A DNA stretch of 64,000 nucleotides from Planctomyces sp. SH-PL62 (lineage in GTDB: Bacteria; Planctomycetota; Planctomycetia; Isosphaerales; Isosphaeraceae): assembly GCF_001610895.1 (NCBI RefSeq), contig NZ_CP011273.1, forward strand, positions 2,108,001 through 2,172,000, in the 5' to 3' direction. Positions 1 to 64,000 of this stretch are shown here, piece after piece. The notes under the pieces are model-generated. The model had not been told where the DNA came from. It saw only the letters and a program-made list of their open reading frames with translations, and did not search any database. Each line of letters starts with the position of its first letter. Positions within the stretch are counted from its first letter, which is position 1. The position numbers and the translations under genes were made by a program.

Positions 1-1
1 G

Positions 2-85
2 TTCACGCCCGACGCCCGAGGCGCAGTCCCCTGCGGCGGCGGCTGGGCCCTCCCGTACCGCGCCGTGTTTCACGGACTGACCTGA
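2..85 (+). CDS. C-terminal end of an upstream protein (5' truncated by window)
   Basis: An open frame runs in from the window edge for 27 codons and ends at a TGA at 83-85. The residues end in a Gly-rich stretch followed by WALPYRAVFHGLT. The spacing to the next gene (start 125) and the same strand suggest it is the last part of the preceding gene of the tail-like cluster. Nothing about its function can be read from so short a piece. It could also be chance coding, but the absence of another candidate and the compact layout of the cluster favour a real gene end. Confidence 0.4.
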   Translation, partial: FTPDARGAVPCGGGWALPYRAVFHGLT

Positions 86-124
86 CATCATCCGTCTTCG
101 ATACGAGACGAGGCGACGCCCCCC

Positions 125-820
125 ATGCCTTTCGACCAGTCATCGATCGTCGAGGTCCGCCCGCCGTTCTGGGACGGCTCGACGCTGCAACTGTCGTGGA
201 CCTCGACGGCGCCCGCCGGCACGACCTTCCAGGTGTACGTCGGTCGGAGGCTGGCCTGGTACGGCGCGAGCCGCTGGGTCGCGCTGACGATGCCCGAGTC
301 GCGCGTGCGGATCGACGTCGGCGCGGTCGGTCCCGGCGAGGCGACGGCCGACTTCTCGGCCTCGCTCCCCGCGTCTCCCGAAGACCGAGTCAAGCTCTCC
401 TGGCTCGGCGGATCATACCTGGACCCGACCGGCCGGGACGACGTCCGCGGCTTCCGCGTGTTCGGGTCGCGGCGGGCCGGTTGGGCCGTCGACTTCACCG
501 AGCCGGTCGCCGAGATCCCGGCCTACCCCGGCGGCTCGCCGATCGACGGCTACGGCCTCGGCGGCTTCGGCCAGGGGGGATTCGGCCGGTCGGCCTCGAC
601 TTACCGATGGACCAGCCCCGCGCTGAGCAAGGGGACCTGGACGTTCGCGGTCGTCTCGTTCGACGCCGCCGGCAACGAGGGGACGCCGACGTTCCTGACG
701 ACCGAAATCGCGGCCGCGCCCCGCCCCCCCGAGGCGTTCCCGGACGGCTCTCGGCTGCGGTGCGACTACGACCCGGCGACGCGCAAGGCGACCCTCTCCT
801 GGAACCCCAGCCCTGCCTGA
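125..820 (+). CDS. Fibronectin-III-like protein of phage-tail-type cluster
   Basis: 231 residues, no signal peptide or membrane segment. The sequence is rich in Trp, Gly, Ser and Thr, with short beta-strand-like stretches such as LQLSWTSTAPAGTTFQVYVG near the start, a WTFAVVSFDAAGNEG segment near residue 180 and a final RKATLSWNPSPA. These alternations resemble fibronectin type III or other Ig-like beta sandwiches found in phage tail and tail-fibre proteins. It lies 19 bp ahead of a tail-fibre-like gene and starts an apparently co-transcribed run up to 4939. The role as a tail or adhesin component is inferred from context and fold-like composition; no catalytic motif is seen. Confidence 0.6.
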   Translation: MPFDQSSIVEVRPPFWDGSTLQLSWTSTAPAGTTFQVYVGRRLAWYGASRWVALTMPESRVRIDVGAVGPGEATADFSASLPASPEDRVKLSWLGGSYLDPTGRDDVRGFRVFGSRRAGWAVDFTEPVAEIPAYPGGSPIDGYGLGGFGQGGFGRSASTYRWTSPALSKGTWTFAVVSFDAAGNEGTPTFLTTEIAAAPRPPEAFPDGSRLRCDYDPATRKATLSWNPSPA

Positions 821-839
821 CAAAGGACCACGACCCGCC

Positions 840-1631
840 ATGTCGATGACCTACACCCCGAACGCGAAGCTCGCCAGGCCCGGCCCGGCCGACCGGAACT
901 GGAACGTCCCGCTCAACGCGAACGCCGACGCGATCGACGCCCTGGCTCCGGTCGGCGGCCTCTGCGTGGCCCCGACCGAGGTCCCCAGCGCGACCCTCCG
1001 CGTGCGCGCGGCCCCAGGCCGATTCCAGCGCCGCGACGGCACGATCGGCGTCTTCGCCGGCGCCCCCGCGATCGCCCTGGCGGGGGGCTCGACGACCTAC
1101 GTCTATCTGGACGACGCCGGGCAGGCGCTCACGTCGACCTCCGGCTTCCCGGCGACCTCGCACGTCCCGCTGGCGATCGTCGTCGCGGGGGCCTCGGCCG
1201 TCGCCGACGTCACCGACGTCCGGGTCGTCTGCGCGACCGTCGGCAGCGACTCACGACCGTTCCTGACCCCGGCCGGCGGCGTGCTGAACGACGGCGCGAC
1301 CTTCGCCCTGGGGTCGACCTCGGGACTCAAGATCGGGACGTCGGCCGCGCAGAAGCTGGGGTTCTGGAACGCCGCGCCGGTCGCCCGCCCCGGCCCTTAT
1401 ACACAAGCGTACACGAGCGCGTCTCGCAGCCTTCCCGCGTACACGCCCAGCCCCGCGTCCGGGGGATTCGCCGGCATCGCGGCGGGGCAGGGGGGCTCGC
1501 CTTACGCTCAGGCGGCTGACCTGAACAATCTCCAGTCTGCATATGAAAACCTGCGGGTTTTTTCCGAGAACACGACCAAGCTCCTGAACGCCCTGATCAA
1601 CGACCTGAAGGCGATGGGCCTGCTGGGTTGA
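840..1631 (+). CDS. Phage tail-fibre-like protein
   Basis: 263 residues. The first 40 residues contain ARPGPADRNWNVPLNANADA, resembling the start of many phage fibre and baseplate proteins in which the Asn-Trp-x-x-Pro-Leu-Asn-x-Asn pattern recurs. Around residues 160-180 the segment LKIGTSAAQKLGFWNAAPV matches the repeated G-T-x-x-x-Q-K-L-G-F-W/Y-x-A-x-P signature of phage tail-fibre stalks. The C-terminal 60 residues are Asn/Leu-rich and end in a helix (NTTKLLNALINDLKAMGLLG) that could form a coiled-coil trimer. It follows the fibronectin-like gene by 19 bp. I infer a structural fibre; the receptor is unknown. Confidence 0.65.
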   Translation: MSMTYTPNAKLARPGPADRNWNVPLNANADAIDALAPVGGLCVAPTEVPSATLRVRAAPGRFQRRDGTIGVFAGAPAIALAGGSTTYVYLDDAGQALTSTSGFPATSHVPLAIVVAGASAVADVTDVRVVCATVGSDSRPFLTPAGGVLNDGATFALGSTSGLKIGTSAAQKLGFWNAAPVARPGPYTQAYTSASRSLPAYTPSPASGGFAGIAAGQGGSPYAQAADLNNLQSAYENLRVFSENTTKLLNALINDLKAMGLLG

Positions 1632-1689
1632 TCGCTGCGATCGGGCCGATCGGTCGCGAATCGACGGTCGTCATGAGAGGACGCCTCGC

Positions 1690-3816
1690 ATGCCTGGGAG
1701 CTTTGATTTCGATCCGTACGACGTCCCGCTGTCGGGCCCGGCGGCGACCATCCGCGTCTGCCGATACGAGCCCGACGCGCAGGGCGAGGCTCGCTACGCA
1801 GTCCTCCCCAACGTCACCTGCGAGCGGATCCGCCACGCCGAGGGCCCCGAGCCTCCGACGGCCTGGTTCCGCTACGTCCTGGACGACGCCGACCCCGCGG
1901 CGGTCGCTCCGGCCGACTTCGGGAGGCTCTGGCCGCTGGAGGCCGCCGGCCCATACGTCGTCCGCAACGACGAGCGGCTTGTCGTGCTGGCGACCACCCC
2001 GGACGGCGAGGCGCGGGTGCTGTTCGACGGCTTCGCGCAGGCTCCGCAGGTCGACCTCACGCCGCAATCGCAGCGGGTGAGCTTCATCGCCCTGGGCGTA
2101 GCCTCGCGATGCTGGGACGAGCCCATCGGCGGTCGGCTCCAGCGCCACGCCGACGATCCGTTCCACGGCGAGGCCGTCGCCGTGCACCTGCCCTCGCGGT
2201 TCAACCCGGACGGCAAGCCCAACTGCACGCCCGATGGGTTCGACGTGGAGCAAGCGGACGCCTCCGTGCGATACCCCGTCTTCTTCGACCCCGACGTCGA
2301 CCGCCGCCCCGACCCTCGCTCCTATTGGACGCTCGGCAAGTTCGTCCGCTACATCCTCGGCGTCTACAACGACGAGTCGTACGTCTTCAACCCGGACTTC
2401 GACCGTCTGGACGCGCTGCTGCAATCGCGAGGCCCCGCGCCCGACGCGAGCCCGATCGGCGGTGCCGGCGGCACGGCGGCCGACGTCGTCATCCGCGACT
2501 ACGACGCGACCAACGTCCCGTGGCCCGAGGCTCTGGCCGACCAGCTCGGCCTGGCCGGATTCGGGCTCCGGTTCCTCACCGGCGAGGACGGCGACGGCTC
2601 GCCCCGCAGCGAGATCGAGGTCTACCGCAAGGACGCCGACGCCGCCGGCCCGGTTCGCGACCTGCTGCTCCCCGGTCCTGGCGCCGACCTCAACCCGGCA
2701 CGTTGCAACGTCTCGACGCTTCACCTGAGGCGTGACTCGCGGGCGATCGTCAACGCGGTCACCGTCGAAACCGCCCAACGTCGCGTCGAGTTGTCGGTGG
2801 TGCTCGCGCCGGGCTTTCAACCCGTCGCCGGTGACGAATCAGCGTCTCGTCGCGCGAAATTCCTCCGCGCCAACCTGGCTGCGAGCGATGGCGAGGACGC
2901 TCGCAAGTATCGCCTCTACGTGGCCGACGAAGCGGGCGACGGCCACTGGCACGCTCCGTCCTCGTCCTGGTCCACGGCCGCCCTCGACCTCTCGGAAGTC
3001 TTTCGGGACGACGAAAAGGGGGCGTCGACTTATGTGAAGCGGCTTCGGCCGGGATCGTCGACCCTCATCACGCGTGACGAGCAGGGCCGCCCGATGCGCG
3101 CCCAGCTCGCCGTCTCGCGAGACTACGCCGGCCGCTCGCCGGCGGTCTGGGACGGCACCGGCCACTGGCAGCCGATTTCCGGGGGCTGGCAGCTTCTGGA
3201 AGACCGGCTGGGGATCTACGTCGCGGTGGAGGACCCCGAATCCTGGGCGATCGGCGACTACACCGGCGACCACCCGCAAGAGCCCAGCCGGACCCTCCGG
3301 GGCGTGACCAGCCAGGCGAACCCGTCCTCGCCCAACACGCGATTCCACCTCCGGCTGACCGCCGTCGTCGAGGACGACCTGATGCTGCCGGCGAGCGTCG
3401 ACGCCAGGCCCGCCTCGCCGACCGCGTTCACGCGCCGGTGCCGCGTCGACGCCCGCGACCACTTCGCACTGGAGACGGTCGCCGCCCGTTCGCTGCACAA
3501 CCCCGAGGCCGAGCCGAAGACCGTCCGCGACGACACCCCGAGGGCCGTCGCGTGGGCCCGCCAGCTCCGCGCGGCGCACGAGCTTCCGCCGACGGTCGGC
3601 GGCGCGACGGTCCCCAGCCTCGTCACTGCGTACCGCGTCGGCGATCGCATCGCCCGAATCAATGGTCGTGACGTCGGCCTCCAGACGAACGTCGGCGAGG
3701 CCCAGGGCGAGACCCCCGTCTACCCGATCGTCACGGCCGTCGTCTGGGATTTCACCGACGACCGCCAGGCGACCGTCATCGAGCTCTCCGACGCCGAGGT
3801 CGACCACGCCTCCTGA
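1690..3816 (+). CDS. Large protein of the tail-like cluster, function unknown
   Basis: 708 residues, no signal peptide, no membrane helix. I do not recognise a named domain. Visible features are an acidic, Asp-rich composition, a central segment TLGKFVRYILGVYNDESYVF near residues 215-235 that recalls phage tail or baseplate proteins holding a folded core, and several WDGTGHW / WQLLEDRLGIYV stretches near residue 480-515. The start ATG at 1690 follows the previous stop by 58 bp. The following small gene begins 29 bp after its stop. Context makes a virion or tail-tip component likely, but this is inference. Confidence 0.55.
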   Translation: MPGSFDFDPYDVPLSGPAATIRVCRYEPDAQGEARYAVLPNVTCERIRHAEGPEPPTAWFRYVLDDADPAAVAPADFGRLWPLEAAGPYVVRNDERLVVLATTPDGEARVLFDGFAQAPQVDLTPQSQRVSFIALGVASRCWDEPIGGRLQRHADDPFHGEAVAVHLPSRFNPDGKPNCTPDGFDVEQADASVRYPVFFDPDVDRRPDPRSYWTLGKFVRYILGVYNDESYVFNPDFDRLDALLQSRGPAPDASPIGGAGGTAADVVIRDYDATNVPWPEALADQLGLAGFGLRFLTGEDGDGSPRSEIEVYRKDADAAGPVRDLLLPGPGADLNPARCNVSTLHLRRDSRAIVNAVTVETAQRRVELSVVLAPGFQPVAGDESASRRAKFLRANLAASDGEDARKYRLYVADEAGDGHWHAPSSSWSTAALDLSEVFRDDEKGASTYVKRLRPGSSTLITRDEQGRPMRAQLAVSRDYAGRSPAVWDGTGHWQPISGGWQLLEDRLGIYVAVEDPESWAIGDYTGDHPQEPSRTLRGVTSQANPSSPNTRFHLRLTAVVEDDLMLPASVDARPASPTAFTRRCRVDARDHFALETVAARSLHNPEAEPKTVRDDTPRAVAWARQLRAAHELPPTVGGATVPSLVTAYRVGDRIARINGRDVGLQTNVGEAQGETPVYPIVTAVVWDFTDDRQATVIELSDAEVDHAS

Positions 3817-3844
3817 CCGCACCGCCAAGGGAGCCTTTCGAACC

Positions 3845-4168
3845 ATGTCCGCACGAATCCTCCGCGACCGCCAGGAAGCCGCCGCCGCCTCCGTTCGACG
3901 CTTGGGGGCACCGGACGAGACCGGCTCCGAGGCGGTCCTGGCCCAGACCAGGGCCGTCGGGACCTACCCGACGATCGCCTCCGCGTTCTTCGCCTGCACG
4001 CCGCTCCAGGTCGACGGTTCCGAGGTCGAAGGCGCCGGCGTCACGTTCGTCCCCGACGCGTCGCGGACGATCTTCGCCTACAACCTCGGGACGAAGATTC
4101 CGCCCGTCGGGACCCGGCTGATCGCCCACTCCTGCTCCGGGCGATGGACGTTCCTCTACAACGGCTGA
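3845..4168 (+). CDS. Small protein with single copy of a cluster-specific domain
   Basis: 107 residues from the ATG at 3845. After a charged N-terminal helix (SARILRDRQEAAAASVRRLG) comes a segment with DASRTIFAYNLGTKIPPVG, a LIAHSCSGRWTFLYNG end and a conserved Cys. The same order (DASR, GTK-P-G, LI-A, GRW) recurs in the next gene (residues about 85-125), so the two genes share one domain. No enzyme motif is visible. A minor tail or capsid-associated protein is a reasonable guess from neighbours. The paralogy is seen in the sequence; the function is not known. Confidence 0.55.
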   Translation: MSARILRDRQEAAAASVRRLGAPDETGSEAVLAQTRAVGTYPTIASAFFACTPLQVDGSEVEGAGVTFVPDASRTIFAYNLGTKIPPVGTRLIAHSCSGRWTFLYNG

Positions 4169-4204
4169 CCGACCGATCCCGTCCCCCTTTCCTCCCGGTG
4201 GTTG

Positions 4205-4939
4205 ATGCCAAGCGATCCGCTCCGTCCGCTCCGCCTGCGATGGGACGACCTTCGCGACCCCGGCGCCGCGACCGGCCGCCAGCGAGTCCCCGCCCTGGAC
4301 GCCGCTCCCACGCGCGGGACGCCTCGATTCGTCGGCCGCGTGCGCGACGCCGGCGCGATCCCGACGGCCACCGGCCGCGTCTTCCTGGTGAACCCCGCTT
4401 CGCTCGACGGCGGCGAGTCCGAAGGGGCCCTCGCGACCGTCGCCGTCGACGCCTCGCGGTCGGTCCCGGTCGTCGTGGTCGGCACGAAGGTGCCGCAGGC
4501 CGGCGATCTGATCGTCGCCTTCGCGGTGGGAGGCCGATGGATCGCCTCGCTCACGGGCGAGCCCCCCTCGCCCGTGTGCGGCGGCTGCACGGCCCCTCGG
4601 CGAGACCTGACGGTCTCATTCACGAACAGCTTGCTGGGCCCCGGCTCGGCCGTGATGGCCTTCAACGGGGTCGACGAGTGGACGAGCGGGTGCGTCAACC
4701 AGTTGACGCTTCGGCTGATCTGCCGCAACGGCCAATCGAGCTTCCAGGCGACTTACCACACCGGAACGCCTTGTCCCGGCGGACAACCCGTCAGTTGTTC
4801 GTCGCCCGGCCAGGCCCCGTTGGGACTGACGCCCACGGGGTCGTCCTGCACGCCGTTCCTGCTGCAATTCTCCCTCTCGGCGGCCTCTTGCCCTTCGCTC
4901 GCCGCGCAGGGATACACGCGGTTCACGATCACGATCTGA
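4205..4939 (+). CDS. Cys-rich protein with duplicated domain, end of tail-like cluster
   Basis: 244 residues from the ATG at 4205; a TTG lies directly before it in the same frame. Residues about 85-125 repeat the domain of the upstream small gene (VDASRSVPVVVVGTKVPQAG and GGRWIASLTG). The C-terminal half is unusually rich in cysteine (about ten) with repeated SC, CGGC, CVN, CRN and CPGG pairs, suggesting disulphides or metal binding in an exported or virion-surface domain. It ends in an amphipathic YTRFTITI strand. There is no signal peptide, consistent with a particle protein rather than secretion by Sec. Confidence 0.55.
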   Translation: MPSDPLRPLRLRWDDLRDPGAATGRQRVPALDAAPTRGTPRFVGRVRDAGAIPTATGRVFLVNPASLDGGESEGALATVAVDASRSVPVVVVGTKVPQAGDLIVAFAVGGRWIASLTGEPPSPVCGGCTAPRRDLTVSFTNSLLGPGSAVMAFNGVDEWTSGCVNQLTLRLICRNGQSSFQATYHTGTPCPGGQPVSCSSPGQAPLGLTPTGSSCTPFLLQFSLSAASCPSLAAQGYTRFTITI

Positions 4940-5057
4940 GGTCGCCGCCCGCGCCGATCCCGATTAGGATTGCCTGCGATCGGCCGCGGCTAGTAGCCTG
5001 GGCCTCGCCCGAACACGATCCGACGCCCCGCCGACGTCCTTTACCGACGTGAGGCCC

Positions 5058-6062
5058 ATGACCGACCCGCAGCGATCCGACCCTCGCCCCTCGTCGCCGA
5101 CGCTCAGCGTGGTCGCCCCCCTCTTCAACGAGGAGGAGAACCTGGCAGAGCTGCACCGGCGGCTCACGGAGACCCTCGCCGGTCTGGGACTGGAGTACGA
5201 GATCGTCCTGGTCGACGACGGCTCCGCCGATCGCTCGCCCGGCCTGATCGACGAGCTGAGCCGCCGCGACCCCCGGGTGGTCGCGATCCACCTCAGCCGG
5301 AACTTCGGCCACCAGCCGGCCGTCTCCGCCGGCCTGGATTTCGCACGCGGGGACGCCGTGATCGTCGTCGACGGCGACCTGCAAGACCCCCCCGAACTGA
5401 TCGCCCCCCTCGTCGCCAAATGGCGAGAGGGTTTCGAGGTCGTCTACGCCGTCCGTCGCCGTCGCGACGAATCGTGGCCGAAACGGCTCGGCTACCATAC
5501 CTTCTACCGCCTGCTGAGCGCGATCAGCGATCTGGAGATCCCCCTGGACAGCGGCGACTTCTGCCTGATGGATCGCAAGGTCGTCGACGTCATGACGCAT
5601 CTTCCCGAACGCATGCGTTTCATCCGGGGCCTTCGGTCGTTCGTCGGCTTCCGCCAGGTCGGCCTTGAATACGACCGCCCCGCACGCGCGGCGGGGGCTC
5701 CGAAATACACGTTCCGACGCCTGCTCGGCCTGGCCGTCGACGGGCTCGTCAGCTTCAGCGGCCGTCCGCTCCGGCTGGCGAGCTACCTGGGGCTGGCCGC
5801 CATCGCGGTCGCCGCCGGGCTTCTGCTCTGGATCTTCCACGACGCCTTCGCCAACGGCCAGTCCCCGGCCGGCTGGGCCAGCACCGCCGTCATCGTCCTG
5901 TTCATGGGCTCCGTGCAGCTCCTGAGCCTGGGCATCATCGGCGAGTATATCCGGCTTATTTTCCTGGAAACCAAGGGCCGACCGACTTACATCGTCCGCG
6001 GCCGGACTCGATCGCCCCTCCGCGATTCGGCCGAGGACGCCCCCCGCGACCTCGACTCCTGA
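5058..6062 (+). CDS. Family 2 glycosyltransferase, GtrB/DPM1-like, with two C-terminal membrane helices
   Basis: 334 residues. The GT-A fold is clear: LSVVAPLFNEEENL near residue 16, the nucleotide-binding LVDDGSADRS at 51-60, and the metal-binding DGDLQDP at 105-111. A basic RKRRRDES-like amphipathic segment follows, then two hydrophobic helices at roughly 236-256 and 270-296, as in polyprenyl-phosphate glucosyl/mannosyl transferases (GtrB, DPM1, ArnC). It would load a sugar onto undecaprenyl phosphate at the inner membrane. GtrB genes are often carried by temperate phages for serotype conversion, which fits the neighbouring tail-like genes, but chromosomal copies are also common. The ATG at 5058 is preferred over an upstream GTG at 5049. 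Confidence 0.85.
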   Translation: MTDPQRSDPRPSSPTLSVVAPLFNEEENLAELHRRLTETLAGLGLEYEIVLVDDGSADRSPGLIDELSRRDPRVVAIHLSRNFGHQPAVSAGLDFARGDAVIVVDGDLQDPPELIAPLVAKWREGFEVVYAVRRRRDESWPKRLGYHTFYRLLSAISDLEIPLDSGDFCLMDRKVVDVMTHLPERMRFIRGLRSFVGFRQVGLEYDRPARAAGAPKYTFRRLLGLAVDGLVSFSGRPLRLASYLGLAAIAVAAGLLLWIFHDAFANGQSPAGWASTAVIVLFMGSVQLLSLGIIGEYIRLIFLETKGRPTYIVRGRTRSPLRDSAEDAPRDLDS

Positions 6063-6089
6063 CTTCCTCCCCCCATCCCGACTCCCACC

Positions 6090-6506
6090 ATGACCGACCA
6101 CGCCGACGACGGCACGCGATGTCGGCGATGCCCGCTCGCGCCCGACGCCCCCTGCGCCGGGGTCGACATCCGACGGCTCTGCCAGCTCGTCGACCCCGAG
6201 CACCCCGATCATGACCCCGCCTACAAGGCCGTCCTGACGACGACCGATCGGCCTCGGCCCGATGCGGTCGGCGCCGAAGCGGAGACTCCCCCCCGACGCC
6301 CGCTTCCCGAGACCCTGCGGCTGCTCCGTGCCATGAAGTCCTGCCCTCACCGAGAGGAGCGCACCGATTGCGGCTGCGCCGGGGCCGCCTCGTGCTCGCG
6401 GGGCGGCGGACGGGACGGCCTCGTCCGGATCGTGGACTGCTTCGACTGCCTGGCTCCCCCCGAGCTCGGCGACGCCCCGCCCCCCCGAGAGAGGATCCCG
6501 CCATGA
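6090..6506 (+). CDS. Small Cys-rich protein, possible zinc-binding
   Basis: 138 residues with ten cysteines. The N-terminal part has CRRCPLAPDAPCAG and IRRLCQLVDPEHPDHDPAYK; the C-terminal part has MKSCPHREERTDCGCAGAAS followed by IVDCFDCL. The CPHR...CGC...C...CFDC spacing looks like a structural zinc site. It has no signal peptide. It overlaps the next gene by the four bases ATGA (6503-6506), which indicates translational coupling. I do not know a function; the similar small Cys-rich genes I associate with planctomycete phage-like and glycosyltransferase clusters make a DNA- or protein-binding role the simplest guess. Confidence 0.5.
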   Translation: MTDHADDGTRCRRCPLAPDAPCAGVDIRRLCQLVDPEHPDHDPAYKAVLTTTDRPRPDAVGAEAETPPRRPLPETLRLLRAMKSCPHREERTDCGCAGAASCSRGGGRDGLVRIVDCFDCLAPPELGDAPPPRERIPP

Positions 6507-6787
6507 CCCCCGACGCTCCCGATCCCACAGCCGAGCCCGAGCCTGACGATCTCCCGTCAACGGGAATGAACGAGGGGACGGGCTTGCTGCAGCACTTCAG
6601 CGAGTACGAGGCGATCGAAGCCCGAGACCGCCTCTGGATCAAGGCGATCGCCCCGCTCCTCCAGGCGACGACCGCCGACCCCGCCCCCAACCCTCGCGTC
6701 CAGTTCGCCCTCGACCGCATGCGCATCGCCGCCTGCGAGCGGATCGCCCGCATCCTCTCTTCCGACCTCGCCGATCCCTCGGCGTGA
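6503..6787 (+). CDS. Small hypothetical protein coupled to the Cys-rich gene
   Basis: 94 residues starting inside the stop of the preceding gene (ATGA overlap). After a Pro/Asp-rich N-terminal 25 residues the rest looks helical: LLQHFSEYEAIEARDRLWIK and VQFALDRMRIAACERIARIL. No signal peptide, membrane segment or catalytic motif is seen. The coupling suggests it acts with the Cys-rich protein. Codon use resembles its neighbours. Confidence 0.45.
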   Translation: MTPDAPDPTAEPEPDDLPSTGMNEGTGLLQHFSEYEAIEARDRLWIKAIAPLLQATTADPAPNPRVQFALDRMRIAACERIARILSSDLADPSA

Positions 6788-7058
6788 CGATCCGCGGCGG
6801 GGCCCGCCTCATCCCCCGCCGCCCTCTCTCCGGGGCATCCCGATCACGCAAGTCCGCCCAGCCGGTCGATATTCCGCAACCAGGATTTTTATCCCGGATT
6901 CCTGGAACTTCGCAATCGGATTTGCTGATCATCCTGTTGAGCAAGCGAGGGAAGCCGGTCGAGACGGACGGGCCTCCCCGACCGTCCGATGCGGCCCCAG
7001 CTTCACCCGCCGCACGTCGCGACGCCGCCTGTCGCCGACAGCCCGAAAGGAACGACCC
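6788..7058 (+). other. Intergenic region, AT-richer patch, no gene seen
   Basis: About 270 bp with a markedly lower GC patch at about 6870-6940 (runs such as ggatttttatccc). No open frame with coding character is visible on either strand. It probably holds the promoter of the small LEQR-leader gene starting at 7059; I cannot name a convincing -35/-10 pair. Confidence 0.3.
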
Positions 7059-7316
7059 ATGAACCGATTCTGCGAGTTCTCCCTCTCCAGCGGCTTCGAA
7101 GGGCTCGAGCAGCGCCTGAGCCTGAGCCTCGTCTCGGCGATCTCCGCCCCCTCGACCCGCACGCTGGGCGACGGGCCGGTGGTCCCCGATCCGGATCCGA
7201 ATCTTCCGACGGACCCGACCCCGCCTCCCGAAGAGGATCCCGGCGACTTCCCGGGCTATCCCCCGCCGCCCGTCTTCCCGCCGCCCCCGATCGGCGGCCC
7301 CGTCGGCCCCGGCTGA
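7059..7316 (+). CDS. Short Pro-rich protein with planctomycete LE-x-R leader
   Basis: 85 residues. The N-terminus reads FCEFSLSSGFEGLEQRLSLS, a variant of the F-E-x-LE-x-R-x-LLS leader found at the start of many planctomycete surface and dockerin proteins. After residue 45 the protein is almost entirely Pro, Asp and Gly (PTPPPEEDPGDFPG; PPPPVFPPPPIGGP), typical of an unstructured tail or spacer. A good ribosome binding site (gaaagg) sits just before the ATG. A cell-envelope location is inferred from the leader; the target is unknown. The same type of leader occurs in the gene at 56644-57633. Confidence 0.55.
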   Translation: MNRFCEFSLSSGFEGLEQRLSLSLVSAISAPSTRTLGDGPVVPDPDPNLPTDPTPPPEEDPGDFPGYPPPPVFPPPPIGGPVGPG

Positions 7317-7446
7317 TCTCCCCGCCGGCCCGACCGCGTCCCCTGGGCGTCTCGCCTCACGGCGGGGCGCCCTCTCGGTGTTTCCAGGCGCTCGCCCTCG
7401 TCCCTTCCTCGCGGTTCCGATTCCTCCTCGTCGCGGGACTTTACTT

Positions 7447-8712
7447 ATGACTCTGCATACGTTGTTCCGTCGGTGGCGGACTGGGCCTCTCGCCCTGGTC
7501 GAGGCCGAGAGTCGCGGCCGGGCGGTCGAGCTGGCCGCGAGGGCCGGCGTGACGCTCGCCTATGCGGACCTGAAGGGGTGCGAGGCTCCCCGATGCTTCC
7601 TCCCCGGAGCCGACCTTCGGGGCGCCGACCTGGATGCCGCGAGGCTCCCCGGCGCCTACCTTCGCCGAGCCGACCTCCGCACGGCGACGCTGGTCGGCGC
7701 GCTCCTCGCCGGGGCGAGCCTCCGCCAGGCCGACCTCCGCCGCGCCGATCTTCGCGACGCCGACCTCCGCCGCGCCGACCTCCGCAACGCCCAATTCCTC
7801 GGGGCGAAGCTGCGAGGCGTCCGACTCACCGGGGCCCTGATCGACGGCGCCCTGATCGATTGGCGATGGGCCGGCTTCGCCGTGGAACTTCTCCGCCGCG
7901 ATCCGGACTGCCGGGACGACGCCCTCCGACTCGTCGTCGAGCTGGCCTTCGAACGCGACGTTCGCCCCTACGCCTGGCTCCGTCCCCTCTTCCGCAGCAG
8001 CCCCCGAGTCGTCGACTGGGCCTGCACCATCCTCGGCCGCGCCATCCTCCCGGGCGACGACGCCCCCGAGATCCTCCGCCGCCTCGCCGCCGACGCCGGG
8101 ACCGCCGCCCCCCGCTCACGTCCCGGCCCCACCCGACGCCGAGCCGACCGAGCGGCTCTACTGGACACGTGCCGTCGGGCTGAGAGGCCGCCGGACCGAG
8201 CCTCGCAGGCGCTAATTCACACGCGATCCAACTTTCATCCCTTTGATCGTTCATCCGAAATCCGCCTTCATCCGGGAGCGCCCCCCATGTCTTCCGCCCA
8301 TCCGAAGCCGCGCCGATCCCGCACGATCCCTTCCTCGAGCCGCGACCTAGCCATGCTGAGGCTGGCGCCGATCGACGCCGCAAGCCTCCCCCGGGTCCAC
8401 GTCCCTCCCGCCCAGGCGGCCGGATCCCTCCGCGTCCTCGACCGATCGAGCGGCGAGGAGATGCTCGTCTACACGCCGACCTTTCGGTCGCAGTTCGACA
8501 ACGGCCACCGGGCGGGCCGTTGGTACATCAGGCCGGTCGCCGGCGTGGGGGGCGTCCCGCGTAGCATCGGTTTCGCCACCGCCCGCGAGGCCGTCGAGGC
8601 CGTCGCCGCCGACGCCTGGCGGCTGCGGATCATCTCGCCCGACGCCCCCGCCGATCCCCCCGCACGCCATCGCCTCCGCGTGATCTGGGCGACTCCCGAC
8701 TCGGATAATTGA
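7447..8712 (+). CDS. Pentapeptide-repeat protein fused in frame to a second domain
   Basis: 421 residues from the ATG at 7447 (a GTG at 7378 is in frame but less likely). Residues about 38-138 carry ADLRRADLRDADLRRADLRN-type repeats, the A(D/N)LXX pentapeptide helix. Residues 140-240 are helical. From residue about 235 to 280 the translation looks like intergenic DNA (an AT-richer stretch at 8210-8270), and a new start-like ATG with good coding character follows at 8287. The C-terminal piece (residue 281 on) has a YTPTFRSQFDNGHRAGRWYI segment I do not recognise. This may be two genes that have lost the intervening stop, or a genuine fusion. Pentapeptide proteins often mimic DNA; the role here is unknown. 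Confidence 0.6.
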   Translation: MTLHTLFRRWRTGPLALVEAESRGRAVELAARAGVTLAYADLKGCEAPRCFLPGADLRGADLDAARLPGAYLRRADLRTATLVGALLAGASLRQADLRRADLRDADLRRADLRNAQFLGAKLRGVRLTGALIDGALIDWRWAGFAVELLRRDPDCRDDALRLVVELAFERDVRPYAWLRPLFRSSPRVVDWACTILGRAILPGDDAPEILRRLAADAGTAAPRSRPGPTRRRADRAALLDTCRRAERPPDRASQALIHTRSNFHPFDRSSEIRLHPGAPPMSSAHPKPRRSRTIPSSSRDLAMLRLAPIDAASLPRVHVPPAQAAGSLRVLDRSSGEEMLVYTPTFRSQFDNGHRAGRWYIRPVAGVGGVPRSIGFATAREAVEAVAADAWRLRIISPDAPADPPARHRLRVIWATPDSDN

Positions 8713-8800
8713 GGCGGCGGCCCCCAATCTAAGGCCCTGGCGAATCTCCAGCTTCTCACACACGCGATCATTCGTTTATTCCAGGAAGGGTATCATCGCC

Positions 8801-9820
8801 ATGTTCTCTTCGTCCGTCGAAGTCGCGTCCGAAACGTCGCCTCCCGCCTCGGGCCGCCGTTCAACCGCCCAGTCCTCGGCGATCCTGACCGCCGAGCGGG
8901 AGCAGGAACTGGCCGCAAGGATCCAGGCCGGCGACCCGAAGGCCCGCGAGGAGTTGATCGTCGCCAACCTTCGCCTGGTCCGGAGCATCGCCGCCGAGTT
9001 CCGGGCTCGGAACCGCGCGATCGACCTTGACGACTTGATTCAGGAGGGGAACATCGGTCTCATGCGGGCCGTCCGCGACTTCGACCCCGAGGCCCACGGC
9101 ACCCGCTTCGTGACCTACGCCTCCTGCTGGATCCGCCACCATATCCAGCGCGTGCTGGCCGAGCAGTCCTCGCTGATCCGCTTCCCGTACTACGTCGTAG
9201 TCCTCCGTCGACGGTTCGAGAAGGTCAGGGCGCAAATGGTCGAGGCCCTTCGCGCCGCGCCGGCCTCGGTCGATCCTATGGAGCCCAGCATGGAGGAAGT
9301 GGCCGAGCGGATGGGCGTCGCGCCCCGGCGTCTGAAGCACCTGCGCAACGCCCAAGTCGACCTCCGCTCCTATTCCACGACCTCGCTCGACGACGATGAA
9401 TCGCAGGACGACGCCCTCTCCCAATTGCTCCCGCCCGAGAGCCCGCTGGAAATCGCCGAGACGATGGAGCGGCTGCACGCCGCGATGCGCCGGCTGACCC
9501 TGCTGGAAGCCTGGGTCCTCCGCCGCCGCTATCGCTTGGACGATTCGACCGAGGAAGTCGTGGACGAGGCCGCGTCCCGCGTCCGGCGCCGAGGTGCCGA
9601 GGCGCGACGCCCCGGCCCCCGCACCGGAGGACGCCGGACGTACCGCGAACTCTCCCACGAAATCGGCAAGCCCATCCATCAACTCCGCCAGGTCGAACGC
9701 GCCGCCATCGTCAAACTCCACGAGATTCTCGACGGGGCCGTCGCGGCGGAGGGCGAGGTCCTGGAAGCCCCCGCAAACCCTCGCCGACACGCGCCCGCGC
9801 CGGCCCGCCGCTCTGCCTGA
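8801..9820 (+). CDS. RNA polymerase sigma-70 family factor (RpoD/RpoS-like group)
   Basis: 339 residues. Region 1.2/2 is well preserved: AARIQAGDPKAREELIVANL, LVRSIAAEF, then DLDDLIQEGNIGLMRAVRDF at about 75-95 and the -10 recognition helix with FVTYASCWIRHHIQRVLAEQ, followed by region 3. Region 4 is split: RRRYRLD near 240 is separated from TYRELSHEIGKPIHQLRQVE near 280 by about 35 mostly Arg/Ala/Gly residues. A Shine-Dalgarno (aggaaggg) precedes the ATG. It lies 31 bp before a primase gene and 890 bp before a D5 helicase gene, so it probably belongs to the replication module of the phage-like element, redirecting host RNA polymerase. That role is inferred. Confidence 0.85.
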   Translation: MFSSSVEVASETSPPASGRRSTAQSSAILTAEREQELAARIQAGDPKAREELIVANLRLVRSIAAEFRARNRAIDLDDLIQEGNIGLMRAVRDFDPEAHGTRFVTYASCWIRHHIQRVLAEQSSLIRFPYYVVVLRRRFEKVRAQMVEALRAAPASVDPMEPSMEEVAERMGVAPRRLKHLRNAQVDLRSYSTTSLDDDESQDDALSQLLPPESPLEIAETMERLHAAMRRLTLLEAWVLRRRYRLDDSTEEVVDEAASRVRRRGAEARRPGPRTGGRRTYRELSHEIGKPIHQLRQVERAAIVKLHEILDGAVAAEGEVLEAPANPRRHAPAPARRSA

Positions 9821-9851
9821 CTTCCCAACATTGCATAAACAGGAGAACGCC

Positions 9852-10640
9852 GTGACGGCATTGCAATACCGGGAGTACGCCGGGCGACGCGACCGCGACG
9901 GCGAGGCCCCGATCCCCCAGGTCCGGCCCGAGATCGCGCGTCGGTTCCTGGAGCACCTGACCGTCCCGACGGTCGAATGCGTGGAACTTCGGGTCTTGCG
10001 GGCGGCCTGGGACAGGCGAGGCGACCTCCACCGGGCCGACCGAATCAGCCCGACCTATCAGGGCTCGACCCTGGCCGGATGGTACGACGACCTCGCCCGC
10101 CTGGCCCGCCACGCCGGCCGCCTCGTGGCCGTCTCGGGCTACGTCACGATCAACCCGGTCCGCCGCGACCTGCTGGCGAGGTCCGACAATCGGCTCGATC
10201 GGTCGCGGCACACGACGAAGGACGACGACGTCACCGCCCTGCGCTGGATGTACCTGGACATCGATCCCAAACGCCCGGCCGACATGAGCAGCACCGACGA
10301 GGAACTCGACGCGGCGGTACGTCGACGCGACTCGATCCTCGCCGGCGAGCCCGAGATGGCCGCCGCCGCCCTCTGGGGCAAGTCCGGCAACGGCGCCTGG
10401 ATCCTCGTCCGCCTCCCCGACTATCCCAACGACGCCCCCCATCGCGGCCTCGTCGCTCGAACCGTCAAGGCGCTCGCCCGTGTGTACGATGACGACTCGG
10501 TGATCATCGACACGGCCACCGTCAATCCCTCACGGTTGATCGGGCTGCCGGGCACCGTCAAGGCCAAGGGCTCGCCGCGACCGGAACGCCCCTGGCGTCG
10601 AGTCACGTTCGACGGCGCGGGTCCGCTGGCGACGGAGTGA
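9852..10640 (+). CDS. Replication primase-polymerase-like protein (AEP/RepB-type)
   Basis: 262 residues from the GTG at 9852, preceded by aggag. Residues 134-140 read YLDIDPK, fitting the metal-binding D-x-D of archaeo-eukaryotic primases, and GNGAWILVRLPDYPN follows. A late TATVNPSRLIGLPGTVKAKG segment is typical of primase domains in plasmids and phage replicons. The size is that of a stand-alone primase. The next gene is a PriCT/D5-type helicase, the usual partner. I infer that it primes replication of the element at its origin. A non-replicative homologue is possible but the pairing makes this unlikely. Confidence 0.75.
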   Translation: MTALQYREYAGRRDRDGEAPIPQVRPEIARRFLEHLTVPTVECVELRVLRAAWDRRGDLHRADRISPTYQGSTLAGWYDDLARLARHAGRLVAVSGYVTINPVRRDLLARSDNRLDRSRHTTKDDDVTALRWMYLDIDPKRPADMSSTDEELDAAVRRRDSILAGEPEMAAAALWGKSGNGAWILVRLPDYPNDAPHRGLVARTVKALARVYDDDSVIIDTATVNPSRLIGLPGTVKAKGSPRPERPWRRVTFDGAGPLATE

Positions 10641-10709
10641 TTCCCCAGACTCCCGCGTGCAACGGGCCCCAAAATTCGATCCCGCGACCGCAAACACACC
10701 GATCGTCGC

Positions 10710-12842
10710 ATGACCATTTCTCCTACAGGCCCCCCCAATGATCCCCCCAGCGACGCCCCAGGTGCCGCCCCTCGCCCCCGCACTCGGGCGGTTGATTTAG
10801 CGGGTTGGCTGGCACGTAAGGGCGTCGGCGGGGATGAGCCGGGCCCGGCGCCTGCTAGATCGGCGACGAGGCCGAGGTCGGTCTCCCGCCTCGCGCCGAG
10901 GATCGCCGATCGGGCCTCGGCCTACCTCGCCGCGCTTCCTCCGGCCGTCTCGGGACAGGGGGGCCACGGTCGGACTTTTCGTGCGGCCTGCGTGCTCATC
11001 AAGGGGTTCGACCTGGGTGTCGAGGAGGCCCGGTCGATCCTGGAGGAGTGGAACCGGAGCTGCGATCCGCCGTGGTCGGATCGGGAGTTGGACCACAAGC
11101 TGAAGGAGGCCGACAAGGCCCCCGACGATCGCCCCAGAGGCTGGCTGCTCACCGTTCGTGAGACGCCGGCGACCGCTGCACGCCCTTTCCAGTCCAATGT
11201 CCCGTCCGCGCAAACTCCGTTTCGGTCCCCTCCGAGCCCGAGCCCCCCCGCGTATCAGACTGTCGTGATCGAGGAGGAGGACGAGGACTCGGAGGCGAGG
11301 ACGAACCCGCATCGGCTCGCGCGGTTGTTCCTCGCTCGTCGATTCTCGCATGCGGGAGGCATGGGCCTGCGTTTTTGGGACGACGGGTTTCATCGCTGGG
11401 ACGGTTCGTCGTACCGCCTCGTCCCGACGACGGAATTGCGGGCGTTGCTGGCGCAAGACCTGGCGGAGGAATTCGGGCGACTGAATCGACGCGACCGCGA
11501 GCGGACCGAGGAGGAGGCGAAGGATTCGGGCAAGGGGCGACGGGGGGGGCGGTCTCCCGGCCCCACACCGGTGACCACCCGCCTGGTGGGAGACGTGGTT
11601 CAGGCACTGGCGGGGCTCACGCTCGTCCCGATGGCTTCCTGTCCGACGCGCCCGGCCTGGGTCGAGACTCTCTCCGAACCCCTGGCGGGGGCGGCTGACG
11701 GCGGGGGGGCGACCCCGGGCGAGGGAGCTTCCGCGCGCTGGTGGTGCGACCTCTCGGGCTGGCCGGCGACCGAGCTCGTCGCCATGCGCAACGCGCTGGT
11801 GCATCCCCCCTCGTTCGTCACGGGCGCCGCGTGCATGTCGCGGCCGAATCCCCGCTATTTCAACGCATTCGCCCTGGACTACGACTTCGATCCCGAAGCC
11901 CAGCCCCCCCGCGCCTGGCTCGCCTTTCTGCAAGACGTGTGGCCCGACGACCCGGAGAGCGTTTCGGTTTTGCAGGAATGGTTCGGCTACTTGCTGACCT
12001 CGGAGACTCGCCTCCAGAAGGTGCTGATGATGATCGGACCGAAGCGATCGGGGCGGGGGACGATCGCGCGCGTCCTCAAGGCGCTGGCGGGGCCGAGCAA
12101 TGTGGTGAACCCGACGCTCTCGACGCTGGCCCGACCGTTCGGGCTTTCGATCCTGATCGACAAACCGGTGGCGATCTTCCCGGATGCTCGGCTGTCGAGC
12201 CGGCCGGACAACGCGGCGATCGTCGAGGCCCTGCTGTCGATCAGCGGCGAGGACGACCAGGCGATCGACCGCAAGCACCAGTCTGCATGGACGGGGAAAC
12301 TGCCGACGCGGTTCGTTCTGATCTCGAACGAACTCCCCCGTTTGAAGGATTCCAGCCGCGCCCTTTCCAGCCGATTGATCCTGCTGCGGTTCACCCGTTC
12401 CTTCTATGGCAAGGAAGATCTGGGACTCCTGACCAGGCTCCAGGAGGAACTGCCGGGGATCCTGATCTGGGCCCTGGAAGGCTGGCGCAGGCTCCAGCTT
12501 CGGGGTCGGTTCCACCAGCCGGCTTCGGGCCGATCGCTGCTGGAATCGATGGATGAGTTGGCGAGCCCGGTCGCCGTGTTCCTGGAGGACTGCTGCGTGG
12601 TCGAGCCCGGGGCATCGGTCCCTTCGTCCGACCTCTACGACGCCTGGCGCTCCTGGTGCCGCCGCCACGGCCGCGACGCGGTGGGCGACGAGCAGGCCCT
12701 AGGGCGCGACCTTCACGCGGCCATCCCCGGGCTGGGCAAGCGTCGACATCGCATAGGTTCGGCTCGGGTCGTTTATTATAGCGGCGTCCGGCTGGGGTCC
12801 GCGGCTTCGGCGGATCAGCCGGATTTCAGGACGGTCGCCTGA
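10710..12842 (+). CDS. Phage/plasmid primase-helicase, P4/D5 type
   Basis: 710 residues. Residues about 70-150 carry the PriCT-like block AYLAALPPAVSGQGGHGRTF with GFDLGVEEARSILEEWNRSC. From about 390 the D5_N and superfamily-3 helicase core follow: LQDVWPDDPESVSVLQEWFG, Walker A GPKRSGRGT at about 442-450, a Walker B-like region PVAIFPDARLSSRP and the arginine-finger stretch LPTRFVLISNELPRLKDSSR. A C-terminal winged-helix-like part (SDLYDAWRSWCRRHG) ends the protein. This is the P4-alpha/D5 architecture without the primase catalytic domain, supplied by the gene 69 bp upstream. It would unwind DNA at an element origin. The best guess is an integrated phage, satellite or plasmid. Confidence 0.85.
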   Translation: MTISPTGPPNDPPSDAPGAAPRPRTRAVDLAGWLARKGVGGDEPGPAPARSATRPRSVSRLAPRIADRASAYLAALPPAVSGQGGHGRTFRAACVLIKGFDLGVEEARSILEEWNRSCDPPWSDRELDHKLKEADKAPDDRPRGWLLTVRETPATAARPFQSNVPSAQTPFRSPPSPSPPAYQTVVIEEEDEDSEARTNPHRLARLFLARRFSHAGGMGLRFWDDGFHRWDGSSYRLVPTTELRALLAQDLAEEFGRLNRRDRERTEEEAKDSGKGRRGGRSPGPTPVTTRLVGDVVQALAGLTLVPMASCPTRPAWVETLSEPLAGAADGGGATPGEGASARWWCDLSGWPATELVAMRNALVHPPSFVTGAACMSRPNPRYFNAFALDYDFDPEAQPPRAWLAFLQDVWPDDPESVSVLQEWFGYLLTSETRLQKVLMMIGPKRSGRGTIARVLKALAGPSNVVNPTLSTLARPFGLSILIDKPVAIFPDARLSSRPDNAAIVEALLSISGEDDQAIDRKHQSAWTGKLPTRFVLISNELPRLKDSSRALSSRLILLRFTRSFYGKEDLGLLTRLQEELPGILIWALEGWRRLQLRGRFHQPASGRSLLESMDELASPVAVFLEDCCVVEPGASVPSSDLYDAWRSWCRRHGRDAVGDEQALGRDLHAAIPGLGKRRHRIGSARVVYYSGVRLGSAASADQPDFRTVA

Positions 12843-13359
12843 GATCGCTTCACGCCGACCCCCTCGCCAAGTCCGAAGGAACTGGTTACAATCCGTCCCG
12901 TCGCCCCGATCGACTCGGGATACGCCGCGGCGGTCGCCTCGATCCTTTTTCGATAGGACCAGGGTGACCGAGCCTTCGCCGAAATCGAGGATGGGGGATC
13001 GCTTCCCACCTCACCGTCGGCGTGTACTTCGATTTCGATCGGTTCGGCTCGAAAGATGCACTACCGCTTGGATTGACCACCTTGGACGGCTCGGTCCGCG
13101 ACATCGGATCAGTTGGTTCAAGATCGTTCGGTCGCTCACACGGCCTGCCGAGGAAACGCCGCGACGGGCCACTGCTGCGGCGATGAGCAAGGATGCGACA
13201 AGCCCTGGGACGATCGCATGCGTGGACGCACGTCGTCCCACTTGCGTGCTTACGACCCGGCTTTCGGCCCACGAGGGCCTGGCATGTCTTTAATGATGTG
13301 CCCGATGGGTGGTTCTGCTCATGATCCGCAATGGCGAGGCAGTGGGAGGAAATGGCTCG
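12843..13359 (+). other. 517-bp gene-free stretch, possible right edge of the phage-like block
   Basis: No frame on either strand shows convincing coding character. There is a weak frame on the + strand around 13010-13120, but it lacks a start and a ribosome site. The stretch separates the replication module from an ordinary chromosomal gene and may contain the boundary of the element. I see no tRNA, direct repeat or integrase gene here to confirm it. Confidence 0.3.
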
Positions 13360-13710
13360 ATGAAGGATGGAATGGCCCGGTTCGCGACCGCTCTACTCAT
13401 CACGATCGCCGGGGCCGGCCTGGCACAGGGAGGTTCGATCTCGATCACCGACTCCGCGTCGTGCCCGCACGCGATGATTCCGGGCGAGCCCCGGGCCGGC
13501 CTGTTCGACCTTGAGCCGAGCCTTACGCTCCCAGACGCCGTCGAAGCGTCGGAAACTATTGATGTGTATGAACTAGCAACGGCGTCCACCTCGGTCGACA
13601 TGGCCAATCCGGAGCCGTTCCAGGTCCCCGAGCCATCTTCGATGAGCCTGTTCGGGATCGGGCTCACCGGCCTGATCACGCTCCGGCGATTCCGCCGATA
13701 CTTCTCCTGA
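13360..13710 (+). CDS. Small exported PEP-CTERM protein
   Basis: 116 residues from the ATG at 13360 with a gggagga ribosome site upstream. It begins with a signal peptide (MARFATALLITIAGAGLAQG) and ends with a canonical PEP-CTERM sorting tripartite tail: VPEPSS, a hydrophobic MSLFGIGLTGLITL and basic RRFRRYFS. Such proteins are processed at the inner membrane by exosortase and released to the surface or extracellular matrix. The middle 60 residues are short and acidic with no recognised domain. No exosortase is in this window. A strong hairpin terminator follows directly. Confidence 0.75.
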   Translation: MKDGMARFATALLITIAGAGLAQGGSISITDSASCPHAMIPGEPRAGLFDLEPSLTLPDAVEASETIDVYELATASTSVDMANPEPFQVPEPSSMSLFGIGLTGLITLRRFRRYFS

Positions 13711-13731
13711 TTCGACGTCCGATCCGGCTCG

Positions 13732-13770
13732 GACGAAGACCCGGACATCGCGTCCGGGTCTTCGTCGTTT
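13732..13770 (+). terminator. Strong intrinsic hairpin after the PEP-CTERM gene
   Basis: The sequence gacgaagacccggac at 13732-13746 is perfectly complementary to gtccgggtcttcgtc at 13752-13766, separated by five bases (atcgc), giving a 15-bp stem. A short T-containing tail (gtttcg) follows. It sits 22 bp after the stop of the PEP-CTERM gene and about 45 bp before the M32 gene. It works best as a rho-independent-like terminator for the upstream gene, though the U-tract is weak, so a stabilising 3' hairpin is also possible. Confidence 0.75.
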
Positions 13771-13811
13771 CGAAGCCTGGACGCGTGAACGGCTAGATCC
13801 TTCTTCGACCG

Positions 13812-15458
13812 ATGCGAGATCATTCGATGGCTTCTCCGTCCTCCGACTCGCGGGCGCTCTACGAAGAACTCCTGAAATCGTCCCGAGAACTGGGACTTCT
13901 GGGCTCCTGCGCCGCAGTCCTCGGCTGGGACGAGCAGACCTACATGCCCCCCGGCGCATCGTCGTTGCGAGGGGACCAGATGGCCCTCCTGGCCGGAATC
14001 CAGCATGATCGCGGCACTGATCCGCGGCTGGGCGAACTCCTGGAAAATCTTCACGACAGCTCCCTGGCCGCCGAACTGGACTCGATCGAATCCGCCAATG
14101 TCCGCCAGCTTCGGCGAGATTACGCCCGCCGGATCAAGCTCCCGCGCGCCCTAGTGGAAGACCTGGCTCGGACCACGTCGCTGGCCCAGCAGGAATGGGT
14201 GGGTGCGAAACACGCATCGGACTTCGCCCGCTTCCGCCCCTGGCTTGATCGGGTTCTGGCGCTGAAGCGGCAAGAGTCGGCCTGCCTGCTCGAGTGCCTC
14301 GAAGACAGGCGAGACGGCCTGGGAAACGAGCAAGGCTCCGAGGGAGCGGCGACGATCTACGATCCGCTTCTTGACGAGTACGAGCAAGGCGCGAGAACTG
14401 CCAGATTACGCGTCGTCTTCGGCGACCTTCGCGAATCGCTCTCCCCATTCGTCAAGCAGATCGCCGAGGCCGGCGGGATGCGGAATCCGGGCGAGTCCGT
14501 GCTCCGCCGACGCTTCCCGATCGACCGCCAGAGAGTCCTGGCCGAATCGGCTGCTGCGGCTCTCGGGTTTGATTTCCAGCGGGGACGGCTCGACGTCACC
14601 GAGCACCCGTTCTGCACGGGGATCGGCTCGGGGGATGTCCGCGTCACGACCAAGTACGACGAACGGCGGTTCGACGACGCGTTCTTCAGCGTCCTGCACG
14701 AGGTCGGCCACGGCCTCTACGAGCAGGGCCTTCCTACCGAGTCCTGGGGAACTCCGGCGGGCGAGTCGGTTTCTTTAGGCGTCCACGAATCACAATCCCG
14801 TTTATGGGAGAATTTCGTGGGTCGGAGCCGATCGTTCTGGAGCTATTGGTTTCCGGTCGCCCACCGCACATTCCACGATGCGCTCCACGACGTCACGCTC
14901 GAACAGTTCCTCGGCGAGATCAACCGGGTGGAGCCGTCGCTGATCCGCATCCAGGCCGATGAGGTGACGTACAATCTTCACGTGCTCATTCGTTTCGATC
15001 TGGAGCTGGCGCTCCTGAGCGGCGACCTGGCGACTGCCGACCTGCCCGAAGCCTGGAACGCGAAGTATGCGGAGACGCTGGGCGTCACGCCCGCGAACGA
15101 CGCCGAGGGCTGCCTGCAGGACGTCCACTGGGCCGCCGGGCTGATCGGCTACTTCCCGACCTACACCCTGGGGAACATCTACGCCGCGCAGCTTTACGCC
15201 AGGGCGACGGCCGATCTTCCGGGTCTCGAAGCGGGCTTCGCTCGAGGCGAGTCCGCCGACCTCCTGGCGTGGCTCCGCGACAAGATCCATCGTCAGGGTC
15301 GGCGATACGCCCCGACGGACCTGATCGAGCGAGCCGTCGGCGGCCCCATCGACGCCGCCCCCCTGATGGCGCACCTCCGCCGGAAATACGGCGAGCTCTA
15401 CGGGCTGTCATCCAGCCCGGCGCCCGGCGATGGACCCGGCGCGTCCCAACCGCGATGA
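13812..15458 (+). CDS. M32 family metallo-carboxypeptidase (Taq-type)
   Basis: 548 residues (or 543 from the ATG at 13827, MASPSS). The zinc site HEVGH is at about 296-300, within VLHEVGHGLYEQGLP, and HESQSRLWEN at about 325-334 supplies further conserved residues. The N-terminal WDEQTYMPPGASSLRGDQMA is a family signature. Length matches the 500-residue family norm. The enzyme removes amino acids from the C-terminus of peptides in the cytoplasm; there is no signal peptide. It follows the PEP-CTERM terminator and is followed by a separately started hydrolase gene, so it is probably monocistronic. Confidence 0.93.
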   Translation: MRDHSMASPSSDSRALYEELLKSSRELGLLGSCAAVLGWDEQTYMPPGASSLRGDQMALLAGIQHDRGTDPRLGELLENLHDSSLAAELDSIESANVRQLRRDYARRIKLPRALVEDLARTTSLAQQEWVGAKHASDFARFRPWLDRVLALKRQESACLLECLEDRRDGLGNEQGSEGAATIYDPLLDEYEQGARTARLRVVFGDLRESLSPFVKQIAEAGGMRNPGESVLRRRFPIDRQRVLAESAAAALGFDFQRGRLDVTEHPFCTGIGSGDVRVTTKYDERRFDDAFFSVLHEVGHGLYEQGLPTESWGTPAGESVSLGVHESQSRLWENFVGRSRSFWSYWFPVAHRTFHDALHDVTLEQFLGEINRVEPSLIRIQADEVTYNLHVLIRFDLELALLSGDLATADLPEAWNAKYAETLGVTPANDAEGCLQDVHWAAGLIGYFPTYTLGNIYAAQLYARATADLPGLEAGFARGESADLLAWLRDKIHRQGRRYAPTDLIERAVGGPIDAAPLMAHLRRKYGELYGLSSSPAPGDGPGASQPR

Positions 15459-15540
15459 TGGACGCCGCGTGCGCGAGCGTCGGGCCGGCGGGGAAGTCGG
15501 CCTGACGGCGTTCGATCGCGACGCGGAGGGACAGGAAACG

Positions 15541-17097
15541 ATGTCGCGATCGATCCGGGTCTTCGTGCTCTCGACGGTGGTCTGCCTGGCGTTCGTCGCG
15601 GGCGTACGAGGGCAGCAGGCGCCGCCCGAGCCGCTGGCGGGGCTGGATGTTTATATCGAAAACGCCATGCGCGAATGGGAGCTGCCCGGGCTGGCGATCG
15701 CGGTCGTGAAGGACGACGCGGTGGTCTATTCGCGGGGCTTCGGCGTCGCGGAGGGGGGCAAGCCCGCGCCGGTCACCGACCGGACCCTGTTCGCGATGGC
15801 CTCGAATTCGAAGGCGTTCACCGCGACGGCCGTGGGCCTGCTCGTCGACGAAGGAAAGCTGCGATGGGACTCCTCGGCGACCGAGCGGCTGCCGGACTTC
15901 CAGCTCGCCGATCCGGCTTCGACGCGCGCCTTGACGGTCCGCGACCTTCTCTGTCATCGCGTGGGGCTGGGGACGTGGCAGGGCGACCTGCTCTGGTACG
16001 GGTCCGACCGGACGACCCCCGAGGTTCTGAAACAGGTGCGCCACATCGCACCCGACTATTCCTTTCGCGACCGTTACGCCTACTGCAACCTGACCTTCAT
16101 GGCGGCGGGCGAGGTCGTCCAGGCGGTCTCGGGAGAGCCGTGGGACGGCTTCATCAAGCGGCGGTTCCTCGAGCCTCTTGGCATGTCTCGGAGCAACACG
16201 TCCGTGCGCGACCTGGAAGGGGTGGAAGACGTCGCGAGGCCCCACACCCTGATCGACGGCAAGGTCACGGCGATCCCCTACCGCAACCTGGACAACGCCG
16301 GCGCCGCGGGGGGGATCAACTCATGCGTCCGCGACTGGTCCCAGTGGATGCGTCTGCAGCTGAATGAGGGCGCGCTCGGCGAGGAGCGAATCGTCCCGGC
16401 CGCCGTGATCCGCGAAACTCATGCGCCGCAGCAGGTGGTCCGGCCGATTTCGGACCGCCAGCGGAAGACGTTCCCCTCGTCGCACTTCTTCGCATACGGC
16501 CTCGGCTGGTTCCTTCAGGACTACCAGGGGCGGATGCTCGTCTCGCACGGAGGGGGGATGGACGGCATGCTCTCGCTGACGCTGCTGGTCCCCGAGGAGA
16601 AGCTCGGGGTGGTCGTGCTCAGCAACTACGACGAGCAGGAACTTTACCGCGCGGTCCCCTTCCGCGTGGTCGACGCCTTCCTGAAGGCCGAGCCGCGCGA
16701 CTGGAGCGGCGAGTTGCTGAAGGAGCGCCGCGAACGGCAGGCCCGCGAGAAGGAGGCCGCCCAGAAGGTCGAGGCCAGGCCCGAGGCCGGTCCGGCCCGC
16801 CCCAGCCTCGACCTCTCGCGCTATGCCGGCGTGTACCGCAACGAGGCGCTCGGCGAGGCGACCGTGGAAATCGAGGACGGCTCGCTACGCCTGGCAATCG
16901 CGCGCAGCGCGGGGCTCAAGGCCACGCTGAGGCATAAGGACGGCGACCTCTTCGAGGCCCCCTGGGCCGACCCGTTCTTCCGCTCCAGTTCCATTCCATT
17001 CCGAATCGACGCGGGCGGCTCTCCGGTCGATTTCCGCATGAGCGTGCGGCCCGACTTCGTCGACCCGATGGAATACGTCTTCACGCGTCGCCCCTGA
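15541..17097 (+). CDS. Exported serine beta-lactamase-fold hydrolase (S12/class C-like)
   Basis: 518 residues from the ATG at 15541. A signal peptide is clear (VFVLSTVVCLAFVAGVRGQQ). The catalytic set of the family is present: SNSK at 88-91, the YCN triad at 181-183 and SHGG near 336. The C-terminal 150 residues, after an Arg/Glu-rich linker at about 395-425, form a lipocalin-like DUF3471-type domain often attached to these enzymes. Substrate may be D-amino-peptides, esters or beta-lactams; beta-lactamase activity cannot be claimed from this. It begins 82 bp after the M32 stop; a separate promoter is likely. Confidence 0.9.
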   Translation: MSRSIRVFVLSTVVCLAFVAGVRGQQAPPEPLAGLDVYIENAMREWELPGLAIAVVKDDAVVYSRGFGVAEGGKPAPVTDRTLFAMASNSKAFTATAVGLLVDEGKLRWDSSATERLPDFQLADPASTRALTVRDLLCHRVGLGTWQGDLLWYGSDRTTPEVLKQVRHIAPDYSFRDRYAYCNLTFMAAGEVVQAVSGEPWDGFIKRRFLEPLGMSRSNTSVRDLEGVEDVARPHTLIDGKVTAIPYRNLDNAGAAGGINSCVRDWSQWMRLQLNEGALGEERIVPAAVIRETHAPQQVVRPISDRQRKTFPSSHFFAYGLGWFLQDYQGRMLVSHGGGMDGMLSLTLLVPEEKLGVVVLSNYDEQELYRAVPFRVVDAFLKAEPRDWSGELLKERRERQAREKEAAQKVEARPEAGPARPSLDLSRYAGVYRNEALGEATVEIEDGSLRLAIARSAGLKATLRHKDGDLFEAPWADPFFRSSSIPFRIDAGGSPVDFRMSVRPDFVDPMEYVFTRRP

Positions 17098-17157
17098 GCG
17101 AGAGACAACCTCCCTCGGACTCGGTTCAGAATTCCCGCCTCCTCTCAGACGTATGAC

Positions 17158-17186
17158 TTGTGTCAGAGGCCGGGGCGGTCTACGAT
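17158..17186 (+). promoter_or_regulatory. Candidate sigma-70-type promoter before the paralog block
   Basis: A TTGTGT hexamer at 17158-17163 and a TACGAT hexamer at 17181-17186 are separated by 17 bases. The -10 matches TATAAT at four of six positions and the -35 only three of six. The start codon of the next gene is at 17243, giving a leader of about 50 bases. The match is modest and the site is a suggestion only. Confidence 0.3.
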
Positions 17187-17242
17187 ACTTCGATCGTGAA
17201 CGACGCATCCAGTGCAACCATGTTCACCATCGAGCCATCCTG

Positions 17243-18286
17243 ATGAGAATCCAACTCGCCCGGTTCGTCGCGCCCGCGCTTCTCGGTCTCGCCGCATCGG
17301 GGCCGGGGGCGTGGGCCGAGGAAAGGCCACCGGCCACGAAGGAGTTCGAAATCCGGGGCGACCGGGCGTTCCTGGGGGGGAGCGGGGTGGACCTCTGGGG
17401 CGTGCGATGCGGCAACGCGCTGCACAGCGCGACGGTGACGGAGCGGCACGTCCGGGCGTTCGACGCGATGGCGGCCCATGGGGTGAACCTGATCGGCTGT
17501 TACATCCAGGGGTCGAACGGCGGCTGGCCGGACTCCGACGCCGGCTTCAACGGATTCGGCCGCGACGGCAAGCTCAAACCCGACGTGGCGAAGCGGCTGG
17601 AATGGCTGGTCCGCGAGGCCGACGCCCGGGGGATGGTCGTGATGGTCGGCCTCTTCTCGCCGCGCAAGGACCAGGAGTTGGAAGGGGAGGGGGCGGTCCG
17701 TCGGGCGATCGAGGAGGCGGCCAGCTTCCTGGAGTCGCGACGGCTTCGCAACGTCTTCGTCGACCTGGCGCATGAGTACGACCACACGCTTCGAATGGAC
17801 CAGCCCTTGTTCCGGGAGCCCGGCGGGGCGGAGAAGAAGGCGAAGCTGACCGGGTGGTTCAAGGCGGTCGCGCCAGCGATCGAGGTGGGGGTCTGCCCGT
17901 ACGAGAAATCGACGACGGGGGGCGTCTATCCCGGAATGGAGGTGCGGATCATCCAGAAGGAGATGACGATCCCGATTGCGGGATTCGTGGTCAACGTGGA
18001 ATCCCAGAAGCAGGACAGCTACGAGGACGACGGCGTATTCAACGAGGGGCACCGCGACTTCATCCTGGCCGACTGCGAGCGCTACAAGGCCGCGCCGAAC
18101 GCGGCTCTGCTGTTTCACGCGGCGTACATCCAAGGGATCACCAACCGGAGCGGCACGGCGCCCCACGCCGAGCTTGGCGGCCAGGGCACGAGCCCGAGCG
18201 ATCGCGGCGTGCGGTTCTACTTCGAGTGGGTGCGCGACAACGTGGGCCGCTGGGAATATCCCCGGCACGTCCCGGCGTCGCATTGA
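17243..18286 (+). CDS. Secreted barrel-type hydrolase candidate, paralog 1
   Basis: 347 residues from the ATG at 17243. The signal peptide [21 protein letters not shown] precedes a domain that starts with [20 protein letters not shown] and contains [20 protein letters not shown], typical of glycoside-hydrolase barrels of the GH5-like clan. Glu178 in [10 protein letters not shown] and Glu253 in VVNVESQ sit at the positions of the acid/base and nucleophile of that clan. The assignment to an exact family is not possible by eye. It is about half identical in motif order to the gene at 19326-20372 and lies 62 bp before a DUF1559 gene between the two. Confidence 0.6.
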
Positions 18287-18348
18287 TCTCGGTGTGGTTT
18301 CTCGACCAGGCCGCGACGCCCAGATTCCTCGCCGGGGAGGCTGAAAGA

Positions 18349-19314
18349 ATGCGACGTCGCGCCTTCACGCTGATCGAGCTGCTGGTGGTGATCGCGATCA
18401 TCGCCGTGTTGATCGCGCTCCTGCTCCCGGCGGTGCAGGCCGCGCGCGAGGCGGCCCGACGAATGCAATGCGCGAACAACCTGAAGCAGATCGGCCTGGC
18501 GGTCAACACGTACGAGGGGGCGCACGGGCGGCTCCCCTCGGCCCGGACGGGTTCGCCCCACCTCTGGTCGGCCCTGGCGCAGATCCTGCCGAACCTGGAG
18601 GGGGGCTCGCTGCACAACGCGATCAACTTCGACCACGGCTCGCTCGCCACGTCGTCACGGCCGGGCGACTACGCGAACACGACGGCGGTCGCGACCGCCG
18701 TCGCGACCTACCTCTGCCCGTCCGATCGGAGGTCCGAGCGCCTCGACCCGGCCTTCGGCCCGAACAACTACGTCGCGAACGCCGGCTCCGGACTCCCCAA
18801 CGGCGGGAGCTTCCGGCCCCAGGACGGCCCCGAGCCGGTCGACGGCGTCTTCTTCGACCTGCACTCGGTCCGATTCGCCGAGATCACCGACGGCCTGAGC
18901 AACACCGCCGCGTTCAGCGAGACGATCAAGGGGTCGGGCGTGGACCCCCTCGGCGCGACGCCGCAGGATAGGGCCTCGCAGTACGCCCAGGGGGCGTCGC
19001 TCACGGCCGTCACCGACGCCTTCTGCACCGACTCGATCCTGATCTGGAGCGGCCAGCGCGGCCGCGAGTGGGCGCGGGGGAGCTTCATCTACGCAACGTT
19101 CAATCACTTCTTCACGCCTAATTCCAAATCCCCCGACTGCCTGTCCGGCAACGTCGCGGGCCGAACGGCGGCGAGGAGCTTCCACTCGGGCGGGGCGAAC
19201 GTCCTGTTCTGCGACGGCCACGTCCAGTTCGCGAAGGACTCCGTGGCCGCGTCCGTCTGGCGCGCGGTCGCCACCCGGAACCGCGGCGAGATCGTCTCGG
19301 CGGACCAACTCTAG
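18349..19314 (+). CDS. DUF1559 pseudopilin-like protein
   Basis: 321 residues from the ATG at 18349. It opens with the type IV pilin N-terminal signature [20 protein letters not shown] followed by the hydrophobic helix [20 protein letters not shown] and NLKQIGLA, all diagnostic of planctomycete DUF1559 proteins. A C-terminal [13 protein letters not shown] motif is the usual end of this family. These proteins are processed by a prepilin-peptidase and sit at the envelope; their function is not settled. The gene is between two paralogous secreted hydrolase candidates, with only 11 bp to the second, so the three may be co-transcribed. Confidence 0.92.
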
Positions 19315-19325
19315 AGGATCACGCG

Positions 19326-20372
19326 ATGGCTCCGGCTCGTTTCTCGATCGTCCTGGGGGCGGCCCTCGCCCTGACCCTCGTCCGTCCGACGCCCCCCGCC
19401 GCGGCCGACGACGCTCCGACGCCGACCCGGGAGTTCTCGCTCCGCGACGGCCTGCCGCACCTCGGCGGAGAGCCCGTCAAGCTCTGGGGCCTACGCTGCA
19501 ACAACGCCTTGATGAGCCCGGCGGTGACCGAGCGGCTGATCAACAACCTGGACAACATGGCGGCGCACGGGATCAACCTGATCAGCGTGAGCCTTCAGGG
19601 GACCAACGGCGGGTTCCCCGACGTCGACGCCGGGCCCAACGCCTACACCTCCTACGGCAAGCTGGCCCCGGCCTTCGGACGTCGGCTGGAACAGCTCGTC
19701 CGGGAGGCCGACCGCCGCGGGATGGTCGTCTGCGTCATCCTCTTCATGCCCCGCAAGGACGAGTTGCTCCACGACGAACCGGCGATCGAGAGGGCCGTTC
19801 AGGAGACGGGCCGACTGCTCGAGGAGCGGGGCCTGCGCAACGTCTTCGTGAACCTCTACCAGGAGTTCAACCACGGGTTCCGCTCCGACCACGGGATCTT
19901 CCGCGAGCCCGACGGCGCGGCCAAGAAGGCGAAGCTCACGCAGTGGCTCAAGGCCGTCGCCCCCGACGTCGAGGTCGGCGTCTGCCCGAACCACCTGACC
20001 GGTTCGGCCGTCGATTACCCCGGCGCCGACGTGATGTTCTTCCAGGAGGCCATGCCTATCCCAAAAACGGGATTCGCCGTCAACACGGAGACGGCGGACC
20101 GCGACGCATCCGGGAACGAGGGGGTCTTCAACCAGTACCATCTGGCCTCGTTGAAGAAGGAGTGGGAAGTGTACCGCGCCGGATCGCCGCGCCTGGCGAT
20201 GCTCTTCCGCAGCCCCTACGTCGAGGACGTCACCGGCAAGCAGGGGACCGGCCCGAACTTCGAGATGGGAGGAGGCGGCACGGGCGAATCGGATCGCGGA
20301 GTCCGCGTCTATTACGAGTGGCTCCGGGCGAACGTCGGACGCTGGGAATACCCCCGCCACGTCCAGGACTGA
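19326..20372 (+). CDS. Secreted barrel-type hydrolase candidate, paralog 2
   Basis: 348 residues. Signal peptide SIVLGAALALTLVRPTPPAA precedes LWGLRCNNALMSPAVTERL and AAHGINLISVSLQGTNGGFP, matching paralog 1. Glu180 in FVNLYQEFNH and Glu255 in AVNTETAD are the candidate catalytic pair. The gene starts 11 bp after the DUF1559 stop, without an obvious promoter, so it is probably part of the same transcript. Substrate is unknown. The two copies have diverged clearly in the loops around the putative catalytic residues (LAHEY versus LYQEF), which suggests different substrates. Confidence 0.6.
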   Translation: MAPARFSIVLGAALALTLVRPTPPAAADDAPTPTREFSLRDGLPHLGGEPVKLWGLRCNNALMSPAVTERLINNLDNMAAHGINLISVSLQGTNGGFPDVDAGPNAYTSYGKLAPAFGRRLEQLVREADRRGMVVCVILFMPRKDELLHDEPAIERAVQETGRLLEERGLRNVFVNLYQEFNHGFRSDHGIFREPDGAAKKAKLTQWLKAVAPDVEVGVCPNHLTGSAVDYPGADVMFFQEAMPIPKTGFAVNTETADRDASGNEGVFNQYHLASLKKEWEVYRAGSPRLAMLFRSPYVEDVTGKQGTGPNFEMGGGGTGESDRGVRVYYEWLRANVGRWEYPRHVQD

Positions 20373-20454
20373 TCGGCCCGACCCGTTCCCGACGGCTCCC
20401 GACGGCGGTGCCGGCCGGGGATCGACGGGAACGGGCGTGGGTCCGAAGCCGGCG

Positions 20455-21783
20455 TCAGGCGGGCGTCGCCTCGACGTTGGAGGCTTCGGGCGCCAGAGCC
20501 TGCGAGCGTCGAAGCGCCTTGGCGAGCCTCGGGGCGGCGAGCAGGGTGACGAGGACCGTGAGGGCGTAGACGGCGGTCGCGAACCAGTAGGGGGCGGAGA
20601 GGGAGACGCGGTCGAGCAGGACGTTGCCGATCAGGTAGCTGACGATCCGTGCCAAGGTCTGGATCGAGGTCAGGGCGCCGAAGACCGCCCCCTGTTCGCT
20701 CGCGGGAGTGATCCGCGAGAGCAGGCCCATGATCGACGGGCTCAGCAGGCCCGAGCCGACGGCGAACAGCGTGATCGCCACGGCCAGCGGCAGGATTCCC
20801 GTCCCCGGCGCCGCCGCGACGATCGCGAAGCCCACGCCCGCAAGGAGCCCCCCCGAGAGGATGAGTCGCAGCTCCCCGAAGCGGGGGACCAGGGTGCGGA
20901 TCAACCCTCCCTGGACGATCGCCGAGAGCAGCCCGGTCGCCGCGAAGGCGAAGGCCGCCCCCTTGGGGGTCCACCCCATCCGGCGCTGAAGGAACACGGC
21001 GAAGGTCCCTTCGAGGGCCGCCCATGCCAGGATCGACAGGAACGCGATCAGCGCCAGCGAGCCGACCCCTTCGAGCCGGAAGACGTCGGCCAGCCCCCTC
21101 CGCGACAGGACCCGAGCGGCCTGGCGGGGCTTGGAACCTGCGGGGAGGCTCTCCGGGAGCCGGGCGATCACCATGATCAGGGCGATGGTGGAGAAGCCCG
21201 CCGCCGCCAGGAACGGCGTGCGGAGGTGCCAGCCGGGGGGGAGCGGGAGGTCTTGCATCAGCCCGCCGAGCAGGGGCCCGAGCACGAACCCCAGCCCGAA
21301 GGCCATGCCGATCATCCCCATCCCCCGCGCGCGATGCTCGGGCTTGGTGACGTCGGCGACGTAGGCCTGCGCGACCATGATATTACCGCCGGAGGCCCCG
21401 TCGAGCATCCGGCCCAGGAGCATGGTCGGGTAGTCGCGGGCCAGCCCCAGGATCACGAACGAGAGCGCGGTGCCCGCCTGGCTGAGGACCAGGATCGGCC
21501 TCCGGCCGTGGCGGTCGCTGAGCCTCCCCAGGATCGGGCCGGCGACGAGTTGGCAGATCGGGAAGGCGGCGAACAGCAGCCCCACCCGCCAGCCTTCCAG
21601 CTGGTACTCCTTCGCGAACGGCCCCAGCAGGGGCATCACCAGCGAGAAGCCCAGCAGATCGATCAGGACGATCAGGATCACCAGTCCCAGCGGCGAGCGC
21701 AAGCCCCCCGGCCGCGTCGGCGCCCCGGCGTCTCGCGGCTTCTCGTCGGCGTTCAAGTCCGTATCCATTCCAGCCGTGCTCAC
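20455..21783 (-). CDS. MFS drug-type exporter (TetA-like topology)
   Basis: 442 residues. Twelve hydrophobic helices are visible. The loop 2-3 signature LGRLSDRHGRRPILVLSQAG and the motif C-like GLARDYPTMLLGRMLDGASG followed by GFVLGPLLGG are typical of the DHA1/TetA branch. The N-terminus (first 30 residues) is charged and disordered. The start is a GTG at 21783, which overlaps the stop of the upstream membrane gene by GTGA (21780-21783), so the two are co-translated. A tetracycline substrate cannot be inferred. No regulator is adjacent. Confidence 0.85.
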   Translation of the reverse strand: MSTAGMDTDLNADEKPRDAGAPTRPGGLRSPLGLVILIVLIDLLGFSLVMPLLGPFAKEYQLEGWRVGLLFAAFPICQLVAGPILGRLSDRHGRRPILVLSQAGTALSFVILGLARDYPTMLLGRMLDGASGGNIMVAQAYVADVTKPEHRARGMGMIGMAFGLGFVLGPLLGGLMQDLPLPPGWHLRTPFLAAAGFSTIALIMVIARLPESLPAGSKPRQAARVLSRRGLADVFRLEGVGSLALIAFLSILAWAALEGTFAVFLQRRMGWTPKGAAFAFAATGLLSAIVQGGLIRTLVPRFGELRLILSGGLLAGVGFAIVAAAPGTGILPLAVAITLFAVGSGLLSPSIMGLLSRITPASEQGAVFGALTSIQTLARIVSYLIGNVLLDRVSLSAPYWFATAVYALTVLVTLLAAPRLAKALRRSQALAPEASNVEATPA

Positions 21784-22328
21784 GCGAGGGACTCCGGGAC
21801 GATTTCCGGCTCGGGCCCGTAGCGGTCCTCGCGAATGCGATCCGCCTGGGCCTTCAGCTCGGCGAGCAGCCGGTGGTGCGCGACCACGCCGGCGTACTCG
21901 ATCAGGAAGGCGACGGCGTTGAACCCCAGCGCGAAGCCGGCCGCGGCCAGATGCCAGCCGCGGTACCCGGCCCCCCGGGTGTCGGCGGCCGCCCCGAGCC
22001 AGGCCGCCGCGGCGACCGCGGCCATCCCGCCCAGGATGAACCGGAACGCCCGGCGCTTGTTCCGCGAAGCCTGCGCCACCAGCCAGTCCGGCAGGTCATA
22101 GGTCCGCGAGACTTCCTTGGCCCATTTCACCGTCGCCACGAAATATGTATAGACGATCGAATGGATCCCCAGCACCACCACCACGGTCCCCAGCGAGACC
22201 AGGACGTGCACCCCGCGCCAGGACGCCCCCGGACCGCGAACCTCCGCCGACGCCGGGAACCCCGTCGCGAACGACGCCAAGAGCAGCGAGGCCCCCGTCA
22301 CCGCCAGCACCAGATACGAACGAATCAT
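21780..22328 (-). CDS. Small polytopic membrane protein, cotranslated with the MFS exporter
   Basis: 182 residues from the ATG at 22328. Four hydrophobic segments: about 6-25, 42-65 (LVSLGTVVVVLGIHSIVYTY), 95-112 and 128-150 (AAAGFALGFNAVAFLIEYAG), then a charged tail LAELKAQADRIREDR. I do not recognise the family. It shares a four-base overlap with the exporter gene and may modulate or stabilise it. Three of the helices contain His or Tyr near their ends, but no cofactor motif is obvious. Confidence 0.6.
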   Translation of the reverse strand: MIRSYLVLAVTGASLLLASFATGFPASAEVRGPGASWRGVHVLVSLGTVVVVLGIHSIVYTYFVATVKWAKEVSRTYDLPDWLVAQASRNKRRAFRFILGGMAAVAAAAWLGAAADTRGAGYRGWHLAAAGFALGFNAVAFLIEYAGVVAHHRLLAELKAQADRIREDRYGPEPEIVPESLA

Positions 22329-22574
22329 CAAATCCAGCCGATCGACCCAGGGACGCCGCGAGGACCCATCCGAAGCCCCTCTACATTAAGGAAACCCCGC
22401 CCGTTCCCGCAACCGCTGGTCGACGCCCGCCCGACGCCCATCACCGCAACCGTGGGCGTTCGCCGAAGCTCCGGCGCCCACCTCTCCGCCGATCACGGCC
22501 CTGAGCCATGACGGCGAGCGATGGCGCGCGAGCGGCCCTGGTCGCCCGGCAGGTCGACGCGGGCGGGCGGATGG
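22329..22574. other. Intergenic region between convergent-like minus genes
   Basis: About 245 bp without coding character. It probably contains the promoter of the membrane protein/MFS pair. Nothing specific can be called. Confidence 0.25.
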
Positions 22575-23990
22575 CTACTCGGCATCGGGGCGGGAGGCGA
22601 GGAGGCGTTGCTGCATCATCGCCAGGTGCATTCGGAGCTGATAGAACTCTTCCATGTAGCTGAGGGGGACGTCGACCCAGACGACCTTGTGTTCGATGTC
22701 GCGGAGACGTGCGAGTTCGGGGTCGAGGTCGCGGCCGGAGAGGCCGGCGGCCAGTTTCTGGTCGATCTCGCGGAGGACGGCGTACCAGCGGTAGATCTTG
22801 CGTCGGGAACGCCAGCGGATGAGCGGCGGCGCGGCGCGGACCAGGGGCATCAGCAGCATGACGATCGGGATGAGCATCAGCTTGGCCCGGTCGGCCAGCG
22901 AGGCCAGCCAGAACGGCAGCAGGCGCTGGAGGACCGGCTGGCCGTATCGGTAGAATCGGCGGGCGTCCTCGCTCACGGGGAGGTCGCAGTAGGCCGCCGA
23001 GGGGAACTCGCCAGGCTCCGTGAGCACGCTTCCCGCGCCGTGGACCCGCGCGGCGGCGCCCAGCAAGAGCGGGATCAGGGCGGGGTGGAAGTCGTCGCGG
23101 ACCGCCAGCATGGCCGTCGGCGCCAGCAGGGCCACGTCACGCTCGGGCAGGCCTCGGCCCAGGTCGACGACCCCCGCCGGCAGCGTGACGGGCGCGAGAA
23201 ATCGGAAACGGCGGCGGTAGGCCTCCTGGCGGGCGAAGCTCAACAACTCCACCCGATCGTCCTGCAATAACCTCTGGACGTACTCGGCCTCGAAGCCGGC
23301 GACGAAGCAGGCGGCGTCCAGGTCCCCTTTCAGAAGGGCGGAGACGGAGTCGTCGGCGTCGTCGCGGACGAACCGCGTGCCCGGGACGTCGGGCGAGCCC
23401 CCGCCTTCGGCCAGGCCGTTCGCGGCCAGCATCCGGAGGGCGACGGCCTGCGTCCCGCTCCCTTCCGCCCCCACGCCGATCCGGAGCCCACGAAGCCCGC
23501 GCAGGCTCTCGACGTCCAGGTCGCGACGGTGGAAGACCCAGAGGGGCTCGCGATAGAGGCTCCCCAGGGCCAGGAGGCGGCCGTCGCTCGCTCCTCCCGA
23601 GGCCAGTCCGCTCTGAACGACCGCGATCGAGACCCCCGAGGAGTCGTCGCGCAGCAGGCCCAGGTTTTCGACCGATCCCGCCGTCTCGCGGACCTCGACG
23701 GCCAGGCCGTGTCGTCGCAGGTCCTCGGCGTAGAGGTTGGCGAACCGGAAGTAGGCACCCCCCTCCGCGCCGCTGGCGATGACGAGCCGACGGGGGGGCG
23801 GCGGCTCGACGAACATCACGTAGGACGCCGCCGTCACGGCCAGCGCGAAGCCGACGACCCAGAGCCAGACGCCGATCGCCCGGCGGACCGTGCCCCGCCT
23901 CCGGGGAAGCGGGCGGGGGCCCTCCATCCTCGACACCTCGGCGTCGTCCATCTCGAAGTCGCTCGCAACGGCCTGGAACCCGGCGGACAC
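22575..23990 (-). CDS. TAXI-family TRAP-type substrate-binding protein, membrane-anchored
   Basis: 471 residues from a GTG at 23990 (an ATG at 23951 is an alternative). One N-terminal transmembrane helix (VWLWVVGFALAVTAASYVMF, about residues 43-62) is followed by the TAXI-binding-protein domain: LVIASGAEGGAYFRFANLYA, a VRETAGSVENLGLLRD segment, and LRGLRIGVGAEGSG. A second hydrophobic helix near residue 370 (MLIPIVMLLMPLVRA) and a basic C-terminal part follow. In TAXI transporters the binding protein is normally linked to a fused 4TM/12TM permease; none is seen in this window. The protein may therefore act as an anchored sensor. That is inference. Confidence 0.8.
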   Translation of the reverse strand: MSAGFQAVASDFEMDDAEVSRMEGPRPLPRRRGTVRRAIGVWLWVVGFALAVTAASYVMFVEPPPPRRLVIASGAEGGAYFRFANLYAEDLRRHGLAVEVRETAGSVENLGLLRDDSSGVSIAVVQSGLASGGASDGRLLALGSLYREPLWVFHRRDLDVESLRGLRGLRIGVGAEGSGTQAVALRMLAANGLAEGGGSPDVPGTRFVRDDADDSVSALLKGDLDAACFVAGFEAEYVQRLLQDDRVELLSFARQEAYRRRFRFLAPVTLPAGVVDLGRGLPERDVALLAPTAMLAVRDDFHPALIPLLLGAAARVHGAGSVLTEPGEFPSAAYCDLPVSEDARRFYRYGQPVLQRLLPFWLASLADRAKLMLIPIVMLLMPLVRAAPPLIRWRSRRKIYRWYAVLREIDQKLAAGLSGRDLDPELARLRDIEHKVVWVDVPLSYMEEFYQLRMHLAMMQQRLLASRPDAE

Positions 23991-24363
23991 CCCCGCGATT
24001 TTAACAGGCCCGTCCCCCCGCGCCAGCCGTCTGGTCGATCGACCGGTCGGCCGGACGTCAGTAGCTGGCGCTCATGAGCGCCGCAGCCTCCCGATCGGCC
24101 TCACCAAATTTCATCTCCTTAATCCACAATATATTACGCAGCAAACATCGAATTCGCATTCCATGATTCTCTCCGATTTCCACGCCGACTCGGGGGTTCC
24201 AACGCGGGTTTAGTAACGCGAATAGTGACGGTTCGCGAGATCGACTTCGCTTCGGGTCGCTGCGAGCTCGGGATCTCCGACCCCGACGATGATCGTAGGT
24301 GCTCCGAGGCCCCGAGCATCCGCGAGACAATGGTTCGTGGTTTCGTCCAACCCGCTGATAATA
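23991..24363. other. 373-bp gene-free stretch with AT-rich patch at the left edge of the IS array
   Basis: The stretch is markedly poorer in GC around 24090-24180 (ttaatccacaatatattacg). It contains a 19-base match (24058-24076) to the 3' end of the BamA gene at 44445-44463. I see no gene here. It is probably the flank disturbed by the IS pile-up beginning at 24364. Confidence 0.35.
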
Positions 24364-25210
24364 CTAGGTTCTGTCTGACGGCTCGATGAGCCGGAAGCAA
24401 CGGCGGATCATGGCGAGCTTGACCATGGCCAGGAAGTTGACCGCGAGCTTCTCGAACCGGGTCGCCAGGCGGCGGTTCTCCTTCAGCCAGAGGATGCACC
24501 GCTCGACGATGTTTCGTCGGCGGTAGGCCCCGGCGTCGAACTTCGGGTTCCTCCGCTGGTCCTTGCGGGTCGGGATCACCGCCTTGATCCCCCGCCGTCG
24601 CAGGTAGCGGCGGATGCGCCGATAGCTATACCCCTTGTCGCCGGCCAGGCGGCGGGGCCGCCGTCGCGGCCGGCCCCGGCCCGGCCGCTTGATCCGCACC
24701 GCCTCCAGGGCCGGCTCCAGGGACTTCGATTCGTGGGCCCGGCCCGCCGTGACGACGGCCGAGAGCGGGACGCCGCCGGAGTCGACGACCAGGTGGAGCT
24801 TCGTCCCGAAGCCGCCGCGGGAGCGGCCGAGGGCGTGGTCGGCCGGCTCGGCCGTCCCCCTTTTCCCCCCCGGCCCCGGCGGCCGCGCGGCTCGCCCGGA
24901 TGGAGGTCCCGTCGACGCGCCAGAGGTCGAAGTCGATCCGCCCCGAGGCGTCCAGCTCCAGGTGGAGCCGCTCCAGGATTCGGTCGATGGTCCCGTCTCG
25001 GGCCCAGCGGTTGAAGCGGTCGTAGACGCTCTTCCACTTCCCGTAACGCTCCGGGAGCTCCCGCCACTGGGCCCCCGTGTGGAGGATCCAGAGGACGCCG
25101 TCGAGGGTCGTCCGGTGGTCGTTCCAGCGACCCCCCGGCCTCCCGACCGGCGGCAGAAGGTCGGCGATCAGGGTGAATTCCTCATCCTTCAACTCGTAGC
25201 GACGCGTCAT
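24364..25210 (-). CDS. IS5-family transposase with G7A4 frame change (copy A)
   Basis: The first frame (from 25210) starts RRYELKDEEF and covers the N-terminal DNA-binding part and the first catalytic Asp (FDLWRVDGTS). At the T4C7 run on the + strand (24861-24871; G7A4 on the coding strand) the frame must move by +1, equal to losing one base or gaining two, to continue into HALGRSRGG and FGTKLHLVVDSGGVP with the second Asp and the Glu (AYRRRNIVERCILWLKENRR). The stop TAG at 24364-24366 lies within the flanking CTAG. The same arrangement in copy B at another locus argues that the site is functional recoding and not a chance error. Confidence 0.85.
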
Positions 25211-25270
25211 CGCGGCCTCCTTGGGGAAGCCGCCATGGTAACGCTCTACGAGCCGTCAGACAGAACCTAG
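24364..25270 (-). mobile_element. IS5-family element, copy A (907 bp including CTAG ends)
   Basis: Terminal inverted repeats start GGTTCTGTCTGACGGCTC at 24368 and end with the complement gagccgtcagacagaacc before 25266, both flanked by CTAG (24364-24367 and 25267-25270). The CTAG may be the target duplication or part of the repeat. The element carries a two-frame transposase on the minus strand. A second copy of identical length is at 42318-43224. This copy shares its right CTAG with the next element, an ISNCY-type insertion. Confidence 0.9.
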
Positions 25271-26853
25271 TTCGCGGTGCGAAACAGGCGGGATTCGCGG
25301 CATCTGATACGCTCGAGGCACGTCCAGAACCGCGCCGAACGGACCGATGGCGGGCCGGTGCCATGCTCAGGAATCGCTACCCCCGGACGGATCTCTTCGC
25401 GCTCGTCCCCCAGCTCGGGCTCCGCTTGGAGCCCCAGCTCGAGCAGCTCGACCGCCTGCTCGACGACGACGAGCTGTTCGAGCTCGTCCGCGGCGACCTC
25501 GGCCGCCGCCATCCCCTGACCCGCTCCCGAGGCCGGCCGTCCACCCCGGTCGAGGTGATCCTCCGGATGCTCGTGGTCATGCGGCTCTACGGCTGGAGCT
25601 ACGAGCAGGCCGAGTACTTCGTCAACGACAGCCTGGTGCTCCGCCAGTTCTGCCGAGTCTACTTCGAGCGCGTCCCCGACGACACCACGCTGATCCGCTG
25701 GGCCGCTGCCATCGGGCCCGAGACCCTGCAGACGCTCAACGACCGGGTCGTCCAGCTGGCCCGGTCGCTGAGGGCGACCCGCGGCCGCAGGCTCCGGGTC
25801 GACACGACGGCCGTCGAGACGAACGTCCATTTCCCGACCGACAGCGGCCTGCTCGTGGACGGCGTGCGGGTCGTCTCGCGGCTCCTGCGTCGGGCCAGGT
25901 CGGCGCTCGGCGAGACGGCGGCCGACCTGGGAGAGGCGTTCCGCAGCCGGATCCGCACGGCGCGCAGGGTCGCGCAGCAGCTGCACCGCCTGGCCCGCCG
26001 CAAGGGGGACCAGGGCCGCGAGACGATGAAGGCGGCGTACGGCCGGCTCATCGCCGCTGCCAAGCGGACGGCGGCCCAGGGGCGACGCGTCTCCGAGACG
26101 CTCCGCCAGCGGACCGACGAGCCGTCGACGCGAAGGTTGGCCGAGCGGCTCGCTGAAGCCGTCCCGCAGCTGAAGCGGGCCATCCGACAGGCCGAGCGAC
26201 GCGTCCTGAAGGGCGAGTCGGTCCCCAGCGGCGAGAAGCTGTTGTCGCTGTTCGAGCCGCACACCCAGGTGGTCCCGCGGTTCAAGCCGGGATGGCCGGT
26301 GGAGTTCGGCCGCAAGATCCGGCTGGACGAGGTCGAGGGCGGGATCGTCGCGGGCTACGCGGTGCTGGAGCACGCCGGAGGCCAGGACCAGCCTTACCTG
26401 TGCGACGCCTTGGCCGACCACGAGCGCCGATTCGGCCGGGCTCCAGGCCTCCTGGCCGCCGACCGGGGGATGGCGTCGGCGGCCAACGAGCGGCTGGCGG
26501 AACAGGCGGGCGTCAAGCACGTCGCGCTGCCTCACGTCGGCAAGGCGTCGCTGGGTCGGCGGGCCGAGGAGAAGGGGCGGCGGTTCCGCGAGGGTTACCG
26601 GTTCCGGGCCGGGATCGAGGGGCGGATCCACGCGCTGAAGCGGGATTACGGGTTGAAGCGATGTCGGTACCGCGGCGAGCGGGGCTTCGGGCGGTGGGTC
26701 GGGTGGGGCGTCCTGGCCCACAACCTGGCGAAGGTCGCGGGGGCGGCCCGGGGGTGAGCCGGGGCCCGAGAGGGTCAGAGACCGACCGTGCCAGGGCCGG
26801 GCCAGCGAGACGCAAGTTTCACTGGGAGAACGACTTCAATTTCGCACCGCGAA
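25271..26853 (+). mobile_element. ISNCY-type insertion sequence (about 1.58 kb)
   Basis: Left end TTCGCGGTGCGAAA at 25271-25284 and right end TTTCGCACCGCGAA at 26840-26853 form a perfect 14-base inverted repeat. Both ends are flanked by CTAG (25267-25270, 26854-26857), with the left CTAG shared with the end of IS5 copy A and the right with the start of the IS701 element. It encodes one transposase and is intact. The family is assigned by the transposase and is tentative. Confidence 0.85.
25363..26757 (+). CDS. DDE transposase, ISNCY-type
   Basis: 464 residues. The catalytic Asp is in RVDTTAVETNVHFPTDSGLL, a block that I associate with ISNCY/IS1202 elements, then a second Asp in LAADRGMASAANERLA and Glu in FRAGIEGRIHALKRDY. 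The N-terminal 90 residues contain the DNA-binding helices. The reading frame is uninterrupted. It lies 92 bp from the left end. It is probably active: no frameshift or missing catalytic residue is visible. Confidence 0.85.
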   Translation: MLRNRYPRTDLFALVPQLGLRLEPQLEQLDRLLDDDELFELVRGDLGRRHPLTRSRGRPSTPVEVILRMLVVMRLYGWSYEQAEYFVNDSLVLRQFCRVYFERVPDDTTLIRWAAAIGPETLQTLNDRVVQLARSLRATRGRRLRVDTTAVETNVHFPTDSGLLVDGVRVVSRLLRRARSALGETAADLGEAFRSRIRTARRVAQQLHRLARRKGDQGRETMKAAYGRLIAAAKRTAAQGRRVSETLRQRTDEPSTRRLAERLAEAVPQLKRAIRQAERRVLKGESVPSGEKLLSLFEPHTQVVPRFKPGWPVEFGRKIRLDEVEGGIVAGYAVLEHAGGQDQPYLCDALADHERRFGRAPGLLAADRGMASAANERLAEQAGVKHVALPHVGKASLGRRAEEKGRRFREGYRFRAGIEGRIHALKRDYGLKRCRYRGERGFGRWVGWGVLAHNLAKVAGAARG

Positions 26854-26892
26854 CTAGTTGGACTGTCACCGATTCCACGAAGCCTCACGTGA

Positions 26893-28300
26893 TCAACCGG
26901 TATCTGGTGGCGGCCGCCGCGGCGGGAAGGCTCCGGTGGCCTCGTGCCAGTGGTAGATCCGCGCCGCCTCCTTCCGCCGCAGGACGCGCGACAGCTCCGC
27001 GGCGATCCGCTCGGGGCTCGGCGCGGGATACCTCAGCAACCGGGTGAAGGCCTCGCGCACCTGCGACACGGTGATCGCCCTGGTTTTCCCCCCCGATCCG
27101 CCGCCGCTCGCGGCAGAGGAACCAAAGCGCCAGCAGCGACAGCGTGACGTGGTGGTGCCAGCCCACCCAGGATCGCACCTCGTACTGCGCCAGGCCGACC
27201 TCCCCCTTGGCCGCCTCGAACACCTCCTCGATCTTGTGCCTCGCGAACCGGGCGCGGACCAGCTCCTCCAGCGGGACCTCCGGCCCCGCGTCGCTCAGCG
27301 CGTAGTGGGTCTCCGGCTCGGCCGCCACCGTCCGCATCACGACCAGACGCTCTTCCGGCCCCAGCCGGTGCTCCAGCCGGGTCCTCACCCGCACCGCCAT
27401 CGCATCGACCCGCAGCGGCCCCTTCTCGCCGGCGCGGATCGTCAGCCGCACCCACCGGCCTTCGGGCTGGTCCGTCGCCCAGGTGTCGACCCGGCGGAAC
27501 GGGACCGCCCGCGGGCGGCCATGGCCGGCGCGGCGGCTCGGGGGACGCGGGCGTTCCAGGTCGCGGACGACGGTGTCGCTCGGCACGTCGAGCACGTATC
27601 GTTCGCCGCGGCCCCGGAGCCAGGCGCGGAACCGGGCCGGGCGGCCGAACTCGTCGTCGCCGACGACCCAGGCGTGCGGCAGCCCCGGCCCGCTCCGCTC
27701 GATCAGATCGGCGGCGATCCGCCAGCCCTCCCGGAAGTCGACGTCCTCGGGGACGTGGCACCTGGCCCGTCGCGCCGCGTCGCCGGCCCAGTCCTTCGGC
27801 AGGTAGAGCCTTCGGTCCAGCGGGGCGTAGCCGCGGGCCGCGGCGTAGGCCAGGAAGATCCCCCGCTGGCAGTTCTCCTGCTTGCCCAGCCGTCCGCACC
27901 ACTGGCGGCCCACGCCGCAGGAGTCGGCCCCGGACTTCGGGAAGGTCGTGGCGTCGATCGCGAGGACCGCCCGGTCATCCCCCAGCTCCTCGGCCACGTG
28001 GCGCCGGAGCTCGGCCATGACGGCCTCGTCGTCCCACCGGCCGGCGCCGACGAGGAACTGGATCGGCTTGCGGTGGACGCCGGCCTCGACGGCGATCGGC
28101 TCGCAGGTCTTGCGCCGCAGCCCGCCGAGCAGGCCCCGGATGACGAGGGCGGCGTTGTGGCGCTGCTCAACACGGCGGAAGCGGGGCAGGTAGCGCTCCA
28201 GGAACGCGGCGAGCCGGCCCTCGCAGCCGCGGACGGCCTCCGGGGTCAGGACGGCGTCGGCCAGGAGCGCCTGGGCGTCGGGGTGGTCGAGGAGCGACAT
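26893..28300 (-). CDS. IS701-family transposase with G7A4 frame change near its C-terminus
   Basis: The first frame (from 28300) is the IS701 core: VLAIDATTFPKSGADSCGVG, WCGRLGKQENCQRGIFLAY, a catalytic Asp in WVVGDDEFG, and the Glu near RFARHKIEEVFEAAKGEVGL. Its last 60 codons in that frame are Arg/Ala-rich and unlike the family. At the run T4C7 on the + strand (27084-27094; coding G7A4) a +1 change restores a typical C-terminus (KTRAITVSQVREAFTRLL, and ARIYHWHEATGAFPPRR) ending at TGA, 26893-26895. The same G7A4 phase occurs in the IS5 copies. It may be recoding or a one-base lesion. Confidence 0.8.
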
Positions 28301-28339
28301 GGCGTTCCCTCCCGTCGAAGTCCTTCGACCCTCAGCTTA

Positions 28340-29252
28340 GAAGCTCGGACAAAACCTCCTGATCGGCATGTGATCTGAAGGCTTGCCATGGCGTCGATCC
28401 TTCACCGGAGGGCCCACGCCATGGCCGCCGCCCGCATGCCCGAGGACTTCTACGACCAGGTCGCCCACCACCTTCCGCCGGAGCAGCCCGTCGGCCGCAA
28501 GGGGGGACGCCCGCCGATCCCGCATCGCAAGGCCTTGCGGGTCATCTGGTTCGTCCTGGCGACCGGCTGCCGCTGGGAGGACGTCCCGGCCGAGATGGGA
28601 TGCTCGGGCCGCACGGCGGCCCGGCGCCTGAGGGCCTGGGAACTCCTGGGCGTTTGGGCCCGCTTGCACGCCGACCTGCTCGGGGCGTTGAAGCGGGCCG
28701 GGAGGCTCGACGCCGACACGGTCGTCGTCGACGGGGTGACGATCCGGGCCTTCGGCGGCGGCGAGGCGACCGGCCCGAGCCCCGTCGACCGCAGCCGGAA
28801 GGGGTCGAAACACACGCTGATGGTCGACCGTCGGGGGGTGCCCCTGGCGATCCGGACGGCGGGGGCGAACGCCTCCGACCACCGCCAGATCATCCCGTTG
28901 GTCCTCGACTATCCGAGCGTCGGCGGCAGGCCGGGCCGCCCGAAGGAGCTGCCCGACGACCTGTTCGCCGACCGGGGCTACGACTCGGAAGCGACCCGGG
29001 ACCTGCTGCGATGGCTGGGGATCGAGCCCCACATCGCCAGGCGGGGGACGCCGCACGGCAGCGGCCTGGGCAAGGTCCGATGGGTCGTCGAGCGGACGAT
29101 CAGCTGGCTGAAGGGGCTGCGACGGATGCGGGTCCGCTACGACCGCCTGCTGGTCGTCCGGGAAGCCTGGGCCACCCTCGCCGCGAGCGTCATCTGCTAC
29201 AGGCTATCGCACGACGAATTGCCCATCGCCGGATAGGTTTTGTCCGAGCCTC
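28340..29252 (+). mobile_element. IS5-family element (IS1031/ISL2-like) nested in the IS701 element
   Basis: 913 bp. The ends are an 18-base inverted repeat with one mismatch, GAAGCTCGGACAAAACCT at the left (28340) versus the complement of AGGTTTTGTCCGAGCCTC at the right (ending 29252). It is flanked by TTA (28337-28339 and 29253-29255), a three-base T-N-A duplication as in the IS1031/ISL2 groups of IS5. It is unlike the other IS5 element at 24364. Because its target lies within the IS701 right end, it is the younger insertion. Confidence 0.88.
28388..29236 (+). CDS. IS5-family transposase of the nested element
   Basis: 282 residues, or 271 from the ATG at 28421 (MAAARMPEDF). The DDE set is visible: TVVVDGVTIRAFG (first Asp), LFADRGYDSEATRDLLR (second Asp) and VRWVVERTISWLKGLRRMR (Glu). 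An N-terminal helix-turn-helix-like PEQPVGRKGGRPPIPHRKAL lies before. The frame is intact, consistent with a recent insertion. Confidence 0.88.
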   Translation: MASILHRRAHAMAAARMPEDFYDQVAHHLPPEQPVGRKGGRPPIPHRKALRVIWFVLATGCRWEDVPAEMGCSGRTAARRLRAWELLGVWARLHADLLGALKRAGRLDADTVVVDGVTIRAFGGGEATGPSPVDRSRKGSKHTLMVDRRGVPLAIRTAGANASDHRQIIPLVLDYPSVGGRPGRPKELPDDLFADRGYDSEATRDLLRWLGIEPHIARRGTPHGSGLGKVRWVVERTISWLKGLRRMRVRYDRLLVVREAWATLAASVICYRLSHDELPIAG

Positions 29253-29302
29253 TTAACTCCTGGCACGGACAAGCACTACTGGAATCGGTGACAGTCCAAC
29301 TA

Positions 29303-30709
29303 GTGGGTCAAGTGCCATGCCCGTAGCCATAAGACCTGAGTGCGAGTACAATCGGTGGCTTCTCGCACCAGGGAGGCCGCCATGTCGCGCCAGAAGAAGG
29401 ACCCGCTCCGCGAGCTGACCGACGCGGAGCGACGGGAGTTGGTCCAGTTCAGTCGGTCCTCGGCCGCCCCGGCCGCCGAGGTCGTCCGCGCCAAGATCCT
29501 GCTGGCCGTCGCCGCCGGCGACGACTACCAGGACGCGGCCCGCGCCGTCGGCCGCCGCTCCGGCGACGCCGTCTCGCACCTGGTCGCCCGCTTCAACGCC
29601 GAGGGCCTTGAGGCGTTGAAGCCCCGCCACGGCGGCGGGCGGAGCCCGACCTACGGCCCGCAGGAGCGGGCGCGGATCGCCGCCGAGGCGGCCCGGGCGC
29701 CGACCCCGGAGGGCGACGGCACCGCCACCTGGTCGCTCTCGACGTTGCAGCGGACGCTCCGCGCGGCCGCCGACGGCCTGCCGAAGGTCTCGACCTATAC
29801 CATCCGCCGCGTCCTGCGCGAGTCCGGGGCCAGCTACCAGCGCACTCGGACCTGGTGCCCCACCGGCAAGGCGCTGCGCCGCCGCAAGGTCGGGCCGGTC
29901 CAGGTCGCCGACCCGGATTCTGATGCGAAAAAAATTTGATCGAGGCGGCCTACCTCACGGGTACGTCGTCGGGGCTGGAGGTCTGGTGCACCGACCAGGC
30001 CGGCCCCTACCAGACGGTCCCCTACCCGGGACGGTCGTGGCGCCCCGAAGGGGACCCGGCGCGCCAGCCGCACGAGTACCTCCGCGACGGCACGGCGAAG
30101 GCCCTGACGCTGTTCCGCCCGGCCGACGGCCACGCCCGCGTCAGCGGCGTGACGGCCTGCCCCAACGCCGTCCTGCACCCCTGGCTGAAGCGCGAACTGG
30201 CGGCCATCCTTGCCGCGATGCCCGACCCTCCGGCGACGCCGGACGACGGCTGGCGTGGGGCCTGGGAACGCTGGCAGGAGGGCCTCACGGTCGTGCCGAC
30301 GCTCCCGGAGGCACCGCCGCCGTTGCGGATGCTCTTGGTGCTCGACAACCTGGCCGGCCACAAGACGCCCGAGCTGGTGTGCTGGCTGTTCGACCACGGG
30401 ATCATGCCGCTGTACACGCCGGTGGGCGGCTCCTGGCTGAACATGGCCGAGAGCCTGCAGCGGATCCTCAAGCGCCGGGCGCTGGACGGGCAGTACCCGA
30501 CCGACGCGGCCCAGATCATCGCGTGGTATGAAGCCGCGGCGCGGCACTGGGACGCGGCGCCGACGCCGTTCCAGTGGGGCGGCAAGCGGGCGGCCCGGCG
30601 GCGGCGGCAGCGTGAGCGCCGTCACCACCTCGGCGGCTCGGGGGCCTGCTCGCGTGTCCCGGTCCCGCGGCGTGCCGACTTATGGCCACAGGCAATCCAA
30701 GTGACCCAC
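29303..30709 (+). mobile_element. IS630-family element, inserted in the CTAG duplication of the IS701 element
   Basis: Ends start GTGGGTCA (29303) and finish TGACCCAC (30709), with imperfect matching further in. They are flanked by TA (29301-29302, 30710-30711), the hallmark TA duplication of IS630/Tc1. The left TA belongs to CTAG at 29300-29303, the right duplication of the IS701 element, so this is later than IS701. Length 1407 bp. The transposase is in two frames linked by an A7 run. Confidence 0.88.
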
Positions 30710-30712
30710 TAG
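29382..30712 (+). CDS. IS630-family transposase with A7 -1 frameshift
   Basis: The first frame from ATG 29382 (gggagg ribosome site) codes the HTH part: [19 protein letters not shown] ... [17 protein letters not shown]. It ends at a TGA (29937-29939) after GATGCGAAAAAAATTTGA. Shifting -1 on the A7 run at 29928-29934 continues in frame with [20 protein letters not shown] (first Asp), [20 protein letters not shown] (second Asp) and [20 protein letters not shown] (Glu), giving the D-D-E of IS630. A -1 frameshift on A-runs is well known for IS elements. The final stop TAG at 30710-30712 uses bases contributed by the target TA. Confidence 0.88.
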
Positions 30713-30718
30713 TACTAG

Positions 30719-31282
30719 CACATGGACCCACCGCGTCTCCGCGGCGAACGGGCCGACCTGGTCGATGACCTCTCCCCAGACGTCGGACTCCTGGTCGCGT
30801 TCGAGCCGCTGGCTCGTGTCCTCCCCCGCGGGGGCGGGCTTGCGGTAGTGGACCCGCTCGCCGGCCAAGCCGATGACCCGCTCGTCCTCGGCCCCGACGA
30901 CCAGTGCGGCATGGAGGTGGAAGCCATAGCCGCCGCCGTTGCCCGTGGGGGCCAGGTCGGGGACCCGGCGGAGGATGCCGAAATCCAGCTCGGTCGTGTC
31001 GCCCAGGAGCAGGAAGAGCCCCGGCCCACAGGCCCGGGTCCGACGCCATTGCGGGGCGGCGACCGCCTCGAAGGTGACGACGTCGGCGTCCAGGAGGCGA
31101 TAAGCGGCCTTGGCCTCGGCCCGGCCCTCCATATGGCCGGGGATGCTAGCGGAGGGGTCGGCGGCCATCCGGGCGGCGACGCGAGTCAGCCGCTTGGTGC
31201 GTCGTTGGTCGCCCAGGTCGGCCGTGCCGAACTGCTCGCGGGCCCAGGCGTGGGCGTCGCCCTGGAACGGGTCCATGGCCAT
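30719..31282 (-). pseudogene. Truncated IS4-family transposase (N-terminal part only)
   Basis: Starting at 31282, the translation has the Tnp-like N-terminus WAREQFGTADLGDQRRTKRL, DPSASIPGHMEGRAEAKAAY and RLLDADVVTFEAVAAPQWRR, then a first catalytic Asp (LFLLLGDTTELDF). It ends abruptly after TRWVHV at the CTAG of 30715-30718, where the catalytic half should begin. No C-terminal part is found at the left end of the IS array (around 24363), so the half was deleted rather than just split. Confidence 0.8.
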
Positions 31283-31409
31283 GCCGATCCGGTGACACCG
31301 CGACCGATCCGGAGGTCCCGCCCGGCCACGAGGATTGGGGCGCGAGGACCCACCGGGCTGGCGGTGGAGAAGACCTCATTGGAACCCCGCCACCCAGTCC
31401 AGAGAACTG

Positions 31410-31598
31410 GGTAAGGACAAGGCCTACAGCCCCGACCTCAACGCGATCGAGAACCTTTTCCGGCAGGTGAAGTACCACGAGATGCCGGAGCGGATCTACA
31501 CGACTCGCACCGCCCTGTGGGAAGCGGTGGAGACGGCCTTCGCACACTACGGGCGCCCCCCCCGCAAACCTTCGGAAAGACTAAGGCCGGCTGCCTAG
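31410..31598 (+). pseudogene. C-terminal scrap of a different IS630-family transposase
   Basis: About 62 codons with KAYSPDLNAIENLFRQVKYH and MPERIYTTRTALWEAVETAF. The SPDLNxIENLFRxVK motif holds the catalytic Glu of IS630 transposases, and its neighbouring sequence differs from the intact IS630 at 29303. It starts with no initiation codon. Nothing upstream matches the missing domain. It is a relic. Confidence 0.7.
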
Positions 31599-32150
31599 CG
31601 GCCGACGCCGAACCCGGCCGTCCCGCGGCAGGCGGACGAAAACGACTCCGAACCGGTGGTCGCTCCGAACGCCGATTGCATTTCGTCACGGTCGTCGTAA
31701 GGCCGATCGGCTGGGACGGCTCCCCTGAACGAGCGAGCGATGGCTTCGAACGTAGGCAGGTCGCTCATCGGTTGGGCCCCCCAAGGAGATCCCGTTCCGG
31801 GAGTAACACCGCATCGAGAGCCAAGTCGACCCGTCGACACTGAGGGGCCAGTACCCCTTGTCCTCCACGCCCTCGCCGCCGTATCGCTCGACGACATCGG
31901 CCCGGGACTCGCGGCCCAGCCACTCCGCGAGACGCAAGAACTCGCGACGGTTGCGGCGGCGCGTCAAGAAGATGTTGGGGACCCGGTCCCGGCCGAATGG
32001 GGCCGGGCCGATGATCGGGGCGCGGGCTTCGCCGCCGGCATTCCTCCGGGATCGTCCCACGACGCCGGGACGGGCCAGGTCGAGTCGGTCGCGATTCGCT
32101 CGAGGTGCGGGCCTTACGTCTACCCAGGCGTCGTCCGGACTCACCGTCAG
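31599..32150. other. Relic stretch with possible small minus-strand gene(s)
   Basis: On the minus strand one frame (31686-32144) holds a plausible segment RRRNRREFLRLAEWLGRESR and YGGEGVEDKGYWPLSVDGST, and a second frame (about 31595-31770) has MSDLPTFEAIARSFRGAVPA. They look like parts of one or two real proteins, possibly broken by a frameshift around 31770. I do not recognise either. The upstream 35 codons of the first frame look non-coding. Confidence 0.3.
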
Positions 32151-32194
32151 GGGTCGAAGATGAGGGCCCCACTGGCCTCGAAGTGCTTCGGGTT

Positions 32195-32557
32195 TCAGGT
32201 CATGACGTGCGACCCGTGCCGAAGAGCCGTCGCCGCGAGCAGGCCGTCGGTGGGAGGGTCGACCACCCCGGATTTCTGGGTGCGAGCCGTCAGCTCCCCC
32301 CAGATGCGAGCGGTCTCGACGTCGAGCGGGAGCAACCTCTCGGCGTACTGATTCTCAAGCCTGGCGAGCCACTTGGTGAGATGTTTCTTCTTCCGGCCCG
32401 GGCCCAGGAGGGGGATTCCTTTGACGATCTCCCCCACGGTCAGCACGCTCAGGAAGACGTTCGCCGCGGGGAGTTCGTCGAGGGCGGCCCTCACCGCCGA
32501 GTTCCCGTCGCGCTACACCAGCTCGGCGAGGATGTCGGCGTCGAGCAGCGCCCTCGC
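32195..32557 (-). pseudogene. vapC: VapC-like PIN toxin, inactivated
   Basis: The reading frame is clearly PIN-domain VapC: LLDADILAELV (first acidic Asp pair), NVFLSVLTVGEIVKGIPLLG (Glu in the middle), PTDGLLAATALRHGSHVMT at the C-terminus. It contains an in-frame TAG at 32515-32513, probably TGG to TAG, and its expected GTG start at 32557-32555 reads GCG. A partial product starting at a later ATG cannot hold the first Asp. Therefore the toxin is dead. It lies directly after the antitoxin gene on the same strand. Confidence 0.85.
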
Positions 32558-32793
32558 AGATCGACGTCCCGTCCGGGGCCCTGGTCCCGCGTCAAATCGA
32601 GTTCGTCGAGCCCGCCCCCCTGGAGGAGGTACTCCTTGAAATCGAGCGTCTTGCCCGTGAGCTCCTCGTACTTCGCCGACGAGATGACGACCACCGTATC
32701 GTTGCGGCGGGTGATGGTCTGCGGACTTTCGCTCAAGGCGAGGTTCACGACCTCGGAGAGTCGGTTCTTCGCATCAGCCAGGTTCCAGGTCAT
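32554..32793 (-). CDS. Phd/YefM-type antitoxin, partner of the vapC relic (stop lost)
   Basis: The ATG at 32793 begins MTWNLADAKNRLSEVVNLAL, the Phd DNA-binding and dimerisation start, and the next part TITRRNDTVVVISSAKYEEL is the family body. The C-terminus LTRDQGPGRDVDL normally ends with a stop; here TGA has become CGA at 32556-32554, so translation runs on for another 21 codons (to 32491). The protein may still fold but has an extra Ser/Thr/Arg tail. This is a VapBC-like module with a Phd-type antitoxin. Confidence 0.8.
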
Positions 32794-33159
32794 TCGGCAC
32801 CTCCGTGATGCAGCTGGCCGCTCCATCCATGTTGGATCGTCCGGGACGTTTCGGCAAGTCTTCAAGGTGAGGTTCGCCGGTGATCGGCCCGCTTTCTTCG
32901 CAGCGATTCAGCGGCATTCGCCGACGAACGATTCAGCCGCCTGCGGACCGGCCGACTTCGGCGTGGGCCGCTCGACCGACGAGGGACGGGTCCTCGGCTT
33001 CGGCCCGAGCCTCGGCCGCGACGCCGAGGGATGATTCGCGCAGGTCGCCGACTCGCTGGGCCGGTGGACGTCGGTGGGCGTCTCCGCCGCGTCGCGGGGT
33101 CGTCGTTTGGAACGGGTTCGCCGTGGGAGACGCCGATCGCGCGGCGGGCTTGGCGGCGT
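32794..33159. other. 366-bp stretch without a supportable gene
   Basis: The region between the antitoxin start and the TolC-like stop is GC-rich and codes no recognisable protein on either strand. It is transition DNA between the IS/TA debris and the efflux operon. Confidence 0.35.
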
Positions 33160-34769
33160 TCAGTCCGGCTCGAGAGTCGAATCCGTCCCGATCGAAATCG
33201 GGGCCAGGCCCGGAGGCCTGCCGAGGGCGCGGTAGAGGCGGAACTGCCACCGATTGTGGTCGAGCACGGCGTCGAGGTAGTCCGTGCGCGCCTGGGCGAG
33301 GGCCTGGATCGGTTGGAGCACCTCGATGGGGCGGGTCGCCCCGGGCAGGCCCGCCCCACGCCGGATGCTCGTGAGGTTCAGGGCGAGCGATTCCTGGGCT
33401 TCCGGCAGGGCCTGGCCCGCCCTCTTCATCCGCCTCGCCGCCGCGATCCGCCCCTTCTCGGCCAGGACCACCTCGGAGGCGACGCGGTCCTGGAGCTTCA
33501 ACAGCTCCAGGTTCGCGGTGCGTTGCTGGGCGGCCCGTTGTTTCGTGATGGCTCGGTCGGCGAATCCCAGGTTCTGGATTTCCCAGTAGAGGTTCACGTC
33601 GGCGTCGCTGCGGCTGGCGAAATCGCCGAAGAAGCCGTTCGCCCCGCCGCCGAACCCGCCGCCGGAGTAGCGGAACGCGAGGCTCGGGATGAACGGCCTG
33701 AGCTTCGCCTGCCTGAGGCGGGTGAGCGTGGCCTGGACGAGCGCCTGGGCCTCGGCCAGCTCGGGTCGGCTGCGGAGCCCGACGACGATGAGCTCGTCGA
33801 TCGGGCACCCCTCCGGGACGATGCGGAGGACGGCCTCCGGCGGCTCGACCGGGGCCACGACGAGCCTGGGGTCGAGCCGCGTCCTGAGGACGAGCTCGGC
33901 GGAGGCCGCCTCGAGCTCGCCGACCGCCAGCTCGACGTTCTTCCGCTGCCGCTCCCGCTCGGCGGCCGCCCTGCGGTGATCCGCTTCGAGGCCGGCGCCG
34001 CTCCGGGCGTACGAGGCGGTCAGGCTCGCGAGCGCCTCCGCATTCGTCGCCGCCTCGCGGGCGATCGCCAGCGTCCCGGCCGCCCGTTGCAGGTCCAGGT
34101 ACGATTCGGCGACCCCGAGCAGGGCGTCGTTGGTCGCGGTCTGGATCCCGGCCCTCCGCGAGTCCAGGACCTGCCTCGCGGCCAGCGGCTCGAAGATGGC
34201 GTCCGAGAATCGGAGGATGGAGGTGAGCCCGGAAACCTGCGCGGGCCCGCCCGCGGGCACCGGGCCGCTCACGCTGGAGCCGGCCGCCGCGGTGCCCCCC
34301 AGGAAGAGCGAACTCTTGCTGATGGTGCGGACCTGGCCCTCGACGACCTGGGCCTGGCCGTCGTGGCGGATCCAGTTGGGCCCGAGGTAGAGGCTGGGCA
34401 GCCACATGACCCGGGCTTGTTGCAACTCGGCGAGGGACAGGGCGACCCGCTCGCGAGCGATCGCGATGTCGAGATCGTTCGCCCCCGCGAGTCGGAGGGC
34501 TCCGGGCAGGTCGATGGGTTGGATGACCTGTTCCGGGATGAGGGGCGTCCCCAGGTCGTCCTCGGGGGGCGTCGCCAGCGATGTCGGCTCGGGTTGTCGC
34601 GTCCCGTCGGGGAGGGCCTGGAGGGGCGCGTCCTGCGGGGGGGCGTCGCGTCGCGAGTCGCCGCCGCCGGGCGGTCTCGCGGTCGTTCCGGCGGGTCGGC
34701 CGCACCGAGCGCGAGGAAGGCGAAGGCCGACCCGATGAGCCCGGCTCTCCTGAATAGGCTGTCGTTCAT
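33160..34769 (-). pseudogene. TolC-like outer-membrane channel, frame broken after the signal peptide
   Basis: The ATG at 34769 begins a typical signal peptide (MNDSLFRRAGLIGSAFAFLA) but the mature domain is in a different frame. Its body is the TolC/OMF type: LPGALRLAGANDLDIAIARE, YLDLQRAAGTLAIAREAATN, and a second repeat RSRPELAEAQALVQATLTRL with DYLDAVLDHNRWQFRLYRAL near the end. The frames meet at a G7 run (34637-34643 on the + strand) in the signal/mature linker, where one further base would restore continuity. It follows the adaptor gene and completes the efflux operon. If the frameshift is real the channel is lost. Confidence 0.75.
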
Positions 34770-34886
34770 CAGGCCCTCCCTGGCCGCGCCGCGTCGAGGC
34801 GTCACCCTTGTTTCGTTCCTGCGGGTTCGTCGGGATGAGTCGGTCTCGCCGACCGACCGCGACGAGGTCCGGTCGTGCCGCCTGCG

Positions 34887-36242
34887 TCAATTCTTCCCCT
34901 TGGGAGTCGCGGACGGGGGATCGATCCTGGCGACGGCCTGGCCGTCGGCGAGCGAGGCGGAGTTCGATTCGACGACCTCGTCCCCCTCCCCGATCCCGGA
35001 AACGACCTCGGTCCGTTTGCCGTCGCTCAGGCCGAGCTTCACTTCTTTTCGCCTCGCACGGCCTTCCTCAAGGGTGACGCAGAAGGATTTCCCCCCCTCG
35101 GAGGCGACGGCGGAAGCGGGTACGCTGAGCACGTCTTCGTGCTCCTCGGCGATGATGGTCGCGTAGGCGTAGAGGCCGGGGCGGATCAACCCGCCCGCGT
35201 TGGTCAGGTCGACTTCGGTGCGAAGCGTCCGCGTCGCCGGGTCGAGGGCCCAGGCGATCCGGGTCACTCGGCCCTCGAACGTCCTCCCCTCCAGCGCCTG
35301 CAGGCGGACGCGCGCCCGGTCACCCACGTCGACGAAGGGGGCCTCGGTCTCGGGGACGCCGACGACGACGGTGACGACCCCGGAACGGGCGACGACGAAG
35401 AGCGGTTCGCCCGCGGCCCCGGGCGTCGTGAGGTGGCCGACGTCGACGCCCCTCCTGGTCACGACGCCGTCGTAGGGCGAGAGGATCCTCGCATAACCTT
35501 CCATCGCCTCGGCCCGTTCCGCCTCGAAGCGGGCGACCTCGATATGCGAGACGGCCGCGTCCAGGTCGGAACGCGACTTGCCGAGGAACGCCTCCGCCTC
35601 GGCGAGCGCCGCCTCCGCCGAACGCACCTTGGCCTTGACCTCGTCGCGGCCGGCCTTGGCCGCCTGGAGTTTGCTCCGCGTCTCATCGACGAGGCTGCCG
35701 GTGAGCGCCCGCTCGTTGGCGAGTTGCTCGACGCGGGCGAATTCCGCTCGCCAGCGTTCGGCCTCCGCCTCGGCCCTCCTGACGCCGGATTGGATCTCCT
35801 GGACCTTCGCCCCGGCGCTCTCGACGCCCGCCCGGGCGACCTCGACGGCGGCCTCGCATTGTTTCCGTTCGGACTCGGCCTCCCGCACGGCGGCGCGCTT
35901 CTGCTTGAGGTCGGCCTCGGTCTCGGGCACGTGGAGGCGGGCGAGCTCCTGCCCCGTCTTGACCGCATCGCCGATGTCGACGGCGACGGCCTCGACGTAG
36001 CCGCCGAGCTTCGCGTAGATGGGCGTCGTCTCGACCGCCTCGATCTGCCCCGGCTGTTCACTGGTCCGAGAGACGGTCGCCCGGGTCGGCTTCACGACGG
36101 AGACCCGGACGACGGCGGGGGACTCCTTCAGCTCCGCTCGGGCCGTCCGCTCGCCGGTCGTGCGGTCGCACCCGGCGGCGAACACCGTCGCCGCAAGCCC
36201 GAGGGCGGGCAGGCACGCCGCGTGCGATCGTCTGGCTCGCAT
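34887..36242 (-). CDS. RND efflux adaptor (membrane-fusion protein, HlyD/AcrA-type lipoprotein)
   Basis: 451 residues from the ATG at 36242. A lipoprotein signal ends in TVFAAGC with Cys25 as the anchor. Then SRTSEQPGQIEAVETTPIYA and KLGGYVEAVAVDIGDAVKTG form the biotinyl-lipoyl halves; a long alpha hairpin at about 110-240 is heavily Ala/Glu/Arg. SPYDGVVTRRGVDVGHLT, and ATRTLRTEVDLTNAGGLIRP with GLYAYATI are the beta-barrel and MP-proximal parts. It lies 29 bp after the permease gene and precedes the TolC-like gene, so the three components of a tripartite pump are in one transcript. Confidence 0.9.
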   Translation of the reverse strand: MRARRSHAACLPALGLAATVFAAGCDRTTGERTARAELKESPAVVRVSVVKPTRATVSRTSEQPGQIEAVETTPIYAKLGGYVEAVAVDIGDAVKTGQELARLHVPETEADLKQKRAAVREAESERKQCEAAVEVARAGVESAGAKVQEIQSGVRRAEAEAERWRAEFARVEQLANERALTGSLVDETRSKLQAAKAGRDEVKAKVRSAEAALAEAEAFLGKSRSDLDAAVSHIEVARFEAERAEAMEGYARILSPYDGVVTRRGVDVGHLTTPGAAGEPLFVVARSGVVTVVVGVPETEAPFVDVGDRARVRLQALEGRTFEGRVTRIAWALDPATRTLRTEVDLTNAGGLIRPGLYAYATIIAEEHEDVLSVPASAVASEGGKSFCVTLEEGRARRKEVKLGLSDGKRTEVVSGIGEGDEVVESNSASLADGQAVARIDPPSATPKGKN

Positions 36243-36271
36243 GGTCGATGGTTCCTCTCGAGGGACGTGCG

Positions 36272-39200
36272 TCATCGGTGGGGCTCCCCGGGAAGTCCCC
36301 GGCGGCCCTCGCCATGCGAGGCCGTCGCGGCTTCGAAAGGCGGCCCGTTCGGGGAGTCGCCCGGCATGTCCGCCGCCGGGTGATCGAAGTAGCGGCTCTC
36401 CGGGTCGTCCGGGTCGACGGAAGCCGACCGCCTGCTCGACCGGGCCTGGACGAGGGCGAAGAGGGACGGGAGCACGAACAGGGTCGCCAGGGTCCCGGCG
36501 ACGAGCCCGCCGATGACGGCCCGGCCGAGCGGAGCGGTCTGCTCGCCCCCCTCGCCGAGGCCGAGGGCCAGGGGGACCATCCCCGCCGTCATTGCACAGC
36601 TCGTCATGAGGATGGGCCTGAGCCGCCCCCTGGCGCCGTCCAGCGCGGCCTCCGCCGCCCCGGCGTCGGACTCGCGACGCCGCCGCTCGGCGAAGGTCAC
36701 GAGCAGGATGGCGTTCGCGACGGCGACCCCGACGGCCATGATCGCCCCCATGAACGACTGGAGGTTGATGGTCGTCCCCGTAACCCAGAGGGCGACGACC
36801 ACGCCGCACACGACCGCGGGGGCGGTGGAGGCGGCGACGAGGGCCAGCCTCAGGGATTGGAAGTTCGCCGTGAGCAGGAGCAGGATGACGAGGATCGACA
36901 TGGCGAGGCCGACGGAGAGCCCGGCGAGGATCTCGCGCATGGGGACGATCTGCCCGCGGACGTCGACGACGACCCCCTTCGGCGGGTCCCCCGCCCGCTT
37001 GATGGCTTCGGCGACCCGGGTCGCGGCCCGCCCCAGGTCCTCGCCGGCGATGTTCGCCGTCAGGCTGATGGAGCGCTTCATGTTGTAGCGGTCGAACTCG
37101 CCCGGCATCGACCCGCGTCGCACCTCGGCGACGTCTCGCATCAGCACCGACGGCCCGCCGGCGCGCTGGACGGGGATCGTCTCGACCTGCCTCATCGAAT
37201 CCATGACGACCGGGGGGATCTCGACCTGGACCTGATAGCCGATGCCGGTCTTGGGGTCGGGCCAGTAATTGGGCACGACGAAACGGCTCGACGACGTGGC
37301 GGTCACGAGCGAGCGGGAGATCTCCTCGACGGTGACGCCGCTCAGGCCGGCCCGCTCGCGGTCGATGTCGACGCTCACGGTCGGGTAGTCGAGCGCCTGG
37401 GCGTATTGCAGGTCCCGCAGCGAGGAGACCTTCGCGAGCTCGTCCTTGACCTTCGCCGCGTGGGCCCGGACGTCCGCGTACGCCGGGCCGCTGACGGCGA
37501 CCTCGACGGGGGTCGGCGAACCGAAGCTCATGACGTCGCTGACGATGTCGGCCGGCTCGAAGGAGAAACGCACATCCGGCATCTCGCGGCCGAGCTTGTC
37601 GCGGAGCCGCCGCTTGAGGGCCTCGACGTCCACGCCGGCGTCGTGGCGGAGCGCGACGCGGAGGACCACCTCCTCCGGCCCCGCGGTCCATTGATAGATC
37701 GCGTTGATGGGATAGCTCGACGGGATCAGGCCGACGTAGCCGACGGAGATCTCGACCGCCCCCTCGCCCGCGTCCTCGTCCACGGCCGCGAGCGCCGCCC
37801 TGGCGATCTGTTCGGTCTTCTCGATCCGCGTGCCGGCCGCCGCCTTGATGCGGATCTGGAATCGCCCGGCGTCGACTCGCGGGAAGATCTCCATGCCGAG
37901 ACGTCGGCCCACCCCGTAGGTGATGAGCAAGGCCGAGGCGAGATAAGCGGGGACGACCAGCCAGCGGAGTCGGACGACCCATCCCAGGAATCGCCCATAA
38001 GCGTCCCGCGTCGCGTCGAACGTCGTCCGCCTTCCGGGGCGGCCTTCGGGCCGGCGTCGATTCTTGAGCAGCCAGACCGAGAGGACGGGGACGAAGGTGC
38101 TCGACAGGAGGTAGGAGGAGACCATGGCGAAGCCGACGGCGAGCGAGAGGGGCGCGAAGAGGGCCTGGGCCGCCCCCTGCATGAAGAACGACGGGATGAA
38201 GACGGCGAGGATGCAGAGCATCGCGAGCAGCCGCGGCACGGCGGTGTCCAAATTGCCCTGGCGGACGGCGCGCGGGACGTCGTCCGCGTGCTCGTGTTCC
38301 AGTTTCGCGTGGATGTTCTCCATCTCGACCGTCGCCTCGTCGACCAGGATGCCGATGGCGAGGGCGAGGCCGCCCAGCGTCATCAGGTTGATGGTCTGGC
38401 CGGTGAGCCAGAGCGCGACGACCGCCCCGCAGAGGGCGACTGGGATGTTGAGCACGACGACGACGACGCTCCGCCAGTCGCGGAGGAAGACGAGCACCAT
38501 GAGCCCCGTGAGCAACGCCCCGAGCGCCCCTTCGGTGGCGAGGCTCTTCATCGCGTTCGTCACGGTCGGCGACTGGTCGAACTCGAACCCGACCTTGATG
38601 TCGTCGGGGAGGACCGCCTGCATCGACGGCAGGGCCTCCTTCACGCTCCTCACCACCGAGAGCGTCGAGGCGTCGGCGCGCTTCGTCACGAGGATGTAGA
38701 CCGCCCGGCGTCCGTTCACGAGGGCGTAGCCGGTCGTCGTGTCGGAGGAATCCTTGACGGTCGCCACGTCGCGGAGGTAGACGGTGGGGGTCGCGCCCGG
38801 GCGGATGGGGATCGCCTTGAGGTCGTCCGCCTGCTTGACGAGCGAGTTCACCGGCACGATGGGCATCTCGTCGCCGATGCGGACGTTGCCCGACGGGCTG
38901 ATGACGTTGCCCGAGACAAGGGCCTTCGTCACCTCGTCCGGGGACATCTTGTAGGAACGCAGCCGGTCCGGGTCGAGGCTGACGACGACGGTCCGCTGGC
39001 TCCCGCCGAACGGCGGCGGGGCCGAGACCCCGGGGAGGCTGGCGAACATCGGGCGGACCTTGAAGAGGGCCTGGTCCTGGATCTCGCCGATGCTCTTCGT
39101 CTCGCTGGAGAGGACGAGGTAGCCGACGGGCACGCTCCCGGCGTCGAACCGGGTGATGAACGGCGAGACGGTCCCCGGCGGCATGAAGGCCCGCGAGCGG

Positions 39201-39538
39201 GTGACGTAGCCGATGGTCTCGGCCATCGCCTGGGCCATGTTCGTGCCCGGGTGGAAGAAAAGCTTCATCAGGGCCATGCCCTGGATGTTCTTCGATTCGA
39301 CGTGGTGGATGCCGCCGATATACAGGAAGTGATATTCGTAATAGTTGGTGAGCAGCCCTTCCATCTGGGCGGGGTCCATGCCGCCGTAGGGCTGGCAGAC
39401 GTAGACGACCGGCAGGTTGAGGTTCGGGAAGACGTCGACGGGCATCCGGAGGAGTGCGAGCGCGCTGCCGAGGGCGACGGCGACGACGGCCACGATGACG
39501 GTGAGCGGCCGCCTCATGGCGAAGACGATGGGGTTCAT
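36272..39538 (-). CDS. RND efflux permease (AcrB/CusA/HAE1 superfamily)
   Basis: 1088 residues, the normal size. It starts at [20 protein letters not shown] and has the [14 protein letters not shown] porter start, two large periplasmic domains and 12 helices. The proton-relay helix region reads [20 protein letters not shown] instead of the Asp-Asp pair of AcrB, so one Asp is replaced by Glu. The C-terminal half has [20 protein letters not shown] and [20 protein letters not shown]. The C-terminal tail (about 50 residues) is charged. Substrate, drug or metal, cannot be told. It forms one operon with the PadR gene upstream and adaptor and TolC-like genes downstream. Confidence 0.92.
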
Positions 39539-39638
39539 GAACGGGTCTCCTCCGGTCAGGCCGTCGCGGCGGGCGGGGTCTGGGCCGCCGACCGGCCCTG
39601 GAGTCGAAACGGATCGAGGAGGATCGGCGGGCCGCCTC

Positions 39639-39998
39639 TCAGGCGGGATCGTCCGACCGGTCGGGCTCCAGGCCGGGCCTCGGCGGCCCGTCCTCGAGGA
39701 CTTCCTCGACCAGTTCCCGGAGCTTGGCCTTGGTCGCCTCCAGGGCCGCAGCCCCTGCCGTGGTCGCCCGGTAGTATTTCCGCGACTTCCCCGCGACGAC
39801 CTCCGCGTGCGACGTCAGGTAGCCGACCTCTTCGAGCTTCTGGAGCATGGGGTAGAGGGTGCCTGGGCCGACGTCGTATCCGTGCCGGGCGAGCTCCTCC
39901 ATCATCTCCACGCCGAAGATGGGCTCCTTCACGGCGTGGTAGAGGACGTGCATCCGCACGAACCCTCCCAGGAACATCTTCGTCAGCAGATCGCCCAC
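39639..39998 (-). CDS. PadR-family transcriptional regulator
   Basis: 119 residues from the GTG at 39998. The winged helix is clear: [61 protein letters not shown] short C-terminal helix follows, as in subfamily 2 PadR proteins. It sits first in the efflux operon, with about 100 bp to the permease start. PadR proteins usually repress their operon and release it on ligand binding. An inverted repeat 15-30 bases ahead of the start codon is a likely operator. Confidence 0.9.
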
Positions 39999-40012
39999 GT
40001 TTCGCCTTTCCG

Positions 40013-40029
40013 ATATCGACTTTCGATAT
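40013..40029 (-). promoter_or_regulatory. Candidate PadR operator, 7-bp perfect inverted repeat
   Basis: The bases ATATCGA (40013-40019), three bases CTT, and TCGATAT (40023-40029) form a perfect inverted repeat immediately upstream of the padR start. PadR operators are often ATGT/ACAT-type repeats but AT-rich palindromes at the promoter are also common. The AT content (in a GC-rich genome) and its position in the likely -10 region support regulation, probably autoregulation. Confidence 0.55.
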
Positions 40030-40203
40030 TAGAGAGTTTAACGGGCGTAGCGGCAAGTGGCCCGGGGCGCCTGCTATCGCAACTCCGTTGGGGACGGTGG
40101 ATGCCACGCGGGTGGCATTCGCCTCGTGCCGCAATCCGAGAAGCCGCAGGCGCGAGGTTTCGCGTCACACCGCGAACAAGATAAGGCCGGGCCAAGGCGA
40201 GTC

Positions 40204-40416
40204 ATGGCGCCGGAAGTCCGCGACTACGCGAATTCGCTCCCACCTCGGAGCGTGTCGTTCGCCATTGGGTTCTTCACCCGGATGCTCTTCTCGTGCCTGG
40301 TCGACGCCGACTTCCTGGCGACCGAATGGTTCATGGACCCCATCGCGCGTCGCGGCGCCCCGACGCCGGAGCGTCGCTTCGCCGGGCCCGGAAGGTTCCC
40401 GAGGCAGCCTCCTTGA
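40204..40416 (+). pseudogene. cas3: Cas3 HD-domain scrap
   Basis: From the ATG at 40204 the frame contains SVSFAIGFFTRMLFSCLVDA followed by DFLATEWFMDP, which matches the R-x-L-x-S-x-L-V-D-A-D-x-x-x-T-E block at the end of the HD nuclease domain of CRISPR Cas3 (type I, probably I-C). The next 25 residues do not continue the Cas3 helicase and the frame stops at 40416. No other cas gene or repeat array is seen. It is a short relic left by loss of a type I CRISPR system. The upstream and downstream parts are missing. Confidence 0.65.
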
Positions 40417-40530
40417 GGATCTCGCCGCCATCCTCACATGGCGGCCGGACTCGTTTTGAGGGGGGAGGTCATCCATGGTCGACGAGGATTTTCGGCGCGG
40501 ACGGGAACTCGATACGGGCCCCTCGCCCGC

Positions 40531-41976
40531 TCAAGCGAGTACGCCGGTCACCGGCTCGCCGAGGCAGAGACGGTGCGGGCGGTCGAGCTTGTCGCGGATT
40601 TCGAGCGAAGGGTCGATGCCGAGCAGGTGATAGATCGTGGCCGCGACGTCGGCCGGCGTCACCGGGTCGCGTGCGGGGTAGGCCGCCCAGCGGTCAGACG
40701 CACCCCAGACGGTGCCGCCGCGGATGCCCGCGCCGGCGAGCACGGTGCTGAAGCAGTGCGGCCAGTGGTCCCGACCATCGCGACCGGCCCCCGCACCACC
40801 GACGACCGACTGCCCCACACGCGGGGTCCGGCCGAATTCGCCCGTCCAGACGACCAGGGTTTCGTCGAGCAGCCCACGCGATCCGAGGTCGTCGAGCAGG
40901 GCGGAGAAGGCCTGGTCGGCGGGAGGCATCAGCCGGGTCTTGAGGTCGATGAAGTTGCGGTTGTGGGTGTCCCAGTAGACGCTCACGTTCGTGGTTCCGT
41001 CGTTCTGCCAGAAGACCGTCGTGATCGGCACGCCGGCTTCCACCAGGCGTCGCGCCTGCAAGACGGCCTGGCCGTGGGCGTGCCGGCCGTACCGATCGCG
41101 GAGCTTCGGGTCTTCCTGATCCAGGTCGAACGCGGCCAGGGCACGAGGATCGGTCAGCAGGTCGTGGGCGCGGACGTAATGCGCCTGCATGGCCTGAACC
41201 TGGGCGTTCAGCTCAAGTCTGCGGGCCTGATCCTCGACCGTCTGGAGAAGCTTGCGGCGGTCGGCGAACCGACCGGGCGCGATGCTCGCGGGCAGCCGGA
41301 AGTCGGCGGCGGCCGCCTGCCGGTTCAGATCGGCGTCGATCGTGAAAGGGTCGAGAGCCGGCCCGAGCCAGCCCGCGCCCTGGCCGTGGCTGGATTCGAC
41401 GAACCGAGGGGCTCCGTCCAGGCTCACCGGCATCATCTGGATGGAGGTGGGAAGCGACGTGCGATCCTGGTGCCTGCCGAGGTGGGCGAGCATCGACCCG
41501 TAGTGCGGCCAATCTTCACCGAACGGGCCGCCGCCCACGCGAGGGATCGGCCGGCCGGTGAGCAGCTCGTGGGTGGCGGTGGTGTGGTTCACGTCGCCAT
41601 GGTGCATCGACCGGATCACCGCGAGCCTGTGGGCGCGCTGGGACAGCATGGGGAAATGCTCGGAGATCTCCAGGCCGGGCACCGTGGTGGCGATCGGCTT
41701 GAACTCGCCCCTCACGCCCTCGGGCGCCTCGGGCTTGAGGTCCCAGGTCTCTTGCTGGGCTGGTCCGCCCCACATGAACAGCAGGATGCACGACTTCGCC
41801 CGGCCGAAAGTCGAAGCGGACGCGCCCCCGATCACGTCGCCCTGCGCCGCGGTCATCTCGCGCGCCTGGAGCAGGGTGGGCAGGCCCAGATTCAGGAGCC
41901 CGAGCCCACCCGCGCGAAGAAACTCGCGACGCGAGCCGGACCGGAATGACGAACATCCTTCCACAAATCGAGCCAT
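40531..41976 (-). CDS. DUF1501 protein, twin-arginine exported
   Basis: 481 residues from the ATG at 41976 (MARFVEGCSS); an in-frame ATG lies upstream at 42015. The leader SRREFLRAGGLGLLNLGLPT has the RR and hydrophobic stretch of a Tat signal. The body is the DUF1501 sulfatase-like fold: ILLFMWGGPAQQETWDLKPE, MHHGDVNHTTATHELLTGRP, and WTGEFGRTPRVGQSVVGG close to a DHWPHCFSTVLAG metal-binding-like block. In planctomycetes the gene usually pairs with DUF1549/DUF1553 cytochrome-like genes, absent from this window. Function is unsettled. Confidence 0.9.
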   Translation of the reverse strand: MARFVEGCSSFRSGSRREFLRAGGLGLLNLGLPTLLQAREMTAAQGDVIGGASASTFGRAKSCILLFMWGGPAQQETWDLKPEAPEGVRGEFKPIATTVPGLEISEHFPMLSQRAHRLAVIRSMHHGDVNHTTATHELLTGRPIPRVGGGPFGEDWPHYGSMLAHLGRHQDRTSLPTSIQMMPVSLDGAPRFVESSHGQGAGWLGPALDPFTIDADLNRQAAAADFRLPASIAPGRFADRRKLLQTVEDQARRLELNAQVQAMQAHYVRAHDLLTDPRALAAFDLDQEDPKLRDRYGRHAHGQAVLQARRLVEAGVPITTVFWQNDGTTNVSVYWDTHNRNFIDLKTRLMPPADQAFSALLDDLGSRGLLDETLVVWTGEFGRTPRVGQSVVGGAGAGRDGRDHWPHCFSTVLAGAGIRGGTVWGASDRWAAYPARDPVTPADVAATIYHLLGIDPSLEIRDKLDRPHRLCLGEPVTGVLA

Positions 41977-42317
41977 GATACTCGCCTCGCGTTCGGGGGA
42001 GTCTTCGGCGGTCATGCGTCGCTACGGAGTTCGTGGGCCACCGAGTTGACGATTCAACCGAAGTTTAACCGATCCGGCGTTCGTCGGGGATCGACTGCCC
42101 TGCCAACCACCGCCATCGGGCGCGCCCTGCCCGATCGGTCCAGGCCCGGGTCGATCTTCGCCGACCTGGACGTGGGGAATCCCGACGGAGGTGGGTCGTG
42201 GAGCGGGTCGCCGACCGGAGCGTCCAGTCGGACGGGATCGCCGGTACGGAAGCCGGCGCCCGGAACCGCCCCACCGTTAGAAGCGGACGATTGCGAAGCC
42301 TCGAGCGACGTCCCGGG
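41977..42317. other. About 340 bp of intergenic DNA, no gene
   Basis: Between the DUF1501 start and IS5 copy B there is no frame with recognisable protein. On both strands short open frames (for example 42065-42274) have no motif or ribosome site. It should contain the DUF1501 promoter. Confidence 0.3.
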
Positions 42318-43224
42318 CTAGGTTCTGTCTGACGGCTCGCAAGGCGTTACGATAGCGGCTTCCCCGAGGAGGCCGCGATGACGCGACGCTACGAGCTGAA
42401 GGACGAGGAGTTCGCCCTGATCGCCGACCTGCTCCCTCCGGTCGGGAGGCCGGGCGGGCGGTGGAACGACCACCGCACGACGCTCGACGGCGTCCTCTGG
42501 ATCCTCCATACGGGCGCCCAGTGGCGGGAGCTGCCGGAGCGATACGGAAAGTGGAAGAGCGTCTACGACCGATTCAACCGCTGGGCCCGCGACGGCACGA
42601 TCGACCGCATCCTGGAGCGGCTGCATCTCGAGCTGGACGCCTCGGGGCGGATCGACTTCGACCTCTGGTGCATCGACGGGACGTCCATCCGGGCCGGCCG
42701 CGCGGCCGCCGGGGCCGGGGGGGAAAAGGGGGACGGCCGAGCCGGCCGACCACGCCCTCGGCCGCTCGCGCGGCGGCTTCGGGACGAAGCTGCACCTGGT
42801 CGTCGACTCCGGCGGCGTCCCGCTGTCGGCCGTCGTCACCGCGGGCCAGGCCCACGAGTCGAGGTCCCTGGAGCCGGCGCTCGAGGCGGTGCGGATCAAG
42901 CGGCCCGGCCGGGGCCGGCCGCGACGCCGGCCCCGCCGCCTGGCCGGCGACAAGGGGTATAGCTACAGACGCATCCGCCGCTACCTGCGACGGCGAGGGA
43001 TCAAGGCGGTGATCCCGACCCGCAAGGACCAGCGGCGAAGCCCGACGTTCGACGCCGAGGCCTACCGCCGCCGCAACATCGTCGAGAGGTGCATCCTCTG
43101 GATGAAGGAGAACCGGCGGCTGGCGACGCGGTTCGAGAAGCTGGCGGTCAACTTCCTGGCCATGGTCAAGCTGGCCATGATCCGCCGTTGCTTTCGGCTC
43201 ATCGAGCCGTCAGACAGAACCTAG
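42318..43224 (+). mobile_element. IS5-family element, copy B (907 bp including CTAG ends)
   Basis: Ends match copy A: GGTTCTGTCTGACGGCTC at the left, the complement at the right, both with CTAG (42318-42321, 43221-43224). Length is exactly that of copy A. The transposase sequences differ at several positions (for example FALIADLL versus FTLIADLL), so the copies are related but not fresh duplicates. It sits outside the IS pile-up between the DUF1501 gene and an integrase relic. Confidence 0.9.
42378..43224 (+). CDS. IS5-family transposase with G7A4 frame change (copy B)
   Basis: The first frame starts at ATG 42378 (RRYELKDEEFALIADLLPPV) and holds the first Asp (FDLWCIDGTS). The run G7A4G5 at 42717-42732 is where the frame must change by +1 to reach the DDE part (DHALGRSRGGFGTKLHLVVD, AYRRRNIVERCILWMKENRR). 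The stop TAG (43222-43224) is part of the terminal CTAG. The same phase and run lengths occur in copy A, which makes accidental mutation unlikely. Confidence 0.85.
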
Positions 43225-43342
43225 TCAGTCGCGAAGAGCGCGGGAGCCCGCCGGAGGACTTTCAATTTTTGCTCTACGTGTCCGTTTGAGGTTCGATCGA
43301 GAATCGGCGATACGAGAGGAATCATCCCGGGGAGGCCGAGCG

Positions 43343-43624
43343 GTGTCGCGAGAGTTGCTGACGGTCAAAGACCTGGCGGTTCGATGGAACGTATCAGAGC
43401 GTCAGGCCCGAGAGACGGTCCTGAGCGGCGGGATTCCGATGATCGAACTCAGGGCTACGGCCCGGAACGTGAGCTGGGCGACGACTCGGTTCGACACGGC
43501 CGACGTCGAGTCGTGGGAGGCCGGGCGGAAGCGGGTCCAGACGGCCCCCGAGTCCGCCCCAGCCCCGAAGGTCAAGCCCCTCGGGGGCCGGCCCCTCGTC
43601 CCGAACCGCCTGGACCGCTGGTAA
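43343..43624 (+). CDS. Small HTH protein, excisionase-like
   Basis: 93 residues from the GTG at 43343. The segment ELLTVKDLAVRWNVSERQAR with ETVLSGGIPMIELRATARNV and ESWEAGRKRVQ is a MerR/excisionase-type winged helix-turn-helix, with the helix at the start. It is 118 bp from IS5 copy B and converges with an integrase relic on the other strand (43572-44370), overlapping about 50 bases. Excisionase and integrase side by side are the usual recombination module of an integrated element; the integrase is broken. The role as excisionase is inferred. Confidence 0.6.
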   Translation: MSRELLTVKDLAVRWNVSERQARETVLSGGIPMIELRATARNVSWATTRFDTADVESWEAGRKRVQTAPESAPAPKVKPLGGRPLVPNRLDRW

Positions 43625-44370
43625 ACCTACGCCCGTCCGACCCGAGGGCTTCCGCGGCGGCGACGACGTGGTCGTCGCGGAGATGGCCGTAGACCCTGGC
43701 GATCATCGCCGGCGACGTCCCGAGCAACTCGCCGACGGTCGGCAAGTCGACGCCCGCCATCACGAGCTGGGACGCCGCAAGATGCCGCCACAGATAACCG
43801 CGAGCCCGCCCCTCGCCGTCTCCGCCGAGTTGCCCCAGATCGAAGCCACCCGTGGCCGCGGCCCGACGAAGCCGGGCCGTCGCCTGGGCCAGCAGCGAGG
43901 GATCCCAACGCTTCCCCGTCGCCGAGCGGAAGATCAGGTCGTCGGGGTCGGGTCGAAGCCGGTCGTGGAGGCGACGCCGGGGCCGGAGGACTCCCGGCAG
44001 CAGGACGATGCGGCGGGGCTTGCCGCTCTTGCGGGAGTTCTTCCACGACGGGGATCGCGCCGAATTTGCCGCCCGCGTCGACGAATCCCGAAGCCTGGGT
44101 CAGGACGGTCATCGCAAGGCGGACCGTCGCACGGTCCATGTCCCCTCGGACGACCCGCGTCCCGCAGGCGTCGAGGTAGAGATTGAAGAGGTCGGCGACC
44201 CGAACGTAGGGCCGGGGCGCCGCGACCTCGGCGGTGCGGGCCGAGTACCACGCCTAGGCGGCCGCCCTGTCGCGCTCGCCGACCTCCGCCGGGGCGGTGC
44301 GACGCCTGCCGGCGATCGTCGCCGCCCACCTCGAACGCTCGCGCCACCACCACGGTCCGCCAGGTCTCGC
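43572..44370 (-). pseudogene. Tyrosine-recombinase (integrase) relic
   Basis: The catalytic part is readable in one frame: PDPDDLIFRSATGKRWDPSL, RARGYLWRHLAASQLVMAGV and DLPTVGELLGTSPAMIARVY with GHLRDDHV, covering the H-x-x-R and tyrosine regions (the last Tyr in ARVYGHL). A preceding frame holds VRVADLFNLYLDACGTRVVR and TVRLAMTVLTQASGFVDAGG, separated by a frameshift near 44040 and an in-frame TAG at 44256-44254. It is therefore inactive. It marks the remains of an integrated element between IS5 copy B and the BamA gene. Confidence 0.75.
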
Positions 44371-44444
44371 CTCCTACTCTCGCGGGGGGTTTAGTACCGC
44401 TGAATAGTGTCGATCCTCTCCTTCTCCTGGAGAAACAGCAATTC

Positions 44445-47423
44445 TCAGTAGCTGGCGCTCATGCTGAAGTTGAAGTAGCGGAGGGCGTCGCCCTCGGCGG
44501 ACATGACGGGGATGGCGATGTCGAAGCCGAGGGGGACGGGGCCGAGGGCCGGGACCATGAGGCGGAGGCCGGTGCCGACGGAGACCCGCAGCTTGTTGAA
44601 GCTGTAGTCGTTCTCGACGGTGCCGAAGTCGGTGAAGACGACCTGGTGGACGGTGTCGGCGGCGGTCCAGGGGAACTGGTATTCCAGCGAGCCCAGGGCC
44701 ATCATCACGCCGCCGGTCGGGACGCCCATCGCCTTGGGGCTGACGGTGCGGTACTGGAAGCCGCGAAGGCTGCCGAAGTTACCGGCGAAGAACCGCTCAT
44801 AGACCGGCAGAGACTGGGTCGCGATGCCGAAGTGGCCTCGGAGGGTGACGAACCGCTTGCCGGTGCCGTCGGGGCGGCTGCCGGTGGTGTAGTGGACGCG
44901 GCCCTCGGCGTCGAACTTGGACCAGGTGTAGGTTCCCCAGCCCTGTTCGAAGGAGAGTTCGGCGTACTGGCCCTTGGTCGCCATGAACGGGCTGTTGCGG
45001 TTGTCGAACCGGAGGCTGGGGCGAAGCGAGGCCAGGAACGAATGGCCGCTGGCCGCGAGGTACTGGGCCGGGGCGGGGCTCCGATAGCCGTAGAAGTTCA
45101 CGTCCTCGACGCGGGCCGCGACGTCGGCGTAGGTGCTGGTGCCGAACTGGCGTCCCAGCGAGAATCGGCCGCCGCCGCGCGACTCGGACCAGTCGGGATA
45201 GAGACGGTTGAAGTAGTAGCCGGCGGCGGCGCCGCCGATGGGGAGCCCGAGGAGGTAGGGATCGCGGAGGCTGGCCTGGAAGCGGTTGATCAGCGTGCCC
45301 GGCTGGAGGTCCAGGCGGAACTCCTGGCCGCCGCCCCGGAAGGCCATGCCGTTGAAGATGTCGTTGAACGAGCGCGGGACGTTGAAGAGGTCGAAGTTCT
45401 TCTCGTAGACCGTGACGTTGCCGAAGAGGCCCTGGAAGCTGCTGGCGGCCACGCCGACCATCAGGCGGCCGGTGGGGGCTTCCTCAAGCGTGGTCACGAT
45501 GTCGGCGTAGGACCGATTCGGGAACGGGTCGTTGCGGTCGGGGCCGACGTCGGTCATGTTCAGGCCGGGGATGCTCGGGAACGATCCCGGCGGCTCGCCC
45601 GAGCCCACCGGCGGCTGGCTCCGCCCCGGCGCGGCGGGGGGGGCCGCCCCCAGGAACCCAGGCGCGGGCTCGGCGGCCGGGGCGGGGACGCGGATCGGCG
45701 GGACGGTGTCGGCGGGGGGGCTGAAGTAGCCCCCGGAGCCGGACCCGAACGGCTGGAGCATCGACGGCCCGGAGTCGGCCCCGCCGACCGCCGAATCGAC
45801 GGGCGCGGGGACGACCGAGTAGTCCTCGCCCTGCATGCGGACCCGGGGCGCGGCGGCCGGGGCCGCGTTCGCGGAGGGGGAAGTCGTCGCGGAGAGGGGC
45901 GTCGTCGCGACCGCCACGGGCGCGGGGGCGCCGGCCCTGGCGATCTCCCTGGGAGCGGCGGCGCCGGCGGGCTCGTCGGCCGCTTGCATCCGGGTGCTGC
46001 CGATCTCGCTGATGAGGGGCATCATGAGGTCGCGGTAGGGCTTGTCGAAGGGCCGCTCGTTGACGATCTTGACCTCGATCTGCTTGCCCATCTCCGGGTT
46101 CTCGTTGAAGTACCCGAGGTTGCGGAGCCGCTGCTGGGCCAGGGCCAGGCGGTTCTGGTCGAGGACCTCGCCGGGGAGGAGCCCGGCCTGCCAGAACTCG
46201 CGGCGGATGACCTCGTCGCGGGTGCGGGAGTTGCCCCGGACGACGATCTCGCCGAGGGTGAACGGCATGCTCTCCTCGATCTTGTAGACGAGGTCCACCA
46301 CGCCGGGCTCGTTGCTGAACCGGGGCTCGGCGACGATCTGGGTCTTGATGCAGCCCAGCTCATAATAGCGCTTGAGCATGGCTTCGCGGTCGGCGTCGCG
46401 GACGACGTCGAGGAAGGGCTTGCCGGAGTGGAGCTGGAGCCCGTCGCGGAGCTGCTCCTCCTTGATCCGCGAGTTCCCCTCGAAGACGAGGTCGCGGACG
46501 TGGTAGCGGACCCCTTCGGAGACCACGAACGTGAGGTGGACGTCCCCCAGGCCCTCGCCGGGCCGGGTGACGGGGGCGACCCGGACCTCGAAGAAGCCCT
46601 GGGACTGGTAGTATTCGATCAGCTTGCGGGCGTCCTCGTCGAGCATGTCGCGGTGGTACTTGCCGCCGAAGCCGGCGAGGATCGGCTTGCGGCTGGAGAT
46701 CTTGTTCCAGAGCTGGGCGTCGGTGGCGAAGACGTTCCCCTTGAAGTCGATCGACGCCAGCTGATATTTGGGGCCTTCGAAGATCTGGATGACCACCTTG
46801 GTGGTGTCGGCTTCCCCTCCTTCGAGGAGCGAGACCTGGGCCAGCTCGTAGCCCTTCTCGACGTACAGCCGCTCGATCTGCTGGACGGCCAGTCGCGTGC
46901 GGGTGGGGTCGGCGCGGTTGCCGACCTTCAGGCCGGTGTTCTCCTCGATCTCCTTCAGGGGGATCTTCCGGCGCCCCCGGAACTCGACCGATCGGAGGAT
47001 GGGCATCTCCTTGACGCGGAAGATCAGCACGATCTCGCCGCTGCCGGGGGGCTTCTCCTCGTAGAACGGCTGGACGTCGGTGAACCACTTGGTGCCGATC
47101 AGGGTCCGCAGGTCGGCGTCCACCTTCTGCTGGTCGAAGGGGGCGTTGGTCTTGCTCAGGAGCTTGCCGCGGATCTTCTCCGCGGTGATCCCCGAGTTCC
47201 CCTCGACGCGGATCTCGACGACCGTCCCCTTGGGGACCGCCTGCGCCGAGGCCGTGGAGGCCGCGGCCGCCAGGCCCAGCAGGGCGGCGACGAAGGCCAG
47301 GACGCGGGCCGCCCTGGGGCGTCGGCGCGGCGGCCTCTTATTGATGACGTCGGCTTCGATGAGATTTCGCTCCACCGGACCCGTCCCTGGCGCCGGAAGG
47401 CGTCTGGTTGCTTGAGGCGTCAT
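44445..47423 (-). CDS. bamA: BamA-type outer-membrane assembly protein with a long linker
   Basis: 992 residues. A signal peptide lies about residues 38-60 (VLAFVAALLGLAAAASTASA). POTRA domains follow: VEIRVEGNSGITAEKIRGKL, then repeats such as SIDFKGNVFATDAQLWNKIS, VFEGNSRIKEEQLRDGLQLH and IVVRGNSRTRDEVIRREFWQ. Residues about 476-622 form a long Pro/Ala/Ser-rich low-complexity linker, unusual for BamA. Then the Omp85 beta-barrel: GSLRGFQYRTVSPKAMGVPT holds the conserved V/LRGF. The C-terminus FSMSASY ends in Tyr rather than Phe. It inserts barrel proteins in the outer membrane. Confidence is high for the family. Confidence 0.92.
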   Translation of the reverse strand: MTPQATRRLPAPGTGPVERNLIEADVINKRPPRRRPRAARVLAFVAALLGLAAAASTASAQAVPKGTVVEIRVEGNSGITAEKIRGKLLSKTNAPFDQQKVDADLRTLIGTKWFTDVQPFYEEKPPGSGEIVLIFRVKEMPILRSVEFRGRRKIPLKEIEENTGLKVGNRADPTRTRLAVQQIERLYVEKGYELAQVSLLEGGEADTTKVVIQIFEGPKYQLASIDFKGNVFATDAQLWNKISSRKPILAGFGGKYHRDMLDEDARKLIEYYQSQGFFEVRVAPVTRPGEGLGDVHLTFVVSEGVRYHVRDLVFEGNSRIKEEQLRDGLQLHSGKPFLDVVRDADREAMLKRYYELGCIKTQIVAEPRFSNEPGVVDLVYKIEESMPFTLGEIVVRGNSRTRDEVIRREFWQAGLLPGEVLDQNRLALAQQRLRNLGYFNENPEMGKQIEVKIVNERPFDKPYRDLMMPLISEIGSTRMQAADEPAGAAAPREIARAGAPAPVAVATTPLSATTSPSANAAPAAAPRVRMQGEDYSVVPAPVDSAVGGADSGPSMLQPFGSGSGGYFSPPADTVPPIRVPAPAAEPAPGFLGAAPPAAPGRSQPPVGSGEPPGSFPSIPGLNMTDVGPDRNDPFPNRSYADIVTTLEEAPTGRLMVGVAASSFQGLFGNVTVYEKNFDLFNVPRSFNDIFNGMAFRGGGQEFRLDLQPGTLINRFQASLRDPYLLGLPIGGAAAGYYFNRLYPDWSESRGGGRFSLGRQFGTSTYADVAARVEDVNFYGYRSPAPAQYLAASGHSFLASLRPSLRFDNRNSPFMATKGQYAELSFEQGWGTYTWSKFDAEGRVHYTTGSRPDGTGKRFVTLRGHFGIATQSLPVYERFFAGNFGSLRGFQYRTVSPKAMGVPTGGVMMALGSLEYQFPWTAADTVHQVVFTDFGTVENDYSFNKLRVSVGTGLRLMVPALGPVPLGFDIAIPVMSAEGDALRYFNFSMSASY

Positions 47424-47758
47424 GAGCGATCGTCCCCCCGACCCGGGCCGACCGTGGCGAGCCTCGGCATGGGCCGTGGCCGCGGAGAGGTCGGATCGTC
47501 GCCCAGGCTCGGTCGATCATCCCAGTCGAAGTCGAGGAGGCGACGATCGCCCCCTCATCCCATCCGGATCACGAATATGAGTCGCGACGCGTCCCCGCTC
47601 TCCGGGGTCGTGCGGGGCGAGGTCCGCGTCCGTCCTGGTCGCGACCGCCCCCATGATTGCGCCGCCTGCTGACGAAGACGTGACAGGCGGGGGCTTTTTA
47701 CTCAAGTTCCCGGACCGACGCAAGGCCGGAAGCGGCGAATGCCGCCCCCCGCCACGGC
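47424..47758. other. 335-bp intergenic region with a weak hairpin
   Basis: Upstream of bamA on the minus strand and downstream of the FAD/Fe-S dehydrogenase. A six-base stem CGCCTG/CAGGCG around 47663-47689 is followed on the + strand by five T bases (47696-47700), but no + gene ends here. The bamA promoter should lie toward 47430-47520. No coding frame is supported. Confidence 0.3.
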
Positions 47759-50700
47759 TCAGGACATCGCGTGTCTCGGCTTGGGGTCCTTGAAGTGGAG
47801 CCGGAGCGACGGATTGAGCCCGTAGGCCAGGGCCAGCAGCTTGATCGGGTGGAGCGTCCGCTTGGAGAGGCCCTGTTCCATCTGGATCCGGCACGCGCCG
47901 CACTCGGTCGAGCCGATCTCGATGTCGTCGTCCATCAACCGCTTGTGCAGGCCCCTCCCGGCGCGGAGGCTGGCGCGGAACTGGTCGCGGCGGAGGCCGA
48001 ACGTCCCCCCCATGCCCGAGCACCCCCGGTTGATGAACTCGACGTCCAGCTCGGGGACCTTCCGGAGCAGGTCGAAGCCGGGGAGCCCCACTTCCAGCGC
48101 CCGCAGGTGGCAGGGTTGATGGTAGCCGACCCGCGCCCGGACCGGCTCTCCCGGCGCGGGGAGCTGGCCCCTCGCGTCCAGGCCTTGGAGATACTGGCCC
48201 AGGTCCATCGTGCTCTGGGCCACCAGCGCCGCGTCGAGGTCGTCGGTCAGCTTGACGTACTCTTGCCGCAGCATCAGCGCGGCGGTCGGCTCGGAGCAGA
48301 CCACGGTGTAGCCGTCTCGCACCGCGTCGCCGAGCACGCGGAGGTTCCGCAGGGCCAGTTCCCGCGCGTGATCCACGTCGCCGACGACCAGCGGCGCCAT
48401 CCCCGAGCTGCGCTGCGAGGGGGGGACGTAGACGTTCACCTCGGCCTGCTGGAGCACCCCGACGACCGATTCGGCCAGCTCGTGGTCGTAGTAGTTGGCG
48501 TACACGTCCACGAAGTAGACCACCCGCGGGCCGGGCTTCGACGGCCTCGGCCGGTGGAGACCCAGCTTGGCCGCCCGACGCGTGAACGGCGTCCGCCGCA
48601 CCGGCGGCAAGACTCGTCGCCGCGAGACCCCCAGCGCCCGCTCCAGGAGCCATCGCGCGCCGCGGCGGGACATCAGGAAGTTGGAGACGATTGGGAACCG
48701 GCTGGCCAGCCTCGCCCACATCTCCAGGCGTGAGAAGATCCACTCCTGGGGCGCCAGCCCGTGATCCTCCACGAACGCCGCCTTGGCCTCCATCACCAGG
48801 CTCGACACGTCGACGCCCGCCGGACACTCGGTCTGGCAGAGCTTGCAGTGGATGCAGTAGCCGGCCTTGGAGAGAAACTCGGCCGAGCCCCACGAGCGCG
48901 GGTCGACCATCCCGGCCGACGCCTGCCGCACCAGATTCGCCAGCGCCCGGGGCGACGCCGCCTCCTCGCCGAAGGCCCGGAAGCTCGGGCACATCCGCAA
49001 GGCCGGGTCCGTCCCCCGACAGCTCCCGCAGCCGTTGCACGACGAGGCGACCGTCGTGGGGTCGTCCCCCGGCCACCGCAGGACCGGCAGGATCAAGGGG
49101 GACGCCGGCCCGCCGACCGCCGCGACCGCCTGGACGGCCTCCGGCGCGGCGACGAGGCCCGAAGCGGGGCCGGGGCCGACGTCGGGCGTCGGGCCGGGGA
49201 TCTCCGGGAACGCCTTGAGACGTCGGGCCCCCTGGCGGGCGTCCTCGACGACCTTGCCGGGGTTGAGCAGCCGGCCCGGGTCGAACGCGTCCTTGACGTC
49301 GCGGAAGGCGCGCGCCTGTTCGCCGAGCTGCCGGGGGAGGAACGGCGTCCGCAGGAGCCCGCAGCCCTGCGACCCCGCGATCGTGCCGCCGGCCTCCAGG
49401 ACCACGTCGAAGAACTCCGACGCCAGGTCCTCCAGGCGGTCGAGACCGGCCGGATCGCCCGGGTCCAGGAACGGCCGCATCCGAATCCGACCCTCGGCGG
49501 CGAAGACGTCGAGCGTCCAGGTCAGGTCGCGACGGCGGAGCACGTCTTGAAGGCTGCGGATCGCCGGCGCGAGCCCCTCCACGGGGACCGTCACGTCCTC
49601 CAGGATCGGCGACGGCGCCGACCGGCCGCGCCCGCGCAGGAACAGCGGCTCGATCCACTTCCTGAGCCGCACCAGCCGCTCGCAGTCCGCCCGACGGTGG
49701 ACCACGGCCGGGTCGGCCGAGAGCAGCCCGGTGCGATACGCCTTCTCGATCAAAAGCCGGGCCCGACCGGCCACCTCGCCCGGGGAGGCCCCCTCGAACT
49801 CGACCACCATCACCGACTCGACCGCCTCGCCGACGTGCTCGCGGAACAGGGGCTCGGCGTCTCGCGCCAGGCTCACCGAACGCCAGTCGTAGAGGTCGCA
49901 CGCGGTCGGCGAGGTGTCGCCGCCGGTCAGGAACGGCACGCAGCCGGCCGCCTCCACCAGCCGCACGAACGGCAGGATCACCACCGCCGTCGCGGCCGGG
50001 AGCGGGACCGTCCGCAAGGTCGCCCGGACGACCATCGCCAGCGTCCCCTCGGCGCCGCAGAGCAGCCGGGCCAGGTCGACGCCCACGTCGTCGGCCGCCT
50101 CCCCCAACCGATAGCCGGCGCGATCGCGAAGCGGCGACGCGGCCGTCCCCGACTCGCCCCGCGCCTCCCACGCCCATCGCCGACGTTTGTGGACCCGGAG
50201 CAGCTTGCGCACGACCAGCGACTTGAAGTCGGCCGACTCGTCCTCGTACGCGGGCCAGGGCTCGAAGCCGAAATCGGCCGTCTCCCCCTGCGCGGAGACG
50301 ACGCCCAGCCGCTCCACCCATCGGCTCGTCGGCCCGTATCGGCAGGACCGCGAGCCAGAGGCGTCCACGCCGATCGCCCCTCCCAGCGTCGCCGCCTCCG
50401 AGGTCGCGGGCGTCGGCTCCAGGCGGCGGCCCAGGGGGGCGAGCCTCGCGTTCACCGCGTCGAAGACGACGCCCGCCTCGGCCTCCACGCGATCCTCGCC
50501 GATCGCCGTGATCCGCCGCAGGTGGCGGCTGAAATCCACGATCAGGCCGTCCCCCAGCGCCCCGCCGCCGGCGTCGGTCGCAGCCCCTCGGGGGTGCAAG
50601 GTCAGGCTGTTCTCGGTGGCGTACCGCGCCAACGTCGCCACGTCCTCGGCCGATCGGGGGGCCACCACCCCCAGCGGGTCGATCTCGAACGGCCCCGCCC

Positions 50701-50797
50701 CCAGCGCGTACGGGGCCCGGTCCAGGGGCTCGAAGTAGAGGTCCCCGGAAACGATGCCGCGCAGGTCGTCGTAGATGCGGGCTCGGCGTTCGTCCAC
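47759..50797 (-). CDS. FAD-linked oxidase with 4Fe-4S and CCG domains (GlcD/D-lactate-type giant dehydrogenase)
   Basis: 1012 residues. Residues 1-520 are the FAD_binding_4 and oxidase C-terminal domains: PRSAEDVATLARYATENSLT, LHPRGAATDAGGGALGDGLI and later FDPGRLLNPGKVVED. A ferredoxin-like domain follows: SSCNGCGSCRGTDPALRMCP near 586 and YCIHCKLCQTECPAGVDVSS near 646. The end contains CCG-type motifs, YHQPCHLRALEVGLPG near 894 and RGCSGMGGTFG near 922. Thus the whole of GlcD-GlcF-like chemistry is in one chain. It probably oxidises D-lactate, D-2-hydroxyglutarate or glycolate and feeds quinones; the substrate cannot be told. Confidence 0.88.
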   Translation of the reverse strand: MDERRARIYDDLRGIVSGDLYFEPLDRAPYALGAGPFEIDPLGVVAPRSAEDVATLARYATENSLTLHPRGAATDAGGGALGDGLIVDFSRHLRRITAIGEDRVEAEAGVVFDAVNARLAPLGRRLEPTPATSEAATLGGAIGVDASGSRSCRYGPTSRWVERLGVVSAQGETADFGFEPWPAYEDESADFKSLVVRKLLRVHKRRRWAWEARGESGTAASPLRDRAGYRLGEAADDVGVDLARLLCGAEGTLAMVVRATLRTVPLPAATAVVILPFVRLVEAAGCVPFLTGGDTSPTACDLYDWRSVSLARDAEPLFREHVGEAVESVMVVEFEGASPGEVAGRARLLIEKAYRTGLLSADPAVVHRRADCERLVRLRKWIEPLFLRGRGRSAPSPILEDVTVPVEGLAPAIRSLQDVLRRRDLTWTLDVFAAEGRIRMRPFLDPGDPAGLDRLEDLASEFFDVVLEAGGTIAGSQGCGLLRTPFLPRQLGEQARAFRDVKDAFDPGRLLNPGKVVEDARQGARRLKAFPEIPGPTPDVGPGPASGLVAAPEAVQAVAAVGGPASPLILPVLRWPGDDPTTVASSCNGCGSCRGTDPALRMCPSFRAFGEEAASPRALANLVRQASAGMVDPRSWGSAEFLSKAGYCIHCKLCQTECPAGVDVSSLVMEAKAAFVEDHGLAPQEWIFSRLEMWARLASRFPIVSNFLMSRRGARWLLERALGVSRRRVLPPVRRTPFTRRAAKLGLHRPRPSKPGPRVVYFVDVYANYYDHELAESVVGVLQQAEVNVYVPPSQRSSGMAPLVVGDVDHARELALRNLRVLGDAVRDGYTVVCSEPTAALMLRQEYVKLTDDLDAALVAQSTMDLGQYLQGLDARGQLPAPGEPVRARVGYHQPCHLRALEVGLPGFDLLRKVPELDVEFINRGCSGMGGTFGLRRDQFRASLRAGRGLHKRLMDDDIEIGSTECGACRIQMEQGLSKRTLHPIKLLALAYGLNPSLRLHFKDPKPRHAMS

Positions 50798-50890
50798 GTG
50801 AGCGGCTCGATCCCGTTGCGAAGGCGTGGAAGGGTCGGGCGTCGTCTCGACGAGGCCGACGCCGCCCCGTCCGGTTTGATTCAGACTGGT

Positions 50891-51403
50891 TCAGCCCGCG
50901 TCCCCGCCCGCCCCCGGCCCGGCCGACGCCCCCCGAGCTTTCAGGGCCTCGGCCCGGAACCGCTCCTGGCGATAGCGCTCGGCCACGGCCAGATCGAACG
51001 CGCCCAGGCCCCTGGCGGCGAGCCCCGGCCCTCGGAGCTGGCTCGAGCAGCGGTAGCAGACGGCGACGTCGGGGACCCAGCGGTACAGGACCATGTCGAG
51101 CAAGAGCGACGAGCCCAGCACCAGATAGGCCGACAGCGGCCGTTCATCATACCAGAACACCGTGCTGACGGCGAACCCCGCCAGCACGATCGCCAGGCCG
51201 AGCGCCTGGGGGAAATCCTTGCGGACGTAGAGATCGCCCGCGCCGCAGAGGGGGCAGCCGACCACGCCCCCCTCGGCGTCGAAGGCCGACGGGGCCAGGT
51301 CGCGGGCGGCGTGGCAATGCCGGCAGAGCGCGCGGCCCTTCGCCTCCACGTCCTCCGTGTGGTCGATCATCTTGCAGTGGGCACACTCGAACGTCAGTTC
51401 CAT
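50891..51403 (-). CDS. Zinc-ribbon membrane protein, function unknown
   Basis: 170 residues from the ATG at 51403. Two zinc-ribbon pairs at the N-terminus: FECAHCKMIDHTED and ALCRHCHAARD, then VGCPLCGAGDLYVRK, and CYRCSSQLRGPG later. A single hydrophobic stretch ALGLAIVLAGFAVSTVFWYD with VLGSSLLLDMVLYRW makes two helices. The C-terminus is charged (AVAERYRQERFRAEALKARG). Similar zinc-ribbon/two-TM proteins occur in planctomycetes. It may cooperate with the membrane protein 29 bp upstream on the same strand. No function is assigned. Confidence 0.6.
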   Translation of the reverse strand: MELTFECAHCKMIDHTEDVEAKGRALCRHCHAARDLAPSAFDAEGGVVGCPLCGAGDLYVRKDFPQALGLAIVLAGFAVSTVFWYDERPLSAYLVLGSSLLLDMVLYRWVPDVAVCYRCSSQLRGPGLAARGLGAFDLAVAERYRQERFRAEALKARGASAGPGAGGDAG

Positions 51404-51432
51404 CGGACCGACCCGCCCTTTCCCAGCCCGGC

Positions 51433-52185
51433 TCAGAGGATCGGCGCCCCCGCGCGCGAGACCATCAGCGAGACCAACTCTCCGAACAGCACCAGGGCCG
51501 TCGCGGCGTACAGGATGCCCGTCGCCGACTGCGTGGACCGGATCGCGACGGCCCGCCACGCCAGGAAGGCGGCCGCCGAAGGCCCCGCCAGCCCCATCCC
51601 CCATCGCATCGACGGGAAGAGCCAGGCCGACGACGTCGATGACAGTCCCGCCAGCGGTTCACCCGCCATCAAAAGCCCGACGGTCGCCAGCAGCGCCCGC
51701 GCCGCGAGGGCCGTCGCCATCAGCGCGACGCCGCGGCGCAGCGGCCCGATCGAGGCCGTGGGGGCCGTCAGGTACTGGTGTCCCATCAGCATCGCGGCCG
51801 TCGCCCCCCCCATCGCGACCCCCGACGCCCATCGGCTGATCGAGTTGAACGACGAAGGCCCCCCCTCCTCGAACGAGAGCCCCGCCAGCCAGGCTCCCGA
51901 GAGCCCCGCCAGGGCCGCCAGCGCCGTCGTCCCGACGCTCGACCGTCCGAGGCCCCAGGACGCCGAGCCGACGTAGGCGACCGCGGCGGTCGCGATCATC
52001 AGCCCGAATCCCCAGCCCGCCGGAAATCCGTCGCGCCCCCGACTCGCGAGGATCGCGAGCACGACGCCCCCCAGCATAACAAGGCACAACGTCCGGAAGT
52101 AAGAGGCCGGCGTCGACCGCCGGGGGGCGGCCGTCGCGGCGACCGCCAGGCCGAAGGCCAGTCGCATCGCAAAATCGGCCAGCAT
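51433..52185 (-). CDS. Polytopic membrane protein, function unknown
   Basis: 250 residues with seven to eight hydrophobic segments; examples are TLCLVMLGGVVLAILASRGR, GWGFGLMIATAAVAYVGSAS, and ILYAATALVLFGELVSLMVS at the C-terminus. There is no signal peptide beyond the first helix. The GGPSSFNSISRWASGVAMGG loop is near the middle. I do not recognise the family. It ends 29 bp before the zinc-ribbon gene start, and the two are probably in one transcript. Confidence 0.6.
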   Translation of the reverse strand: MLADFAMRLAFGLAVAATAAPRRSTPASYFRTLCLVMLGGVVLAILASRGRDGFPAGWGFGLMIATAAVAYVGSASWGLGRSSVGTTALAALAGLSGAWLAGLSFEEGGPSSFNSISRWASGVAMGGATAAMLMGHQYLTAPTASIGPLRRGVALMATALAARALLATVGLLMAGEPLAGLSSTSSAWLFPSMRWGMGLAGPSAAAFLAWRAVAIRSTQSATGILYAATALVLFGELVSLMVSRAGAPIL

Positions 52186-52242
52186 GATCCTCGATCCGAT
52201 CCTTCAGGGGCGGGGGGGGCGGGGCGGGGCTCGCCTCGCGAC

Positions 52243-52833
52243 TCAGCGCCGGGAGCCGAAGATGAGGGACATGACCTCGGCCCGCGTGGCGGAGTCGTCC
52301 TTGAACCCGCCGCGTACGGCGCTGGTGACGAACGAGCTGTCCGGCTTCTGGACGCCTCGGATGGTCATGCAGCTATGGCTGGCTTCGATGACCACGGCCA
52401 CGCCCCGCGCGTCCAGTTCCCGCATCAGCAGGTCGGCGACCTCCTCGGTCAGCCGCTCCTGGAGCTGGGGACGCTTGGCGAGGACGTCGATGACGCGAGG
52501 GATCTTGGAAAGGCCCACGACCTTGCCGTTGGGGATGTACGCCACGTGCGCCTGGCCGATCACCGGCAGCAGGTGATGCTCGCAGAAGCTGACGAACCGG
52601 ATGTCCCGGATCAGGACCATCTCGTCGCACTTGTGGGTGAACGCCTTGCGAAGGTGGATGCGGGGGTCCTGGTGGAGCCCCTGGAAGACCTCGGCATACA
52701 TCCTCGCCACGCGGTCGGGCGTCTCCAGCAGGCCCTCGCGGTTGGGGTCCTCGCCCACGGCCAGGAGGATCTCGCGGACGGCCCGGCGGATGCGGTCCAG
52801 ATCGAAGGGGTGGTGCGGGGTCGACTCGGACAT
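52243..52833 (-). CDS. folE: GTP cyclohydrolase I
   Basis: 196 residues from the ATG at 52833. The zinc and catalytic residues are in [20 protein letters not shown] (Cys-x-x-His His) and [33 protein letters not shown] and [20 protein letters not shown] complete the signature. Length is typical. It opens the folate or queuosine/pterin pathway by converting GTP to dihydroneopterin triphosphate. Genes further along code metF and queG, which suggest one-carbon and queuosine metabolism nearby, though in different orientation. Confidence 0.95.
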
Positions 52834-52968
52834 GAAATCGGGGCTTTCTCGGGGTGGGAAATCAGGCGGTTGGCCGAACGCAAGTCGAAACCAAACAAGC
52901 ACTTCCGCACGAACATTGGATCTATTGTAGGTTTCCCGGCCGGGGAAATCAAGCCGAGGGAGGCCCGC

Positions 52969-53646
52969 TCAGTTGTCGCTGAAGGGGGGCGGGAACGGGC
53001 GCTTCTCGGGGGGAACCAGGACGAGCTCGCCGATCCAACGGTAGAGCATGCGGACCCGGACGTCGACCGAAGGCTCGGCGAGCAGACGCTGTTTGGACTC
53101 GGCGGAGAAGGGGAGGGCGTGGGCCATGACGTCGGTCAGGCCCCCGAGCGATTCGGCGTTGGCCAGAAGCTTGAAAAACTCGGGGTCGAAGTCTCCCGCC
53201 GCGCCCAGCACGTCGCGGAAGCGATCCACGAGGTACGCCCGGCCTTCCGCCTCGGCCCGCGACGACGGCTCGTCCTCGATCAGCACGACCTCGGCCGTAC
53301 GGTACAGAAGCTCGGGGTCGGGAGTCTCGCGGATCAGGCGGGCCCGCTTCAGGCCCAGGAGCAGGATGTTGAACCGGCCGTCGGCCAGCCGCTCGTGGTG
53401 GACGATCCGCCCCAGGCAGCCGACCTGCGCCACGGGAGGGGGCTCCTTCCACGCCGTCGCCGGATCGGCCGCGACCTGCACCATCGCGATCAGCCGATCG
53501 CCGTCCAGCGCATCCTCGACCATCCGCCGATACCGCGGCTCGAAGATGTGCAGCGGGGCGACGACGTGCGGGAACATCACCACCCCGGGGAGCGGGAACA
53601 GCCGCGCCCGCCCCGAGAAATCCTTCAAATCCAGCTCGTCGCCCAT
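52969..53646 (-). CDS. Lon N-terminal (substrate-binding) domain protein
   Basis: 225 residues from the ATG at 53646. The N-terminal RLFPLPGVVMFPHVVAPLHI and FEPRYRRMVEDALDGDRLIA are diagnostic of the LON substrate-binding fold in stand-alone form. AQVGCLGRIVHHERLADGRF continues it. No ATPase or protease domain follows. The C-terminal helices RMLYRWIGELVLVPPEKRPF end the protein. Stand-alone Lon-N proteins are of unclear function; ubiquitous in Planctomycetes. It is 105 bp from nth on the opposite strand, with a shared promoter region. Confidence 0.88.
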   Translation of the reverse strand: MGDELDLKDFSGRARLFPLPGVVMFPHVVAPLHIFEPRYRRMVEDALDGDRLIAMVQVAADPATAWKEPPPVAQVGCLGRIVHHERLADGRFNILLLGLKRARLIRETPDPELLYRTAEVVLIEDEPSSRAEAEGRAYLVDRFRDVLGAAGDFDPEFFKLLANAESLGGLTDVMAHALPFSAESKQRLLAEPSVDVRVRMLYRWIGELVLVPPEKRPFPPPFSDN

Positions 53647-53751
53647 GCTTCCTCCGCCGTCCATCGTAGGACGCCCCATCTTGACAGCTTTCCCGCCCCG
53701 ACGCCACAGTCGACGCCGCGAGGCGCAAGGACGATCGGCCCGGGAGGCGGC

Positions 53752-54423
53752 ATGGCGAAGAAGAAGAATCCGGCGGCGATCGACCCGAAGGCCCAGGCCC
53801 GGCTCGTCCTGCCGGTACTCAAGAAAGCGTATCCCGAGGCCCTCTGCGCGCTCGTCCACGACGGCCCGTTCCAGCTCCTCGTCGCCACGATCCTCTCGGC
53901 CCAGTGCACCGACGCCCGCGTCAACATGGTCACGCCCGAGCTGTTCCAACGCTTCCCCGACGCCCGATCGCTGGCCGCGGCCGACCGCGACGAGGTCGAG
54001 GAGGTGGTCCGCTCCACGGGCTTCTTCCGGGCCAAGGCCAGGAATCTGCAGGAGATGGCCGCCAGGCTCCAGCAGGACCACGGCGGCGAGGTCCCCCCCG
54101 ACCTCGACGCCCTCACGGCGCTCCCCGGCGTCGGCCGCAAGACGGCCAACGTGGTCCTGGGTACGGCCTTCGGCCTGGCGACCGGCGTGGTCGTCGACAC
54201 CCACGTCAAACGCCTGTCCACCCGCCTGGGCCTCACCTCCCGAGCGACCCCGGAACAGATCGAGCGCGACCTGGTCGCGATCCTCCCGCGCGACGAATGG
54301 GTCGGATTCAGCCATCGGCTGATCTTCCTCGGCCGGGAAACCTGCCTGGCGCGCAAGCCGCGATGCAGCCGTTGCCCGATGGCCGATTTCTGCCCCAGGA
54401 TCGGCGTCACCTCGTCAGCGTAG
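53752..54423 (+). CDS. nth: Endonuclease III
   Basis: 223 residues from the ATG at 53752. LLVATILSAQCTDARVNMVT, the helix-hairpin-helix LPGVGRKTANVVLGTAFG with catalytic Lys, and VVDTHVKRLSTRLGL with catalytic Asp are all present. The 4Fe-4S loop is C-x6-C-x2-C-x5-C (CLARKPRCSRCPMADFC). It removes oxidised pyrimidines in base excision repair. The N-terminus is short and Lys-rich. The gene stands alone between the Lon-N gene and metF. Confidence 0.95.
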   Translation: MAKKKNPAAIDPKAQARLVLPVLKKAYPEALCALVHDGPFQLLVATILSAQCTDARVNMVTPELFQRFPDARSLAAADRDEVEEVVRSTGFFRAKARNLQEMAARLQQDHGGEVPPDLDALTALPGVGRKTANVVLGTAFGLATGVVVDTHVKRLSTRLGLTSRATPEQIERDLVAILPRDEWVGFSHRLIFLGRETCLARKPRCSRCPMADFCPRIGVTSSA

Positions 54424-54545
54424 CGGGATTCCCCTGTCTTCCGCCCCCGCTCGCGGATATCCTGGGCTTCATTCGGACGTTGCGATCGAACAGGGACGAA
54501 CGACCGGGCGCCGACCCGAGACGCGACCGAAGGGCTTACGCGACC

Positions 54546-55463
54546 ATGCACATCCTCGACATCTTCGACGCCAACCCCACGACCTTCAGCTTCGAGTTCT
54601 TCCCGCCGAAGACCGACAAGGCGTCGGCCGACCTGTTCGAGAACATCGCCCGGCTCCAGGAGTTGCAGCCGTCGTTCGTGTCGGTGACCTACGGGGCCGG
54701 CGGCTCCACCCGTGAGCGCACCCACGACCTGATCGTCCGCATCCAGCAGCAGACCAACATCACGGCCGTCTCCCACCTGACCTGCGTCTGCCACTCGGAA
54801 CCGGAACTGGCCGCGATCCTCGACCGCTACGCCGAATCCGGCATCGAGAACATCCTGGCCCTCCGCGGCGACCCCCCCCGGAACCTCGAAGCCTACGACC
54901 CCGCCGCCGACGCCTTCCAGTACGCCGACCAGCTCGTCCGATTCGTCCGCTCCCGCACGACCGGCGACGCGCGCGGATTCGGCGTCGGCGTGGCCGGCTT
55001 CCCCGAGGGCCATCCGGGGACCCCCAACCGCCGCGAGGAGATGGACAACCTCAAGCGCAAGGTCGACGCCGGGGCCGACTACATCTGCACCCAGCTCTTC
55101 TTCGGCAACGACGACTTCTACGACTTCCGCGAGCGCTGCGACCTGGCCGGGATCCGCGTGCCGATCCTCGCCGGGATCATGCCGATCACCTCGCGCGAGA
55201 CCCTGATGCGGATCTTCGAGCTGGCCCTGGGCGCGCGGGTCCCGGCCAAGCTCCTCCGCGCCGTCGACCGCTGCGGCGATTCCAACGAGTCGATCGCCAA
55301 GGTCGGCGTCCACTGGGCCACCGAGCAGTGCCGCGACCTGCTGGACAATCAGGTCCGGGGGCTCCACTTCTACACCTTGAACCGCTCCGACGCCACCCGG
55401 CGGATCTACGAGAATTTGGGCGTCAAGGACTCCCTGGCCCTCGCCAGCCGCAAGCCGGCCTGA
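54546..55463 (+). CDS. metF: 5,10-methylenetetrahydrofolate reductase
   Basis: 305 residues from the ATG at 54546. The fold signature TFSFEFFPPKTDKAS, the FVSVTYGAGGSTRERT block, LALRGDPPRN, VAGFPEGHP and QLFFGNDDFYDFRERC are all in order. The C-terminal part IPVPILAGIMPI-type segment is present (RVPILAGIMPITSRETLMRI). It reduces methylene-THF to methyl-THF for methionine synthesis and uses FAD. queG follows after nine bases, so the two are co-transcribed. Confidence 0.95.
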   Translation: MHILDIFDANPTTFSFEFFPPKTDKASADLFENIARLQELQPSFVSVTYGAGGSTRERTHDLIVRIQQQTNITAVSHLTCVCHSEPELAAILDRYAESGIENILALRGDPPRNLEAYDPAADAFQYADQLVRFVRSRTTGDARGFGVGVAGFPEGHPGTPNRREEMDNLKRKVDAGADYICTQLFFGNDDFYDFRERCDLAGIRVPILAGIMPITSRETLMRIFELALGARVPAKLLRAVDRCGDSNESIAKVGVHWATEQCRDLLDNQVRGLHFYTLNRSDATRRIYENLGVKDSLALASRKPA

Positions 55464-55472
55464 GACCCGACG

Positions 55473-56588
55473 ATGCACCCCCGCGATCTCTCGCGACGGC
55501 TCAAGGAACAGGCGATCGCCCTGGGCTTCGACCGCGCGGGGATCGCCCCGGCCGTCCGCCCCCCGGACTACGACCGATTCCGCGACTGGCTCGACTCCGG
55601 CTTCGACGCCGGCATGACCTACCTGCGCAAGCACGCCGACGCCCGCGCCCACCCCGATTCCGTCCTGGAAGGGGTCCGCTCGGTCCTCATGGTCAGCCTG
55701 GTCTACGGCGAAGGTCCGTCCGGCCCCCCCCGGCCGACCTCCGGCAAGATCGCCCGATATGCGCGAGGGGACGACTACCACCACGTCGTCCGGGCCCGGC
55801 TGGAAGCCCTGATCGAATGGCTCCGGGCCGAGGCCCCCGGCGTCTCGGCCCGGGCGGTGGTCGACACGGCGCCCTTGCTGGAGCGCGACTTCGCCAGGCT
55901 CGCCGGCCTGGGCTGGATCGGCAAGAACACCCTGCTGATCGACCGGAAGCTCGGCAGCTTCACGTTCCTGGGGGCCTTGCTGGTCGACGTCGACCTGGAG
56001 CCGGACGCCCCGCACGAGACGTCGCACTGCGGGACCTGCACGCGATGCCTCGACGCCTGCCCGACGGACGCCTTCGACGGCCCCCACCGGCTCGACGCCC
56101 GCAAGTGCATCAGCTACTGGACCATCGAGCACGTCGGCCCGATCCCCGAGCCGGCGGGGTCGAACCTCGACGGCTGGGTCTTCGGCTGCGACGTCTGCCA
56201 GGACGTCTGCCCGTGGAACCGCAAGGCCCCCCCCGGCCTCATCCCCGAGTTGGCCCCACGGCCCGAGTGGGACGCCCCCGACCTGCTGGAATGGCTGGGC
56301 CGCTCAAAGGGGGACTGGAAGCGGGCGCTCCGGGGCTCGGCGATGCAACGGACCCGCCGCAACGGCCTGCTCCGCAACGCCGCGATGGCGATGGGCGTGG
56401 AGGGCCGACTCGACGCCGTCCCGGCGCTCGCCGGGCGCCTGGCCGATCGCGGCGAGGATTCCGCCGTCCGGGCCGCCGCCGCCTGGGCGCTCGGCCGGCT
56501 GGCCACGCCCGAGGCGCGGGCCGCGCTCGACGCCCATCGCCACGACGACGACCCGGCCGTCCGCGAGGCCGTCGCGGGGGCCGGGTGA
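55473..56588 (+). CDS. queG: Epoxyqueuosine reductase
   Basis: 371 residues, starting nine bases after metF. The two 4Fe-4S sites are seen: CGTCTRCLDACPTDAF near 186 and CDVCQDVCPWNRKAP near 239. The N-terminal cobalamin-binding-like RDLSRRLKEQAIALGFDRAG and VRSVLMVSLVYGEG agree with QueG. After residue 300 a HEAT-like repeat part (ALRGSAMQRTRRNGLLRNAA) ends the chain. It finishes queuosine in tRNA. Confidence is high. Confidence 0.94.
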   Translation: MHPRDLSRRLKEQAIALGFDRAGIAPAVRPPDYDRFRDWLDSGFDAGMTYLRKHADARAHPDSVLEGVRSVLMVSLVYGEGPSGPPRPTSGKIARYARGDDYHHVVRARLEALIEWLRAEAPGVSARAVVDTAPLLERDFARLAGLGWIGKNTLLIDRKLGSFTFLGALLVDVDLEPDAPHETSHCGTCTRCLDACPTDAFDGPHRLDARKCISYWTIEHVGPIPEPAGSNLDGWVFGCDVCQDVCPWNRKAPPGLIPELAPRPEWDAPDLLEWLGRSKGDWKRALRGSAMQRTRRNGLLRNAAMAMGVEGRLDAVPALAGRLADRGEDSAVRAAAAWALGRLATPEARAALDAHRHDDDPAVREAVAGAG

Positions 56589-56643
56589 GCCGGGAAGCGT
56601 GGCGTCGTCGCAATCCGCCCGAAGCGGAACGGCCGGGCCGAGG

Positions 56644-57633
56644 TCAGGAGACCTTCTTCGGGATCGTGTTGACGACGGTGGGCGGATTCGTGCTGTAGTT
56701 CACCGGGGCGATGGCGCCGGAGATGACCTGGCCGAAGGCGTCGGCGGCCGTCACCTTGAAGGTGTTCGATCCGTCGCCGAGCTGCACGTCGATCGTGTAC
56801 TTGCCGTCGGCGCCGACGGTCGCGGTCCCGCCCGGCGAGTTGCCGTTGATCTCCGCGAACGTGATCGACGCGTTCGGGGAGGCCGACCCGATGAACTTCA
56901 CCACCCGCTGGTTGGTGATCCGGTCGGAGACGCCCGTGTCGCTGGCCGGGTCCAGGTTGACGCTGGTCACGGGGCTGATGATCGTCTTGGCGCCCACGTT
57001 CTGCCCGGCCATGCGGACGTCGCGGATGTCGATCTTGCCGTCCCGGTTGGAGTCGGCGTCGAACGAATAGCCGTCGTCGGTCGAGATCTTGCCGAACTGG
57101 GCGGCGATCTTCTGGATGTCGTCCTTGCTGACGACGCCGTCGCCGTCCGCGTCGCCGGGCAGGTAGAAGCCCAGCAGGTACGCGCCGGTCTCCGAGGTCG
57201 AGCCCCGGACGTCGACCCTGTACGACGTGGCCGCCTGCCCCTCCCTGGGGGCCGTCAGGCTCGCCGTCACGGCCGAGCTGCGCGGGCTCAGCAGCCCCTG
57301 GGTCTTGACGATCGTCTGCGAGTAGGTCGCCCGCTGGAACGGCACGCCCCGGCCGTTGGCCGACCGGATCGAGACGATCTCCGGCTTGACCTGCGAGCCG
57401 GGGTCGGCGGCGACGTCGATCCCCAGGACGATCCGCCCCCTCGCGCCGGGGGTGAAGTGGGTCGAGTCGAACTTCACCTCGACCGTCGTCGCCTTGCCCG
57501 CCTCCGCCACGGACCCGGGGACGATGGCGAACGTGCTTCCCATCCCCGCGCTGAGCACCCGACGCTCCTCGAGCGCGTCGACGGCCAACACGGGCTTGCG
57601 ACGGTTCCGCTGCAGTTCCCGAGACTCGTTCAT
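56644..57633 (-). CDS. Surface protein with LE-x-R leader and dockerin-like pair
   Basis: 329 residues from the ATG at 57633. The leader VLAVDALEERRVLSAG is the planctomycete LE-x-R-x-LS form. Residues 50-140 look like a cohesin-like or Ig-like fold (VEVKFDSTHFTPGARGRIVL). DADGDGVVSKDDIQKIAAQF near 159 and DADSNRDGKIDIRDVRMAGQ near 189 form a dockerin-like calcium-binding duplicate. The last 80 residues are a beta-rich Ig/cadherin-like segment (ASITFAEINGNSPGGTATVG). It probably binds a partner at the cell surface. The gene stands alone on the minus strand. Confidence 0.7.
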   Translation of the reverse strand: MNESRELQRNRRKPVLAVDALEERRVLSAGMGSTFAIVPGSVAEAGKATTVEVKFDSTHFTPGARGRIVLGIDVAADPGSQVKPEIVSIRSANGRGVPFQRATYSQTIVKTQGLLSPRSSAVTASLTAPREGQAATSYRVDVRGSTSETGAYLLGFYLPGDADGDGVVSKDDIQKIAAQFGKISTDDGYSFDADSNRDGKIDIRDVRMAGQNVGAKTIISPVTSVNLDPASDTGVSDRITNQRVVKFIGSASPNASITFAEINGNSPGGTATVGADGKYTIDVQLGDGSNTFKVTAADAFGQVISGAIAPVNYSTNPPTVVNTIPKKVS

Positions 57634-58106
57634 CTGGAGGCCCTCCTGAGCCGACGGCCGACGGACGATCCAGGCGCCGGTCGGTCGTGATCGCTTCCCC
57701 AAAACGGTCGGACGTGCGTCCGGCCCCGCGCCCGCCGCATCTCGCCGCGAGGCGCACGGCTCGGCCGCGATAGGATCTTTAGATCGACCGCCCCAGGCCG
57801 GAACTTCACCCGAATCCGAAAAACCCCGACCGCCCGCAATCTTCACTCAGCCCGCAAACACAAACGCCAGCCGCCGGCCCATCCCGTCTCCAGGATGGCC
57901 GGCGGTGGTCGATTTTGCGGAGATGCAGGAGCAGCCGCGCCGGGCCTGGATTCCGTCCCGGAAGGGGGCTGGAGGCTCGGACGACGTCCTTCCCGCCTCC
58001 CGGGGGAGGTTGGCCCGAGAGGCCGGAGGAGGGGGAGGACCAGCGCGAAGGCGGCTGGCGCGACCTAAGGCCGGCTTGAAATCCGACGCCTCTGTGGGCG
58101 AGTCTC
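57634..58106. other. 473-bp intergenic region, no supportable gene
   Basis: Open frames on both strands (e.g. about 57905-58273 +) lack motifs and ribosome sites and run antisense into the GT87-like gene. The promoter of the dockerin-like gene should be near 57640-57760, where a short AT-rich patch (gatcttt, 57774-57780) is seen. Confidence 0.3.
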
Positions 58107-59483
58107 TTACTTGGCCGCGAAGTTCCGGTGCGACATCCCCAACTTGGGAGAGCCCAGGGTCGCCGGGGAGGGCGGGGGGGAAGACGTGGCGGCTTCCAGG
58201 CCGTCCGTCCCGGGGTCGAGCTTGCGAAGCCGCCAGGCGACGGCGACGAAGAGCACGAAGGCCGACCACATGAACATGCCGTAGCCCTGCGCGATCTCAT
58301 GGCCCTTGCCGTGGGCGAACAGGCCGCCGAACTCGCTCGACGTGCTCGCCATCAGCAGGAACGACGCCACCAGGGCCGCGAAGATCCCTCGACGCGCCCG
58401 GAGCGGGGTCCGGGGCGAAAAGAGTTCGGCCATCAGGAAGGTGAACGGAAAGACCATCGTCACGAAGTGGTGCTTCCAGCTCCGCTCGGAGAGGAAGAGC
58501 ATGGCCAGCACGACGAGGGAGATCTCCCCCAGATAGCTGAGGTTCGTGCGGTCGGGATCCTTGGCGCGGCAGAAGAAGGCCAGGGCCGCGATGAAGGCGA
58601 GGCTCACCACCTTGACCAACCCGGCGACGAAATCCGGCGGCAGCGCCGCCAGGTTCAGGTCGAACTGGACGTCGTAGCGGTTCGTCCCCGGCTCGATCTC
58701 GGTCAGCATCCGGGTCATGACGCCGACCATCGACTGATTCGCCTCTTGCGGGCTGGTGTTCCCCTCGACCAGAAACGGCGTGACGATCCGCTGGCACCAC
58801 GTCGAGAGGCAGAGCGCGTTGAACCGGGGTCCGATCACGGCGCTCGGCACGATCAGGAGGAACAGGAAGAGTCCCGCGATCGTCCAGCCCACCGTCCGCC
58901 ACGATCGCTTGTACACGAAGTAGGGCAGGAACAGCGCGGGGGTCACCTTGAACGAGATCGCCAGGGCGAGCGACAGCCCCGCCAGCCTGTCGAACCCCTT
59001 CCGCCAGGCCTGGAACATCGCGGCCAGGAAGAAGAGGATCAGCAGGTTGATGTTGCCGTGGTGCAGGTCCCCCAGGATCGGCCGGAGGGCCAGCAGCAGG
59101 ACCGCCGTCTGGAAGAACGGCGGCAGGGGTTTGCCCCGGACTCGCACCGCGTCGAAGCAGATCAGGAGCGTGATCGACGTCAGCGCGGCCTTGATCAAGA
59201 ACCAGCTCATCGCCGCGGCGACCGGCGGCAGGGTCATGAGCGGATAGAGCGTGATCGGCATGATCGGCGGGTTGGGGAAGTACATCTTGTCATAGATGTT
59301 CGTCCCCTCCCAGAATTTCAGCACCTGGGGCTGCCACCGCACGAAGGCGCTCCGCGAGTCGGCCGCCTTGGGGTAGTAGAACGCCGCCGCGATGACCACG
59401 ACGGCCGCCCAGATGCCCCAGAAAACGGGCTGCGTGAGGCGTCCCATGGCGCGGCGCTTGGCTTCGGTGTCGATCTCGGGCAC
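58107..59483 (-). CDS. GT87/DUF2029-type polyprenyl-sugar glycosyltransferase, polytopic
   Basis: 458 residues. It begins with a helix VFWGIWAAVVVIAAAFYYPK, followed by the first periplasmic loop with NIYDKMYFPNPPIMPITLYP, a signature of GT87 (DUF2029) mannosyltransferases in which the acidic or aromatic residues before the Pro-Pro are functional. About ten helices follow: PILGDLHHGNINLLILFFLA, KVTPALFLPYFVYKRSW. The C-terminus is cytoplasmic, Ser/Pro-rich. It would transfer a sugar from polyprenyl phosphate outside the inner membrane. It is 80 bp away from another polytopic gene on the same strand. Confidence 0.8.
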   Translation of the reverse strand: MPEIDTEAKRRAMGRLTQPVFWGIWAAVVVIAAAFYYPKAADSRSAFVRWQPQVLKFWEGTNIYDKMYFPNPPIMPITLYPLMTLPPVAAAMSWFLIKAALTSITLLICFDAVRVRGKPLPPFFQTAVLLLALRPILGDLHHGNINLLILFFLAAMFQAWRKGFDRLAGLSLALAISFKVTPALFLPYFVYKRSWRTVGWTIAGLFLFLLIVPSAVIGPRFNALCLSTWCQRIVTPFLVEGNTSPQEANQSMVGVMTRMLTEIEPGTNRYDVQFDLNLAALPPDFVAGLVKVVSLAFIAALAFFCRAKDPDRTNLSYLGEISLVVLAMLFLSERSWKHHFVTMVFPFTFLMAELFSPRTPLRARRGIFAALVASFLLMASTSSEFGGLFAHGKGHEIAQGYGMFMWSAFVLFVAVAWRLRKLDPGTDGLEAATSSPPPSPATLGSPKLGMSHRNFAAK

Positions 59484-59565
59484 AGCGTACTCCCTCCCTG
59501 GAGAAAGCCGCGCGGAACGAATCAGCAGGCAACGCGTGCTTCGTCGCGGACTGTGTGGGAGCCCT

Positions 59566-61609
59566 TCACCGGCTCGACGACCAGGGCACCCGGATCGGCG
59601 GCGCCATCTCCAGCGTCACCTCCGAGACCCCCGCGGCGGGCCGGACCCGGATGAATGGGACCGGGTCTTCCTCCGCGTATTCCTCGTCGACCGGCACGGC
59701 CGATTGGGCCTGCAAGCTCGGGACGGAGTGATACCGCAAGACGACGCAACCGTCAAGATCGGGGACCATCTCCCGGACCACCAACCTCCCCGGACTCGCC
59801 TCGACCCGCGCCGAGCCTCGGATCGCGTCGCCGTCGAACCCCTCGATCCGGGCGAACAACAGCGTACCGTCGTCGTCCAGGATCGTCGCCAGGTCCGGGT
59901 TGTCGCGGCAGAACCGCCGCGCGTGGGGGGTCCAGCAGAGGAGGAACCGGGGCCGATAGACCTTCGCGTACCGCTCGAAGAACGCCCGGTCCCAGCCCTG
60001 ACGGCCGAACAGCCGGTCGCCGCCGAACTGGGTGAAGTTCGTCTTGAGGTTCGCGCGGAGGTAGGGCCCGCCGATCAGCTCGGCCCCGGTCTTCCAGGGC
60101 AGAAGGCCGCTGAACCGCCCGCCGCCGAACGGGTCGGGCGAGCCCGGCACGTCCTCGCCCCCTTCCTCGTAGAGCACGCGCTCGCCCGGCTTCACGTTCT
60201 CCTGGAACCGCTTCAGGATCCAGAAGAACCGGGGAGGGGGCTGCGTCGAGAGGAACGTCGGCTCGGTCAGGACCCGAGAACGGATCGAGCCGACGGCCGG
60301 CGTCCCGAGGATGCGGACCCCGATCAGCACCGCCGCGAACACGGCCCAGCGATCGAGCCGGACGGCCTCCGAGCCCGCCGCCCCCGGCCTCGGCCGCAGC
60401 CGGGCGACGACCGCCGACCCCGCCGCCCCGACGCCACGGCCAGGGCCGAATAGAGGGCGAACGTGTGCCTTCCCGGCTGGAGGAAGTCGAGCGCGCGGAG
60501 GTCGGCCGCCGTGTAGGCCCAGAACCAGCCCGCCGCCGCCACCCCCGCCAGCGCCAGGCCGCGGCCCAGCCCGCGAGTCGCCAGCACCATCAGCCCCGGC
60601 AGGCCCAGTCCCACCAGGATCAGCTCCGCGGGCGCCTCGCTCGTGAAAAGCTGGACGATCCGCGACATCGAGCCTTCCGGGTGGACGAAAGCGAAGCCGC
60701 TCTCCCCCTTCGTGGCCGACAGCCACAACGCCGGCGCCCACCAGAAAGCGTTGAGGGCCAGCACGACCACCGGGACCGCCCAGACTCCCAGGTGCCGCGA
60801 GATCGGCAGCCCCTCGCCGCGCCGACGCCTCGCGAACCAGACCCCCAGGTACGCCAGGACCCCGGCGGGCGCGACCAGCATCCCGGCCGTCAGGTGCATC
60901 AGGAACGCGACCGAGCAGAGCAGGGCGGCGGCCAGCCAGCGTCCGAAGCCGCCGACGTCGACGAACCGGCCGAACATCCCGGCCGCGATCAGGCAGGTCG
61001 GCGCCGCCACGAAATACGGGAGCATCCCGAAGCCGACGTAGTTGATCGGCCAGTCCGTCCAGACGTATCCCAGGAACAGGATGACGGCCGTCGCGATCGC
61101 CCCTCGTCCCATCCCTTGCACCCACCCCGCGCATGCCACGAGCCACGGGGCGGCGGCCGCCGCCAGCAGCAGGTAGAGCTTGAACGCCCGCTCGGGCCGG
61201 CCCCCCCGAACGCCCAGACGGCCGCCTCGGGGAGCGTCGACGAGGCCGGGAAGACCACGCTCTTGGGATACCCCGCCATGAACGTCGGATCATATCCGGC
61301 CGTCGTCCCCGACTGCGCCAGGAAGGCCCGCGTCACCAGCGCGCTGTGGAAATAAAGCGGATGATCGTCCCGCCACGGCACCCAGTCGCCATCAATGCCT
61401 TCCCAACCGCCCAGCCCTCGCCAGATCGCCCAGCCATGCGCCAGCGACGCCGCGACGATCAAGACGGCGGCGAGGCGTCGCGGCCATCGCCGCACGACCA
61501 CGGGAATCGGCGCGGGCGCCGGCGCTTCCGCAGCCGCTTCGACGCGAGGGAAGGGGGTCGCCCGCGGTTCCGGGACGTCCGCGAACGGGATGGGATCGTC
61601 GTCGATCAT
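59566..61609 (-). pseudogene. Polytopic membrane protein split by two frameshifts (GT39/DUF-type)
   Basis: Three frames make one protein. Frame 1 from 61609 (MIDDDPIPFADVPEP, helix RRLAAVLIVAASLAHGWAIW, loop GWEGIDGDWVPWRDDHPLYF, then VVFPASSTLPEAAVWAFGG). Frame 2 (about 61190-60440) has RPERAFKLYLLLAAAAAPWL, ATAVILFLGYVWTDWPINYV, GMLVAPAGVLAYLGVWFARR. Frame 3 (to 59566) has VRLDRWAVFAAVLIGVRILG and the soluble LLPWKTGAELIGGPYLRANL. The frames join at a C7 run near 61205 and at a GC-rich site near 60440; each junction needs one extra base. Either true mutations or sequence errors. No function is claimed beyond a membrane glycosyltransferase-like topology. Confidence 0.65.
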
Positions 61610-61738
61610 CGAGGGGCTCGCGGAAGGTCGGGAAGCCTGGCGGTCGGGCCCAGCGCCCCCGATCCACGCCGACCGGATCATAGCACCGGCGGCCGTCGGC
61701 GTGCAAAGTCGTGGCCCGACCGGGTTGCGGTTCGGGTC

Positions 61739-62902
61739 TCAGGGGACGTTCGCCGCGGCCTTCTTCATCTCCGCGAGAAGCTCGTCGACGGCCTTGTCGA
61801 GCGCCTCGCCGCGCACGTCGACACCCCGGATGACGCCGGCGGAGTCGAGGATGTAGACCGTGGGCCAGTGTCGGACGTCGTAAGCGGTCTGGATGCCCCC
61901 GCGAAAGCCGCCGTCCCACCACGAGGGCCAGGTCATCTCCTTGTCGCGGGTCGCCTGGCGGGCCTTCTCGCGATCGTCGGCCTCGTCGGAGTTGACGCCG
62001 AGCAGGGCGAACGGCTCCGCTTTCAGCCGCGCGACCAGCTCGCGCTCATGGGGGACCATCGCCATGCAGGGGCCGCACCAGGTCCCCCAGAAGCAGACGA
62101 CGACGACCTTGCCGCGATGGTCCGAGAGCTTCAGCGGACGGCCGTCGAGGTCCTCGCCGACGATCTCGGGCGCGATCTTGCCGACCTTCAAATTGGGGAG
62201 GTTCGCGATCCTCGCCAGTTCGGCCTTCGCCTTGTCGGCCAACTTGAAGTCGCCGTCGGCCGAGTCGACGTCCGGGAACTCGGCGACGACCCGCTCGAAC
62301 TCCGCATTCGCCCGATCGAGCCGCGCCTTCCTGGCGGCCTCGGTCTGCCCCTGGGCGCCGAAGGATTCATCGGCCGCGTAGCGATGGCAGATGGTCAGGG
62401 CGTAGGTCGCTTGCCCCCGAACGGCCCGCTCCGGATGGTTCCCGGCCACCTCGCCGAGGAGGCCGGTCATGTCCTCGCGGGTGGCGAGGGCGGCGCAGAG
62501 CTTCCCCATCCGGGGGTCGTTCCGGAAGTGCTCGCTCACGATCCGAACGAGATCCGGGTCGAGATAACTCCGCATCGTATCGGTCAGGACGATCAGCCCG
62601 TCAAGCGTCGCGGGATCGGCCGGATGGGCGCGGATCAGGGCGCGAAGCTCGTCCATCATCGCGAACCAATCGCGCTGAAAGGCCTCGTTCTCGTCGGTGA
62701 TCTTCTGCTGGCGGGCCTTCTCGTCCAGCGAGTTGGCGGCGCGCAGCTCGACCGTGAAAGCCTCCTCGCGCGTCTCGAACCGTTGCTTGAGAGCCCCGAT
62801 GCGCTCGCCCAGGGGAGGCTCCTCGGGGCGAGGCTCGTCGAGGGGCGTCCCGAGGGTCGCCAGGAGGACGGCCAGGCGGAGCAGGGGGGCGAAGGTCGAC
62901 AC
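61739..62902 (-). CDS. TlpA/ResA-like thioredoxin-fold protein with N-terminal helical domain
   Basis: 387 residues from a GTG at 62902. A short signal peptide (LLRLAVLLATLGTP) comes first. Residues about 40-220 are helical, Glu/Arg-rich and I do not recognise them. Residues 220-387 are a thioredoxin fold of the TlpA type: KVGKIAPEIVGEDLDGRPLK, VVVVCFWGTWCGPCMAMVPH (CGPC near 274), LLGVNSDEADDREKARQ and VYILDSAGVIRGVDVRGEAL. It acts in the periplasm, reducing disulphides or helping cytochrome maturation. The tRNA gene lies about 115 bp upstream. Confidence 0.85.
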   Translation of the reverse strand: MSTFAPLLRLAVLLATLGTPLDEPRPEEPPLGERIGALKQRFETREEAFTVELRAANSLDEKARQQKITDENEAFQRDWFAMMDELRALIRAHPADPATLDGLIVLTDTMRSYLDPDLVRIVSEHFRNDPRMGKLCAALATREDMTGLLGEVAGNHPERAVRGQATYALTICHRYAADESFGAQGQTEAARKARLDRANAEFERVVAEFPDVDSADGDFKLADKAKAELARIANLPNLKVGKIAPEIVGEDLDGRPLKLSDHRGKVVVVCFWGTWCGPCMAMVPHERELVARLKAEPFALLGVNSDEADDREKARQATRDKEMTWPSWWDGGFRGGIQTAYDVRHWPTVYILDSAGVIRGVDVRGEALDKAVDELLAEMKKAAANVP

Positions 62903-63018
62903 GGCGTGGCTCCCGTACGAAGGACGAGGAGACGAAACACGGGTGGGGACGACCGAGGCGGATCGAATCGGATCGGGACGGGATCGAGTCGAGCTTTCGC
63001 GATGGCGATCGGCGGCAA

Positions 63019-63356
63019 TGCGGCCCGCAGGATTCGAACCTGCAACCAAGGGATTCAAGGGCCCCCGCGTTTCCACGGGGCTTGGACTATCTCATCCTCG
63101 CCTTGACCCCGGAGGGGCAGGGGAGGCCGGGCGCTCTCGGCGGGGGTTATCGTTGGGGCTCACCCCGCTAGTCTCTGAACCTTCCTGGCCACCGTTAGCC
63201 CGGCCAGGCTTGGCTGCGGATCGCCGTGCCCCCTCGCGGAGGTTTAGGGTTCCCGCAATTCACCCGGTTCGCGTTCAGGGGTCGCCCCCCGACGCCACCA
63301 TTCTTCGCTCGCGCTTGATTGATGAGTCCCCTGCTCTGCCGTTGAGCTAGGGCCGC
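63019..63356 (-). tRNA. tRNA-Ile(CAU), interrupted by a group I intron
   Basis: The exons (63356-63322 and 63055-63019) join into a 72-nt tRNA: acceptor GCGGCCC/GGGCCGC, D-arm GCTC AACGGCA GAGC, anticodon stem GGGGA/TCCCT with loop CTCATAA (anticodon CAT), variable TGGTT, T-arm GCAGG TTCGAAT CCTGC, discriminator A. It resembles the ileX-type tRNA-Ile with CAU, which is modified by TilS to read AUA, more than initiator tRNA (it has a G1-C72 pair). No CCA is encoded. The intron sits between anticodon position 36 and position 37. Confidence 0.9.
63056..63321 (-). ncRNA. Group I intron (266 nt) in the tRNA-Ile anticodon loop
   Basis: The intron follows the U36 of CAU and ends in a G (CCCTTG). 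Conserved core elements are at the usual order: P-like AATTGCGGGAACCCTAA (63260-63244), R-like GGTTCAGAGACTAGC (63181-63167) and S-like GATGAGATAGTCC (63096-63084). A GUG at 63298-63296 can pair with exon CAU to make P1, with a G-U at the 5' splice site. It is a relative of the Azoarcus tRNA-Ile intron. No homing endonuclease is encoded. Self-splicing is expected. Confidence 0.88.
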
Positions 63357-63532
63357 ATGATCCCCGACGCCGGATCGACGCCCGGGATCGACGACATCAT
63401 CGCCGCTGGCGGCCGGAATGACAAGGCCGGGGCCGCGCGGCCCTTCGAAACGACGAACCGCCGCGAGGGTCGCTCGCGGCGGTCGACGGCTTGTTCGTAC
63501 ATTCGTTCGTTCGCGGATCGACCCGTTCGTCG
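63357..63532. other. Short region between tRNA and desaturase
   Basis: 176 bp without a gene. The tRNA promoter on the minus strand should be about 63360-63400. No repeat or terminator is clear. Confidence 0.25.
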
Positions 63533-64000
63533 TCAGACGTGGGTTTCCTGGACCTCGGCGAGGACTTCCTGCGGGGTCGCGGCGGTGGTCGGCGGGACGG
63601 CCGGGCGGACGTCGGTCTCGATCAGCGAGCCGTCGGCGTTCTTGCGGATCTTGGGGAGCTTGACGTCGCTGGCGACGCCGACGAGTCGCATGGCCTGGAT
63701 CGCCATGTAGGTCGGGTCGACCTCCCACCAGTCCAGGCCGTGGCGGGCCGAGGTCTGGAAGGCGTGGTGGTTGTTGTGCCAGCCTTCGCCGTAGGTCAGC
63801 GCGGCGCACCACCAGAGGTTGGTGGACTGGTCGCGGGTGGCGTGGCTGCGGTAGCCCCAGATGTGGCTCGCCGAGTTCACCAGCCAGGTCGTGTGCAGCA
63901 CGAAGATGGTGCGGACGAACCCGCCCCAGATCATCCAGCTCATCCCCAGGCCGCCGTAATACTGGCCGGCGACGTAGAGCAGGGCGAAGAGGCCCAGCGG
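63533..64000 (-). CDS. Fatty-acid desaturase, C-terminal part (5' end beyond the window)
   Basis: 155 residues visible. The last histidine box of the acyl-CoA/phospholipid desaturase family is GEGWHNNHHAFQTSARHGLD (H-N-N-H-H), preceded by TTWLVNSASHIWGYRSHATR. The final helix LFALLYVAGQYYGGLG at the window edge belongs to the membrane part. The two other His boxes lie beyond the window. It introduces a double bond in fatty acyl chains. The C-terminal 40 residues are Glu/Thr/Ala-rich. Confidence 0.88.
   Translation of the reverse strand, partial: PLGLFALLYVAGQYYGGLGMSWMIWGGFVRTIFVLHTTWLVNSASHIWGYRSHATRDQSTNLWWCAALTYGEGWHNNHHAFQTSARHGLDWWEVDPTYMAIQAMRLVGVASDVKLPKIRKNADGSLIETDVRPAVPPTTAATPQEVLAEVQETHV

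Follow-up and report, generated by a model that had tools for sequence, protein, structure and literature searches.

A group I intron of 266 nt interrupts the only tRNA-Ile2(CAU) gene that we found in this genome and, in the interpretation that we favour with a probability of about 0.93, it is a vertically inherited intron in a single-copy gene. The gene was observed in the window, by which we mean the whole stretch of 64,000 nucleotides that was analysed, where a CAU tRNA on the minus strand (63356..63019) is split after U36 by an insert of 266 nt. The joined exons were recognised by ARAGORN as a 72-nt cloverleaf with anticodon CAT and the seven-base loop CUCAUAA, which confirms the complete cloverleaf that the original prediction, made on this DNA before our analysis, had assembled from two exons; without the intron option, the same program reported zero tRNAs within the window. 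The isotypes assigned by ARAGORN to split genes misplace the splice site and were replaced by the output of a rule-based splitter, which may misplace sites too (its first choice was wrong for several Lys-type loci and for two others); where it erred, the intron boundaries were set from exon conservation. One promoter-like site was found upstream of the split tRNA, against a shuffled mean of 0.0, no terminator-like site was found at the locus, and a plasmid search with the split-tRNA locus gave no match. The gene and its surroundings are arranged as follows:

63533..64000, minus strand: desaturase-like gene, upstream neighbour of the tRNA, running off the window (open reading frame, named by inspection)
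63396..63424, minus strand: promoter-like site, about 40 bases upstream of the tRNA (consensus match only, 9/12 bases)
63322..63356, minus strand: 5' exon of tRNA-Ile2(CAU), 35 nt, position 1 to U36 (cloverleaf and exon conservation)
63056..63321, minus strand: group I intron, 266 nt, first base C, last base G (RF00028 and exon conservation, 40 introns from 40 genomes including that of the window)
63019..63055, minus strand: 3' exon of tRNA-Ile2, 37 nt, A37 to A73, with no CCA encoded (cloverleaf)

The group I identity of the insert was examined by covariance search with the Rfam model RF00028, the check proposed together with the original prediction. The model aligned over all its 253 positions to 63063..63327 of the minus strand with 48.3 bits, slightly below the gathering score of 50, which is a curator's cut-off and not a structural feature; for this reason, Rfam run on the window with default settings reports nothing. 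The E value of the match was 3e-11 in a search of 601 bases and 8e-11 in the genome of 6.78 Mb, in which the Ile2 intron was the sole RF00028 match at E 0.001. Folded by itself, the intron had an energy no lower than that of its shuffles (z = -0.29), and thus the structure is supported by the model match and the relatives, which together bear out the group I call. Moreover, the P, Q, R and S core elements, three of which (P, R and S) had already been pointed out, are all present together with the helices P3, P4, P6, P7 and P8, the set by which a group I intron is recognised. Along the intron, from the 5' to the 3' splice site, we assigned the following elements:

63296..63298, minus strand: internal guide GUG, pairing with the anticodon CAU (P1, with a U36·G wobble at the 5' splice site; paired in 40/40 introns)
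63271..63295, minus strand: P2 hairpin (covarying pairs)
63261..63267, minus strand: P3, 5' strand (RNAalifold)
63252..63257, minus strand: P4, 5' strand, within the P element AATTGCGGGAA (RNAalifold and core conservation)
63224..63248, minus strand: P5 (covarying pairs)
63215..63220, minus strand: P4, 3' strand, within the Q element ATCCGCAGCC (Q exact in 40/40 introns)
63179..63214, minus strand: P6 and P6a (covarying pairs)
63169..63175, minus strand: P7, 5' strand (R element), bearing the G of the guanosine-binding G-C pair (P7 set by hand)
63140..63168, minus strand: P7.1 hairpin, 29 nt, between P7 and P3, motif UGAGYCCCAACRAUAA (near-invariant in 40 introns)
63127..63133, minus strand: P3, 3' strand (RNAalifold)
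63096..63126, minus strand: P8 (covarying pairs)
63084..63089, minus strand: P7, 3' strand (S element; S exact in 40/40 introns)
63056..63081, minus strand: P9 and terminal G (RNAalifold; last base G in 40/40 introns)

In the alignment of the 40 introns, the core is nearly invariant and the outer helices covary. The length of the introns ranges from 252 to 416 nt, the Q and S elements are exact in all of them and R in 39/40, and both the GUG guide and the terminal G, as foreseen by the original prediction, occur in every one. The P1 pair next to CAU/GUG is C-G in 35 introns, U-A in 3 and U-G in 2. In the hand-set P7, six of six pairs form in 40/40 introns, among them the G-C pair of the guanosine site (intron positions 149 and 237). 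The pairs predicted by RNAalifold had changed on both sides in 28 of 64 cases, whereas 300 shuffles, which do not keep the relatedness of the sequences, gave 15.6 on average and never more than 22; P7 and P7.1 show scarcely any variation in the family and, for this reason, give no covariation there. The core sequence resembles that of IC3 introns and the intron lacks a long P5 domain, yet the P7.1 hairpin is present. Subgroup IC3 is defined by a core without P5abc and without P7.1. On the other hand, P7.1 is a known optional group I element (PMC3984707 and PMC4227781) and is listed among the features that separate the classes, so that the intron may belong either to the IC3-like or to the P7.1-bearing classes.

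The identity of the interrupted tRNA was assigned by elimination. A search with RF00005 gave 52 tRNAs in the genome; the intact CAU tRNAs, according to ARAGORN, are one elongator-like Met and two initiator-like tRNAs, and neither a tRNA-Ile(UAU) nor an intact Ile2 is among the tRNAs of the genome. Since the other CAU tRNAs are Met- or initiator-like and no tRNA-Ile(UAU) was found, the split gene is, by elimination, the only tRNA-Ile2(CAU) of the genome and the only AUA-reading tRNA gene found in it, in line with the tRNA-Ile(CAU) originally proposed. The label Met, which ARAGORN gives to the spliced tRNA from its CAU anticodon, would make the split gene that of an elongator tRNA-Met instead, a reading that we consider most improbable in view of the same elimination and of the presence of a TilS-like sequence in the genome. 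TilS is the enzyme that makes the CAU tRNA-Ile read AUA, and it was detected above the family cut-off in 42/45 Isosphaeraceae genomes. In the genome of the window, both halves of the tilS domain are found in two frames (G000:C1:5882568-5883115, L307 and L308), apparently through a frameshift close to a run of G; the match is unbroken in all five congeners and, hence, the frameshift is likely, if not proven, to be an assembly error.

The demand on this tRNA looks small. In fact, AUA accounts for 2 of the 12,614 codons, compared with 410 AUC, in 25 open reading frames picked by base composition, all within the window. With a codon so rare, slow splicing could suffice, and we could not sustain the claim that the intron must splice efficiently and is, for this reason, a candidate small robust ribozyme: a length of about 190 to 270 nt is common in the tRNA introns that we parsed, and the argument from necessity to robustness is weak. 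The same rarity of AUA would suit a split gene that is decayed or silenced, with another tRNA reading the codon, and the splicing of tRNA-Ile2 is a prediction from the sequence. We nevertheless give this explanation very little credit, as the exons are almost unchanged over 40 genomes while the length of the intron varies as reported above, TilS is kept by nearly all the genomes of the family, and the genome yielded no other gene for an AUA-reading tRNA.

The proposal of a planctomycete host was correct, and the named records of the relatives place it in the Isosphaeraceae. To describe the distribution of the intron, we searched 45 genomes of this family, the same that are covered by a search at the level of the order. 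RF00028 gave a match in 43/45 genomes, including 26/26 of good quality, and exceeded the cut-off in 30/45, in some through the tRNA-Lys intron described below; from the reading of the exons, G009 and G035 match the model only through another intron. The Ile2 intron itself is present in 41/45 genomes. A 27-base pattern of the 5' exon, with up to 3 mismatches, occurred exactly once in 40/45 genomes, bearing in mind that an Ile2 copy with more than 3 exon changes would escape it; the 41st genome is G040, in which the D loop is one base longer. Both exons and the intron are complete in 40 genomes, and in G015 the RF00028 match ends 26 bases from the contig end and the 3' exon was not recovered by the pattern. 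None of the 41 genomes with the gene showed an uninterrupted Ile2, and the gene was not found in G009, G027, G035 and G044, whose completeness is 96, 77, 64 and 74, respectively. Within a sample of the phylum, the isosphaeral P7.1 pattern was met in 2/392 genomes, the two members of the family listed in that sample. Among named records, Aquisphaera insulae JC669 has the same exons and intron, as do records titled uncultured Isosphaeraceae bacterium and Isosphaeraceae bacterium, and the record CAMFCM010000088.1 (L232), titled Candidatus Kuenenia stuttgartiensis, carries an isosphaeral Ile2 intron and is probably a mislabelled bin.

Several lines of evidence point to a vertical inheritance of the intron. 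Of the 29 loci with long flanks, that of the window included, 24 have a desaturase-like gene next to the tRNA, and the neighbour on the opposite side is not conserved. The distances between Ile2 introns correlate with those between TilS sequences (rho = 0.618, 26 shared genomes), a value reached by none of 2000 permutations. The tree of the Ile2 introns requires 19 changes of genus, where the minimum is 18 and the shuffled mean 31.4, and the nearest neighbour of an intron is of the same genus in 26 of 30 cases. Moreover, in a midpoint-rooted tree of the cores of 144 introns, the isosphaeral Ile2 introns form one clade with a support of 0.936, made up of 40 introns and 9 named records, some of which come from the same genomes. 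Deep nodes are weak in the tree of the family's introns. These sequence comparisons fit an acquisition of the intron before the sampled family radiated, followed by vertical descent.

It appears highly unlikely that the intron is still mobile and owes its distribution in the family to recent homing. tRNA introns elsewhere are thought to move, as stated in the available portions of PMC4033280 and PMC5733544, and the P7.1 motif is common to viral introns, as detailed below; against this stand the pattern of genera, the TilS correlation and the synteny, and an allele without the intron was not seen in any of the genomes in which the gene was found. As had been proposed for the 266 nt of the window, the intron shows no sign of a homing gene, judged by length: it is too short for a usual one, and among the 40 introns none exceeds 416 nt and the longest stop-free stretch is of 125 codons.

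On the basis of the vertically inherited intron, the expression of the gene could proceed as follows. In the precursor RNA, the guide GUG would pair with the anticodon CAU and would place the 5' splice site after U36, at the U·G wobble; a free guanosine, held at the G-C pair of P7, would attack after U36, and the freed U36 would in turn attack after the terminal G, with the exons joining into a normal tRNA. TilS would then convert the spliced tRNA, presumably through lysidine, to read AUA, and the gene would be essential. The intron would have entered before the divergence of the sampled Isosphaeraceae and would have been inherited vertically since then, probably because the sole copy of the gene depends on intron splicing.

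A second tRNA of the family shows a similar interruption. Intact tRNA-Lys(UUU) is absent from the tRNA list of the genome of the window, in which the sole tRNA-Lys(UUU) gene found is split:

G000:C1:5475399 onward (L175, 1531..1829), plus strand: intron of 299 nt in the tRNA-Lys(UUU) gene

A pattern of the 5' exon of this tRNA matched in 40/45 genomes of the family (G009 has two copies, and two of the three matches in G003 are another tRNA). The gene is split after U34 in 36/45 genomes, the window's included, counting G036 although its contig ends before the 3' exon; it is uninterrupted in 4 genomes of one genus (G017 to G020) and was not found in 5 (G013, G016, G021, G025 and G034). Being natural empty sites, the uninterrupted copies fix the boundaries of the intron. 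The 36 complete Lys introns, two of which come from G009, range from 281 to 338 nt, and the last base is G in every one. By cmscan there was no match to the Lys intron of the window genome (L175), nor to those of L148, L151 and L172, even at E 0.05, and nine genomes have a Lys-type locus matched by RF00028, above the cut-off in three. We assign the Lys intron to group I because its relatives match RF00028 and because P3, P7 and P8 hold with compensating changes: in P3, UA is found in 33 introns and CG in 3; in P7, AU in 26 and CG in 10; in P8, GC in 28 and AU in 8. The pairs predicted by RNAalifold had changed on both sides in 38/86 cases, compared with a shuffled mean of 22.5 and a maximum of 28. 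The tree of the Lys introns agrees with that of TilS (rho = 0.762, 26 genomes); agreement is lower between the trees of the two introns, Ile2 and Lys (rho = 0.357, 30 genomes; 3/2000 permutations). A pattern of the Lys core was found in 29/32 genomes of the family and in 2/365 others of a class sample, where both matches bear two mismatches and a reversed control pattern also matches 2 genomes. The second tRNA-Lys(UUU) gene of G009 (L188, G009:C218) carries an intron near-identical to that of another genus (L161, G015:C380) and is possibly due to contamination of the bin.

Outside the family, RF00028 matched in 41/365 genomes of the sample of the class Planctomycetia. The 46 loci comprise 16 tRNA-Ile2 split after U33, 10 tRNA-Leu(UAA), 2 fMet-like, 2 Asn-like or unsettled, 1 unclear and 15 without a tRNA, 14 of which lie in or adjoin an rRNA match (the exception is L097). 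The tRNA-Ile2 loci split after U33 are L063, L066, L069, L071, L072, L073, L077, L079, L081, L082, L086, L089, L090, L091, L092 and L096, whereas the introns associated with rRNA were observed in L052 to L055, L057 to L060, L064, L075, L078, L083, L084 and L093, with two close together in L060 and L093. The introns after U33 share with the isosphaeral ones the tRNA-Ile2 gene and the class, but the splitter places them at 33/34 instead of 36/37; the different sites suggest a separate insertion, so that introns probably entered the tRNA-Ile2 of Planctomycetia on at least two occasions.

The P7.1 hairpin is not restricted to the family. We had considered it as a family-specific novelty, a view that was ruled out by the occurrence of the motif in non-isosphaeral introns and in viral contigs. 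In a scan of named genomes, at least 18 of 105 non-isosphaeral introns among the matches listed contain the motif, and the control gave 2 matches in 20 shuffle rounds of all 114; the carriers among the matches listed are 11 records titled as Patescibacteria groups, 6 titled only 'bacterium' and 1 Nitrospirae. The motif was also present in 40 viral contigs (L359 to L398), where no tRNA was found in the pieces around it. Eight of these contigs were scanned, and in 7 an RF00028 match above the cut-off covers the motif (L398 gave none); no viral match was obtained with P7.1 in its isosphaeral form. In 19 distinct stems from viral and other non-isosphaeral introns, 98.9% of the cells pair (shuffled mean 64.7%, maximum 73.7%), and the changes on both sides (4/5) and the extra pair types (13) were not above the highest shuffles (4 and 14, respectively). 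Non-viral loci with the motif UGAG.CCCAAC.AUAA include L198, L255, L261, L275 and L290. The other IC3-like tRNA introns with a P7.1 of the form UGAG..CAAC.AUAA have a similar P, Q, R and S core and the same motif, but the tRNA, where parsed, is mostly Asn-like or another and not Ile2. A P7.1 region is also known in tmRNA introns, according to the accessible part of PMC11915505. From these sequence similarities, a past exchange between the lineages that share P7.1 may be suggested. IC3-like introns following an exon that ends in GGCTCAT were also noticed in Chloroflexi (L214, L266, L274, L289 and L300).

The larger outcome is that the Isosphaeraceae have kept two tRNA introns across the family. 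We consider it probable that the family depends on two distinct self-splicing introns, each fixed in the sole copy of its gene, tRNA-Ile2(CAU) or tRNA-Lys(UUU), that the Lys site is undescribed in the literature searched, its intron having been lost or never present in one genus, and that the Ile2 intron lineage shares P7.1 with tRNA introns of Patescibacteria and with viral introns. In the literature searched, whose coverage was partial, with subscription papers mostly outside it, we found no report of planctomycete tRNA group I introns or of a group I intron in a bacterial tRNA-Lys(UUU); a database of group I introns published in 2025 (PMC11835236, seen in part) may contain these introns unnamed. 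Standard annotation misses them, since nothing is reported in the window by Rfam at default settings or by ARAGORN without the intron option, and Rfam misses the Lys intron of this genome. The family offers a natural system, with 40 aligned introns, a genus with the empty Lys site and at least one named strain, Aquisphaera insulae, in which one may ask why such introns persist and what the role of the conserved P7.1 loop is.

The intron of Azoarcus lies at the same site after the anticodon, is about 205 nt long and, to our knowledge, has no P7.1 hairpin, unlike the intron of the window; the comparison is with published descriptions. In the portions available of the respective papers, the intron of the Azoarcus pre-tRNA-Ile(CAU) is described with a CAU tag and a GUG guide (PMC6274277), the same tRNA, anticodon, tag and guide as in the window, and its crystal structures are reported (PMC3984707). 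Group I introns in tRNA-Ile2 are also described for Acidovorax and Burkholderia (PMC8450103, in the part available), and those of tRNA are reviewed from cyanobacteria, alpha- and betaproteobacteria (PMC4033280, likewise); by these descriptions, the Acidovorax and Burkholderia Ile2 introns and the cyanobacterial tRNA-fMet introns were reported genome by genome, whereas here the intron is family-wide and in another phylum. The cyanobacterial 'group I introns' of 22 to 49 nt, one of them in tRNA-Lys(CTT) (PMC5733544, in the part available), were left out of the comparison because they are too short. The tRNA-Leu(UAA) intron of cyanobacteria and plastids, as summarised in the accessible text of PMC4033280, is old and kept at one position in its lineage, as the isosphaeral Ile2 intron is, with a different tRNA and a different site. 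Long-kept tRNA group I introns now extend to a planctomycete family, where the Ile2 intron adds to the known tRNA-Ile(CAU) introns and is unusual for its fixation across the family.
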